Part shown: positions 1-46,613 of the stretch, in pieces | Layout: each line of letters begins with the position of its first letter | How positions within the stretch are numbered: the stretch's first letter is position 1 | DNA from: Chloroflexota bacterium | Lineage (GTDB): Bacteria > Chloroflexota > Dehalococcoidia > UBA2247 > RBG-13-53-26 | Assembly: GCA_016876035.1 (NCBI GenBank) | Contig: VGOE01000010.1 | Span: forward strand, 1 to 46,613 | Length of the DNA stretch: 46,613 nt | Reading direction: 5' to 3' | Notes under the pieces: generated by a model | What the model saw: only the letters and a program-made list of their open reading frames with translations | What the model was told of the DNA's origin: nothing | Database searches by the model: none | Program-made: the position numbers and the translations under genes

Positions 1-1
1 C

Positions 2-124
2 GACTCACTTAACGCAGCCACTCTTCAGGCAGAACACGGGTTAGCCAACCTAGCATCCAACAGGGGAGCTCTGAAAAGCCTAACAAACTGGCCATGGATT
101 AGTGCCATGTTGAACGCTACATAG
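2..124 (+). CDS. C-terminal tail of an unidentified upstream gene (partial)
   Basis: An open frame runs from the left edge to a TAG at 122-124 and gives about 40 residues ending in WPWISAMLNAT. The composition looks protein-like, and the stop lies 20 bases before the start of the PEP synthase-like gene, as expected for the last codons of a gene ahead of it in an operon. The family cannot be recognised from so short a tail, and chance openness over 40 codons is possible. Confidence 0.4.
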   Translation, partial: DSLNAATLQAEHGLANLASNRGALKSLTNWPWISAMLNAT

Positions 125-144
125 AATAAGGAGGATCACCAGCA

Positions 145-2421
145 ATGAAGAAAGACCTGAAGGTGGTGGCCTGGTTCGAGGAAATCGGCAGAGGGGATCT
201 AGCTTTGGCTGGCGGAAAAGGAGCTAATCTGGGGGAGTTGACCAAGTCCAATGTGCCTGTTCCGCCAGGGTTCGTGGTCACTGCTGCTGCCTATTTCCAT
301 TTTCTGGAGGAAGCTAAACTAACAGAAAAGATCCGTGGTTACCTCAAGGACCTGGATACTGGAGATAGCAAGTACCTGGAACAGGTTGCTAATCAGATCA
401 AGGCCAGCATTAACCGGGCACCTATGCCACGACAAATAGCGGAGGAAATAAGGAAAGCCTATAGGAAAATGGGGGGTGGCCTGGTAGCCGTGAGGTCGTC
501 TGCCACTGCTGAAGACCTGCCGGAAGCCTCCTTTGCCGGTCAGCAGCGTACCTTTCTCAATGTGGAAGGGGAAGACAGCGTAGTGGCAGCAGTACAGGAT
601 TGCTGGGCATCTTTGTTCGAACCTCGGGCCATCTTCTATCGGGTTGAGCACGGTTTCGAACACCTGAAAATAGGCATTGCTGTTCCGGTACAGAGAATGG
701 TCCAGTCTGAGGTCTCAGGAGTCATATTTACTGTAGAGCCAGTAAGCAGCGACGGCAGCAAGATCATCATCGAAGCAGTATACGGCCTGGGAGAGACTGT
801 AGTCTCTGGTCTAGTGACACCCGACCTTTACACCATAGACAAAGAGACGTCGAGGATCATGGATAAGAGTATAGTCAAGCAGGAGTGGCAACTGGTTAGA
901 AACGTGGCTGCCAGAAACCACGAGGAAAGCAACATCCAAGTACCAGTTGCGGTTTCGGATCAAGGGAAGCAGAAACTGACAGACAAGGATATCTTGGCCC
1001 TGGCGAACATCGCCAAGACGATAGAGAACCTGTACCAGTTCCCCCAGGATATCGAATGGGCTAAAGAGGGGGACAAGCTTTACATTGTACAAACCCGTCC
1101 TGTCACCACCATTAGCGCTCGTAGGGAGGCGGAGGCAGTCGAAGAGGTCGAAGGCGTCGAACTCCTCAGTGGCATACCGGCCAGTCCAGACACAGCCACA
1201 GGAACAGTGAAGATAACTCACCATGCCTCTGAAATAGACAAGGTAAGAGAAGGTGATGTGCTAGTCGCTGAGATGACCACGCCCGATTTTGTGCCGGCTA
1301 TGAAGCGGGCGGTGGCTATTGTAACCGATCGCGGCGGCAGAACCTGCCATGCGGCCATAGTAAGCCGAGAACTTGGGGTCCCCTGCATCGTGGGAACAGG
1401 AAGCGCTACCAGAGTGCTGAAAGATGGGCAACTGATCACCGTAGACGGTTCGCAAGGAAAGGTCTATGAGGGCCGGGTGACAAGAAAGACTGCGGCCATC
1501 CCCAGCTTCATGTTAGTAGGGGAGTCAGTGAAGACAACCACCAAAGTTTATGTCAATCTAGCTGAGCCCGACTTGGCTGAACGTGTGGCAGCCCGAAACG
1601 TGGATGGCGTGGGTCTTCTCAGGGCTGAGTTCATGATTGCTAGTATCGGGGAGCACCCCCGCTATATGCTCAGCCAAAATAGAGGTGGGGAATTTGTTGA
1701 CAAGCTCGCCGGTGGGCTTGAAATCTTTGCTAGGGCATTTAACCCGAGGCCAGTTGTCTACCGCACCAGTGATTTCAAGACCAACGAATACCGGAATCTT
1801 AAGGGTGGTGAGCTGTATGAAGAGGTTGAGGAAAATCCCATGTTGGGATACAGGGGGTGCTCACGCTATGTCAGGGAGATCGACATCTTCAAACTGGAGC
1901 TAGACGCTGTCAAGAGGGTGAGGAAAAGCTTCACCAACTTATGGGTCATGATACCCTTTGTGCGCACGATAAGGGGCTTAACCCAGGCCAAACGTATTCT
2001 GCAATCAGAGGGCCTGGTCGGATCACCGGACTTCAAGCTTTGGATGATGGTCGAGGTGCCGTCTAATATCATCCTATTAGACCAGTTCATAGATGTTGGC
2101 CTTGATGGCATCTCTATTGGCTCCAACGATCTGACCCAGTTGATTCTCGGGATTGATCGCGATAGCCCAAAGCTAGCCGAGTGGTTTGATGAACGGAACG
2201 AGGCTGTGCTTTGGTCTCTGGAGAGAGCCATCACAATAGCCAAGAGAAGAGGGATAACTAGTTCCATCTGCGGGCAGGCTCCGTCGGTCTATCCGGAGCT
2301 TACTACCAAGCTGGTGGAATGGGGGATCACCTCAGTCTCAGTCAATCCTGACATGATCGAACAGACCAGAGCCATAATCGCCGAAGCGGAAAAAGCCCTG
2401 GCTGGTCGCTCCCCTACCTGA
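145..2421 (+). CDS. ppsA: Phosphoenolpyruvate synthase-like enzyme (pyruvate, water dikinase family)
   Basis: Expected to convert pyruvate, ATP and water to PEP, AMP and phosphate in the cytoplasm, feeding gluconeogenesis. The 758 residues show the normal order. The N-terminal ATP-grasp domain has KGANLGEL near residue 28 and RSSATAEDLPEASFAGQQ near 117. The swivelling phosphohistidine domain has GGRTCHAAIVSRELGVPC, with the catalytic His at about residue 402. The C-terminal PEP/pyruvate barrel has LLRAEFMI, GSNDLTQLILGIDRDS and the active-site Cys motif SICGQAPS near the end. It is slightly shorter than the roughly 790 residues of the E. coli enzyme but no domain is missing. The ATG is preceded by AAGGAGG at 128-134. 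The dGTPase gene follows after 31 bases, suggesting co-transcription. A PEP-utilising paralogue with another acceptor is possible but less likely, since both catalytic domains are intact. Confidence 0.92.
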   Translation: MKKDLKVVAWFEEIGRGDLALAGGKGANLGELTKSNVPVPPGFVVTAAAYFHFLEEAKLTEKIRGYLKDLDTGDSKYLEQVANQIKASINRAPMPRQIAEEIRKAYRKMGGGLVAVRSSATAEDLPEASFAGQQRTFLNVEGEDSVVAAVQDCWASLFEPRAIFYRVEHGFEHLKIGIAVPVQRMVQSEVSGVIFTVEPVSSDGSKIIIEAVYGLGETVVSGLVTPDLYTIDKETSRIMDKSIVKQEWQLVRNVAARNHEESNIQVPVAVSDQGKQKLTDKDILALANIAKTIENLYQFPQDIEWAKEGDKLYIVQTRPVTTISARREAEAVEEVEGVELLSGIPASPDTATGTVKITHHASEIDKVREGDVLVAEMTTPDFVPAMKRAVAIVTDRGGRTCHAAIVSRELGVPCIVGTGSATRVLKDGQLITVDGSQGKVYEGRVTRKTAAIPSFMLVGESVKTTTKVYVNLAEPDLAERVAARNVDGVGLLRAEFMIASIGEHPRYMLSQNRGGEFVDKLAGGLEIFARAFNPRPVVYRTSDFKTNEYRNLKGGELYEEVEENPMLGYRGCSRYVREIDIFKLELDAVKRVRKSFTNLWVMIPFVRTIRGLTQAKRILQSEGLVGSPDFKLWMMVEVPSNIILLDQFIDVGLDGISIGSNDLTQLILGIDRDSPKLAEWFDERNEAVLWSLERAITIAKRRGITSSICGQAPSVYPELTTKLVEWGITSVSVNPDMIEQTRAIIAEAEKALAGRSPT

Positions 2422-2452
2422 TAGGCTTGTATTTTGTGCTATCTAGGTAACA

Positions 2453-3511
2453 GTGAATTCATCCCGGCATAATATCCGGCTTTGGCTGGAAGAGAAGGAA
2501 GAATCCCTTTCCCCTTACGCCATGAAGGCCAGATTGTCTGCGGGAAGGCTCAAAACTGAGGAGCCATGCCCTATGCGCACTGCCTTCCAGCGTGACCGTG
2601 ACCGTATCATTCACTGTAAGGCTTTTCGCCGTCTGAAGCACAAGACCCAGGTGTTCATTGCACCCCTGGGCGATCACTACGTCACCCGATTGACCCACAC
2701 TCTTGAGGTTTCACAAATCGCCCGTTCCATATCCCGTGCCTTGAATCTTAATGAGGACCTGACCGAGGCGATCGCTCTGGGGCACGACCTGGGGCATACT
2801 CCCTTCGGTCACACAGGGGAGGAGGTTCTGAACGAAATCTCACCCTTCGGTTTTAGGCATAACGAGCAAAGCCTGAGGGTGGTTGACCTGCTAGAAAAGG
2901 AGGGTGCCGGGCTTAACCTTACCTTTGAGGTAAGAGAGGGTATTTTGAAGCATTCAAAATCAAGAACTGACATCATGGGTGAAGGCTGGGAAACACCGGA
3001 TACTCTGGAAGGACAGGTATGTAAGATCGCTGATGTTGTGGCCTACATAAACCACGATATCGACGATGCTCTGCGGGCTAATGTCATTAACGAAAACGAC
3101 CTTCCAAATCCGGTCACTTCCAGATTTGGGAAGTCTCGTTCCGACCGGATTAACGCCATGATCTGGGATATCTTGAGTTATTCCTGGGCAGCCAGGGGGG
3201 AAGGCTCAGGGTTGACAAGCCAAGAAGTAAAACCGATGATTGGAGTGAGTCCAGCGGCAGGCGAGGTCATGAACATCCTCCGAGAATTCCTTTTTGAGAG
3301 GGTGTACCACTCCAGTGCGGTACAGATAGAAGCCGACAAAGCCAGAGAGGTGATACGTCTTCTGTACCAGCACTTTAGCGAACACGAACAGAATCTGCCT
3401 ACGGACTACGCCCTTCGGGATGAACCTCTAGCTCGAAGAGTGGTGGATTATGTCGCTGGCATGACTGACCAGTATGCGCTTCAGATAGCAGGGGAGGCTG
3501 GTCTTATCTAA
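2453..3511 (+). CDS. dgt: dGTPase-like HD-domain triphosphohydrolase
   Basis: Member of the deoxyguanosinetriphosphate triphosphohydrolase-like family, which removes triphosphate from dNTPs and helps control nucleotide pools. The 352-residue protein has the family N-terminus (FQRDRDRIIHCKAFRRLKHK) and the metal-binding HD signature, with His in RLTHTLEVSQIARSIS followed by LGHDLGHTPFGHTGEE. The C-terminal half is helical, as in the shorter bacterial members. The start is GTG at 2453, 31 bases after the previous stop. dnaG follows 40 bases later and then the sigma factor. This grouping of dgt with dnaG and rpoD is known from Dehalococcoides and other bacteria. True substrate preference among dNTPs cannot be read from sequence. 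Confidence 0.92.
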   Translation: MNSSRHNIRLWLEEKEESLSPYAMKARLSAGRLKTEEPCPMRTAFQRDRDRIIHCKAFRRLKHKTQVFIAPLGDHYVTRLTHTLEVSQIARSISRALNLNEDLTEAIALGHDLGHTPFGHTGEEVLNEISPFGFRHNEQSLRVVDLLEKEGAGLNLTFEVREGILKHSKSRTDIMGEGWETPDTLEGQVCKIADVVAYINHDIDDALRANVINENDLPNPVTSRFGKSRSDRINAMIWDILSYSWAARGEGSGLTSQEVKPMIGVSPAAGEVMNILREFLFERVYHSSAVQIEADKAREVIRLLYQHFSEHEQNLPTDYALRDEPLARRVVDYVAGMTDQYALQIAGEAGLI

Positions 3512-3551
3512 TTGCGGGTGACTCACCGAGGCCAGAAAGAGGAACTACATC

Positions 3552-5399
3552 GTGAGCCTCATTGATGAGATAAAACAAAGGGTAGACATTGTGGAGGTGG
3601 TCTCCTGGTATGTTCCTGGTTTGAAGAAGGCAGGACGTAGCTTCAAGGCATCTTGCCCCTTCCACGCTGAAAAGACTCCTTCGTTCTTTGTGTTCCCAGA
3701 GCGCCAGAGTTGGCACTGCTTCGGGGCATGTGCTACAGGCGGTGACGCATTTTCCTTTGTGATGAAAAAGGAGGGGGTTGACTTCGGGGAAGCGCTGCGT
3801 ATTCTAGCGCAAAGAACAGGCGTGCCCCTCGTCCCCCCACAACCCAGTGGGAGTCAAAGAGAGGAACAACAATTAAGAGAGATAAATGAGGCTGCTGCCG
3901 AGTATTATCACCGTCTACTCCTCTCTCAGATCGGTCAGTCGGCGCGAAGCTACTTAGCCCAGCGCGGCGTTGCGGAGAAAACTATCGAAGACTTTCAACT
4001 GGGTCTCAGCCTGGATAGCTGGGAGGCATTGCATGATGAGCTAACCCGGAAAGGCTACCCTGGGGACATGCTACTGGCTGCTGGTTTGTTGGTGGAAAAG
4101 GAGCAGGGAAGGGTTTACGATCGCTTTCGCAACCGGCTGATGTTTCCCATAAGGGGCGCAGATGGAAGGGTGGTGGGCTTTGGGGCCAGAGCCATGGATG
4201 ACTCGTTGCCGAAATACCTTAATTCACCTCAGACGCCTGTGTTTGACAAGAGCAGCACCCTCTACGGTATTGACCGAGCCAAGTCTGCTATTAGAAAGCA
4301 GAACCTGGCTATAGTGGTAGAGGGCTACATGGATGTTATCATGGCCCATCAATATGGCTTCAACAATGTGGTTGCTTCTCTGGGGACGGCTCTCACTGAG
4401 AAGCAGGTCGGCATCATCAAGAAGCTGACCAAGAACCTCACCTTGGCTCTAGATGCCGATGCCGCTGGTGAAATGGCCATGCTTAGAGGGCAGGAAGTAA
4501 TCAGCCAGACTTTCGGGCAACTAACGTCTGTGTCAGGCTGGACGGATGCCAAGTATGAGAATCCTTACGATGCCCATTGGAAAGTCGCCATCCTGCCCCA
4601 GGGGAAGGATCCTGATGATATCATAAGAGAAAGTGCGGAACAATGGCAGCATCTGGTAAGTCAAGCTACGCCAGTCATCGAGTATGTTTTCAACACGGTG
4701 GCCTCCAAGCTTGACTTGACTGACCTCAAAGGCAAATCTTCTGCTGTGGATCAACTCTTGCCAGTTGTGAAGGAGATTGGTGATCCGGTAAGTCAGGCAC
4801 ACTACCTGCAAAAACTGTGCCGCTTAGTGGGTGTAGATGAGCGGGAACTGGCTTCAGCGCTTAGAAGGCTGAAAGGATCAGCCAGGCTAAGAGAGAAGCG
4901 CGAACTGGAGCAACCTTCAATTCTCATATCCTCTTTACTTCTTACTGACCCGTTGGCGGAATACTGTCTATCCCTGCTGGTTCGCTATCCGCATCTGCGA
5001 AGCCTACCCTTGGGTCTATCCCCAGATTTCTTCCATCATAGCGAAGCTCGCCAGCTTTTCCTCGCCTGGCGAGATTCTGCTGATCTTGATTCAATGCGTG
5101 GCACTCTTGACGGGTTTCTTCGTGGGTATCTGGAAGTACTAGTGGAGAAGCCACTTCCCCCAATGAGTGAAAAGGAGCAGGAAGAGGCTCTTGGCGATTG
5201 TGTCCGCCGCCTTCGAGAGCGCTGGCTAAAAGATCTGAAAGCCAAAGAAGAGGCGTTGATTTCCGACCTCCAAGACGAGGGCAGTACCGCTGAATTAGAG
5301 GAGCTGCAACAATTGGGGGTGAAGCTGAATACAGAGCTGTGTGAGGTCTTCCTTCAGGGGAAGGAAAGAAAAACGAAAGAGCAGAGGTACAAGGAGTGA
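3552..5399 (+). CDS. dnaG: DNA primase DnaG
   Basis: Synthesises RNA primers at the replication fork. The 615-residue protein begins with the CHC2 zinc-binding domain (Cys35, His38, Cys56 and Cys60 in [12 protein letters not shown] and [12 protein letters not shown]). It continues with the primase core (RNRLMFPI...[26 protein letters not shown]) and a Toprim domain with its Glu in VVEGYMDVI and Asp pair in ALDADAAGE. The rest is a helical DnaB-interaction region with a charged, coiled-coil-like tail. Length is normal for the family. Start GTG at 3552. The last four bases overlap the GTG start of the sigma factor gene (GTGA), so the two are translationally coupled, the classic macromolecular-synthesis operon arrangement. 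Confidence 0.97.
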
Positions 5400-6934
5400 A
5401 GCCGAAAAAGGAAAGGCGGTCTCTTGAGCCGTCTCACCGTCAGGCAGATACAGCATGGGGCTCCGATGCAACGCCGGTGTCTCCGAAATTTGAGCCAGTG
5501 GTGTTGGAAGATGTCTATGCCAGTACGCCTGCGGAAAGTGTAGAGATTGAAGAACTGACTCCCGCTTTGACTGAGGCAGAGCCTTTGGAGGAAGAAAAAG
5601 CGCTGGAACAAGAACTCCTGCCGGAAGAAGAGGTCAAGCTGGAGCTTGAGGAAGTGGAGGCTGCTGATGATCCTGTGCGGATGTATCTACGCCAGATTGG
5701 ACGAGTGCCGCTTCTGACCGCAGAGGAAGAGAAAGAGCTTGCCCGGAACAAGGAAGAGAAAGATTACATCAATGAGATAACAGAGGAGTGCTCCCGCAAG
5801 CTGGCGAGGTCACCGTCTTCTACCGAAATAATTGTTGCTCTGCTGGAACGGCTGGAACAGAGCTTTCCTCTACTTGAGGCTGTAGAGAGCGAACTTGGCT
5901 TGACTTTAGGAGCCACCATCGCCGAAAGGACTTCCAATCCCCAGTTGCGTGCCGCCCTCGATAGAGAGCTAGATGAGCAATTGATAGGAAACCTATCACG
6001 TAAGATTGACAAGAGTTGGGACACGGTGGAGCAGTCTTTGAAGGATCTTTCCTTGGCCAGCTCTTTGTTGCCTCCTGAACTCTTCGGTATTATTGGTCAG
6101 AGATCGTCATCCGAACTAAGCAATTTTCTTCGCAGCTCGGAGTTTCCTGATATCCTTGGATCCTGCGAAGATGAGTATGATAGATATCTGGAAAGCATTA
6201 AGCTCAGAGGAAGGATGGCAGAGGAGCGTCTTGTCGAAGCCAATTTGAGATTAGTAGTTAGTGTCGCTAAGAAGTATGTTGAGCGAGGTATGTCATTCCT
6301 GGATGTAATTCAGGAGGGGAACATTGGCCTTCTTCGGGCCGTGGAGAAGTTCGACTACCGCAGAGGCTACAAATTCAGTACTTATGCTACCTGGTGGATT
6401 CGTCAGTCAATCACTCGCGCCATAGCGGATCAGGCACGGACAATCCGTATCCCGGTGCACATGGTGGAGACTATAACCAGGCTTTACAGGGTAACACGAC
6501 GCCTGGCTCAAGAACATGGAAGAGAGCCGACCATAGAGGAAATCAGCGAACAGATGGAAATGCCCCCGGAAAAGGTTGAGGAAATCCTAAAAATATCTCA
6601 GGAACCAATCTCCTTGGAAACTCCGATCGGGGAGGAAGAGGATACCCATCTAGGAGACTTCATCGAGGATCGAAAGATCATGTCACCAGTAGATACGGCG
6701 TCCTATGAATTACTGAAGGAGCAGATAGGAACCGTGTTGGACACGCTTACTCCCCGCGAACAGAGGGTGCTTAGGTTGAGGTTCGGGCTTGAGGATGGAC
6801 GGAGCCGCACTCTGGAAGAGGTGGGCAGAGAATTCAAGGTAACCCGAGAGAGAATCAGACAGATCGAAGCCAAGGCGCTACGCAAACTGCGTCATCCCAC
6901 ACGCAGCAGGAGATTGAAAGACTATCTAGAGTAA
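5396..6934 (+). CDS. rpoD: Principal sigma-70 factor RpoD/SigA
   Basis: Primary sigma factor of RNA polymerase. The 512-residue protein has a proline- and glutamate-rich N-terminal extension of about 90 residues. Region 1.2 follows ([20 protein letters not shown]), then a nonconserved insert and region 2 with the core-binding and -10-binding helix ([37 protein letters not shown]). Region 3 comes next, and region 4 carries the helix-turn-helix ([20 protein letters not shown]) and a typical end, [10 protein letters not shown]. The GTG start overlaps the dnaG stop by four bases. A conventional housekeeping sigma factor fits the TTGaca/TATAAT-type promoters seen elsewhere in the window. The acidic extension probably replaces region 1.1, though this is inference. 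Confidence 0.97.
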
Positions 6935-7069
6935 AGGCTTTCCCTCGACCCTCTTTCTGAAGGCGTTCCGAATCTTCATCAATCCCTCTGGACATCTCCT
7001 CATTCACACATTTGACAGATATTAAGACATGCATATACTTATAGGCGATTTGAGACAAGGGAACGACAG

Positions 7070-7702
7070 ATGGGCTGTTTTTGGAAGATATTGAGTACGA
7101 TATTCCGTATCGCCAAGATCGCTCTGAGAGTCATAGGTGCTATCGCCGTGATAACGGCTATCGTCCTGGGAATATGTGCCTGGCAGGTTACGCGGCCTTC
7201 GGGACTGGAGAAGAATATGCAGGACGTGACCTACACACAGACAGACGCGGCCAGCTTTGACCAGAGGATAGATGACCTTGTGGGCTGGCTTACGAATCCC
7301 TCGGGGCCTCAGTATCGCCTCACCCTGACTGAAAAGGAAGTCAGCGCGAAGCTGAAGGAGGCAACAGACGAGGCTGATATTCCGATAGATATCACCACCG
7401 TCGCCGTCAACTTTACCAAAGCTGGTGAAGTGCTGATCCGGTGCAGGGTAGACATTGGTCTCAAGTTGCGCATAGCTATGAGGATCGAGATGGTGATCGA
7501 GGATGGCAAACCCAAAACGAAAATAGAAAAGCTTCAAATCGGCAGAGCATGGATCCCACGCCAAGTCAAGAATGCCATAGCCAATAACATACCCATTGAA
7601 GACGCCTTGACCGATATGCTAAAGGGCCTCCCAATGAAGGTGACGAGTATCGAAGTTGAGCCAGGCAAGTTGATCTTCTACGTAGTAAAAGCTGCTTCGT
7701 GA
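7070..7702 (+). CDS. Membrane-anchored protein of unknown function (DUF2140/DUF2993-like fold suspected)
   Basis: The 210-residue protein has a short basic N-terminus and one strong hydrophobic segment at about residues 18-42 (IALRVIGAIAVITAIVLGI), giving a signal anchor with the rest outside the membrane. The extracytoplasmic part alternates short strands and helices: LTEKEVSAKLKEA, then VNFTKAGEVLIRCRVDIG, then SIEVEPGKLIFYV near the end. That pattern resembles the lipid-binding-like YpmS/DUF2140 and LmeA/DUF2993 groups, where a loop starting LTE or LTQ precedes paired strands. No catalytic residues are evident. It lies 135 bases after rpoD on the same strand and converges on ffh. The family link is a judgement by eye; the gene itself is well supported by composition and length. 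Confidence 0.72.
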   Translation: MGCFWKILSTIFRIAKIALRVIGAIAVITAIVLGICAWQVTRPSGLEKNMQDVTYTQTDAASFDQRIDDLVGWLTNPSGPQYRLTLTEKEVSAKLKEATDEADIPIDITTVAVNFTKAGEVLIRCRVDIGLKLRIAMRIEMVIEDGKPKTKIEKLQIGRAWIPRQVKNAIANNIPIEDALTDMLKGLPMKVTSIEVEPGKLIFYVVKAAS

Positions 7703-7815
7703 GAGGCATTGTTTAAGGCTACGCTAGGGGCGGACAGATAGGTGTGCCACTCTTTGTACTACGCTGGACTCATGTCTGGAGGATGTTCCGGTATCTGGTT
7801 GGCGACCTAAGGGTT

Positions 7816-9141
7816 CTACCTAAGCCGGGAAAGTAACTGCCGCGCCTTCCCTGAGTCCAGTTGCTTCATCAGCTTCTGTGCCTGGCGGAATTGGTTCAGG
7901 AGTTGATTGATATCCTGGGGGCTGGTGCCGCTGCCCCGAGCAATGCGGCGACGGCGGCTCCCGTCAATCATGTCGGGATGCTGGCGTTCCTCCGGGGTCA
8001 TGGAGAATATGATGGCCTCCACCCTCTTTAGCTGCTTCTCATCCACCCCTTCCGGCAGGCGGCGGGCCAAAGAGGAAAGGCCAGGGATCATCTCGATCAG
8101 TTGGCTCATCGGCCCCATCTTCCTGACCTGCTGGAGCTGGTCCAGAAAGTCTTCCAGGTTGAAGGTGGCCGTGCGCAGCTTCTTCTCCATCTCCTTGGCC
8201 TTCTTCTCATCCATGACCTTTTCCGCTTTTTCGATGAGGGTGAGCATATCCCCCATACCTAAGATGCGGGAGGCGATCCGGTCAGGATGGAAAGGCTCAA
8301 GGGCGTCAACCTTTTCCCCTATTCCGATGAACTTGATGGGTATTCCAGTGACCGATTTGATAGAGAGGGCAGCGCCACCTCGCGCGTCGCCATCCATCTT
8401 GGTCAGTATCAGTCCCGTCAGTCCCACTCTGGCGTTGAATTCTTCAGCTACCCGCACTGCGTCCTGCCCGGTCATGGCGTCCACCACCAGTAGCACCTCA
8501 GAAGGCTGAAGCGCTTTCTTCACCTCCACCATCTCGGCCATCATCTCCTCATCGATGTGAAGGCGCCCCTGGGTGTCAACCACAAGCCAGTTAGCGGCCA
8601 GCTCTCGTGCTCGATCGATGGCCTGGGTGCAAATTTTTGGCGGCGACACCTTCTTATCACTGGCATACACAGGTATGTCAAGCTGCTTGCCCAGGATGAT
8701 GAGCTGTTCTATAGCTGCCGGACGACGGGTATCCGCAGCCACCAGCAAAGGCTGCTGTCCTGAGCGCCTCAGGTGTAAAGCCAACTTAGCGCAGGTCGTC
8801 GTCTTGCCGCTGCCCTGTAATCCCACCAGCATCAGCCTGGAGGGAGGGCGTCCTGCCGGGACGAGCCGCGATTGCTGGCCTCCCAGGATAGCAATCATCT
8901 CTTCGTGGACGATCTTCACTACCAGTTGGGCCGGTGTCAGGCTCTCCAGCACTTCGCTTGTGAGGGAGCGCTCCTTCACCCTAGCGGTGAAATCCTTCAC
9001 CACCTTCAGATTCACGTCGGCTTCCAGGAGGGCTATTCTCACTTGACGCAGCGCTTCATCAATGTCCTTTTCGCTTAACCTGCCCTTCCCAGCCAGCCGT
9101 TTGAAGACCTCTCCAATTTTCTCCGACAGAAGTTCAAACAT
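7816..9141 (-). CDS. ffh: Signal recognition particle GTPase Ffh (SRP54)
   Basis: Binds 4.5S RNA and signal peptides and delivers ribosomes to FtsY at the membrane. It has the helical N domain, then the G domain with GLQGSGKTTTCAKLA (P-loop), DTRRPAAIEQL, VDTQGRLHID (G3) and TKMDGDARGGAALS (G4), then a methionine-rich M domain with the RNA-binding RRRRIARGSGTSPQDINQLL. I start it at the ATG complementary to 9139-9141 (MFELLSEK, 441 residues). GAGGAG lies about seven bases upstream of that ATG, whereas the ATG 21 bases further up would put this Shine-Dalgarno sequence inside the gene. G3 reads DTQGR where most homologues have DTAGR. It is divergent from the SbcC-like gene. Confidence 0.97.
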   Translation of the reverse strand: MFELLSEKIGEVFKRLAGKGRLSEKDIDEALRQVRIALLEADVNLKVVKDFTARVKERSLTSEVLESLTPAQLVVKIVHEEMIAILGGQQSRLVPAGRPPSRLMLVGLQGSGKTTTCAKLALHLRRSGQQPLLVAADTRRPAAIEQLIILGKQLDIPVYASDKKVSPPKICTQAIDRARELAANWLVVDTQGRLHIDEEMMAEMVEVKKALQPSEVLLVVDAMTGQDAVRVAEEFNARVGLTGLILTKMDGDARGGAALSIKSVTGIPIKFIGIGEKVDALEPFHPDRIASRILGMGDMLTLIEKAEKVMDEKKAKEMEKKLRTATFNLEDFLDQLQQVRKMGPMSQLIEMIPGLSSLARRLPEGVDEKQLKRVEAIIFSMTPEERQHPDMIDGSRRRRIARGSGTSPQDINQLLNQFRQAQKLMKQLDSGKARQLLSRLR

Positions 9142-9294
9142 GTTTCTCTCCTCGACAGTCATTGTAAGTCATACGGGCTGGTCGGGCAAGGTGGCTAACC
9201 ACCGTGTGGCCGCCGAAATTACCGACAAAAGGGAACTTCGACCTCGACTGTCTTCGGGCTGTCCGGCGAAATGGCGCTTGGACTTGGCTCACGA

Positions 9295-9300
9295 TATAAT
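9295..9300 (+). promoter_or_regulatory. Possible -10 element upstream of sbcC
   Basis: A perfect TATAAT lies 40 bases before the SbcC start, in the 198-base gap between the divergent ffh and sbcC genes. The hexamer 17 bases upstream (TGGCGC) is a poor -35, so the call rests on the -10 alone. Confidence 0.3.
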
Positions 9301-9339
9301 TAGGCAGAGAATCCAAGAGGCTTCATCAGGAACCTGGAA

Positions 9340-11925
9340 ATGCTACCCACAAAGCTCTTTCTGCGTAACTTCATGTGCTATCGGGATAACGTACCGCCAC
9401 TCCACTTTGACGGCATTCACCTAGCCTGCCTCAGTGGAGACAACGGCAATGGAAAGTCGGCTTTGATCGATGCTATTACCTGGGCGCTTTGGGGAAGGTC
9501 CAGGGCCAAGAGCGATGATGAGCTTATTCACCTGGGAAAGAACGACATGGAGGTGGAGTTTGACTTTGTGGTGGGGGAGGCCCAGTACCGGGTGATACGC
9601 AAGCGTACCAAAGCCAGGCCGAAAACAGCACGAAGCAAGACGGAACGCCCCGGGCAGACGCTCCTGGAGTTTCAGGTAGCTAGTGAAGAGGGTTTCAAAT
9701 CGATTAGCGGGGATAGCGTGGCGCAGACGCAACAAAAGATCATTCACACCTTGCACATGGACTACCCTACCTTCGTCAATAGTGCCTACCTTCGTCAAGG
9801 CCACGATGATGAGTTTACTATCAAGCCGCCTGGGGAGCGCAAGAAGGTCCTGGCAGATATACTGGGGCTTTCTTTCTACGATGGCTTAGAGGAAAGAGCC
9901 AAAAACCGTGTCCGGGAAAAGGAGCAACAGCAAAGCGCCCTGGAAAGCGCTATCCAGGAGATGCAGCAAGAAATTGGGCGTCGGGAAGAGCACGAAGCCG
10001 CGCTGGGGGGGGTGAGAGCTGAACTGTCGGAGCTAGAAAAGAAACTGGCAAACCAGGAGTCTCAGGTCAACATTCTTAGGGAAAAGAAGAAGGCTTTGGA
10101 TTTCAAGCGGGAGCAGTTGATTGAGCTAGAAAAAACCACGGAGCGAGCCAGAGGGGAGCAGAAACGATGGGAAGGCCGGCTCGCCGAACATACCCGCAAA
10201 GTGGAGAGCTACCAGACGGCGATTCAACAAGCTCCGGCGGTGAAAGAAGGCTATGCCCGCTTGCAAGAAGCCAGGCGGGAGATGGAAGGCCTGGACATGA
10301 AACTGCAGCAGTCCTTTGCTCTCACCAAACGAAAGGACGGCCTGGTACAAGTCATCAACGAGTCCAGGGGGAAAAAACTGGAGGAGCGGGGGCGGGTACA
10401 AAGCAAGGCTGAGGAGTTGGAAGCCAGGGTCAGGAAGATAGCCAGGCTGGAACAGGACCTGTCTGCAACCCGGACGAAGTACGATATGCTTGCCCAACGG
10501 GAAAAAGAACTGGGGGAGAAGAAACAGGAGGTTCAACAACTGGCCATTGAGATTCAATACCTCACCTCTGCTAAGGCTAAGCTGGCGCAAGAATTGAAGG
10601 AATCGAAGGAAAAGCTGGCTTTGCTGACGGGAGGCGACGCAAGATGTCCCTTGTGTGAAACGGAGCTAGGTGCGGAAGGAAAGCAGAGGATAGAGGAGAA
10701 GTTCAGGGCGGAGATAAAGGCCAAGATGGACGGCCAGCGCCAGAACGAGGTGGAGATAAAGGAAAAAACCGGTCAGCACCAGGAGGTGAGCCGCCACGTG
10801 GGTCAACTAGAATCGAAGCTGAACCAGGAGCGCCTTTCAGTCCAGCGCCAGGTGGCCAGCCTGGAGAAGGAGATCTCCCTGGGTAAGGAGGCTGAAATCG
10901 AGCTGCCTGAGGTAAGAAAGCGACAGGCCCGGATTGACGAGCAGTTGTCCAAAGGAGAATTTGCCATTACGGAGCAGCAGGCGCTGGTGGAAGTAGAACA
11001 ACAGATTGCAGGCTTGGGCTACGATGCTGCAAAGCACCAACAGGTTCAAGCGCTGGTGGCTGAGCTAGGGAAGTATGAAAATTTGCAGCGACAACTGGAG
11101 GAAGCAGAAAGAAACCTGCCCTTTGAGAAAATAGCCCTCAACGAAGCCAAGGAGGCTATCGCCGGCTGGGAATCCGCCCTGAAGGCAGATAGGGAAAAGG
11201 CCGCAGCCTTGACCGCTGAGATCGCTTCTCTTCCCGGGCTGGCGAACGAGCTAAGGCAGGCTGAGGAAGCCCATAATACGGTGCGCCGGCAGCAGACCGA
11301 GGTAAGGGACAGGATGGTAGCCTTGCAAGAGAGGCTGGCCCGCTGCTCCGAACTGGAAGAGAAAAGACGGGAGAAGGAACAGTCTCTGCTTAAGACCTTG
11401 AAAGAGAAAGGAATCTACGAGGAACTGGCCCAGGCCTTTGGTAAGAAGGGCATTCAGGCTTTCCTCATTGAGTCGGCTCTTCCGGAAATCGAGGAGGAAG
11501 CCAACAGTCTGCTGGGTCGAATGACAGGTGGGCGAATGCAGGTGAACATCGATACCCAACGGGAGACAAAAAAGGGCGAGACCGTGGAAACTCTGGACAT
11601 AAAGATCAGGGATGAACTGGGCGACCGAAGCTACGAAATGTACAGTGGTGGAGAGGCCTTTCGCATAAACCTCGCCCTGCGTATTGCCCTGTCCAAGCTG
11701 CTGGCCAGGCGGGCCGGAGCGCCGCTGCCCACCCTTTTTATTGATGAGGGGTTTGGCACTCAGGACAGCAGTGGGCTGGGGAAGCTGGTGGAAGCCATAA
11801 ACTCGATCCAGGACGACTTCAAGATGATAATTGTCATCACCCACCTGGAGGAGCTTAAGGAGGCCTTTCCGGTGCGCATCGAGGTGACCAAGACCAGCGA
11901 GGGATCACAGATCTCGCTAAGCTGA
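9340..11925 (+). CDS. sbcC: SbcC/Rad50-type SMC-like exonuclease ATPase
   Basis: ATPase of the Mre11-Rad50/SbcCD type that opens and processes DNA ends and hairpins. The 861-residue protein has Walker A (GDNGNGKSALIDAITWALWG) near residue 32 and a Q-loop (SAYLRQGHDDEFTIKPPGER) near 150. Long coiled-coil arms of Glu, Lys and Gln heptads follow, with the zinc-hook CPLCETELG in the middle. The ABC signature is YSGGEAFRINLALRIALSKL and Walker B is LPTLFIDEGFGTQD. The length is nearer to archaeal Rad50 (about 880) than to E. coli SbcC (1048). No sbcD/mre11 gene is adjacent on either side, so the nuclease partner must be elsewhere. Downstream lies mobile-element debris. Confidence 0.93.
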   Translation: MLPTKLFLRNFMCYRDNVPPLHFDGIHLACLSGDNGNGKSALIDAITWALWGRSRAKSDDELIHLGKNDMEVEFDFVVGEAQYRVIRKRTKARPKTARSKTERPGQTLLEFQVASEEGFKSISGDSVAQTQQKIIHTLHMDYPTFVNSAYLRQGHDDEFTIKPPGERKKVLADILGLSFYDGLEERAKNRVREKEQQQSALESAIQEMQQEIGRREEHEAALGGVRAELSELEKKLANQESQVNILREKKKALDFKREQLIELEKTTERARGEQKRWEGRLAEHTRKVESYQTAIQQAPAVKEGYARLQEARREMEGLDMKLQQSFALTKRKDGLVQVINESRGKKLEERGRVQSKAEELEARVRKIARLEQDLSATRTKYDMLAQREKELGEKKQEVQQLAIEIQYLTSAKAKLAQELKESKEKLALLTGGDARCPLCETELGAEGKQRIEEKFRAEIKAKMDGQRQNEVEIKEKTGQHQEVSRHVGQLESKLNQERLSVQRQVASLEKEISLGKEAEIELPEVRKRQARIDEQLSKGEFAITEQQALVEVEQQIAGLGYDAAKHQQVQALVAELGKYENLQRQLEEAERNLPFEKIALNEAKEAIAGWESALKADREKAAALTAEIASLPGLANELRQAEEAHNTVRRQQTEVRDRMVALQERLARCSELEEKRREKEQSLLKTLKEKGIYEELAQAFGKKGIQAFLIESALPEIEEEANSLLGRMTGGRMQVNIDTQRETKKGETVETLDIKIRDELGDRSYEMYSGGEAFRINLALRIALSKLLARRAGAPLPTLFIDEGFGTQDSSGLGKLVEAINSIQDDFKMIIVITHLEELKEAFPVRIEVTKTSEGSQISLS

Positions 11926-11975
11926 AAACGGGTTGGGTTCTTTATACTGGGTAGAGTCCTTCTTGGGAAGGGCGA

Positions 11976-12326
11976 AGCCCACCATGGGGGTGATTCGGAC
12001 TTCGTACTTCACCTCTCACGTCTCCGTGCCTATGGTGTCAAGGTCGTTTCTTATGAGGAGAGTTGGACGAAGCGCCTGGAGAACTGGCAGAGTTGCTCTA
12101 TGCCCTGACTGGCTGGGTAGCCAGGATGGAGAGCCAGAGGCGAAGCGAGAGAACAAAAGCTGGCCTAGCGAGAGCTGTGGCTCAAGGCAAGAAACTAGGC
12201 CAACCCATTGGAGCAAAGGACAGGAAGAGGTGCAAAAACGATCGCCTAAACTACCCATGTTTTTGGCTACAGAATCCGACTAAGATTCCAGGGGCAAAAA
12301 AGGGAACCTTTTTGTCACCGAAATAA
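11976..12326 (+). pseudogene. Remnant of a serine recombinase (resolvase) gene, frameshifted
   Basis: Two frames together give the second half of a resolvase catalytic domain. The first reads LHLSRLRAYGVKVVSYEESW from about 11992. At about 12065 the frame changes and continues EAPGELAELLYALTGWVARM, then ESQRRSERTKAGLARAVAQG and KKLGQPIGAKDRK up to about 12230. The order matches the usual resolvase run of helix D, strand and long helix E ending in the GRPxGxKD-like linker. The N-terminal part with the catalytic Ser and the DNA-binding domain are absent. It is therefore 5' and 3' truncated and frameshifted. It lies just upstream of an IS1380-type element, in a stretch that has evidently received several insertions. 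Confidence 0.75.
12295..12314 (+). terminator. Small A/T-flanked hairpin, possible terminator
   Basis: CAAAAAAGG, a GAA loop and CCTTTTTG form a short stem whose 3' arm is T-rich. It could act as a weak intrinsic terminator after the resolvase remnant, but the stem has few G-C pairs. Confidence 0.3.
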
Positions 12327-12449
12327 CAGTACCGCTGGATTGTGCAGTAGTGCTCCAAAAAGGCGGAGCCTTATGGCATACCTGCCGCAGACCCATAATT
12401 AAGCGTGTCAAAAGGATTTGTTAGCCGAGAGGAGCCACAAGGGACTTCC

Positions 12450-12470
12450 ACCCAAGATCAGCGATTAAGG
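12450..12470 (+). repeat. Left terminal inverted repeat of the IS1380-type element
   Basis: Reads ACCCAAGATCAGCGATTAAG plus one G. It matches the reverse complement of 14061-14081 at 18 of 21 positions and lies 75 bases before the transposase start. Confidence 0.75.
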
Positions 12471-12545
12471 AGATGGTGGCAGCTACAAAAGGCATGAGTT
12501 TTAGGTTAGACTGGACAAGGAGAATAACACACCGAGGAGGTGAGA

Positions 12546-13838
12546 ATGAAGAGGCAGAAGGAGGGGATATTACCATTCAGGGTGGTGCAAAGTGATGCGC
12601 CGTTGATTGCCAGGGGTGGGTTGGCGCTGGTTTATGAGTTTGCCAGGTCGCTGAAGCTGCCGAAGGTAATAGACGAGGAATTGCCGCGGCCGGGCAGCGG
12701 TCGAGGGTATAAGCCCTCGCAGTTTGTGATGCCTTTAGTGCTGATGCTTCATGGTGGAGGGAAGAGGCTGGAGGATTTGAGGGAAGTAAAGGGGGAGAGG
12801 AGCCTTAGGGAGCTTGTGGAGATGGATGGTCTGCCAGCCTCCTGTACAGTAGGGGACTGGCTACGGAGGATGGGGGAGTCAGGGGAGGGTCTTTCGGGTC
12901 TGGGGAGGGTGAACAGGCATGTGGTGAGGGAGACAGTGAGGCGAGATGGGGGGAAAGGGTACACCCTGGATGTGGATGCCAGCGTAATAGAGGCGGAGAA
13001 GGAAGAGGCCAAGTTCACCTATAAAGGGGGCAAAGGCTACCAGCCGCAGATGGGGTTTGTGTTTGAGCTGGGGCTGATACTGGAGGACGAGTTTCGCGAG
13101 GGGAATGTGCCGGCACAAGCCGACGCAGTGGGTTTTCTGAAGAGGTGTTTCCAGACCGTGCCGGGAGGGAAGGAGATCGAGTATGTTCGGGTGGATAGTG
13201 CTTACTACCAGGCTGAGGTGATGAACCTATGCTTCACTGGGAGGAAGTGGTTCACTATCACGGCGGACAAGGATGAGGCAGTAATGGAAGCCATAAAATC
13301 GATAAGGGATTGGCGCCCCTACAACAAAGGCAGGGAGATAGGGGAAACGGTTCATACCATGAACAAGACAAAAGAAGCCTTTCGTCTGGTGGTACAGCGT
13401 TGGCCGAAGCTACAGGCGGAGCTGTTCGATGCGTCACCCTACTGCTATCATGCCATAGCGACCAATAGAGAAGAGGAGGCTGAGGAGGTAGTCCGGATTC
13501 ACAACAAGAGAGGGGAATTGGAGAACTATATCAAAGAGCTCAAGAGCGGCTTTGGTATGGAATGGATGCCCTGTGGGGAAACCTACGCCAATGCGATATT
13601 CTTCAGGATAGGGGTAATAGCCTACAATCTGTTTCAGGCGATGAAGGTGTTGGCCTTACCGCCGTGGTATCGGAGTTATACTATATCGACGGTAAGGTGG
13701 AAGCTGTATGAGGTAGCTGCTGAGGTGACCAGGCATGCCCATCAGGTGCTACTGAAAGTGGCGGCCAGCCTGGAGAAGGTGCTGTTGTTTCAGAGGTTTC
13801 GCTCCAGGTGTAGGCAGTTGGCTTACGATTCGAGCTAA
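12546..13838 (+). CDS. IS1380-family DDE transposase
   Basis: Cut-and-paste transposase of the IS element. The 430-residue protein carries the family pattern: N-terminal GGLALVYEFARSL, first catalytic Asp in LDVDASVIEAEK, second in VRVDSAYYQAEV, and the C-terminal Glu motif in NKRGELENYIKELKSGFG, followed by the conserved ANAIFFRIGVIAYNLFQAMK. I choose the ATG at 12546, which has GAGGAGG five bases upstream, over the in-frame GTG six bases earlier. The frame is intact with no missing core motif, so the enzyme is probably functional. Codon use is G-rich and lacks the variety of the flanking genes, consistent with acquired DNA. Confidence 0.93.
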   Translation: MKRQKEGILPFRVVQSDAPLIARGGLALVYEFARSLKLPKVIDEELPRPGSGRGYKPSQFVMPLVLMLHGGGKRLEDLREVKGERSLRELVEMDGLPASCTVGDWLRRMGESGEGLSGLGRVNRHVVRETVRRDGGKGYTLDVDASVIEAEKEEAKFTYKGGKGYQPQMGFVFELGLILEDEFREGNVPAQADAVGFLKRCFQTVPGGKEIEYVRVDSAYYQAEVMNLCFTGRKWFTITADKDEAVMEAIKSIRDWRPYNKGREIGETVHTMNKTKEAFRLVVQRWPKLQAELFDASPYCYHAIATNREEEAEEVVRIHNKRGELENYIKELKSGFGMEWMPCGETYANAIFFRIGVIAYNLFQAMKVLALPPWYRSYTISTVRWKLYEVAAEVTRHAHQVLLKVAASLEKVLLFQRFRSRCRQLAYDSS

Positions 13839-14060
13839 CGAAGGGCGAACATACGAGTGGAGGATAGACAAAGAGAGCCCTGCCCAGGGGAAGGTGGAGC
13901 TATTGTCCCTGCAACATCTAGGGATGGGAAAAAGCAGATCAAAGCCCTAAAACCGCCCTTTCAGGGGGTCTCCGGCACCGATCCCATCCCACCACCACCC
14001 AACGAAACTCAAAAAACCGCCTCAACACGGGTATGCCATGGCATTCCCACATCACTCAAC

Positions 14061-14081
14061 CCTCAATCGCTGATTTCGGGT
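14061..14081 (-). repeat. Right terminal inverted repeat of the IS1380-type element
   Basis: Its reverse complement reads ACCCGAAATCAGCGATTGAG plus one G, pairing with the left end at 18 of 21 positions. The 267 bases from here to the phosphate transporter stop hold no gene I can support; an A/T-rich palindrome TGATCATTGATCA is the only visible structure. Confidence 0.75.
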
Positions 14082-14348
14082 GTTATTGTTGACATGTTAT
14101 ATTGATCATTGATCATGGTATACCTGCTGATAGCCACTGAAGAACTCGGCGGTACGTGGACTATCCTCGCCATGCGATAACCATGCCTGTTAGCCAGGTG
14201 ACCAATAGCCAGAACCGAGTGGGAGGGGAATGGAGGCATAGGCACAAAGGGGGCTAGGTGGCAAACAAACGCCCTGCACACAGCCAAGGTTGGCAGTCTG
14301 AGCACCGCGACCGTGAAACGGGGGCGGGTTCGGATGCGTCCCAACCCA

Positions 14349-15344
14349 TCAGAATATGCAGCGGAACATCAGAGCAAACACGGCAGAGAGGGCGGCGCAG
14401 ACGGGGAAGGTGAGGAGCCAGGCGGCGACGATATTTCGGCCCACCCCCCAGCGCACGGCTGAAAGGCGGCGGCTAGCTCCCACCCCCATAATCGCTGTGT
14501 TGATGGTGTGAGTGGTGCTGAGGGGTACTCCCAGGAAGGACGCTGCCTGTATCGCTGAAGCGGCGGAGGTCTCCGCCGCAAAACCTTGCACTGGCTCGAG
14601 CTTGGTCAAACCAAAACCCATGGTCTTGATTACACGCCACCCGCCAGTAGCAGTGCCAAGGGCAATCACCACGCCGCAAAGGATTATGACCCACAGGGGG
14701 ACATAGAATTCAGGCAGAACGCCCCCTAGCACCAGGGCCAGGGCGAAGACACCCATAAACTTTTGACCGTCGTTGCCGCCGTGGCTGAAGGCCATAGAGG
14801 CGGCCGAAAGTATTTGTAACTTGCCAAACACAGCTTGCACCCTGCTGGGCTGTACACGGCGCAGGGCCCAATAGAGAGCCACCATGAGAGACAGGGCCAG
14901 AAGGAAGCCCACGAGTGTCGAGAAACCCAGCCCTATGAACACCTTTTGCCAGCCCGACCAGAGCAGTGCCTCGCGGCCTTCTGTGACCACCCCAGCGCCA
15001 GCCAGTCCGGCTACCAGACCGTGGGAAATGCTGATGGGCAACCCCCGAAGGGTGGCTAAAGCGCCCCAGACTGCAATGCTGAGCGCAGCGGCGGCCACAA
15101 CTGGCGCGCCTATGGCCTCAGGTCTGACAATGCCTTTGCCGATAGTGGCGGCCACTGCAGTACCGGTCACTACTGCCCCCAGGAGATTCAAACAAGAGGC
15201 CATCATAAGGGCCTGAAAAGGAGATAGGACCCTGGTGGAAACGACGGTGGCTATAGCATTGGGAGCATCATTCCAGCCGTTGATAAACTCGGCTATTAGT
15301 ATCAGTAACAGGATGAAAAGGAGAGACAGACTTATGTCAGGCAT
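14349..15344 (-). CDS. PiT-family inorganic phosphate transporter
   Basis: Low-affinity, cation-coupled phosphate permease in the cytoplasmic membrane. The 331-residue protein is almost entirely hydrophobic, with about ten membrane spans. It shows both halves of the PiT internal repeat signature: GWNDAPNAIATVVSTR near residue 24 and SHGGNDGQKFMG near 195, plus LSTTHTINTAIMGVGASRR close to the C-terminus. Length matches short bacterial PiT proteins. The start codon overlaps the end of the DUF47/PhoU-like gene by eight bases, the usual order for this pair (pit-accessory then pit), implying coupled translation and co-regulation of uptake. Confidence 0.95.
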   Translation of the reverse strand: MPDISLSLLFILLLILIAEFINGWNDAPNAIATVVSTRVLSPFQALMMASCLNLLGAVVTGTAVAATIGKGIVRPEAIGAPVVAAAALSIAVWGALATLRGLPISISHGLVAGLAGAGVVTEGREALLWSGWQKVFIGLGFSTLVGFLLALSLMVALYWALRRVQPSRVQAVFGKLQILSAASMAFSHGGNDGQKFMGVFALALVLGGVLPEFYVPLWVIILCGVVIALGTATGGWRVIKTMGFGLTKLEPVQGFAAETSAASAIQAASFLGVPLSTTHTINTAIMGVGASRRLSAVRWGVGRNIVAAWLLTFPVCAALSAVFALMFRCIF

Positions 15345-15975
15345 TCTTGAGGGCTACTCCCTCGAGGACGTTGGCGATATCTTCGCAACGGTCGGTCGCA
15401 CTCTCCATCTGCTCGTATATCTCGCGCCATTTGATGATATCAGCCATATTGTCGGTGTGACTGTCGAAGAGATTGCCCAGTGCCTGACGGTATACTCGGT
15501 CTGCCTCATTCTCCAGGCGATTAAGCTCAACACAGCATGAAAGCACCTGTTTCAGCTCAGTACGGTGGCGTAGAGTGGGCATGACCCGTTCTACCTGGAG
15601 AGCGGCATCCACAATGATATCGGCCAGTTCCAAGACGCTCCCCGTAGGACGTTCTATCTTGTAGAGGAGCATGGCATCTGCTGCTGCTTGAATGAAATCG
15701 ACCACGTCGTCCAATGAGTGACTCAGAGAGACAATATCCTCACGATCCAGAGGGGTGACGAAGGTGGTGTACAGGTTAGACATAATGCGGTGGGTAATAT
15801 CGTCGCCCTTGTGCTCCAGATCGTCAATCTTCCTTACCTTTTCCTCTACGTTTTCCCAGCCCTGCACCATCTGGTGGAATAGCTCGGCGGTCTGCACCAG
15901 GTTAGCTGCTCCCTCCTCAAACAGGTCAAAGAATTTATTGCCACGCTTGGGGAGGAATGGTAATTTGATACCCAT
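15337..15975 (-). CDS. DUF47/PhoU-like phosphate-transport accessory protein
   Basis: Cytoplasmic helical-bundle protein that commonly accompanies PiT transporters and is thought to modulate them. From the ATG complementary to 15973-15975 it has 212 residues beginning MGIKLPFLPKRGNKFFDLFE, the usual start of this family. A TTG-initiated extension of 14 residues is possible but has no homologous look. The helices contain the PhoU-type acidic repeats: IDDLEHKGDDITHRIMSNLY with DREDIVSLSHSLDDVVDFI, and later NRLENEADRVYRQALGNLF with the sequence around MESATDRCEDIANVLEGV. These E/DxxxD motifs bind metal clusters in PhoU. It overlaps the transporter gene by eight bases. Confidence 0.93.
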   Translation of the reverse strand: MGIKLPFLPKRGNKFFDLFEEGAANLVQTAELFHQMVQGWENVEEKVRKIDDLEHKGDDITHRIMSNLYTTFVTPLDREDIVSLSHSLDDVVDFIQAAADAMLLYKIERPTGSVLELADIIVDAALQVERVMPTLRHRTELKQVLSCCVELNRLENEADRVYRQALGNLFDSHTDNMADIIKWREIYEQMESATDRCEDIANVLEGVALKNA

Positions 15976-16070
15976 TGTTGCTCGCTCTTGGTTCCGGAGC
16001 CATGCTGAGTGTACCAAAAGCCACAGATACCGTCAATTTGAAGGGGACGTCCTAGAGTCGGCGATCACCT

Positions 16071-16108
16071 CTTCTGCGGGGGCACAATACATCGTGCCCC
16101 CGCAGAAG
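16071..16108. repeat. Perfect 15-bp inverted repeat between the ferredoxin and PhoU-like genes
   Basis: CTTCTGCGGGGGCAC, eight unpaired bases, then GTGCCCCCGCAGAAG form a very stable hairpin. It lies 52 bases after the stop of the minus-strand ferredoxin gene and 95 bases before the PhoU-like start. No run of T follows on either strand, so it is not a textbook intrinsic terminator. It may still stop or protect transcripts, or be a small palindromic repeat element. Confidence 0.75.
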
Positions 16109-16160
16109 ATAGAGCGAACCTTCTCATACGGACCCGGGGGCCGTCTTGTGTCTGGCAAAA

Positions 16161-17249
16161 CTACTTAGTGCCTACGATCGGCGGTGCGTGGACAATGGCT
16201 GACGGACCAGAGATAGTCTCGGGGATGAACTCCGGCGGGCGCACCAATTCCATGCTCATGGCGGCTGGCCCGCACCTGAGCATGCACAGGCCGCAACCAA
16301 TGCACTTCTTGGCACTGATAACGGCCTTCGGTGTATCAAAGCCGGGAAGCTTTTTCATCTTGATGGCGTCGAAGTAGCACACCGGCAGACAATCCTGGCA
16401 ACCATTACACAGATCGTTATCGACTTTCACCAGAAACCGGGTGGGGGCCAGTGCCCTATGCACATTCCTGGCCCTAATAGTCGGGGCCAGCACCATGCAG
16501 GCATCGTCGCAACAGTAGCAGATGAACTCCAGTGCCTCCATGAGCGACATGTTGGTGACCGTGGGCACCAGTCCGGACTTCGTGGCCATCATGGAAATGG
16601 ACATGGCCTCGTCGGCTGAGACCTTTCTGCCGCCATCTCGGAACAGGTCATATTCCGCTCTTCCGCCGAACTGCGTACAGGTGAAGATGGGATGACGGCA
16701 CTCGGAGTTGGGCATTGCCTGATTCCCCACGCGGCAGCAGCAGTTGCGCACACTGATGAGGTCCTTATGCGCCTGGATTATCTGTTCAATGTCTTCACAG
16801 GGAAGGAGCTTGACGTTCGGTGGGGCCGTCTTCAGTGGCAGGATTGCCCGGAGAGCTGGAGTATCCATCATGGTCACGGCACCGGCAATATCCTTCCACC
16901 AGTCCTCCTCTTCATACATGTCCATCCAGAGCTTGCCCATTCCTGGCGGGATATATTTTGGGTCACTGGCCAGTATGTTGTCGTGAAGTGTGCCCAGGTC
17001 ACCAGGGTAGCGGTGGCCTTTTCTCGACCGGACTACCAGCCCCCTCCGCGCCAGCCCGCGGATTTTCTCTTCGATAGCCTTCTCGTCTGTATGGAATTTG
17101 ACGGCCAGATCGGCGTTGGAGGCGGGCAGTTCGGCGATGAAGGCGGCCTCTTCCGGTGTCATGGCCAGCTTGAGTATCTCGAGCAGTATCTTTGAGTCAG
17201 GCTTGCGATTCTTTTCCGCCAGCTTGATATAGGCCTCATCAGTTTTCAT
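16161..17249 (-). CDS. Cysteine-rich 2x[4Fe-4S] ferredoxin protein with winged-helix-like N-terminus
   Basis: A 362-residue protein. Residues 25-90 read like a small winged-helix unit (MTPEEAAFIAELPASNADLA, EEKIRGLARRGLVVRSRKG). The middle holds two unusual cysteine clusters, VRNCCCRVGNQAMPNSEC with a further Cys in FTC, and FICYCCDDACMVL. The C-terminus carries two ferredoxin cluster-binding motifs, CNGCQDCLPVC and CIGCGLCMLRC. It is likely a cytoplasmic electron-transfer or redox-sensing protein. AGGAGG lies upstream of the ATG. It follows the FAD dehydrogenase and the NTF2-like gene on the same strand, suggesting a redox partner role. Whether the N-terminal unit binds DNA is unknown; the substrate or partner cannot be read from sequence. 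Confidence 0.82.
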   Translation of the reverse strand: MKTDEAYIKLAEKNRKPDSKILLEILKLAMTPEEAAFIAELPASNADLAVKFHTDEKAIEEKIRGLARRGLVVRSRKGHRYPGDLGTLHDNILASDPKYIPPGMGKLWMDMYEEEDWWKDIAGAVTMMDTPALRAILPLKTAPPNVKLLPCEDIEQIIQAHKDLISVRNCCCRVGNQAMPNSECRHPIFTCTQFGGRAEYDLFRDGGRKVSADEAMSISMMATKSGLVPTVTNMSLMEALEFICYCCDDACMVLAPTIRARNVHRALAPTRFLVKVDNDLCNGCQDCLPVCYFDAIKMKKLPGFDTPKAVISAKKCIGCGLCMLRCGPAAMSMELVRPPEFIPETISGPSAIVHAPPIVGTK

Positions 17250-17339
17250 AGTCTCAGTTCCTCCTATATTGTGCCGTTAGTCCTCAAAATTGTCATACCG
17301 CCTCGGGCAAGGATGTCAACATATTTTGCATCCCGATCA

Positions 17340-17804
17340 TCATTTGCCCGCAAACATGTTTTGCGTCAGCTTCAAACTAGGGGTTTCCTTCCTGCTCCAC
17401 ACTTCCTCAAAGACGCGGTCGTAACCGGTGGACTTGATCTTCCACTCACCCTTCACCTTGACATACTCATCGTGGTAGAACGCCGATCCTCTGAGGGAGG
17501 TATCGGCCTTCGTATCGATAACGTAGTCTTCCAGTGCCCATGTAGCCTTGGCCGTTGTCGGGCTGGTGATCTCGATCTCAGGTTGATGCACCTGATGCAT
17601 ACTGACACGGGTGCGATCTAGGCCTTGCTTTAGGAATTCTATGATTTTCCCTCTACCCTGGAAGCTGTATTTGCCACCGGAATAGCTTGTGGTAGCCTCT
17701 TCAGTAAAGCATTCTGCCATTTCGTCCCACAGCTTGCAGTCAAGGCAACGAAGATATTTGTATTTCAGCCTTTTGATAGCCTCGATTTCTGATAGATGCG
17801 TCAT
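17340..17804 (-). CDS. SnoaL/NTF2-like domain protein
   Basis: A 154-residue single-domain protein of the cone-shaped NTF2-like fold, a family including steroid isomerases, dehydratases and ring-hydroxylating beta subunits. Typical features are the helical start EIEAIKRLKYKYLRCLDCKL followed by DEMAECFTEEA, and later strands HQVHQPEIEITSPTTAKATW and YHDEYVKVKGEWKIKSTGY. I start it at the ATG complementary to 17802-17804, which has a near-perfect AAGGAGGTGG upstream; a longer open frame to 18038 runs through the neighbouring gene and has no domain content. It lies 70 bases after the FAD dehydrogenase and before the ferredoxin protein. A catalytic role on the product of the FAD enzyme is plausible but unproven. 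Confidence 0.85.
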   Translation of the reverse strand: MTHLSEIEAIKRLKYKYLRCLDCKLWDEMAECFTEEATTSYSGGKYSFQGRGKIIEFLKQGLDRTRVSMHQVHQPEIEITSPTTAKATWALEDYVIDTKADTSLRGSAFYHDEYVKVKGEWKIKSTGYDRVFEEVWSRKETPSLKLTQNMFAGK

Positions 17805-17874
17805 GACCACCTCCTTCTCTGGAACAGATCGGAATATCTGTCCCTTGTTTGAGATGAGCTTCCAAAACCTGTTT

Positions 17875-19491
17875 CTACTGGCCCTTTCTTCCGTGCCGGG
17901 CCATGTGCCGGGCGGCAATGTAGCCGAAGACCATGCTCTTGCCCTGTGCTGCGCCGCTATCATAGTGATGGCCGAGCAGCAACATGGCCTGCGTGTTGCT
18001 GGTGCAATATAGCCCTGGAATAACCTCTCCGCGGACATCTATGACCTGGGCGTTGGCGTTGGTCACCAGTCCTCCCAGGTTACCAGCCGTGGTTAAGCCG
18101 AGCTTCACACCGTAGAACGGGGGCTTCTCCAGGGGACCCAGCACCGGGCTTGGCTTTCGCCCAGGAAATACCATTTCGCCCCATTGGCGGTCATACGTGC
18201 TCTCGCCACGATGGAAGTCGGGATCACGTCCCTCGCGGGCGAACCTGTTAAAGCGCTCCACCGTTTCCACAAGGTTGTTTCCTGGCATGCCCAATGTCTC
18301 GGCTAGGGCTAACAGCGTATCGCCCCTCTTGATCCAGTCAACCAATTCTGTGCCTCGGCGGAGGGTCATTATGGGAAAGATGTCCCTGAACGACTGGTCA
18401 CAAATGAAGAATACTGGCCAATTGGCATATTCACCGTTAATACGATCGTAGGCTGTGAACGCTCTCCCCTGATCTGGGTAGAAACACTCGTCGCAGCAAC
18501 GCTTGCCGTGGCGGTTAACGAGAATCATGGCGGGATAGCCATAGATAAAGGGGCGAGCGAACGGCAAGCCGTTCTCCATGATCTCGCCGGGAAGATGGAG
18601 GCCAGGCTGGAATATGCTGTGATCCATGAGCGCCAGGGCAGCTCCAACCTCCATACCCATGATGTGACCGTCTCCCTCGTTAGAGGGCGCGGTGTAAGCG
18701 TGCAAGTATGGTGCGTAGATGAACCGCTTATTCATCTCAGGGTTCCACTCGAAACCTCCTGTTGCCAGCAGGACGCCCTTGCTGGCTCTGACGAAGAAGT
18801 CCCGCCCATCGCGCTGCGCCCGCACTCCGATGACCCTGCCATTTCGCACCAGAAGCTCCAGGCCGCGGGTGTTGGTCAGTATGTTGATGCCCCGGCTAAC
18901 ACAGGCCAGAACCAGCGGGCCGATGAGGCCTCTTCCTTGAATCCAGGGGGGACGGGGCCCGAGGAGATACCTCACGGGATCCTTGCGCACTTTGGCCAGC
19001 ATGGGCTGAGTCTTTTCCGCTTCAGCCAGTATCTGTGGCATGACGTCGGGGTTAGGCCAGAGCTTGCGGCCCATTGGTTTTCCGCCAGGCACGTCTGGGC
19101 AGTACTCGGTGCGGCTGGCATCACTTTGGCATGACGTCTTCAGAGGAGTGTTCTGCTCTACCCATTCTAGCATCGGGTTGCAATTGTCTAGGTAGGCGGC
19201 CAATATCGCCTCATCGTGATGGCCCATACTCACGCGGCGCACGTAACCCAGTGTCTCCTCATGGGAATCGCTGATGCCCAGTCTGTGCATATGTTTGTTG
19301 AAGGGTATCCAGATGGCACCGCCAGAAAGGGCAGTACCACCGCCCAGACTGTCTGCCTTCTCCAGTACCACGGTGCTCATGCCTAGATCGTGGCCCAGCA
19401 TGGCAGCCACCAGCCCACCGCTGCTTGAGCCAACGGACACTAGATCAACCTCCATATCCCACCTGTCAGGAATCCTGGGATGTTTAATCAT
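17875..19491 (-). CDS. FAD-dependent dehydrogenase (fumarate reductase / 3-ketosteroid dehydrogenase family)
   Basis: A 538-residue flavoprotein of the FAD_binding_2 type. The N-terminal Rossmann motif is VGSSSGGLVAAMLG followed by the acidic end of the second strand in VVLEKADSLGGGTALSGGAI. A middle capping region follows, then the second FAD segment GVLLATGGFEWN and the C-terminal LGGLVTNANAQVIDVRGEVI with GLYCTSNTQ. This layout matches 3-ketosteroid delta-1-dehydrogenases and related ene-reductases, including the motif around TAGNLGG where the canonical proteins have a glycine-rich FAD contact. Substrate cannot be assigned. It heads a minus-strand group with an NTF2-like protein and a ferredoxin protein, so it may donate electrons to or accept them from the latter. 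Confidence 0.88.
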   Translation of the reverse strand: MIKHPRIPDRWDMEVDLVSVGSSSGGLVAAMLGHDLGMSTVVLEKADSLGGGTALSGGAIWIPFNKHMHRLGISDSHEETLGYVRRVSMGHHDEAILAAYLDNCNPMLEWVEQNTPLKTSCQSDASRTEYCPDVPGGKPMGRKLWPNPDVMPQILAEAEKTQPMLAKVRKDPVRYLLGPRPPWIQGRGLIGPLVLACVSRGINILTNTRGLELLVRNGRVIGVRAQRDGRDFFVRASKGVLLATGGFEWNPEMNKRFIYAPYLHAYTAPSNEGDGHIMGMEVGAALALMDHSIFQPGLHLPGEIMENGLPFARPFIYGYPAMILVNRHGKRCCDECFYPDQGRAFTAYDRINGEYANWPVFFICDQSFRDIFPIMTLRRGTELVDWIKRGDTLLALAETLGMPGNNLVETVERFNRFAREGRDPDFHRGESTYDRQWGEMVFPGRKPSPVLGPLEKPPFYGVKLGLTTAGNLGGLVTNANAQVIDVRGEVIPGLYCTSNTQAMLLLGHHYDSGAAQGKSMVFGYIAARHMARHGRKGQ

Positions 19492-19981
19492 TGGTCACGC
19501 CTCCGTCAATTAGCACTAGAAGATGTTTCACTGGTCGCGCTTCTGGATCATCCTACTATCGGGCAAGCCTAACCGCATCCTACAATCATATCCAGTTTGG
19601 CTCGTGGCAACTCGTCTGCCAGTATAGTAGCATCATTGGCCTTTTTAATCAAAGTCATAGCTAAATCAGGTGACTATCTACTTCTGGGCGGGCGCAATCC
19701 CGGGTAGCGATCTATTTTGGTGCTCGGATAGCATAAGCCGAGAGTCGGTTGCTGCCTGGTCTCTGGAGTGCCAGTAGGCTTGCCCCAAGCCTCAGTCTGC
19801 ACTTGTTATCGCTGGGCCCGTCATTCTGTGGCCGCAGCTTGAACATGGAGCCGGTGTTTCATCACGCCTGCTCACTTGTGCCTGTAAATGCTCGAAAGCG
19901 GCTTTGCCAGCGAGAACCAGAATATGCCATACTGTAATTCCTCACCTCCAAAGCCATCCCGCAACTCGACAAAGATAAACC
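19492..19981. other. 490-base gap between divergent genes, no supported gene
   Basis: This stretch separates the FAD dehydrogenase (minus) and the P-type ATPase (plus) and should contain promoters for both, though no clear -35/-10 pair stands out. On the minus strand, 19795-19941 is open for 49 codons and contains a zinc-ribbon-like PAPCSSCGHRM. It lacks a good start, and a Shine-Dalgarno/ATG at 19920-19940 points into a different frame that stops after 22 codons, so it may be the remains of a small gene. Confidence 0.5.
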
Positions 19982-22555
19982 ATGGCCAGCGATTCAGATA
20001 TCAAGAGTATCACCGGCCTCTCTGAAGCAGAGGCAGCTAGAAGACTGGAGAAGGAAGGATACAATGAGCTGCCCTCTGCGAGGAGGCGGCGCAGCATTTT
20101 GGCAATTGCCCTTGGCGTTGCGCGCGAGCCGATGTTCCTCCTTCTGATTGCCGGTGGAGCCATTTATCTCATTTTGGGCGATCTCCAAGAAGCGTTGTTT
20201 CTCTTGAGTTTCGTCCTGGTCATCATCGGCATCACTGCCTACCAGGAACGCAAGACAGAACGCACCCTTGAGGCACTACGTGACCTGTCCAGCCCTCGCG
20301 CGCTGGTCATCCGGGACGGTAAGCAGAAAAGAATTGTCGGCCGCGAGGTAGTTAGGGGCGACATCCTGGTTCTGGCCGAGGGCGACCGGGTGCCGGCCGA
20401 CGCACTGATCCTGGCCTGCAATAACCTGTCGGTTGATGAGTCATTGCTGACGGGTGAGTCGGTTCCGGTACGCAAAACGGTCTGCGAAGGTACCGTTCCT
20501 CTGCGTCGCGCTGGTGGTGACGAGTTGCCCTTCGTCTTCTCCGGCACCCTGGTGGCCAGCGGCCAGGGCATTGCTGAGGTTCAGGCCACGGGGGTTGACA
20601 CCGAGATCGGGAAGATCGGCAAGAGTCTGCAAACAGTCGAAGCTGAAGAGACGCTTCTTCAGAAGGAGACCAGACGGCTTGTTGTCAGCCTTGCCATCAT
20701 CGGCATAGCCATAAGCGCTATCGTCATCGTCGTCTACGGGTTGACCAGGGGTGGTTGGGAGCACGCCTTCCTGGCAGGGATCACGCTGGGCATGGCCGCG
20801 CTGCCGGAGGAGTTTCCGGTGGTACTCACCGTCTTCATCGCCCTGGGGGCGTGGCGTATTTCGAAGGCACGGGTACTCACGCGCCACGCACCGACCATCG
20901 AAACCATGGGCGCAACCACTGTGCTGTGTGTCGATAAGACAGGCACACTGACCCTTAACCGTATGTCGGTTGCCAGAATCTCTGCCAACGGACAGGTCTA
21001 CGATCTGAGAAAACAAGCACGTGCCCAGTTGCCGGAGGCCTTCCACGAAATCGTGGAGTTCAGCATATTGGCCAGTGAGAAGGACCCGGCCGACCCGATG
21101 GAGAAGGCCTTCAAAGAACTGGGGGAACAGCACCTGAACAATACGGAACACCTTCACCAAGACTGGACGCTGGTGGGTGAATACGAGCTATCGCGGAAAC
21201 TACTCGCATTGTCACATGTGTGGAAATCACCCCTTGGTGAGGACTACATCATTGCCGCAAAAGGAGCCCCGGAAGCCATCGCTGAGCTGTGCCATTTCAG
21301 CACGGAGCAGTGGCGCTTGCTGTCAGAGGATGTTTCTGCTATGGCCGGTGACGGGCTACGGGTGCTGGGCGTTGCCAAAGCTCATTCTAAGCAGGCTACT
21401 TTGCCCCAGGAGCAGCATGATTTCAAGTTCGAATTCGTAGGGCTTGTTGGCCTGTCCGATCCGGTGCGTCCGGACGTCCCTGATGCAGTAAAACAGTGCT
21501 ATGAGGCGGGGATACGAGTGGTGATGATTACCGGCGACTATCCGCAGACTGCCCAGTCGATCGCCCGGCAAATCGGTCTCACGCCAGTGGACCAGGTCAT
21601 CACCGGGGCCGATCTGGACAGGACGCATGATGCGGAGCTTGAAAAGAGCGTCGCCACAACGAATATCTTCGCCAGGGTCATGTCTGAACAAAAGCTGCGC
21701 CTGGTCAATGCCCTCAAGGCCGATGGTGAGATTGTGGCTATGACAGGTGATGGTGTCAATGATGCGCCGGCCTTGAAATCGGCGCACATCGGTGTTGCTA
21801 TGGGAGGAAGGGGGACAGACGTTGCTCGCGAGGCTTCGTCGCTGGTACTGCTTGACGATGATTTCTCGTCTATCGTACAGGCTGTCAAACTGGGGCGACG
21901 GATATTCGATAACCTCAGGAAAGCTATGTCCTATATCCTCGCCATCCATATGCCCATCATCGGAATGTCGCTAATCCCAGTGTTACTGAAGTGGCCGCTG
22001 GCTTTGCTGCCCGTTCACATCGTTTTTCTTGAACTTATCATCGACCCAGCGTGCTCACTGGTTTTTGAAGCCGAGACTGAGGAGGCTGGTATTATGAAGC
22101 GCCGGCCCCGCGATCCGAGTGAGCCTCTGTTCAACAGGCGAACCCTGGTTATCAGCCTATTGCAGGGTGTCAGCGTATTGCTGATTGTCTTCGCCGTCTT
22201 TGCCATTGCCAGGTATCGTGGCCTTGACGAAGAGGCGATACGAGCATTGACCTTTACCACCCTCGTGGTTGCCAACCTGGGTCTGATAGTCTCAAATCGG
22301 TCATGGTCACGAACCCTCATAGCCAATTTGCGTTCGCCTAATGCCGCATTGCGGTGGGTCTTGGGGGGTGCCTTGTTCTTCCTGGCACTGGTACTTTATG
22401 TTCCCGCCCTGCGCGACCTGTTTGGCTTTGCCATGCTGCACTGGACCGACCTTCTGATTTGCCTGGCCGCAGGAACGATTAGCATCCTCTGGTTCGAGCT
22501 ATTCAAGGTCTTCAGCAGAGGTATTGACCGCACGATAGTCCCGTCCAGGTTATAG
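19982..22555 (+). CDS. Type II cation-transporting P-type ATPase
   Basis: An 857-residue membrane pump of the P2 (Ca2+/H+/Na+-ATPase) type. Visible in order: cation-ATPase N-terminus (TGLSEAEAARRLEKEGYNEL), two membrane spans, the actuator domain with LTGESVPVRK, and spans around AALPEEFPVVLTVFIALGAW. The phosphorylation loop CVDKTGTLTLNRM (Asp at about residue 318), the nucleotide-binding domain with KGAPEAI, hinge motifs MITGDYPQTA and MTGDGVNDAPALKSAHIGVAMG, and about six C-terminal spans complete it. The membrane-4 ion-site motif is PEEFP rather than the PEGLP of Ca2+ pumps, so ion specificity is open. No strong ribosome-binding site precedes the ATG. It appears to be a single-gene unit. 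Confidence 0.93.
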   Translation: MASDSDIKSITGLSEAEAARRLEKEGYNELPSARRRRSILAIALGVAREPMFLLLIAGGAIYLILGDLQEALFLLSFVLVIIGITAYQERKTERTLEALRDLSSPRALVIRDGKQKRIVGREVVRGDILVLAEGDRVPADALILACNNLSVDESLLTGESVPVRKTVCEGTVPLRRAGGDELPFVFSGTLVASGQGIAEVQATGVDTEIGKIGKSLQTVEAEETLLQKETRRLVVSLAIIGIAISAIVIVVYGLTRGGWEHAFLAGITLGMAALPEEFPVVLTVFIALGAWRISKARVLTRHAPTIETMGATTVLCVDKTGTLTLNRMSVARISANGQVYDLRKQARAQLPEAFHEIVEFSILASEKDPADPMEKAFKELGEQHLNNTEHLHQDWTLVGEYELSRKLLALSHVWKSPLGEDYIIAAKGAPEAIAELCHFSTEQWRLLSEDVSAMAGDGLRVLGVAKAHSKQATLPQEQHDFKFEFVGLVGLSDPVRPDVPDAVKQCYEAGIRVVMITGDYPQTAQSIARQIGLTPVDQVITGADLDRTHDAELEKSVATTNIFARVMSEQKLRLVNALKADGEIVAMTGDGVNDAPALKSAHIGVAMGGRGTDVAREASSLVLLDDDFSSIVQAVKLGRRIFDNLRKAMSYILAIHMPIIGMSLIPVLLKWPLALLPVHIVFLELIIDPACSLVFEAETEEAGIMKRRPRDPSEPLFNRRTLVISLLQGVSVLLIVFAVFAIARYRGLDEEAIRALTFTTLVVANLGLIVSNRSWSRTLIANLRSPNAALRWVLGGALFFLALVLYVPALRDLFGFAMLHWTDLLICLAAGTISILWFELFKVFSRGIDRTIVPSRL

Positions 22556-22648
22556 TAGCCTTGTCACGTGTTCACGACGCAGATCGAGTCTTCAGGGTCA
22601 ACCCGATTATCCTATTGAGCCGTGCTGAGCATAGGTGCACTGAGACGC

Positions 22649-22678
22649 TTGACAGCTAGCCAAGTGCGGCTTTAACAT
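22649..22678 (+). promoter_or_regulatory. Sigma-70 promoter for the AIR-synthase-like/ThiN operon
   Basis: A consensus -35 TTGACA at 22649-22654 is followed after 18 bases by TAACAT (22673-22678, 4 of 6 to TATAAT). It lies 68 bases before the start codon in the 190-base gap after the ATPase gene. Confidence 0.55.
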
Positions 22679-22745
22679 AACTTCACTGGCTAACTGCGGG
22701 AATCCGCGCACCGGAGTTCCAGGCTACTGTAATCAGGGAGGGATA

Positions 22746-23771
22746 ATGTTGCCACAAATAGGCAAGGTAGACAAAGCTACTTTCGACAGGATTATTTTCT
22801 CGCGGCTGGGCAAGCCAGACGACACCGTTCTGGTCGGGCCAAAGCATGGTGTTGACGCCGCGGTTATCGAATTACCGGATGGCGGGGTCATGGTCCTGGC
22901 TGAAGACCCCACCTTTGGCATGCCGGTACTGATGCCGCACTTCGGCTGGGCCATCGTGCATATCTGTGCCAGCGACGTAGCTGTCCTTGGCGTCAAGCCA
23001 AGATACCTGACCATCTGTTTGATGCTGCCACCTGGGACAGAGGAAGCTGTGCTGGATCACATCTGGAAGGAAATACATGAAGAATGCCAGAAGCTGGGTA
23101 TAGCCATCGTTGGCGGTCATACGGGCATCTACCCTGGCATAGCCTACCCCTTGAATGGTGGCTGCACAGTCATCGGCCTGGGTTCCAAAGACCAGCTTAC
23201 CCCGGCGTCTAACGCTCGCGTCGGCGATCGGGTGATCATCACCAAAGGCCCCGCTATTGAGGCTGCTGGCATCCTGGCATGGCAGGCAGAGAAGGCCCTG
23301 AAGACGAAATTCGAAAAAGGCATCGTGGAGGAGGCTAAGGGCTATTTCATGGAGATGACTGTAGTCAAGGAAGCTTTGCTGGCAGCGCCAAACGCCCATG
23401 CCATGCATGACGCTACCGAGGGCGGCCTGCTTAACGGCGTCTATGAGATAGCGGCTGCTTCAGATACTGGAGTGACCCTGTGGGAAGAAAAGATAACCAT
23501 CCCGCAGGCCATCGGGTCTGTTTGTCAACACTTTGGTATAGACCCGCTCACCTCGATAAGTGAAGGGACGCTGGTAATAACGGCTGCCCCGGAAAGAACC
23601 CCTCGCATCTTGAGCGACTTGAAACGAAACGGTATCCCTGCCTGGGAGGTGGGCGAGATAACGCCGCGGGATAGAGTCTTCGTGCGCAAGAATGGCCAGC
23701 GGGAGGAGTTGAGGCCGGTGACTGTGGACCCGTTCTGGGCAGCCTACTTCAGCACTCTGGAGGGGCAATGA
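22746..23771 (+). CDS. AIR-synthase-superfamily protein (HypE/ThiL-like)
   Basis: A 341-residue protein of the PurM-like superfamily, whose members bind ATP and phosphorylate or dehydrate small substrates (PurM, HypE, ThiL, SelD). Characteristic points: KHGVDAAVIELPDGGVMVLAEDPTF near residue 36 with the metal-binding Asp, HFGWAIVHICASDVAVLGVK, IVGGHTGIYPG, and the second domain with HDATEGGLLNGVYEIAAAS and PLTSISEGTLVITA. The last block is close to HypE, but no other hyp genes are here and the HypE C-terminal PRIC-type cysteine is absent. The gene overlaps the ThiN gene by four bases (ATGA), so a ThiL-like or other role in thiamine phosphate metabolism is the contextual guess. GGGAGGG precedes the ATG. 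Confidence 0.8.
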   Translation: MLPQIGKVDKATFDRIIFSRLGKPDDTVLVGPKHGVDAAVIELPDGGVMVLAEDPTFGMPVLMPHFGWAIVHICASDVAVLGVKPRYLTICLMLPPGTEEAVLDHIWKEIHEECQKLGIAIVGGHTGIYPGIAYPLNGGCTVIGLGSKDQLTPASNARVGDRVIITKGPAIEAAGILAWQAEKALKTKFEKGIVEEAKGYFMEMTVVKEALLAAPNAHAMHDATEGGLLNGVYEIAAASDTGVTLWEEKITIPQAIGSVCQHFGIDPLTSISEGTLVITAAPERTPRILSDLKRNGIPAWEVGEITPRDRVFVRKNGQREELRPVTVDPFWAAYFSTLEGQ

Positions 23772-24412
23772 GGAGAGGGACGAAACAGGCAGAGAGGGTT
23801 CTGGGTAACCTGGTATCGGCCGTTGAAATGTTGCAGGGTTGCCCGGAGTTCTCCTACCTTGTGCCTGAGGTGAGGGTCAACCTGGTCTATGCCCTGCCGG
23901 GGGCAAAGACACCTGAGGAGGTGGCTGCTATCGAGGGCAGAATAACCGTGGTGCGGGGTCTGCCACATGCCGCTGGCCTGCCGAGGTGGGGAGCATCAGA
24001 CCACATGGCGAGACTCCTTATCGAAGTGCGGAAGTACGATCCCACCGTCAACGCTGGCATAAACTTCAAATGCGATGCGGCGGTGATGAAAGTGGTGCAG
24101 AAGTACTGTTCCGAACGGGGGATACTCTTTGGCGGCATTGACCGGAGCCAGGAACCGGCCGCTGTAGCAAAGCGAGACGGGGCTTCAATGTCCTGGAAGG
24201 TGGAACAGCTCTTTACCCGCTACGGCAGCATCCCCAGGCTATTCTACGAGGGGGAGGGCTGGGGGAAAGAGCCGCTTTTCGTAGCTCTAGGCAAGGATGC
24301 CGTCGAAGTCGCCAGGATAGCGATAGAATTAGCCCGGCGATGCCCGGACGCCCGCACAGCGGGCCGGGAATTAGAAGCACACACTTCCCCGACAAGAGGC
24401 AATGAGAACTAA
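23768..24412 (+). CDS. Stand-alone ThiN-domain protein (thiamine-phosphate synthase family)
   Basis: A 214-residue protein matching the ThiN domain, which in archaea and some bacteria makes thiamine phosphate from the pyrimidine and thiazole phosphates in place of ThiE and usually occurs fused to ThiD or to a regulator. Supporting motifs: LVPEVRVNLVYALPGAKTP, IEGRITVV, WGASDHMARLLIEVRKYDP, NAGINFKCDAAVM, and the signature FYEGEGWGKEPLFVALGKDA. Here it is separate and translationally coupled to the AIR-synthase-like gene. Its 3' end overlaps the convergent thiolase gene by four bases. Whether it is catalytic or a ligand-sensing subunit cannot be decided without the key Arg/His alignment. Confidence 0.82.
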   Translation: MRRGTKQAERVLGNLVSAVEMLQGCPEFSYLVPEVRVNLVYALPGAKTPEEVAAIEGRITVVRGLPHAAGLPRWGASDHMARLLIEVRKYDPTVNAGINFKCDAAVMKVVQKYCSERGILFGGIDRSQEPAAVAKRDGASMSWKVEQLFTRYGSIPRLFYEGEGWGKEPLFVALGKDAVEVARIAIELARRCPDARTAGRELEAHTSPTRGNEN

Positions 24413-25578
24413 AGCCCGACAATGCAGACGCTGACTACCGGGGCGTAAGGCTCATTGCCCATGTTATGAGCCAGCGCTAGCTTCGGGTTCTTCATCTGGC
24501 GCTTCCCAGCCTTGCCCCGGAACTGGAGATAAGGCTCATAAAGCATTCTTATTCCCGAGGCGCCAATGGGGTGCCCGAAGCACTTAAGACCACCGTCGGG
24601 CTGAACTGGTAGCGGCCCAGTTAGTTCAAAGGTGCCAGCATTCACGTCCTCCTTCACCCCGCCTCTGGGACTGAACTGGAGATCCTCCATGGTGACAGCC
24701 TCAGTGATGGAGAAGCAGTCATGAACCTCTGCCATGCTTATTTCTTTCCTAGGATTGGTGATGCTGGCCTCTTTGTAGGCGGCTATTCCAGCACGATAGG
24801 CTTCTTCAACATGGGTGTAGTCATAGGTAGTAACCAACCGACCTGTGGTCGGGCTGGCGCATATCTGGAGGGCCTTGATGTACATAGGGGTGTTAGGAAA
24901 ACTCTTGACCATATCAGCGCGAACCAGGATAGCAGCAGCGCCGCCATCGGATACGCCACAGCAATCAAATAGCCCCAGGGGCCAGGCGATGATAGGAGCA
25001 TTCAATACCTGCTCCAGCGTTATCTCTCTCCTGAGATGGGCCTTAGGATTCATAGCGCCGTTATGGTGACTCTTCACCGAGATCTTAGCCAGCATGGCCT
25101 TGCCCTCCTCAGGGCTGAGCCCATAACGGTTAAAGTACCTGGTGGCCATCATAGCGAATACGCCCGGCATGCTGGACTGGTAATGGGTATTGGTGCGGTT
25201 CTCCATGCCAGGTAATCCACTTGCCCCCTCATCTTTCAGCTTCTCATAGCCCACAGCCAAGCAAATATCGTAGATGCCAGCGGCTATGGCATAGGCAGCG
25301 CCTCTAACTGCCTCATGACCAGAGGCGCAAGCATTCTCCAGCCTCGAAACTGGTACGTACTGGAGCCTCAAGGCCTCGCTGACCGTACGGCCACCGGAGC
25401 CGCTGAAGAGGGTGCCTGACCAAACCGCTTGAACGTCTTTTATCTCAATGCCGGCATCAGCCAAGGCTTCGTTCACAGCATCCAGAATGAGGTCGTTGGG
25501 ACCCTTTCCCCAAAGCTCTCCGAACTGGGTGCAACCCATACCTACAATGGCAACTCTATCCTTAATGCTCCCTGGCAT
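24409..25578 (-). CDS. Thiolase of the SCP-x / non-decarboxylating condensing family
   Basis: A 389-residue thiolase-fold enzyme that would cleave 3-ketoacyl-CoA or condense acyl-CoAs. The nucleophile Cys is at residue 84 in LENACASGHEAVRGAAYAI. The second-half motifs are AEVHDCFSITEAVTMEDL (replacing the classical NEAFA block), GGLKCFGHPIGASGIRMLYE with the catalytic His, and a C-terminal VSVCIVGL carrying a Cys. This is the SCP-x/archaeal type that commonly works with a DUF35 partner. It lies 12 bases after the HMG-CoA-synthase-like/DUF35 gene on the same strand, so the two proteins probably form a complex, as described for archaeal thiolase/HMG-CoA synthase/DUF35 assemblies and for the benzoylsuccinyl-CoA thiolase BbsAB. 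Confidence 0.92.
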   Translation of the reverse strand: MPGSIKDRVAIVGMGCTQFGELWGKGPNDLILDAVNEALADAGIEIKDVQAVWSGTLFSGSGGRTVSEALRLQYVPVSRLENACASGHEAVRGAAYAIAAGIYDICLAVGYEKLKDEGASGLPGMENRTNTHYQSSMPGVFAMMATRYFNRYGLSPEEGKAMLAKISVKSHHNGAMNPKAHLRREITLEQVLNAPIIAWPLGLFDCCGVSDGGAAAILVRADMVKSFPNTPMYIKALQICASPTTGRLVTTYDYTHVEEAYRAGIAAYKEASITNPRKEISMAEVHDCFSITEAVTMEDLQFSPRGGVKEDVNAGTFELTGPLPVQPDGGLKCFGHPIGASGIRMLYEPYLQFRGKAGKRQMKNPKLALAHNMGNEPYAPVVSVCIVGL

Positions 25579-25590
25579 CTCTTGCCTCCT

Positions 25591-27036
25591 TTACCTTACT
25601 GGTCGTGCTTTCCAGAAGTAATTACTAATGCCCCGATCGAAGTGTACCTTCCTGAAGGTCATCTCCACGGGCATGCCAATCTCGACCTTGGCTGGATCCC
25701 GGTCGGTGAGATCAAAAAACGCTCTCCCCCCGCCTTCGAATTCCACCAGAACCACGGAAGCCGGGGGATCCACCACCGCAGCCAGGTTGTCCTGAGTGAA
25801 GCTGAACACGGTGGCCTTTTTCCGAGCGAAATTGTAGTCGTCGAAGTCGCCTTGAGCCAGACAAACACCACAAACACGGATGGGCCCTGTTGTGGCAGCA
25901 CCGTTGTCATACTGAGGGGTGCCGCAGCGCCTGCATTTGACACCCCAGAGACCCAGGAGCTGTTTCCTTTCTCGCCAGAGGGCGGACAGACGGATGTGTT
26001 GTTTGTCAGGCCGACTGGCCGCCTCCTGAGGAACTAGGTTACGCCAGCGCAGATAATCATTATAGTTGGACATCGCCATCTTGGACTCCAGGTGCCCTTT
26101 CAGTCCACGGCGCTCTGACGGTTTCTGTATAGCGTCGGTCACCTGAAGGACAAAGGCATCGGCGCCGTTGCCGCTGCCAGCAAAGAGTATCTTATCTCCG
26201 GGTTTGGCCTCCTCCAAGGCAGCTACCAACATCATCGGAGCCATAGCGCAACCGGTAAGGCCTATATTCATGAATAGGGCATAGGGGTCCTGTACCTGAC
26301 CAGGCTGGAAACCCAGTTCTGCTGCCACACGTGCGTGTCTCCTTGGGTCGCCAGGTGGGTCGAAGACTACCTTGCTGAAGTCTTTTGGCGATAGACCGCT
26401 TTTCTTCATCAAACCAGACATAACTTCTGGCAGAAGCTTGGAATAACCTTCGTCCAGCACCATACGGTCCTCCCAGGCGCGCACGAAAGCGTCGACGTCA
26501 GACCGCCATGTCCCGGCCAGCTCATCCGACATGGAATAGCTACCCAGAATCTCGGCTATGACATTCTTGTTGCCCAAGAGGATAGCAGCAGCGCCATCAC
26601 CTATCTGCTGCTCTAGCATGCCGGCTGGGGCGCCTTGCCGTTCATCAGCCACAAGAACCAGCATGCAATTTGCCGAACCGGCTTTGATGGTGTCCAAGGC
26701 CAGCGCCAGGGCGGTTGTCCCTGCCCGCAGGGAAGTATTGATATCGGCGGTCCGGATATCCCGACGCAGGTCCAGGGGTATAGCCATGGTAGCCGAGCAT
26801 TGCTTCTCCTTGTAGGGGGAGGTAGTGGTGGCAAAGAAAAGACCATCCACGCTTCGTGGATCCCAGCCAGCCAGGCAGTCCATACCTGCTTCCACAGCCA
26901 TGGTTACACTATCCTCGTCATAGTAGGCCACCGCCCGTTCGCCAGGTATGGCAAAGCCGCCCCAGGCTTTGGCGCAATCCCCACGGTTCAGTCGGTGCCA
27001 AGGAACGTAAGCACCATATGACATTATTCCTACCAT
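25591..27036 (-). CDS. HMG-CoA-synthase-like protein fused to a DUF35 zinc-ribbon/OB domain
   Basis: A 481-residue two-part protein. Residues 1-330 follow the HMG-CoA synthase/KAS III thiolase fold (GIMSYGAYVPWHRLNRGD, SVDGLFFATTTSPYKEKQ, GDGAAAILLG, GSGNGADAFVLQV). Residues 370-481 are a DUF35 unit with a zinc ribbon (VKCRRCGTPQYD and RVCGVCLAQGD) and an OB-fold (FSFTQDNLAAVVDPPASVVL). At the position of the HMG-CoA synthase nucleophile, where a DxxxACYGGT-like block is expected, the sequence is DINTSLRAGTTAL, with Leu103 where Cys should be. It may thus be a structural, CoA-binding or scaffold subunit for the thiolase next door rather than a condensing enzyme. AGGAGAGG precedes the ATG. It is first in a two-gene minus-strand operon. 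Confidence 0.85.
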   Translation of the reverse strand: MVGIMSYGAYVPWHRLNRGDCAKAWGGFAIPGERAVAYYDEDSVTMAVEAGMDCLAGWDPRSVDGLFFATTTSPYKEKQCSATMAIPLDLRRDIRTADINTSLRAGTTALALALDTIKAGSANCMLVLVADERQGAPAGMLEQQIGDGAAAILLGNKNVIAEILGSYSMSDELAGTWRSDVDAFVRAWEDRMVLDEGYSKLLPEVMSGLMKKSGLSPKDFSKVVFDPPGDPRRHARVAAELGFQPGQVQDPYALFMNIGLTGCAMAPMMLVAALEEAKPGDKILFAGSGNGADAFVLQVTDAIQKPSERRGLKGHLESKMAMSNYNDYLRWRNLVPQEAASRPDKQHIRLSALWRERKQLLGLWGVKCRRCGTPQYDNGAATTGPIRVCGVCLAQGDFDDYNFARKKATVFSFTQDNLAAVVDPPASVVLVEFEGGGRAFFDLTDRDPAKVEIGMPVEMTFRKVHFDRGISNYFWKARPVR

Positions 27037-27223
27037 TGCCCTCTCCTATTTTCTAAATCGACACTCGTCTTCATAGGATGTCAACATAGATTTACCATCT
27101 AGTGGCAGGGGCTGTCAAGCAACAGGGATTATGACAGGCCAGCAGCGCCTGTTTCCTACTGTTGGCCCTCGAAAACAGGGAACTACAACATCTTTGTGGG
27201 CGGGAGTTGAAGGAAGGTCTAGA

Positions 27224-27253
27224 TTGACTTAGCTCGATTGCCTGTGTTACTAT
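27224..27253 (+). promoter_or_regulatory. Sigma-70 promoter for the uracil-DNA glycosylase/ftsK operon
   Basis: TTGACT at 27224-27229, an 18-base spacer, and TACTAT at 27248-27253. Transcription would begin near 27260, which makes the TTG at 27238 unusable as a start and supports the GTG at 27274. Confidence 0.6.
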
Positions 27254-27273
27254 CGCACCAGGTTGAGGGAAAG

Positions 27274-27870
27274 GTGTCAGCACTAACCGATCTTTATCGG
27301 GAGATAGCTACCTGCCGAGCGTGTGAATTAGCAAAGCATCGTACTAGAGTAGTGCCTGGTGAGGGAGCGGAGGATGCGGATATTTTATTCATCGGTGAGG
27401 CACCAGGCTGGCACGAAGACCAGCAAGGAAGACCTTTTGTCGGCCCAGCGGGAAAGTTTCTAGATGATTTGCTGGCATCAATTGGCAAAAGGAGAGAAGA
27501 GGTCTATATCTGTAATGTTCTAAAGTGCCGTCCACCTGAAAATCGAGATCCACTGCCCATGGAAATAAAAGCCTGCCAGAAATGGCTCGACCGTCAGATT
27601 GAAGTGATTCACCCCAAAATAATAGTCACACTGGGGCGCTATTCGATGGCCAGGTTTTTCCCTGGGGAAACGATTAGCAAGGTCCACGGCAAAGGACGCA
27701 AAGAGGGTGGCGTCATCTATTATGCCATGTATCACCCCGCGGCTGCCCTACACCAGCAGAGTCTCCGCCGCACCATTGAGGCTGATATGCTCAAAATACC
27801 TTCTTTGCTGAACCAGGTAGAAGGGTCGCCGGAAGCGGAGCAACAGCCGCAGCAACTAAGCATGTTCTAG
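27274..27870 (+). CDS. Family 4 (Fe-S) uracil-DNA glycosylase
   Basis: Removes uracil arising from cytosine deamination. The 198-residue protein has the family 4 pattern. Two N-terminal cluster cysteines are in ATCRACELAKHRT, then the uracil-binding GEAPGWHEDQQGRPFVGPAG. The second cysteine pair spans YICNVLKCRPPENRDPLPME and EIKAC, and the C-terminal active-site motif is YHPAAALHQ. Together these hold one [4Fe-4S] cluster. I start it at GTG 27274 (GAGGG just upstream, and downstream of the promoter -10); an in-frame TTG 36 bases earlier would overlap the promoter. ftsK follows after 16 bases. Confidence 0.92.
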   Translation: MSALTDLYREIATCRACELAKHRTRVVPGEGAEDADILFIGEAPGWHEDQQGRPFVGPAGKFLDDLLASIGKRREEVYICNVLKCRPPENRDPLPMEIKACQKWLDRQIEVIHPKIIVTLGRYSMARFFPGETISKVHGKGRKEGGVIYYAMYHPAAALHQQSLRRTIEADMLKIPSLLNQVEGSPEAEQQPQQLSMF

Positions 27871-27886
27871 GTGGGTTGGGATATTC

Positions 27887-30025
27887 ATGGCCGTTCTCAG
27901 CCGCATTCTAACCTCCCCATCGACCCGGCCACTGTTTGCCTTTTTCCTTGCCGCTGGTTTGATAATGGGGTTCTGGCACCAGCTCCTCCGAGCCCTGGGC
28001 GCCGGCGTTATACTACCAATAGCGGTCAGCCTGTTGGTTATCCTGCTGCTATTGCTGCGCAGAGTACCCTCATTCCTGCGGCCCTGGAATAGATGGCTGG
28101 GCATTTCTGCCTTTGCTGCCGCCTTGCTGGGCATCCTGGCCTTCTTCAACCCCACTGGTTATCCAGGGTACTCCGGAGGGTTCTCCGGGGGTGGATACGG
28201 AGGACTGGCGATTATCAGGGATCAGGATACCGTCGGCGTCTTGATTGTGATCGGCCTGCTCCTGGTAGGCCTTGCCTGTGTGGCTCCACGCTTCTCGTGG
28301 CGGGCTTATTGCGCAGGTGGCAGGGCTATAAAGAGAGGTGCAGAGAGGGTTGCGCCTGTATTGCAGCGGCTACTGCAAAGGCTTGGGGAGTGGGGACGTG
28401 GGGTAATGGACCGACTGCGTCAGCGCTGGGGGAAGCACCCGTCCGGGGAAGCCACGGCTTCCGGGGTGAAAAAGCGTCCTACACCATCCAGGCCTGAGAC
28501 AGGCGCTGGGGTGGGGAAGGAAACGGCTTCCGGGGCAGGACGGCGTGGTGAAGCTGGCAAAGGAGCAACAGGCCAGCTAGCCCTTCCCTTGCTGGGGCGC
28601 TGGCAACTACCCAGTATCGAGCTGCTCAATGAAACTGCTGGTGCGGAGCTTGCTCGGGGTGAGGTGGAGAAGAGGGCAAGGATGATTGAGGAGGCACTGG
28701 CAAGTTATGGTGTGGAGGCCAGGGTGGTGCAGATGAATGTCGGCCCTGCCGTGACTCAGTTCGGGGTTGAGCCGGGTTGGGACCGCAAGATCAAGGAAGT
28801 CAAGAAGAAGGACAGGAACGGCAATGTAGTGGTGAAACCCGAGGAGATCTCCCGAACGAGGGTCAAGGTAGAGCGCATTACGTCCCTGGCAAATGACCTG
28901 GCACTGGCTTTGGCTGCCCCCAGTATCAGGATAGAGGCGCCGGTACCGGGCACGTCACTGGTGGGGATTGAGGTGCCCAATTCGGCCATGGGCACGGTTT
29001 CCGTGCGAGAGGTGCTGGAGAACACCGCTTTCCAAAAGATCAGCTCGCGATCAAAGCTGGCTATAGCGCTGGGGAAGGGCACTGCCGGTGAGGTAGTGGC
29101 GGCTGACCTGGCGAAGATGCCTCACCTGCTGATTGCGGGAGCTACCGGTAGCGGCAAGACAGTCTGTTTGAACTCCATTATCCTTTCATTGCTGATGCAC
29201 AACATACCTGATGAGATGAGGTTCGTCATGATCGATCCCAAGAGGGTGGAACTGACCGCCTTCAACGGCATACCTCATCTGTCAACCCCGGTTGTCATTG
29301 AAGGCGACAAAGCGGTAGACATACTCAAATGGCTGGAGCATGAAATGGACAGCCGCTATCGCAGGCTGGCTTCAGTAGGGAGCCAGAATATCGAGAGGTA
29401 CAACAAGAGTGGCAAGGTGCCAAAGCAGATGCCCTTCCTGGTAGTGGTCATTGATGAGCTAGCTGACCTGATGCTGGCCAGGGCGGATGATGTAGAACCT
29501 CTTCTGTGCCGCCTGGCCCAGATGGGGCGGGCAGTGGGCATTCATCTGATAGTGGCAACGCAGCGCCCCTCGGTAGATGTGATTACCGGTCTTATCAAGG
29601 CGAACTTCCCTACCCGTATCAGCTTTGCGGTAGTGTCGCAAGTTGACTCGCGGACCATCCTCGATGCTGTCGGGGCTGAGAAGCTGCTGGGGCGGGGTGA
29701 TATGCTTTACCTTCCCACTGACGCAGCGAAGCCAAAACGCCTCCAGGGCTGTCTCACCACTCCTGAGGAAATGGAAAGGGTGGTGAAGTTCTGGCGGGAG
29801 CAGGCGCGGCTCCAGGCAGTAGAGATCTTTGCTGTTGGCCCAGAGGAGGTGAGCGGTGAGGATCCTCTGCTGGAGGAGGCAAGGCGACTGGCAAAGGAAC
29901 ACAAGCAGATCTCTTTGTCTTTCCTGCAACGGCAACTGCGCATCGGCCTCAGCCGGGCAGAGCGACTGATGCAACAACTGCAGAGCGAGGGTTTGGGCGA
30001 GCCTGACCAACCGAAAGAACCTTGA
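27887..30025 (+). CDS. ftsK: FtsK/SpoIIIE-type DNA translocase
   Basis: Septal DNA pump that moves chromosome ends or dimers during division. The 712-residue protein has three or four N-terminal membrane segments (about residues 14-60, 70-85 and 115-135) with a glycine-rich loop GYPGYSGGFSGGGYGG between them. A basic, low-complexity linker comes next, followed by the alpha/beta motor: EARVVQMNVGPAVTQFGVEP, Walker A GATGSGKTVCLNSI, Walker B LVVVIDELADLML, and the conserved HLIVATQRPSVDVITG. The C-terminal gamma winged-helix (ISLSFLQRQLRIGLSRAERL) reads KOPS/SRS-type DNA. The four membrane helices and short linker are typical of SpoIIIE-like members. It follows the glycosylase gene closely, an operon not obviously related in function. 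Confidence 0.96.
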   Translation: MAVLSRILTSPSTRPLFAFFLAAGLIMGFWHQLLRALGAGVILPIAVSLLVILLLLLRRVPSFLRPWNRWLGISAFAAALLGILAFFNPTGYPGYSGGFSGGGYGGLAIIRDQDTVGVLIVIGLLLVGLACVAPRFSWRAYCAGGRAIKRGAERVAPVLQRLLQRLGEWGRGVMDRLRQRWGKHPSGEATASGVKKRPTPSRPETGAGVGKETASGAGRRGEAGKGATGQLALPLLGRWQLPSIELLNETAGAELARGEVEKRARMIEEALASYGVEARVVQMNVGPAVTQFGVEPGWDRKIKEVKKKDRNGNVVVKPEEISRTRVKVERITSLANDLALALAAPSIRIEAPVPGTSLVGIEVPNSAMGTVSVREVLENTAFQKISSRSKLAIALGKGTAGEVVAADLAKMPHLLIAGATGSGKTVCLNSIILSLLMHNIPDEMRFVMIDPKRVELTAFNGIPHLSTPVVIEGDKAVDILKWLEHEMDSRYRRLASVGSQNIERYNKSGKVPKQMPFLVVVIDELADLMLARADDVEPLLCRLAQMGRAVGIHLIVATQRPSVDVITGLIKANFPTRISFAVVSQVDSRTILDAVGAEKLLGRGDMLYLPTDAAKPKRLQGCLTTPEEMERVVKFWREQARLQAVEIFAVGPEEVSGEDPLLEEARRLAKEHKQISLSFLQRQLRIGLSRAERLMQQLQSEGLGEPDQPKEP

Positions 30026-30216
30026 ACACAGGCAAAGGTCAATATTCTTTGCAGAGGCTGCTTAGTAGTGTCATTCCGATGAGTCTGTGCGAAGCGGACG
30101 GCTCAGAATCACATGAAGGTGTTGGTAAGCGATCTCTCCACAGAGGGAAACGAAGTGTGCCCAGAGGCACGCTTTGTGTAGCATTTGTTAGTGTTAAGGA
30201 GGCTATAGAGGATCGG

Positions 30217-31407
30217 ATGGAAAAGGTTTTGACGGGCGTAAGAGTCCTGGACCTGTCCCGGTGGTTTGCCGGGCCGTACGCCGGCACGCTGCTGTCCCAC
30301 ATGGGGGCCGAGGTCATCAGAGTAGAGCGGCCCAGCGGCGAGGAGGAGAGGAACTTCGGGCCTCATGCTCCCAACGGCGAGAGCATGCTCACCATGATCA
30401 CCGTGCAGAACAGGCAGGGGATCACCCTGGACATCCTCAGTGAAAAAGGGAAGGAAATACTGCACCGGCTGGTACGACAGTCCGATGTGGTGCTGCACAG
30501 CTATGTTGTCGGCTCGGAGGAAGCGAAGATAGCCAGCTACGAGGCGCTGAAGGAGGTCAACCCCCGGATTATCGTGGGGTCGGTATCTGGTTTCGGCTCC
30601 AGCGGGCCCTATGCCCAGCGCCCGTGCTTCGATACCATCGCCCAAGCGCTGTCAGGGTCGATGAGCTACACTGGTTTCCCGGAAAATCCCCCCACACGGT
30701 CGGGGGTGGCCTGGGTGGACTTCAGCAGCGGCGTTCACCTGGCCCTGGGCGTCATGTTCGCCCTGCACCACCGGGAGAAGACCGGCAGAGGGCAGGCGGT
30801 TGAGGTGGCCTTACTGGACGTGGCGGTGGCCTGTGTGGCCGGGCTGGCGGTGGCTGCCGAATATAAGGTCTTAGGCTTTATCCGCATGCGGCAGGGCAAC
30901 CACAGCTACCATACCTTCACGGACTGCTTCGAGGCCAAGGACGGATGGGTGATGCTCGGCGTGACCACCAATACCATCTGGAGGAGGTTCTTGAGGGCGA
31001 TAGGCAGAGAAGACCTGAAGGACGACCCCAGGTTCAAGGACGACGAGAGCCGTTTCAAGAATAGCCCGGCTATTCACCCCATAGCCAGCGAGTGGATGAA
31101 GGCCAGGCCGGTGGATGAGATAGTGGAGATCATGAGCAAAGCCAGAATCCCCTGCGCCCGGGCGAACGACGTAGCCCAGATGGTGGCAGACCCCCAGGTC
31201 AAGTTCCGGCAGGCGCTGATGGACATGGAGTACCCCAACGTGGGCAAGGTGCCTATACCGGGAGTAGCCATCAAGATGTCGGAGACGCCGGGCAGCATAG
31301 ACAGGCGCGCCCCCAAGCCAGGGGAGCACAACCAAGAAATCTACGGCAGGCTGCTGGGGCTGACGCGGGAGGAGGTGGGGCGGCTGGGGGCGGAGGGCGT
31401 GATCTGA
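30217..31407 (+). CDS. Class III CoA-transferase (CaiB/BaiF family)
   Basis: Moves CoA between carboxylic acids, using an active-site Asp that forms a mixed anhydride. The 396-residue protein starts with the family opening VLTGVRVLDLSRWFAGPYAG and continues LLSHMGAEVIRVERPSGEE. A central RPCFDTIAQALSGSMSYTGF precedes the likely nucleophile Asp in EVALLDVAVACVAGLAV and the C-terminal CARANDVAQMVADPQVKFRQ. I choose the ATG at 30217, which gives the usual family length; the frame is open to 30022 but that part has no homologous look. Substrate unknown. Its last 60 codons are duplicated at 32250-32441, beyond an MNT/HEPN pair. Confidence 0.93.
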   Translation: MEKVLTGVRVLDLSRWFAGPYAGTLLSHMGAEVIRVERPSGEEERNFGPHAPNGESMLTMITVQNRQGITLDILSEKGKEILHRLVRQSDVVLHSYVVGSEEAKIASYEALKEVNPRIIVGSVSGFGSSGPYAQRPCFDTIAQALSGSMSYTGFPENPPTRSGVAWVDFSSGVHLALGVMFALHHREKTGRGQAVEVALLDVAVACVAGLAVAAEYKVLGFIRMRQGNHSYHTFTDCFEAKDGWVMLGVTTNTIWRRFLRAIGREDLKDDPRFKDDESRFKNSPAIHPIASEWMKARPVDEIVEIMSKARIPCARANDVAQMVADPQVKFRQALMDMEYPNVGKVPIPGVAIKMSETPGSIDRRAPKPGEHNQEIYGRLLGLTREEVGRLGAEGVI

Positions 31408-31533
31408 TGTCTATGGTGAATGAGGATGTGGTAGGAGTGGAAAGCGAGGGGATTTGACAGCGGCTTAGACACGATCGGCGAAGCATTGGCGCAGTCCGCC
31501 CGGTATCAGGGCCTCGTTTCTGGGAGGTAGGTG

Positions 31534-31866
31534 ATGGTCAAGAACAAAAAACTGAGCAAACTCATTCTAGAGGTTGTTGACCGGATCAAGAGGGAATATG
31601 AGCCGGAGAAAATCATCCTTTACGGCTCGTATGCCTATGGCAAGCCCACTGAGGATAGCGACATTGATCTATTCATAATAAAAGAGACAGACAAGAGGCG
31701 GGTCGACCGCTTTGTGGAAGTAAGCCGACTGATATACGAGCCGGGACGCCGTATATCTGTTTCTCCCATGGTGTATACGCCAAAGGAGGTACAGGAGAGA
31801 CTGGCACTAGGCGATGACTTTGTGGAAGAAATCCTGAGCAAAGGGGAAGTGCTTTATGCCCGATAA
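31534..31866 (+). CDS. MNT-type minimal nucleotidyltransferase (candidate antitoxin)
   Basis: A 110-residue minimal nucleotidyltransferase of the DNA polymerase beta superfamily. The core motif GSYAYGKPTEDSDIDLFI supplies GS and the DxD metal-binding pair. In HEPN/MNT toxin-antitoxin systems this protein acts as antitoxin, in some cases by adenylylating the HEPN toxin. A second ATG/GTG pair makes the exact start uncertain by one codon; GGGAGGTAG precedes it. The 3' end overlaps the HEPN gene by 11 bases, so both are made from one message. The pair sits between the CoA-transferase gene and a copy of that gene's 3' end, with a 126-base leader of no clear content. Confidence 0.93.
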   Translation: MVKNKKLSKLILEVVDRIKREYEPEKIILYGSYAYGKPTEDSDIDLFIIKETDKRRVDRFVEVSRLIYEPGRRISVSPMVYTPKEVQERLALGDDFVEEILSKGEVLYAR

Positions 31867-32245
31867 GGGAAGGCTGGCCCAGGAGTGGCTGGCTCGGGGA
31901 AGTAACGATATGCAAGCGGCACGGCTGGCTTTTCAAGCCGGTGCTCCGGCTGGCCCCGTAGTGCTTCTTCTCCAACAGGCGTCTGAGAAATACCTCAAAG
32001 GTTACCTACTTCACAAGGGATGGCGTCTCAGGAAGACTCATGACCTCAGGGAGCTTGTGGACAGGGCAAGGGAATATGACGCTGCCTTCAGCGATTACCT
32101 GGATCTGGCACGACGGTTGACGGCGTACTACTTGGAGGAGAGATATCCGCCTGGCCCGCCCACTGATTATCCCAGGGAGGAAATAGCTGGCATCCTGGAG
32201 CAGACCGAGAGACTGATTGCCAGGATAAGAGAGGCAGTGAGGTGA
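31856..32245 (+). CDS. HEPN-domain protein (candidate RNase toxin)
   Basis: A 129-residue four-helix HEPN protein, partner of the MNT gene it overlaps by 11 bases. Motifs are LAQEWLARGSNDMQAARLAF, VLLLQQASEKYLKGYLLHKG, then RLRKTHDLRELVDRARE. RLRKTH fits the Rx4-6H RNase motif of active HEPN toxins, although in this family the region is often simply part of the conserved KxHDLxxL helix. The later block RRLTAYYLEERYPPGPP is standard for the family. Its stop codon is only four bases before the start of the duplicated CoA-transferase fragment. It is probably cytoplasmic; the target RNA is unknown. Confidence 0.92.
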   Translation: MPDKGRLAQEWLARGSNDMQAARLAFQAGAPAGPVVLLLQQASEKYLKGYLLHKGWRLRKTHDLRELVDRAREYDAAFSDYLDLARRLTAYYLEERYPPGPPTDYPREEIAGILEQTERLIARIREAVR

Positions 32246-32249
32246 CTGG

Positions 32250-32441
32250 CTGGTGGATATGGAATATCCGGGCGTGGGCAAAGTGCCTATACCTGGGATA
32301 GCTATCAAGATGTCCGAGACGCCCGGCAGCATAGACAGGCGGGCACCCAAGCCAGGGGAGCACAACGAAGAGGTCTACGGCAGGCTGCTGGGGCTGACGC
32401 CGGAGGAGGTGGGGCGGTTGAGGTTGGAGGGGGTGTTCTGA
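32250..32441 (+). pseudogene. Duplicated 3' fragment of a class III CoA-transferase gene
   Basis: Reads LVDMEYPGVGKVPIPGIAIK and ends GRLLGLTPEEVGRLRLEGVF. It aligns without gaps to the last 62 or so residues of the intact CoA-transferase (about 31224-31407), differing at roughly ten positions. Homology begins four bases after the HEPN stop, and no 5' part of the gene is present. It is either the surviving tail of a second CoA-transferase gene whose body was replaced by the MNT/HEPN cassette, or a partial duplication created during cassette insertion. The silent differences between copies suggest they separated some time ago, favouring a former paralogue. Confidence 0.85.
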
Positions 32442-32550
32442 ATATCATACAAGGTGAGACTGTAGCGGGCTTGACTCAAACACAGGGAGGTGGGCCGAGC
32501 GCACCTCACTTGACTGCTGAATCAAACATAGAGGAAAGGAGATGCGAACC

Positions 32551-33333
32551 ATGGGCAAATTAGACGCAAAGGTAGCCTTAATTACTGGGGCTGGATCTGG
32601 AATCGGGCGAGCCACTGCCCTTCTCTTTGCCAGGGAAGGAGCAAAAGTGGTGGTCGTCGACTATGTTCCCGCAGGGGGACGGGAAACGGTTAAGCTGATA
32701 AAGAAGGCTAAGGGCGAGGCCATTTTCCTTGAGGCGGACGTCTCCAAGTCAGCAGACGTGCAGAAGATGATCAAGGTAACTGTTGACAGCTACAAACGCA
32801 TAGACATCCTCTACAACAACGCTGGCATTCAGGGGCCAGTAATGCCCACGGCAATGGTCTCGGAAGAAGACTGGGCTCGCACTATCAGTACCAATCTGAG
32901 CAGCGTCTTTCTCGGTTCGAAGTATGCTATCCCCTTCATGCTGGATCAAGGCGGAGGCGTTATCATCAACACTTCATCCACTATGGGGTTGGCTGGGAAA
33001 GCTAATATAGCGCCGTACGCCTGCACCAAGGCAGGGATCATCTCGCTGACCAAGACAATGGCAGCGGAATATGGCCCTTTCAACATTCGGGTTAATTGCA
33101 TCTGTCCTGGTGTGATCTACACGCCAATGGGGGGGCCTTCTGCTGACATCATGGACATGAATTATGTGCCCTTACGAAGGGCAGGACAGCCGGAGGACAT
33201 CGCCAAAGCGGCTCTCTATCTGGCCTCCGATGATGCGCAATTCGTCACAGGTATAGCTCTCGTGGTGGATGGTGGTTGGGTAGCCGAAGTGATTTTCCCC
33301 TTCAAGGGAGGGCCGCAACCTCCACAGCAGTAG
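32551..33333 (+). CDS. Short-chain dehydrogenase/reductase
   Basis: NAD(P)-dependent oxidoreductase of the classical SDR family, 260 residues. Cofactor motif TGAGSGIGRA near residue 12, NNAGIQG, catalytic Ser in INTSSTMGL, catalytic YxxxK in YACTKAG, and the PG motif CICPGVIYTPMG. The acidic residue after the second strand (VVVVDYVPAG) suggests NAD(H) preference. I prefer the ATG at 32551, with AAGGAG nine bases before it, over the ATG at 32542 that directly abuts that sequence. It probably belonged to an operon with the CoA-transferase whose fragment lies just upstream. Substrate not predictable. Confidence 0.92.
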   Translation: MGKLDAKVALITGAGSGIGRATALLFAREGAKVVVVDYVPAGGRETVKLIKKAKGEAIFLEADVSKSADVQKMIKVTVDSYKRIDILYNNAGIQGPVMPTAMVSEEDWARTISTNLSSVFLGSKYAIPFMLDQGGGVIINTSSTMGLAGKANIAPYACTKAGIISLTKTMAAEYGPFNIRVNCICPGVIYTPMGGPSADIMDMNYVPLRRAGQPEDIAKAALYLASDDAQFVTGIALVVDGGWVAEVIFPFKGGPQPPQQ

Positions 33334-33494
33334 AGTCGTGCATCTTCTGACCGCCGGGAACACCCCCACCACTCATGCGACAGGAGATGGCAACGTGAAG
33401 GGTGGGGGGGTGCCTGTACCTCATACACAGCAATGAGGCTCTTTCTCATAATGGGGATGGCGAAGAGGGGCACACCGGATCGAATTTGTCCACC

Positions 33495-33553
33495 GTAGGG
33501 CGTGTTTCCCAACCTGCCCGACCGTCACGGGCGGGTCAGGAAACCCGACCTAC
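33495..33553. repeat. Long imperfect palindrome between convergent genes
   Basis: Arms of about 26 bases: GTAGGGCGTGTTTCC continuing to CCTGCCCG on the left, and CGGGCGGGTCAGGAAAC continuing to CGACCTAC on the right, with a loop of about seven bases. It lies between the convergent SDR and CoA-transferase genes, where it could act as a bidirectional terminator. The lack of a T run and the long GC-rich arms also suit a small MITE- or REP-like repeat. Confidence 0.7.
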
Positions 33554-33566
33554 TCGCTGGTAACGC

Positions 33567-35333
33567 TTAATCAGCCCTGTTATGGCTAGGGCTATCGAAT
33601 AACCTGAGCCACAATAGCTCCTCAGCAGTGGGAGGAGAGAGCTCAGTCAGGTTATCAGCTACCTTGACGTCCCAGTTACATGTTTCCCTTATTGCTCTGG
33701 CCCGCTCACCGATAGTTGTCGTTTGCGCATCGAGGAAGCAGGCCGTCAGCGTGAATTCGCTGTCTCCACCAAGCTTTCTGAAAATTCCCATGGGTGACAC
33801 CAATGTCCTCACGCGATCGCCAGGGCAGGTCACATACGGAACTCTCTCTACAATGCGATGCGGTGAGTGTTTGATTATCACTAAGGTCTCGTTGGCGTTG
33901 ATGGCATCTCCGGCTCCTCCGGCCCCAACGGATAGCCGGCCTACTCGCGAGTTGTTGATGTTGCCGAACCTGTCAATCTGCATTGCCCCGAGAACGCTAA
34001 TGCATCTGGCATTTCGCCCTCCCACAACCACGCCGTATATCTCTGCGATATCGGTCAGTACCTTAGAGGTTAGGGTCTGGGAGACGCCCATAGGGTTGGT
34101 CTGCCCGGGCGACGGCATGGGGCCGATTCTGCCCAACCCCCATAGCAAGTCAATCCCGTAACCTTCCTTACGCAGCCAGTGGTAGGCCAGACAGGCCGCC
34201 ATCTCCGGTGCTCCCGCTCCGGCCAGCATAGTTCGGTAACCGTTTTGGGCCACCTTTGCCTTTATTTCTCTGGCCGCAGCAATAACCATCATCTCATCGG
34301 CGTTGTATTGCTCGCTTGTCACAGTTGTATTCAACACGCCACTCAGATTGTCTTTCCAGCTACTGTGATGCGCCTTCCTTTTGAGCGACAACACCCTATC
34401 ATAACCTAGCTTATGAAGGTAATCTTCCTGGCTAGGGCAGTCAGCCACCCACTCCTTTAGCCAGGCATTCAGGGTTTCGGGGGTACTGGCTGCTTGAGCG
34501 TAATGGTCGAGAAATTCCCAGTCAGCATCATAGCCTTCAACCCCTTTCACCTGCGGGTTAACCATGCCGTGCGGGTGCGCTCCTAGTGGGGCAAGACAGA
34601 CCGACTTGATCAGGTAACCAGGTAACTTACCCAAACCAGCGTGGTTCCTGATGAAATCGGTAGACACGATTTTCTCCACCGTGACCACCACGCCGTTCTT
34701 GCTAGCCCTGGGTCCCCATATGGCATCACCATAAGGCAAAGCCAGGATAGTATTGCCGTAGCGGTCAGCCACGCACCCATGAACCAGTGATAGGTCAGGC
34801 ACCAGAGCTCTTACTATTCCCTCCTTCCTATCGTGGTCAAAGGGGTCAGTAATTACTTGGAAGGAATCTTCGTTCTCCCTTGCCATATCACTGCCTATGA
34901 TCGACCTGGTAGGCATGAAGCCAACGCCTAAAGCACCGGCCATCAACCTCTGCTCTAAAGAATAGAGCGACCAGTTCTCTGTCTCAGTGTCTTGCCCTAA
35001 CGGCATGGTGCTGCCCATCCTGCTAGGATAAGTTGAAGGCCCATGAGTAGTGGTCTGGTGGGCACAGGTTATGACCTTGCTCGCCATCCCGCTGTAGACA
35101 ACACTGGTGGCAAAAGGGAAGGGGATAGTACCAACGAGGACGAATCGAGGATGCTGCCCCCAAAACTGTCTAAGTAGCTGACGCAGCGCGGCAGATGGCT
35201 GCCCGCCAAGGTGAATTGTCATCCCGTGGCTAACATTCCGCTTGATGGCATCCTCCAGGGTAGTCACCTTGTCCTCTCCCTCATCTCCGGGCTTTGATAA
35301 GCCCCTAATGATTTCAGTAAGTCTCTTTTGCAT
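33567..35333 (-). CDS. Class I CoA-transferase with fused alpha and beta halves
   Basis: A 588-residue protein joining two halves normally encoded as separate subunits (glutaconate/3-oxoacid CoA-transferase type). The first half has MTIHLGGQPSAALRQLLRQF and FMPTRSIIGSDMA, then VHGCVADRYGNTILALPYGD. The second begins near residue 345 with ADEMMVIAAAREIK and has GAGAPEMAACLAYHWLRKEG, where the Glu could be the CoA-thioester-forming residue, then GAMQIDRFGNINNSRVG and GGAGDAINANETLVIIKHSP. GAGGAGG precedes the ATG. Related fused or paired proteins also include ring-opening hydrolases of steroid catabolism, so transferase versus hydrolase is undecided. It stands alone, convergent to the SDR gene and divergent from the isochorismatase-like gene. 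Confidence 0.85.
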   Translation of the reverse strand: MQKRLTEIIRGLSKPGDEGEDKVTTLEDAIKRNVSHGMTIHLGGQPSAALRQLLRQFWGQHPRFVLVGTIPFPFATSVVYSGMASKVITCAHQTTTHGPSTYPSRMGSTMPLGQDTETENWSLYSLEQRLMAGALGVGFMPTRSIIGSDMARENEDSFQVITDPFDHDRKEGIVRALVPDLSLVHGCVADRYGNTILALPYGDAIWGPRASKNGVVVTVEKIVSTDFIRNHAGLGKLPGYLIKSVCLAPLGAHPHGMVNPQVKGVEGYDADWEFLDHYAQAASTPETLNAWLKEWVADCPSQEDYLHKLGYDRVLSLKRKAHHSSWKDNLSGVLNTTVTSEQYNADEMMVIAAAREIKAKVAQNGYRTMLAGAGAPEMAACLAYHWLRKEGYGIDLLWGLGRIGPMPSPGQTNPMGVSQTLTSKVLTDIAEIYGVVVGGRNARCISVLGAMQIDRFGNINNSRVGRLSVGAGGAGDAINANETLVIIKHSPHRIVERVPYVTCPGDRVRTLVSPMGIFRKLGGDSEFTLTACFLDAQTTTIGERARAIRETCNWDVKVADNLTELSPPTAEELLWLRLFDSPSHNRAD

Positions 35334-35595
35334 CTGATATCATCCTCCTCTTGTCTCGGCATGCCGACCCAGCCGTTAGTAAGTATACCAGCAGGTCAAT
35401 TTGAGGTCTCATTATTAACGGGTCGTAGGAAGAGGTTGCCTTGAATACCAGTTGGTGTTCGCGCTGGGTTTGGTATGTTAGAATGTTGTGGGGTTGCTTG
35501 CTACTCGCCGAAGCAGGCCAAGGATATCCGGCCGAGATCGGTGGTGCACGGGTGATCCCGTCAAGGAAGTCTACATCGGCTGAAAGGGGACTCAG

Positions 35596-36141
35596 ATGAA
35601 TGAGAAGGCGAATGCGAAGCAGAAAGCGGTCATAGTGGTGGACATGCAAAAAGACAACGTCGGCGAGTTCTGCCGGGCCATCATACCAAACATCAAGCTT
35701 CTCCTGAAGGAAGCGAGAAGTAGAGGAATTCCCATCATCTTCGCCTGCGACAGCCGGTACCCAGACGACTTCGTTTTCACCAGAACGGGACACCCGCCCC
35801 GTACTATCCGGGGGACCGAGGGAGTGAAGGTCATAGAAGAACTGGACCCAAGACCAGCCGATATTACCGTGGAAAAGAGGATGCTCAGCGGATTCTTCGG
35901 AAGCGACCTCGATTTCACACTCCGACAGAAAGGTACGGAGACCCTCATCGTGGCGGGCGTGGCCACCTGGGCCTGCGTCCTGAAGACGGCCTTTGATGCG
36001 GTGGAACTGGGATATAACGTAATGGTCCCGGCAGATTGCTGCGCCTCGCCATCCGCGGAAGCCCATGAAGCCGCACTGAAAGTATTCAAACAAATGGGCA
36101 TTCTGAAACTATCGTTGAAAGAGGTGATCGAAACGCTTTAG
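35596..36141 (+). CDS. Isochorismatase-like cysteine hydrolase
   Basis: A 181-residue cytoplasmic hydrolase of the family that includes nicotinamidase, N-carbamoylsarcosine amidase and isochorismatase. The catalytic triad is visible: Asp in AVIVVDMQKDNV, Lys in TVEKRMLSGFFGSDLD, and Cys in VAGVATWACVLKTAFDAVEL. The short length and the region ADCCASPSAEAHEAALKVF are standard. The metal site His pair of nicotinamidases is not obvious, so an amidase or other hydrolase function is more likely than NAD salvage. AAAGGGG lies before the ATG. Its neighbours give no clear pathway. Confidence 0.92.
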   Translation: MNEKANAKQKAVIVVDMQKDNVGEFCRAIIPNIKLLLKEARSRGIPIIFACDSRYPDDFVFTRTGHPPRTIRGTEGVKVIEELDPRPADITVEKRMLSGFFGSDLDFTLRQKGTETLIVAGVATWACVLKTAFDAVELGYNVMVPADCCASPSAEAHEAALKVFKQMGILKLSLKEVIETL

Positions 36142-36285
36142 GGGTGGTTGGGTGGAAGGATGAGCAAGTCTTGCTACGGTCGAACGACATCATCTACGGC
36201 GTTATCATCTGCATCGACTCCACCTTGATCTGGAGGGACAGGCCTTTCCGGGTAGAGTGGGGTAGGCCGGGATTGGCGTGCTCTA

Positions 36286-36570
36286 CTAAGCACTCCACAG
36301 ACGCACATCATTCAGTCTGAAGTCCTTTGCATCCCAGTGAAGCACATGACCGCTACGATGCTTAACACAGTGTGTTGTTGCAATATGCTTGCCATTTGGA
36401 TGATAATGTTTGATAATTAGGGAGGTAGAATCTGGCCACGAGCAGGATGGGGTAGCGGCAATACATTCACTGGTCAATCGACCGTCCTGGATTTTGGTCC
36501 AAATATTGAACTCATCAAATAGGAGATTTAGAATGTCATTGGTCACTTGGGCGGTGGGTATTCTACGCAC
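36286..36570 (-). CDS. Small hypothetical protein
   Basis: A 94-residue frame with GTG start. It has a coherent, soluble-protein composition: TNDILNLLFDEFNIWTKIQD, then SLIIKHYHPNGKHIATTHCV and HRSGHVLHWDAKDFRLNDVR. The His-rich strand pattern looks like a small beta-rich domain, but I do not recognise a family. No strong ribosome-binding site precedes the GTG. It is divergent from the gene at 36600 with 29 bases between the start codons. Confidence 0.5.
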   Translation of the reverse strand: MRRIPTAQVTNDILNLLFDEFNIWTKIQDGRLTSECIAATPSCSWPDSTSLIIKHYHPNGKHIATTHCVKHRSGHVLHWDAKDFRLNDVRLWSA

Positions 36571-36599
36571 GCCGATGCCCCAGTATGGGAGGTGAAATC

Positions 36600-36977
36600 A
36601 TGCGCACAGAATTCATTAATCTCATGACTGCTTACTTGTCGGGGTGGAACACCATACGTGATTGTGTCGAATGGCTTGCTAGCATAGACTGGGATTCCCC
36701 TGCTCTGGATACAGAGAGCCGAGAGTCGCTGGGACGTGCGGAGTTGTTAGCTACTGAAGTCATCGAGGGCTTGCGTCCTGAAGGTGATTTCTGGAACAAT
36801 GCTGCTCAACTAGTTGAACGTGAGACCAATTCCATATATGTCAGACAGTTGTTCAGTACGGACTTCAGGGTGGCCACTTGTTCCAATGACGTCACCACCC
36901 TGCCTCCAGTGTTTACCGTGTCGGTGGGGCAGGGGTCACAATCCTGGAGTATATTACCTGTACTGGTACCTGCGTAA
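36600..36977 (+). CDS. Small hypothetical protein
   Basis: A 125-residue frame beginning at an ATG with GGAGGTG just upstream. The first 90 residues look genuine, with an amphipathic helical pattern (RTEFINLMTAYLSGWNTIRD, LLATEVIEGLRPEGDFWNNA). The last 21 codons overlap the 3' end of the oppositely oriented DUF6941-like gene by 65 bases and look less protein-like, so a frameshift or late stop change near 36900 is possible. No family recognised. Confidence 0.5.
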   Translation: MRTEFINLMTAYLSGWNTIRDCVEWLASIDWDSPALDTESRESLGRAELLATEVIEGLRPEGDFWNNAAQLVERETNSIYVRQLFSTDFRVATCSNDVTTLPPVFTVSVGQGSQSWSILPVLVPA

Positions 36978-37356
36978 GAAATTGGTCACCGACATAAATC
37001 CTAAACCAGTACACGCCGGGCATCTCAAGCTTCATGTCCAACTTAGTTATGATGTTTACGCCTCGATTCTCACCCTCGAAATGAGCACTCAATGTGAGGG
37101 GGCTGAGTCTTATGCCTGACGGCAATTCAGGTTCAATCTTGATCGGATGACTCCCACGTGCCTGCCCTGACTTTAGATTCAAAACGAGGAACCAGTTTAG
37201 AGCTACAGGAGGCATCTGCTCGGAAGCAGTTGGCCCTTGAGCCTGGATATCCATGCGGTCAACAATACGAATTAGCGATAAGACCCCAGACTTATCCTCA
37301 ATCACTTGTTCACAGAATGTTGCAAGCGTCAGGTATGGCCCAGTCTCGAAAGGCAT
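36913..37356 (-). CDS. DUF6941-like conserved protein
   Basis: A 147-residue protein with the outline of the DUF6941 group of uncharacterised beta-sandwich proteins. These begin with a strand pair introducing a bacterial-immunoglobulin-like fold (LTLATFCEQVIEDKSGVLSL and IRIVDRMD) and end with a strand of the type PGVYWFRIYVGDQFLTQVPV. It has a textbook Shine-Dalgarno AAGGAGGTGAT before the ATG, strong support for translation. No signal peptide or catalytic motif. The 3' end overlaps the convergent gene at 36600-36977. The family assignment is from memory of its pattern and should be treated as tentative. Confidence 0.7.
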   Translation of the reverse strand: MPFETGPYLTLATFCEQVIEDKSGVLSLIRIVDRMDIQAQGPTASEQMPPVALNWFLVLNLKSGQARGSHPIKIEPELPSGIRLSPLTLSAHFEGENRGVNIITKLDMKLEMPGVYWFRIYVGDQFLTQVPVQVIYSRIVTPAPPTR

Positions 37357-37696
37357 TTATCACCTCCTTCGCACTTGGCCTATTTCAGAATAGCAAGTGC
37401 AGTATGTGCCCAGTCACTATTCTATCACACCAGTGGTTCGGCTGAAACCGATCGAATCGACTCGTAGTAGACGCTGCCAAAAGAGACAGTAGGGTGGGCC
37501 AAACCAATCGTCTGTTCCTGTCTGATGCCCAGCAGCAACCCGGTACTTGCTGACTAGGCTTGAGCATGAGCAACCGGTTTTGCACTGGGTGGGATGGTCG
37601 AGTGGGTGTCCTCTCAGTGACGGATAAGCTTGAAATGGGGCTGGTTGTGTGGTAGCTTTTCCACGGCTTGAGTCGGTATAGCGGCAAGGACGAGAG
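37357..37696. other. 340-base gap between divergent genes
   Basis: It separates the DUF6941-like gene (minus) and the glycosyltransferase (plus). I see no convincing promoter pair, RNA gene or repeat; open frames crossing it on the minus strand are shadows of the glycosyltransferase. Confidence 0.5.
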
Positions 37697-38935
37697 ATGG
37701 CTAGATTTCTCTTCACTACGCTGTTTTCCAACGATCTCGGCCTGCCCAATCGCACCGTGCCGGTTGCTGGAGCTGGCAAAACGAGAGGGCATGAGGTGGC
37801 CTTCTGCAATCCGGAGCAAGCACCCAGGAAGCTCATTGCTGATGCCGACCTGCGCAACCTGGAATTCAGACCGAGAACTACACCGACAGTTTTGCCTTCT
37901 TCGTTCACGCAACATATCTGGAACATGGACCACTTCTACGCCGCTTACGGATATCAGGATGATGACTTCCTGCGTAACGACTTCGATGGCATCATGGAAA
38001 TCGCCGCCGATTACGCTCCTGACGTCATCGTGGATTCCTGGAATCTCGCTGGCTGCCTTGCGGCAAGAGCGATGCGGAAGCCTTTGGTCTCGGTTATTCA
38101 GGCCGACATGCATCCGAGCAACCGGGGGTTTATCTGGTGGCAAGAGCCGCCCGATGATATTCCTACCACTGTCCCTACTGTGAATCGACTGCTGGCAGAA
38201 TATGGCCTTCCGCGTATTGGCAAGACAGAGGAGCTCCATGTTGGAGACTTGACGCTGGTGGTCGGCACTCCAGAGACAGATCCGCTCCCGAAAGGCACGG
38301 AGGCAACATACGTTGGCCCAATTCTGTGGCAGAAGGCGGGCGCTAAGCTACCGGATTATATCGTCACCCTGAGCCGGAAGAAGCCGCTCATCTGGGTGTA
38401 TACAGGGACTCCTCGCTACTTTGAGCCTATCGTTACCTGGGGCGATTCCATCGTGGTACTGCGATCCTGTATTGCGGCTCTGGCCGAGGAGGAGGTACAC
38501 GTGGTGCTGACCACGGGGTATCGTGACCTGCCCGCCGATCCAGCTTCGCTGCCGGCCAATTTCCACTACGAGGCTTACGTGCCAGGAATCGCCATGGCGG
38601 AAAGGAGCGATCTACTAATCCACCATGGTGGGCATGGCGCTTGCCTGACTGGGCCTTATACCGACACACCCGCTGTTATCATTCCTACGTTCTCTGAGCG
38701 GGAGAGCAATGCGCGGCGTATCGCCGCTCTGGGAGCAGCAGAAGTTATCGTGCCGACTGAAGACGCCGAAGCCGAGAAACACGTGCCGGTGGATGAGGTA
38801 CGGGCCAAAGTCAAACAGGTGCTCTCTGAAGCTTCTTTCACCACAAATGCCAAACGCATCGGCCAGAAGATGCGGGGCTATGGAGGCGCATCTGAAGCGG
38901 CAGGCCTCATAGAGAACTTTGCATCGCGGGTATGA
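37697..38935 (+). CDS. GT1-like (MGT/UGT-type) glycosyltransferase
   Basis: A 412-residue GT-B-fold transferase of the family that glycosylates small lipophilic acceptors such as macrolides, sterols or carotenoids. The N-terminal acceptor domain is ARFLFTTLFSNDLGLPNRTV followed by GHEVAFCNPE. The C-terminal nucleotide-sugar domain has LIWVYTGTPRYFEPI, YVPGIAMAERSDLLIHHGGHGAC (the conserved HHGGxG-type donor loop, here HGGHG) and FSERESNARRIAALGAAEVI. Most members have HGGxxT followed by PxxxDQ; here SERESNA replaces that block, so the sugar donor may differ. It has no sugar-biosynthesis neighbours. Confidence 0.85.
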   Translation: MARFLFTTLFSNDLGLPNRTVPVAGAGKTRGHEVAFCNPEQAPRKLIADADLRNLEFRPRTTPTVLPSSFTQHIWNMDHFYAAYGYQDDDFLRNDFDGIMEIAADYAPDVIVDSWNLAGCLAARAMRKPLVSVIQADMHPSNRGFIWWQEPPDDIPTTVPTVNRLLAEYGLPRIGKTEELHVGDLTLVVGTPETDPLPKGTEATYVGPILWQKAGAKLPDYIVTLSRKKPLIWVYTGTPRYFEPIVTWGDSIVVLRSCIAALAEEEVHVVLTTGYRDLPADPASLPANFHYEAYVPGIAMAERSDLLIHHGGHGACLTGPYTDTPAVIIPTFSERESNARRIAALGAAEVIVPTEDAEAEKHVPVDEVRAKVKQVLSEASFTTNAKRIGQKMRGYGGASEAAGLIENFASRV

Positions 38936-39042
38936 ATAGGACGTGTCTACTGACGTCCCTCTCCCAAGAGCTCGACAGGGGTTCACTATGTATAATGTGG
39001 TTGCCAAGAGCGGCGAGTGACAATCATCGTATTGCGCCGTGT

Positions 39043-39071
39043 TTGTCAGGGGCTACGGTATCAGTTATAAT
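39043..39071 (+). promoter_or_regulatory. Strong sigma-70 promoter of the aconitase/isocitrate dehydrogenase operon
   Basis: TTGTCA (39043-39048), exactly 17 bases, then a perfect TATAAT (39066-39071). Transcription would begin near 39078, leaving a leader of about 145 bases before the first start codon, long enough to hold a regulatory structure though none is obvious. Confidence 0.75.
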
Positions 39072-39223
39072 TGCCGATAGGGATTCTGTTGTGTCAAAGA
39101 GATAGGTAATCCCAGGATAACCCGTAGATCGAACTAAAGCCCTGTTGGAGCCTCTCCGTCTTTCCTGCACAACTGATTCTTAGAAGAATAGAGCTACTTT
39201 ATGTTCAGCATTTATTCACTGCG

Positions 39224-40477
39224 ATGGGCAAGACATTAGCTGAAAAGATTTTGAGCGCCAAGTCAGAAACCGAAGCGAGGCCAGGCAATATGGTGATCGC
39301 CAAGGTGGATCTCGCTTTCGTGCAAGATGCTACCGGGCCGTTGACCGTTCGGCAGTTCCAGGCAGCCGGGTTTGAGCATCTGGCCAGCAACCCGAGAATT
39401 GCTCTATTCCTCGATCATGCGGCTCCCAGTCCTGATCGCGGGATGTCAGACGACCAGGCGCTGCTCCGTGGCTTCGGTCAGAAGACGGGTGCCCTGATCT
39501 CCGAAGTCGGCGAAGGTGTTTGCCATCAAATAGTGGCGGAATCCCTGGCTAAGCCAGGTGACCTCATAATTGGTGCTGATTCTCACACGACCACCGCCGG
39601 TGGCTTAGCCGCTTTTGCCTGCGGGATGGGGTCCACGGACGTGGCAGTAATTATGGGCCTGGGCGAGACCTGGCTTCGAGTGCCAGAAAGCATCAGGGTG
39701 ATACTTACCGGCAGCTTTCCAGATGGCGTCTATGCCAAAGACCTTATTCTGCATCTTATTGGACTGATAGGAGCTGATGGTGCTACATATAAGGCCCTGG
39801 AATTCGGCGGTGAAGCCGTGGCTAACATGACCATCTCCCAGCGCCTCACTGTGAGCAATATGGTGGTAGAGGCTGGAGCGAAGGCTGGTCTTTTTCCCAG
39901 CGATGAGACGACGCGAAAGTACCTCTCAGCTCAAGGAAGAGCCAACGACCATAGGCCGCTTTCCCCAGATGAGGACGCTGTGTACGAACAAACCATCAAT
40001 ATAGACATCGCCAGGCTGGAACCCACCGTGGCCCGGCCCCACAGCGTTGACAACGTGGCACCCGCCAGGGAGATCAAGGGCGTGCCCATTCACCAGGTGT
40101 TCATTGGTACATGCACAAATGGGCGGCTGGATGACCTGGCGGTAGCGGCTCAGATTTTGCGAGGAAAGAGACGCCATCCCCGGACCAGGTTGCTGGTTGC
40201 GCCTGCATCACGTGCTGTGCTGCTGGAAGCTATCAGAGCTGGCTATATCGAAGCTATGGTCGAGGCCGGGGCTGTTGTGCTGCCGCCGGGCTGCGGGCCT
40301 TGCCTCGGACTTCACCAGGGCGTGCTGGCAAAGGGGGAGAATTGCCTGTCCACTGCGAATCGAAATTTTCAGGGACGAATGGGCAGTCCGGAGGCATTTA
40401 TCTACCTCGGAAGTCCAGCCACGGCTGCGGCCACAGCTATCAGGGGTGAAGTCACTGACCCAAGAGAGGTAATGTGA
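39224..40477 (+). CDS. Aconitase/LeuC-type hydro-lyase large subunit
   Basis: A 417-residue [4Fe-4S] hydro-lyase large subunit of the isopropylmalate/homoaconitate dehydratase type. Motifs are the substrate-binding IIGADSHTTTAGGLAAFACG, the first cluster Cys in FIGTCTNGRLDDLAVAAQIL, and the other two in PPGCGPCLGLHQG. The next gene is the matching small subunit, so the active enzyme is a heterodimer. It could act on isopropylmalate, homocitrate or citrate. The downstream enzymes favour citrate to isocitrate: the dehydrogenase carries isocitrate-binding residues and the last gene is of the citrate/homocitrate synthase family. It is the first gene after a strong promoter. The ATG has only a weak ribosome-binding site. 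Confidence 0.9.
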   Translation: MGKTLAEKILSAKSETEARPGNMVIAKVDLAFVQDATGPLTVRQFQAAGFEHLASNPRIALFLDHAAPSPDRGMSDDQALLRGFGQKTGALISEVGEGVCHQIVAESLAKPGDLIIGADSHTTTAGGLAAFACGMGSTDVAVIMGLGETWLRVPESIRVILTGSFPDGVYAKDLILHLIGLIGADGATYKALEFGGEAVANMTISQRLTVSNMVVEAGAKAGLFPSDETTRKYLSAQGRANDHRPLSPDEDAVYEQTINIDIARLEPTVARPHSVDNVAPAREIKGVPIHQVFIGTCTNGRLDDLAVAAQILRGKRRHPRTRLLVAPASRAVLLEAIRAGYIEAMVEAGAVVLPPGCGPCLGLHQGVLAKGENCLSTANRNFQGRMGSPEAFIYLGSPATAAATAIRGEVTDPREVM

Positions 40478-40972
40478 GTGGCTACTGGTAGAGCCTTTAA
40501 GTTTGGCGACGGCGTTTCCACAGATCACATAATTCCGGGCAGGTTTGCTCATCTGAGAAGCAATCTCCCCGAACTGGCTAAGCATGTCATGGAAGATGCC
40601 GACCCAACCTTTGCTGCCAGAGTGAGGCCGGGTGACTTCATAGTGGCCGGCAACAATTTCGGGCTGGGATCGAGCCGGGAACACGCACCGCTGGTTATCA
40701 AGATGGCCGGCGTCAGGGCGGTGCTGGCCAAATCGGTAGCCCGCATCTTCTTCAGGAATGCCATCAATCTTGGACTCCCTGTCCTGATATGTGACACCAG
40801 CGGGATAAGGGATGGAGACGAACTGGATGTGGATCTGAAAGCTGGCATCATCAGAGACGTCAGCCAAAGTAATGAGATCACCTTCAAAGGACTCCCCGAG
40901 GTGATGCTCGGCATCTTGAATGAGGGAGGACTGCTTCCCTATATTCAGAAGTATGGGAAATTCAGGTTATAA
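40478..40972 (+). CDS. Aconitase/LeuD-type hydro-lyase small subunit
   Basis: A 164-residue swivelling-domain subunit that completes the active site of the large subunit upstream. It starts ATGRAFKFGDGVSTDHIIPG, has the family NNFGLGSSREHAPLVIK loop that contacts substrate, and SVARIFFRNAINLGLPVL. The loop after the first strand (RFAHLRSNLPELAKHV) differs from LeuD of leucine synthesis, where a YL-type substrate-recognition loop is expected, in line with a homoaconitase/aconitase-like role. The GTG start directly follows the large-subunit TGA with no gap, so translation is coupled. AGAGAGG lies a few bases upstream. Confidence 0.92.
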   Translation: MATGRAFKFGDGVSTDHIIPGRFAHLRSNLPELAKHVMEDADPTFAARVRPGDFIVAGNNFGLGSSREHAPLVIKMAGVRAVLAKSVARIFFRNAINLGLPVLICDTSGIRDGDELDVDLKAGIIRDVSQSNEITFKGLPEVMLGILNEGGLLPYIQKYGKFRL

Positions 40973-41008
40973 TAGAAGTGTGTTTGGTGAGCGAGGAGGG
41001 ATTCCTGC

Positions 41009-42100
41009 ATGACTTATAGGATAACACTGATCCCAGGCGATGGCATCGGGCCGGAAGTTACCGAAGCTACCACCAGAGCGCTGGAGGCTACCGGAGTCAG
41101 TGTAGAGTGGGATGTGGTTCAAATCGGCCAGGTGGCGGAACAAGAACTGAAAACGCCGCTTCCTGATGCTGTGCTCGAATCTATCAGGAAGAACAAGGTT
41201 GCCCTGAAAGGGCCGGTGACCACGCAAGTGGGCTTCGGCTTCAGGAGCGTCAATGTAGCTCTGCGGAAGGCGTTAGATCTCTATGCCTGTGTGCGACCCT
41301 GCAAGACCTATCCTGGGGCACCTTCACCCTACGAGAATGTTGATGTTGTTATCATCAGGGAGAACATCGAAGACCTTTACAGCGGCATCGAGTTCGAGAA
41401 AGGGACGCTGGAAGCAGCAAATCAAATAGAGTTCATATTGGAAACCAAGGGTGAATCGGTCAGGCAAGACTCAGGGCTTAGCATGAAGATAATCTCTGAA
41501 ATGCGCAGCCGGAGAATCGTCAAGTTCGCCTTTGAATATGCTCGTGCTAATCACTTAACAAAGGTGACAGCGGTGCACAAAGCCAACATTTTGAAATTCT
41601 CTGATGGGCTGTTCCTCTCTGTTGCTCGAGAGATGGCCAAAGAATACCCTGACATCGAGTTCGATGATAAGCTGGCGGATAACATGAATATGCAGTTGGT
41701 GCGGAGGCCCCAGCAATTCAATGTAATAGTAGCACCGAACCTTTACGGCGATCTGCTTTCCGATCTTTGTGCCGGCCTGATTGGAGGACTGGGGTTAGCT
41801 CCTGGGGCAAATTTTGGGGATGATATCGCTGTGTTTGAGGCTGTACATGGCAGTGCCCCCAAATACGCTGGGCAGAATAAATCCAATCCCATGGCCATGA
41901 TGCTCTCAGGGGCAATGATGTTGCGCCATCTTGGTGAGCAGGCAAGAGCCCAGATGTTGGAGCAAGCAATAGCCGAAGTCATTGCGGAGGGCAAGAACGT
42001 TACCTATGACCTCAAACCAGAGGAACCCCAAACGGCAGTGGGCACTTCGCAGGTGGCTGATGCGGTAATTGAGAAACTCCGGCGCTTCAGGCGAGCCTAG
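41009..42100 (+). CDS. icd: Isocitrate dehydrogenase
   Basis: A 363-residue beta-decarboxylating dehydrogenase. The substrate loop is FRSVNVALRKALDLYACVRP: Ser80, Asn82 and Arg86 occupy the spacing of Ser113, Asn115 and Arg119 that bind isocitrate in E. coli Icd, and differ from the Leu/Glu pattern of isopropylmalate dehydrogenases and the pattern of homoisocitrate dehydrogenases. Other blocks: IIRENIEDLYSGIEF, VTAVHKANILKFSDGLFL and APNLYGDLLSDLCAGLIGGL. The cofactor loop HGSAPKYAGQNKSNP has Lys-Tyr as in NADP-specific E. coli Icd (Lys344, Tyr345), but Arg395 there is Pro here, so NADP use is only suggested. It would make 2-oxoglutarate for glutamate synthesis. Confidence 0.88.
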   Translation: MTYRITLIPGDGIGPEVTEATTRALEATGVSVEWDVVQIGQVAEQELKTPLPDAVLESIRKNKVALKGPVTTQVGFGFRSVNVALRKALDLYACVRPCKTYPGAPSPYENVDVVIIRENIEDLYSGIEFEKGTLEAANQIEFILETKGESVRQDSGLSMKIISEMRSRRIVKFAFEYARANHLTKVTAVHKANILKFSDGLFLSVAREMAKEYPDIEFDDKLADNMNMQLVRRPQQFNVIVAPNLYGDLLSDLCAGLIGGLGLAPGANFGDDIAVFEAVHGSAPKYAGQNKSNPMAMMLSGAMMLRHLGEQARAQMLEQAIAEVIAEGKNVTYDLKPEEPQTAVGTSQVADAVIEKLRRFRRA

Positions 42101-42217
42101 CGGCTGACTCGTGCATAAGGAAACCGCTATTGTGATACCGTTATCAAGTGTATTGTACGTCATATTTTTGAGACCGCAGCTATAAACTGCTGGTTGGTGA
42201 GCACTCAGGAGGGATTG

Positions 42218-43468
42218 ATGGGTAAGATTCATATCATCGATGTAACCAATAGAGACGGTGTTCAGACTGCAAAGCTAGGGCTGTCCAAGCTCGAGAAGAC
42301 CATGGTAAATCTTTACCTTAATGAAATAGGTGTCTTCCAATCGGAATTCGGTTTTCCCACCACGCGCCATGAGAGGTACTATCTTCAAGCCAATCTTGAG
42401 TTGGCTGAAATGGGGGTTCTGCAACGCACTCGATTGGCAGGATGGGTGAGGGCCATGGCTGAGGATGTGGATCTGACGTTCAAGCGAGTCCCCAAAATAA
42501 GGCATATCAATCTCTCCATATCCACATCAGACCAGATGATTTCTGGCAAGTTCCTGGGTAAGAAAACGAGGGAAGACATCACTCGCATGATGGTAGAAGC
42601 GGTGGAAGCAGCCAAATCGCACAAAGCAGAATCCATAGGGGTGAACGCCGAGGATGCTTCCCGGACGGATCTGGACTTCCTTGTTAGATTTGGTTTGGCA
42701 GCCAAGCAACACGGAGCCGATAGGTTGAGGTACTGTGATACTCTGGGTTATGACAGCCCGTTTACCATTTACGAAACTGCAAGAATACTGGCGGAGAATA
42801 CAGGGATGCCGATTGAGCTTCACTGCCACGGCGATTTAGGTATGGCCGTGGCTAACTCGATAGCCGGAGCCAAAGGGGCCATAGATGGTGGGCAAGACGC
42901 CTACATCAACACGACGATCAATGGAATAGGTGAAAGAGCAGGCAATGCTGATCTGATCGCAGTGGTTCTGGCTGTTACCAAATCCAAGGGATTCTCCCAG
43001 CAATATCAGCTTGCTGACCCGATCGATCTATCGAAATCGTGGAAGATAGCCAAGTTCGCCAGCTATGCTTTTGGGGTCCCCATTCCGATCAATCAGCCAG
43101 GGGTGGGAGCTAATGCTTTCGCTCATGCTTCTGGAATTCATGCTGACGGCGTTTTGAAGGACGCCAGTAACTATGAACTCTATGACTACCGGGAACTCGG
43201 AAGAGGTGACCCTGAGTTTGTGGAAACCGGCAGGGAGATATGCACTGGGGAGTACAGCGGCATATCGGGCTTCAGTCATGTGATGGGGAAAATAGAAGTA
43301 TGCTTTGCTGGCTCCGAGGAGGCCCAGGAAGTTCTGGAGCTGGCAAGATATGCCAATGTGCAAGCTCAGAAACCCCTTGTTGAAGACGAGCTATTGTTCA
43401 TCGCCAAGTATCCAGCGATTGCGAAGAAACTGCTGACACTTAGGCCTCTTGATCAGGACGATCAATAA
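42218..43468 (+). CDS. Re-citrate synthase/homocitrate synthase family enzyme
   Basis: A 416-residue HMGL-like TIM-barrel acyltransferase of the isopropylmalate/homocitrate/Re-citrate synthase family. The metal-binding start is IIDVTNRDGVQTAKLG (Asp and Arg), the barrel holds ELHCHGDLGMAVANSIAGAK with the metal HxH pair and INGIGERAGNADL, and the flap is GVGANAFAHASGIHADGVLK. The C-terminal leucine-sensing domain is absent, so it is not a regulated isopropylmalate synthase. Set beside aconitase subunits and isocitrate dehydrogenase, a Re-citrate synthase role is favoured; this stereotype is established in Clostridium kluyveri and Dehalococcoides, which lack the usual Si-enzyme. AGGAGGG precedes ATG 42218. 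A 117-base gap follows icd. Confidence 0.85.
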   Translation: MGKIHIIDVTNRDGVQTAKLGLSKLEKTMVNLYLNEIGVFQSEFGFPTTRHERYYLQANLELAEMGVLQRTRLAGWVRAMAEDVDLTFKRVPKIRHINLSISTSDQMISGKFLGKKTREDITRMMVEAVEAAKSHKAESIGVNAEDASRTDLDFLVRFGLAAKQHGADRLRYCDTLGYDSPFTIYETARILAENTGMPIELHCHGDLGMAVANSIAGAKGAIDGGQDAYINTTINGIGERAGNADLIAVVLAVTKSKGFSQQYQLADPIDLSKSWKIAKFASYAFGVPIPINQPGVGANAFAHASGIHADGVLKDASNYELYDYRELGRGDPEFVETGREICTGEYSGISGFSHVMGKIEVCFAGSEEAQEVLELARYANVQAQKPLVEDELLFIAKYPAIAKKLLTLRPLDQDDQ

Positions 43469-43472
43469 TGAT

Positions 43473-43502
43473 TGGTTACCGCAGCTATCTGCGTGATAAC
43501 CA
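43473..43502 (+). terminator. Stem-loop after the citrate synthase-family gene
   Basis: TGGTTA-CGCAG pairs with CTGCG-TAACCA around a four-base loop, with a small bulge, starting four bases after the stop. A few bases beyond lies GGTTTTCGG rather than a true T tract, so termination would be partial or factor-assisted. Confidence 0.45.
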
Positions 43503-43629
43503 GCCAAGGTCGGGTTTTCGGGAAAAGGTTTACGCATTGTGGATTCCCAGCCTGTCCGAAAAGTCCGTGGTCTAGCTTTGGAACAGCCAGTTCTTTAGCT
43601 TTGGCTCCTTCAGTTTTCGGACGGCCTGA

Positions 43630-44373
43630 ATCGGCCAGCGGCTTGACCAGAGCGGCCAGTACTTTTATAATGCCAGGTACTACGACGCCTCGATCGGGAG
43701 GTTTATCAGTGCCGACAGCATAGTCCCTGATCCTGCCGATCCGCAGAACCTTAACAGGTATACATACTGCCTCAACAACCCGCTCAAATACATCGACCCT
43801 ACCGGGGAGTGGCCAGAGTGGACTAAGAAGATTGGCCGCGCGGCAAAAAAGGCTGGAAAGGCGGTTGTTAAGGCTGGAAAGGCGGTTGGTAAAGCGGTAG
43901 TCGGCGCAGCCACATTCGCGACGGAAATAGCAGTAAAAGTTGCAGGCCCTGTATTAGACTTCCTGGAACCTCTCGACAAGGTTCTCACGGCTGTTCCAGA
44001 TTTCATCATAAACAATACGGCAGTCCCTTTGCTCAACCTGACTGGTGCAGGAATTAATAGAATGGACCTGCATCTGACGCGGGGTTATCTGGGGATAGGC
44101 ATAAGAGACGGAGGATGGATGGCTAGCATGCTGGACTTTGTCACCGGAGGTAAGACTGGCTTAACTTTGCCTGCTGGCTTTGGTAGCGTCGTAGTCATCA
44201 ATGAAGACAAAGCCGGAAAGTATCTACCCACGATAGTTAAACACGAGGAAGTTCATGTAATTCAACAACGTACCTTAGGCCCATTCTTCCCTCCACTATA
44301 TGGCCTAGGTCACCTGTTGTATGGCTATGATAACAATCCGCTAGAAGTACAAGCAAAAAAACATCAACAATAA
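43630..44373 (+). pseudogene. 5'-truncated RHS-repeat protein tail with HExxH toxin-like domain
   Basis: The frame opens after a stop at 43627-43629 and starts directly with the RHS-repeat-associated core: GQYFYNARYYDASIGRFISA, DPADPQNLNRYTYCLNNPL, KYIDPTG. A basic Ala/Lys/Val-rich linker follows, then a C-terminal domain whose end has VKHEEVHVIQQRTLGPFF and NPLEVQAKKHQQ. HEEVH (44242-44256) fits the zinc-metallopeptidase HExxH, with Glu in LEVQA as a possible third ligand, as in HE.xH..Q...LGP domains at RHS tails and in DUF4157. In polymorphic toxins this position holds the toxin tip. There is no start codon, signal or repeat body upstream, so it is a displaced tail or pseudogene unless an internal start is used. 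Confidence 0.82.
43632..43806 (+). repeat. RHS-core direct repeat, copy A
   Basis: About 175 bases, roughly 95% or more identical by eye to 45458-45632 (offset 1826, no gaps). Both copies begin at the same base, CGGCCAGCGGCTTGACCAGA, and diverge after the (D)PTG/(D)PSG codons. Confidence 0.85.
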
Positions 44374-44413
44374 GGACCTGCCATTCTTCTTCGGATGAAA
44401 GGAGGTGCTGTAC

Positions 44414-44854
44414 ATGATTACCTGGCCCTGGCAGGTTTGTAAGGACCATTCATTACGATGGTATGACTGGCGAAAACTCAAGATGGCAGGCCTCGTAATC
44501 GCCATAAGTGTGGTTCTTGCAGTAGTAGCCGTAGCTTGTCTAGGATCTGCCCGACTGACAGTTGAGAACCAGATGCCCGTCGATCTCACCATCATCCACG
44601 AACCATACGGAAGGGACGGTAAGCTATCGGATGTGGCGGTGGTTTTAGGCATGGTTCCCGCAGGACAGACTGTAAAACTAGACGAACCGATTGTTCTCAG
44701 CGAAGGTACTGCGGGGTGGACAGTCGTGCTGAAAGCCGAGGATCCATCAGGACAGGTTATCTGGCAGAGAAGCTGGTCTTTCAAGGAATTCCGTGAGCTG
44801 AAAAAAGTGGGTTGGAAAATCACCATTCCGCCATTAACCGATTCAGCAGGGTAG
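44414..44854 (+). CDS. Membrane-anchored or lipoprotein-like small protein, paralogue A (candidate immunity protein)
   Basis: A 146-residue protein. After about 20 polar residues comes a hydrophobic segment MAGLVIAISVVLAVVAVAC, which could be a signal anchor or end in a lipobox-like Cys. The exported part is a compact beta-rich domain: ARLTVENQMPVDLTIIHEPY, VLGMVPAGQTVKLDEPIVLS and the highly conserved end VVLKAEDPSGQVIWQRSWSF. GGAGGTG is upstream of the ATG at 44414. It lies 40 bases after the RHS/HExxH tail and is paralogous to the gene at 44981. In polymorphic-toxin loci the gene right after the toxin usually encodes immunity, so that is the working guess; the family is not recognised. The stop codon sits inside the palindromic element that follows. 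Confidence 0.72.
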   Translation: MITWPWQVCKDHSLRWYDWRKLKMAGLVIAISVVLAVVAVACLGSARLTVENQMPVDLTIIHEPYGRDGKLSDVAVVLGMVPAGQTVKLDEPIVLSEGTAGWTVVLKAEDPSGQVIWQRSWSFKEFRELKKVGWKITIPPLTDSAG

Positions 44855-44965
44855 GGTGGGCATGGTTTCATGGTGAGTGTGAAGTCCCTCTGAGGCGGAC
44901 GCAACCCACCACATCCGTTCCTGACTGGCAGTGGGTTGCACTTCATCCCACCCACCCTACTGCTG
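44844..44965. repeat. Small palindromic (MITE-like) element between the paralogues
   Basis: About 122 bases with inverted ends: CAGCAGGGTAGGGTGGG on the left and CCCACCCACCCTACTGCTG on the right. An inner perfect 9-bp hairpin is formed by GCAACCCAC (44901-44909) and GTGGGTTGC (44931-44939). The left end supplies the stop codon of paralogue A, giving it a different C-terminus from paralogue B, as expected if the element inserted there. A related GTAGGGTGGGC occurs at 45434-45444. Confidence 0.6.
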
Positions 44966-44980
44966 GTGGAGATGTTATTC

Positions 44981-45406
44981 ATGATCACACGGCCCTGGCA
45001 GGTTTATAAGAACCAATTGTCACAACGGCACGACTGGCGAAAACTCAAGATGGCAGCCCTTGTTATCTTGGCCATAACTATGATCCTCGCAGGCAGTGCT
45101 TGTCAAGAATCTGTCCGACTGACAGTTGAGAATCAGACATCCATCGATCTCACCATCATGCACGAGGCATACGAAAAGGATGGCAAAACATTCGACCGTG
45201 TATCCTTGGGCATGGTTCCCGCAGGACAGACTGTGAAACTACATCAATGGATTACTCTCACACGAAGTACCCTGGGATGGACAGTCGTGCTGAAAGCTGA
45301 GGATCCATCAGGACAGGTTATCTGGCAGAGAAGCTGGTCTTTCAAGGAATTCCTTGAGCTGAAAAAAGTGGGTTGGAAAATCACCATTTCCCCTGAAAGC
45401 GATTAG
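44981..45406 (+). CDS. Membrane-anchored or lipoprotein-like small protein, paralogue B
   Basis: A 141-residue paralogue of the preceding gene with the same plan: MITRPWQVYKNQ, a hydrophobic segment MAALVILAITMILAGSAC, then VRLTVENQTSIDLTIMHEAY, SLGMVPAGQTVKLHQWITLT and the shared end VVLKAEDPSGQVIWQRSWSF. The last 45 residues are nearly identical to paralogue A, while the middle is divergent, a pattern of recent duplication plus selection or recombination. I start it at 44981 to match A; an ATG nine bases earlier is possible. It precedes the second RHS-core copy. Confidence 0.7.
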   Translation: MITRPWQVYKNQLSQRHDWRKLKMAALVILAITMILAGSACQESVRLTVENQTSIDLTIMHEAYEKDGKTFDRVSLGMVPAGQTVKLHQWITLTRSTLGWTVVLKAEDPSGQVIWQRSWSFKEFLELKKVGWKITISPESD

Positions 45407-45437
45407 CTCCATCCCCCGTAGCCGCGTAACGGAGTAG

Positions 45438-45680
45438 GGTGGGCTCGGCCCACCAACCGGCCAGCGGCTTGACCAGAGCGGCCTTTATTTCTATAATGCC
45501 AGGTACTACGATGCCTCGATCGGGAGGTTTATCAGTGCCGACAGCATAGTCCCTGATCCTGCCGATCCGCAGAACCTTAACAGGTATACATACTGCCTCA
45601 ACAACCCGCTCAAATACACCGACCCCAGCGGGCACTTCTTCTTCGCCATCATCCTTCATGGAAGATCTTCCCCGGGTTGA
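45438..45680 (+). pseudogene. Second RHS-core tail fragment, lacking its toxin domain
   Basis: Reads PTGQRLDQSGLYFYNARYYD, continues through the same GRFISADSIVPDPADPQNLN block as the first copy, and ends KYTDPSGHFFF before running out within the 3' end of the oppositely oriented oxidase gene. No start codon or repeat body lies upstream, and no C-terminal domain follows, so it is a non-functional relic. Confidence 0.85.
45458..45632 (+). repeat. RHS-core direct repeat, copy B
   Basis: Matches 43632-43806 with an offset of 1826 and about 95% or more identity by eye. The equal 5' boundaries suggest duplication of one ancestral break point rather than two independent truncations. Confidence 0.85.
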
Positions 45681-46486
45681 GGATGTGGTGGGGGTCGAAA
45701 GCCCTCTTAAGCCTCATCATCAGCTCTATCTGCTCCCGGCTCATGGCTATGCTCAGATATCTGGTTTTCTCAAAACCAAGGCCATGTTCGCCTGAGATGG
45801 TACCGCCCAGGGAGACCCCTGCCCGGTACACCTCCTCCATCACCAGGGGCAGCTTGGCTTCCCATTCCACTCTGTCCATTCCCATACCCATAGGGTGCAG
45901 GTGCACATTGCCGTCGCCGGCATGACCGGTGGCCACGATAGGCATCCCACAGCGCCGCGATATATCCTTGACCATGGCAACAAACTCGGCTATCTGGCTG
46001 CGGGGAACCACAACGTCCAGAACCTCGATAGGGCCGCTTTGCTTCAAGGCAGGATACAATTTCTCCCGGGCTTCCAACAGGCCCCTTCTTGCTCGCTCTC
46101 CAGGCGGAAGGTACACATCTTCGGCACCGTTTCTGGTGCACACTTCAGCCACACAATTGGCAGCCCGGTAAACCTCGTCCTGGGAATTCCCCTCCAGGAT
46201 TCCCAGCAGAAAGGCGTCGTGATCATGGAAAGGGATCTCCCGATCGAGATATTTTTCAACTATGTTCACTGCATCCTTTTCCAGGAACTCCAACCCTGCG
46301 ACGAGCGCCCCCTCCTTCAGAATCTCGGGAACCGCTCTAATCGCCTGCCGCAGTCCCGGAAAGGGGATGAAAAGAACCTCTCGCCACCCTGGCGGTGTAA
46401 TAAGACGCAGAGTTACCTCAGTTATGACTCCCAGGGTACCCTCGGAACCGACCAGGAGTTGGGTCAGGTCATAGGCAGTTGAGCAC
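45649..46486 (-). pseudogene. FAD-linked oxidase (GlcD-like), truncated at its 5' end
   Basis: The C-terminal two-thirds of a glycolate/lactate-oxidase-type flavoprotein. It starts with AYDLTQLLVGSEGTLGVITE, the end of the FAD-binding PCMH domain, and runs through the FAD-oxidase C-terminal domain: IVATGHAGDGNVHLHPMGMG, GTISGEHGLGFEKTRYL and the usual end LNPGKIFHEG. The reading frame meets a stop at 46489-46491 immediately after homology ends, and the missing first part should continue GxxVxxxGYDLT on the other side. The break coincides with the start of an IS21-like terminus, so the gene was probably split by insertion. Its 3' end also overlaps the RHS relic by 32 bases. Confidence 0.85.
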
Positions 46487-46613
46487 TGTTAGGAATTTTT
46501 GAAAAGTGAACTCCTTTACGATTCAAAAGTGAACTCTAGGGAACTCAGCCAGAGGATAGTCAAGAGAGTGGACCATCTGGTTGTTCCACCATAATCGGAC
46601 ATGCAAAACGCCT
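46487..46613. mobile_element. Probable terminus of an IS21-family element (partial)
   Basis: Begins TGTTAGGAATTTTTGAAAAG and contains two copies of AAAAGTGAACTC (46502 and 46526, 24 bases apart). A TGT-type end with short repeated motifs is how IS21-type elements look. It starts exactly where the FAD-oxidase frame is broken and continues past the window edge, so no transposase or second end can be seen. Confidence 0.5.

Follow-up and report, generated by a model that had tools for sequence, protein, structure and literature searches.

Tpe1 and VgrG2b, which are annotated with DUF4157, are experimentally proven periplasmic toxins, and the associated immunity proteins are periplasmic, membrane-anchored or lipoproteins (PMC6899460). 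DUF4157 proteins with protective downstream partners are also described in a haloarchaeon (PMC11566945). The PVC-metallopeptidase domain is characterised by the signature HExxHxxQ-E; its C-terminal versions are probably toxins, and no immunity protein is listed for it (PMC3482391). In the same 2012 collection, Imm65, paired with Tox-JAB-1, is the sole lipobox-anchored immunity protein (PMC3482391). Orphan rhs-CT/rhsI modules represent a further related system. They consist of a cut core tail, a tip and an immunity gene, are displaced and silent, and keep their core homology for recombination (PMC4927057). Immunity genes that are kept alone as orphans are likewise a known outcome (PMC10539506).

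The locus reported here is found in a Chloroflexota bacterium (assembly GCA_016876035.1, contig VGOE01000010.1; 159 contigs, 97.7% completeness), labelled G000. The window, i.e. the whole stretch of DNA that was analysed, comprises 46,613 nt. The locus is probably a displaced orphan RHS toxin-immunity remnant, with a silent tip and lipoproteins retained as orphan immunity. By analogy with Tpe1-Tpi1 and VgrG2b-PA0261, it would combine a DUF4157-type toxin domain, a small gene directly downstream and an extracytoplasmic partner; the partners are likened by position and location. The tip profile here has no PDB match and the lipoprotein family no Pfam match. The carriers differ, being T6SS for Tpe1-Tpi1 and an RHS core in Chloroflexota here, and no VgrG, PAAR or T6SS context was noticed on reading the window and the related loci. 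Imm65 shares the lipobox anchor with the candidates described here, whereas its partner is a JAB peptidase, unlike the predicted zincin of this locus, which sets the two apart by description.

Organisation of the locus

The features of the locus are as follows, in the order of their coordinates in the window.

43545-43629, no strand: hairpin-forming repeat of 85 bp, adjoining RHS tail copy 1 (from sequence and a second genomic copy)
43629-43806, plus strand: RHS core tail copy 1, ending in DPTG, headless (repeat comparison, TIGR03696)
43813-44373, plus strand: C-terminal tip, predicted zincin of the eCIS_core/DUF4157 kind (alignment; relatives match PF13699)
44062-44373, plus strand: putative free tip of ~103 aa from a possible internal start (AGGA, 9-nt spacer, ATG)
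44414-44854, plus strand: lipoprotein paralogue 1, immunity candidate, with the Cys codon of the lipobox at 44537-44539
44855-44963, no strand: inserted palindromic repeat GTAGGGTGGG...CCCACCCTAC, between the lipoprotein paralogues (from sequence)
44981-45406, plus strand: lipoprotein paralogue 2, immunity candidate, with the Cys codon of the lipobox at 45101-45103 and a beta-sandwich model
45434-45457, no strand: short palindrome GTAGGGTGGGCTCGGCCCACCAAC, adjoining RHS tail copy 2 (from sequence)
45458-45632, plus strand: RHS core tail copy 2, ending in DPSG (repeat comparison, TIGR03696)
45633-45680, plus strand: cut-off tip of tail copy 2, with 24 nt in common with the tip on contig C5, then the 3' end of the FAD-oxidase gene
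45649-46293, minus strand: FAD-oxidase ORF, neighbour of tail copy 2

The initial annotation described a decayed locus, in which two RHS-core tails start at the identical base, only the first continues into a domain with HEEVH, LGPFF and NPLEVQA, and two paralogous exported proteins with a near-identical C-terminal end lie between them. All of these points were confirmed. The tails form a direct repeat of 178 nt (43629-43806 and 45455-45632) with 95% identity, and both are RHS core ends according to TIGR03696 (E 2.5e-17 for copy 1 and 1.6e-19 for copy 2), covering model positions 20/21 to 76. They begin at the same core base (CGGCCAGCGGCTTGAC), and their sequences part exactly at the core/tip junction, DPTG or DPSG. 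This agrees with the general build of RHS toxin modules, in which the core ending YNARYYDPxxGRFISxD...NPLxxxDPTG precedes a variable C-terminal domain. Copy 1 leads into a tip of 186 aa. Copy 2 is followed by only 24 nt of a different tip, which match the tip of a third tail in the genome (G000:C5:24839-25016), and then ends. This third tail also begins at the same base as both window tails. The tail-tip frame of copy 1 has two in-frame stops just upstream, and no in-frame ATG, GTG or TTG was found in it before 44029.

The TIGR03696 search of this 97.7%-complete genome found exactly three RHS core ends, each without the first 19-20 model positions, and no full-length RHS gene. Because the genome has only these three headless core ends, the window copy is a remnant and not a complete RHS toxin, in which a full-length shell encapsulates the tip. 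A startless core fragment is joined to a tip and an adjacent immunity candidate, the composition of an orphan rhs-CT/immunity module, and the tip ORF of the window is headless and probably silent. The classical layout of such modules, a full RHS gene followed by displaced tails, is seen in the related genome G280. G000 deviates from it in having no full-length RHS gene and in the three tails sharing one 5' break beside palindromic repeats.

The tip domain

HExxHxxQ is present in the window tip as HEEVHVIQ at 44242-44265 (HEEVH at 44242-44256), with LGPFF and NPLEVQA (44335-44355) further downstream. The putative third zinc ligand is the Glu at 44344-44346 within NPLEVQA. The family eCIS_core/DUF4157 (PF13699), which we take to be the same domain as the PVC-metallopeptidase, shares HExxHxxQ with a downstream Glu. 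Because the window tip is too divergent, it has no match to PF13699 at E<=10 and does not reach the gathering score. Two other tips do match this family, namely those of G024 (1.2e-8, over the cutoff) and G507 (2.7e-4, just under it). In the alignment of the tips, HExxHxxQ is shared, with HExxGH as a variant in G410, and a downstream NPxE is present in most. As judged from sequence, the tips are distantly related to the eCIS_core/DUF4157 metallopeptidase, with one clear and one borderline Pfam match. The original assignment as an apparent zinc peptidase is supported by motif and by the PF13699 matches of the two other tips; the AF2 model of the window tip is unusable (mean pLDDT 46), and the PDB profile search with the tip profile was empty.

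Neither the window tip nor the two paralogues gave a significant match in Pfam and NCBIfam beyond the RHS core. The tips resemble Tox-MPTase1-5 in being HExxH zincin-type domains on RHS carriers, but none of those scanned matched the Tox-MPTase Pfam models. For the Tox-MPTase families, too, the 2012 table gives no immunity (PMC3482391). A single-sequence search with the tip in 393 genomes of the class returned only the self-match. Plasmid tblastn and a scan of the genome contigs with the tip yielded no relative, and a scan of viral contigs with the tip alignment yielded zero confirmed relatives. Residues 139-184 of the tip (44227-44364) match phrog_37302, a phage protein family (98 aa) of unknown function, with 6e-5, so the core of the tip may have a phage relative that stands alone.

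An HExxH domain on an RHS protein could also be a processing peptidase that releases the cargo of the system, with the lipoprotein as its substrate or surface partner. Two tips match the Pfam family, and release is the role assigned to most eCIS_core/PVC-metallopeptidase domains (PMC3482391). PF13699 domains in such a role usually lie upstream of another toxin domain, whereas the window tip sits at the extreme C-terminus, with no cargo remaining for release. It is the C-terminal versions that Zhang et al. singled out as likely toxins (PMC3482391), and in Tpe1/VgrG2b, experiments have shown DUF4157-type domains to be toxins although they carry no other cargo (PMC6899460). In addition, a partner gene directly 3' and its tandem duplication are typical of immunity. 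A releasing peptidase is considered unlikely, and a toxin tip with its immunity protein is the preferred reading.

The lipoprotein paralogues

The first candidate immunity gene follows the tip after a gap of 40 nt. The two paralogues share 71% amino acid identity, and their near-identical C-terminal third reaches 87% nucleotide identity over 199 nt. Paralogue 1 has a strong Shine-Dalgarno sequence, AGGAGGT (~44400), before ATG 44414, and paralogue 2 has GGAG. The dN/dS between them is 0.53, with z 2.3 below neutrality, which represents a modest signal of purifying selection. Their dS falls from 0.48 in the middle to 0.15 in the last third, suggesting that the paralogues have been partly homogenised.

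An Asn, and the Cys that follows the signal helix, do not vary among the ten aligned family members. Because this Cys is invariant in the ten-member alignment, the anchored proteins are assigned as lipoproteins; they have both the signal helix and the lipobox of bacterial lipoproteins, with a residue at position -3 that is often other than the usual Leu. Protection outside the cytoplasm had been proposed on the basis of membrane anchoring. This proposal is strengthened by the invariant Cys, which goes beyond mere anchoring, and, by analogy, by the tested precedent of Tpe1-Tpi1.

AF2 modelling of three sequences predicts a seven-strand beta-sandwich for residues 42-136, with a block pLDDT of ~65 to 93. 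A Foldseek search with the lipoprotein model retrieved generic beta-sandwiches only (best E 1.3e-3, TM ~0.4) and was rejected as evidence of function. No convincing Pfam family was obtained for any lipoprotein member, and the matches to ATP1G1, Paf67 and FtsL are due to chance, mostly on the signal helix. PDB profile searches were empty or gave chance matches.

Recurrence in other Chloroflexota

The search profile for the lipoprotein was built from the two window paralogues and their first relative. The family is rare, occurring in 7/400 genomes of the phylum, and a scan of genome contigs with the lipoprotein had G280 (JACPPV010000010.1, Chloroflexi bacterium NC_groundwater_636) as its sole match. 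The lipoprotein profile, which is blind to tips, led to G280 and G410, where each lipoprotein gene lies directly 3' of an RHS fragment with an HExxH or HExxGH tip. The tip profile, which is blind to lipoproteins, led to G419, G542, G024 and G507. For the first three, the next ORF was compared with a lipoprotein HMM built without them, from tip-blind members only, and matched it in every case (G419 1.3e-3; G542 3e-10 and 6e-10; G024 1.4e-10). The next ORF of G507 encodes an anchored protein of similar size, which matches the lipoprotein family weakly.

The order of a toxin tip followed by an anchored immunity candidate, first noted in the window, is that of two unannotated families which recur in the same gene order in five further Chloroflexota RHS loci (G280, G410, G419, G542 and G024). 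In the related loci, the stop of the tip and the start of the lipoprotein adjoin or overlap, often stop-to-start. Distant relatives have the same combination of predicted protease and lipoprotein beside their weapon genes, and for this reason the lipoproteins are probably antidotes that shield the outer face of the cell.

The individual loci vary in their arrangement. G280 has a long RHS gene, behind it two displaced core tails that differ in their tips, and then the lipoprotein. Its second displaced tip contains RHELGHVTQ...LGPLYLPLY without a clear NPxE, and the frame is interrupted. The order in G410 is RHS tail, tip with HRHEIGGHVEDYDVLGPFFLPLY...NPLEVTA, lipoprotein. This tip (G410:C49, L055, 1232-1948) has HEIGGH, i.e. 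HExxGH, in place of HExxH, in an otherwise identical LGPFF-LPLY...NPLEV context; the HExxGH spacing is the one known from dipeptidyl peptidase III, family M49. G542 shows the order tip, lipoprotein, tip remnant (E 2.4e-11), lipoprotein. This independent tandem pair suggests a route by which the arrangement of the window could arise. The tip of G024 is a free-standing ORF with its own ATG inside an RHS array, unfused to a tail.

Controls and exceptions

Seven relatives of the tips that are not linked to RHS, with a profile-profile probability of 99% to the tips, served for comparison. None of the seven has the lipoprotein within ~1.5 kb on either side. A lipoprotein neighbour is present in 6/6 RHS-linked loci against 0/7 non-RHS loci (Fisher p 6e-4), a comparison in which the window, G280 and G410 depend on how the families were defined; with the weak G507 counted as a failure, the result is 6/7 (p 0.005). 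Divergence of tips and lipoproteins showed no detectable correlation (Mantel r -0.05, n=7; 0.26, p 0.2, n=6).

The chromosomal loci L066, L068, L070, L072 and L073 have no RHS gene or lipoprotein nearby. Their proteins and the tips both have HExxHxRQYExLGPxFLPxY...NPLExEA, and a Pfam scan of two of these proteins revealed no family above its cutoff.

Exceptions to the pairing exist. Three full-length lipoprotein genes, in G360, G340 and G078, have no RHS gene in their vicinity; because of these, the family is not exclusive to RHS. The initial annotation had proposed to check whether the anchored family is widespread without a link to RHS, and whether it occurs 3' of full-length RHS genes. It proved to be rare and mostly RHS-linked, with the three solitary full-length exceptions; it lies 3' of a long RHS gene and displaced tails in G280, and 3' of a full RHS gene in G612. 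In the latter (G612:C44, L099, 3300-6886), a full RHS gene with an unrelated tip is followed by a different small lipoprotein and then by the family member, ~0.9 kb 3' of the RHS gene; this order looks like an immunity array.

The solitary members, together with the clearly decayed RHS tails of the window and their position beside repeats, would fit a general, unrelated small envelope family that lies next to RHS tails by chance or hitchhiking, the tails being neutral debris. Against this, blind searches with either family repeatedly arrive at the other, and the lipoprotein is absent beside all seven non-RHS tip relatives. Moreover, the seemingly solitary G612 member is close to a full RHS gene, and a lipoprotein fragment in G419:C60 directly adjoins an RHS tail. 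Chance neighbourhood is accordingly regarded as quite improbable.

Repeats and break points

The break point shared by the tails had been interpreted as a sign of duplication or tip exchange. It marks more than tip exchange: the 3' break is ordinary tip exchange at the normal core/tip junction, and the 5' boundary coincides with two kinds of palindromes. Tail copies 2 and 3 both abut a GTAGGGTGGGC...GCCCACC palindrome, and copy 1 abuts the unrelated 85-bp hairpin, of which a second copy is located at G000:C20:32273-32357 (91% match). The 5' break is thus tied to repeats, given that all three tails have a palindromic repeat immediately before this shared base. The GTAGGGTGGGC...GCCCACC palindrome also cuts the RHS core of G002, a genome of the same family, on the 3' side of the core. 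The sites of these palindromic repeats are 43545-43629, 45434-45457, G000:C5:25016 and L060.

The idea that the tails form a mobile cassette whose left end is fixed was rejected. Because the palindromes beside the tails belong to two unrelated kinds, a single insertion unit is unsupported. The repeat between the lipoprotein paralogues has copies at 75-78% elsewhere in G000. Rfam gave no match within 42000-46613. The contig also carries an intact transposase-like ORF (12540-13838), which we take to be IS1380-like and which may have given rise to rearrangements here. Positions 46477-46613, shortly after the FAD-oxidase ORF, are repeated at the ends of at least 7 other G000 contigs; they form the margin of a mobile or repeated element with which the contig ends.

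Proposed function

If the locus is an orphan toxin-immunity remnant, a full-length RHS protein would carry the tip to a neighbouring cell and place it outside that cell's cytoplasmic membrane, where the tip would cleave or otherwise disable a target in the envelope. Being anchored on that side as well, the lipoprotein would bind and block the tip, as Tpi1 and PA0261 do for Tpe1 and VgrG2b. In G000, the toxin half would be silent for want of a start and a full-length RHS gene, and the two expressible lipoproteins would be kept as orphan immunity. The tandem lipoproteins may stem from a duplication that covered either the immunity part or the module, in the latter case with one tip lost.

It is very improbable that the tip is instead made as a free metallopeptidase of ~103 aa from ATG 44062, self-contained with the lipoproteins and independent of RHS delivery: AGGA with a 9-nt spacer precedes this ATG, in G024 the tip is encoded by a separate ORF that has its own ATG, and stand-alone tip relatives exist, yet the product would have no evident export signal while the lipoproteins are extracytoplasmic, and a short Shine-Dalgarno match is weak evidence.

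Chloroflexota are mostly monoderm. Building on the orphan toxin-immunity reading, a broader view can be put forward tentatively, and is somewhat more doubtful than not. The lipoproteins would form a new immunity family which, together with a C-terminal DUF4157-like toxin, serves RHS-delivered extracytoplasmic warfare outside Proteobacteria, with immunity outliving the silenced toxin. This view implies that the family occurs mostly in Chloroflexota RHS loci, that the toxin acts on the outer membrane face of monoderm-type cells, and that the orphan immunity is expressed.

Significance

The interpretation given in the initial annotation is largely supported, short of proof. Both the orphan RHS toxin-immunity module and the DUF4157-type toxin with envelope immunity are known already. 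Neither the immunity family nor its RHS/Chloroflexota setting seems to have been described in the libraries searched. The pair joins an undescribed lipoprotein family to a family of tips that have diverged too far for most library models, and it provides a toxin-immunity hypothesis that can be tested directly in Chloroflexota, where few antagonism systems have been studied. If true, the combination of a DUF4157-type metallopeptidase with extracytoplasmic immunity would extend beyond the T6SS effectors of Proteobacteria and take in RHS carriers, and the pair would offer a sequence handle for naming "hypothetical lipoproteins" next to RHS genes.
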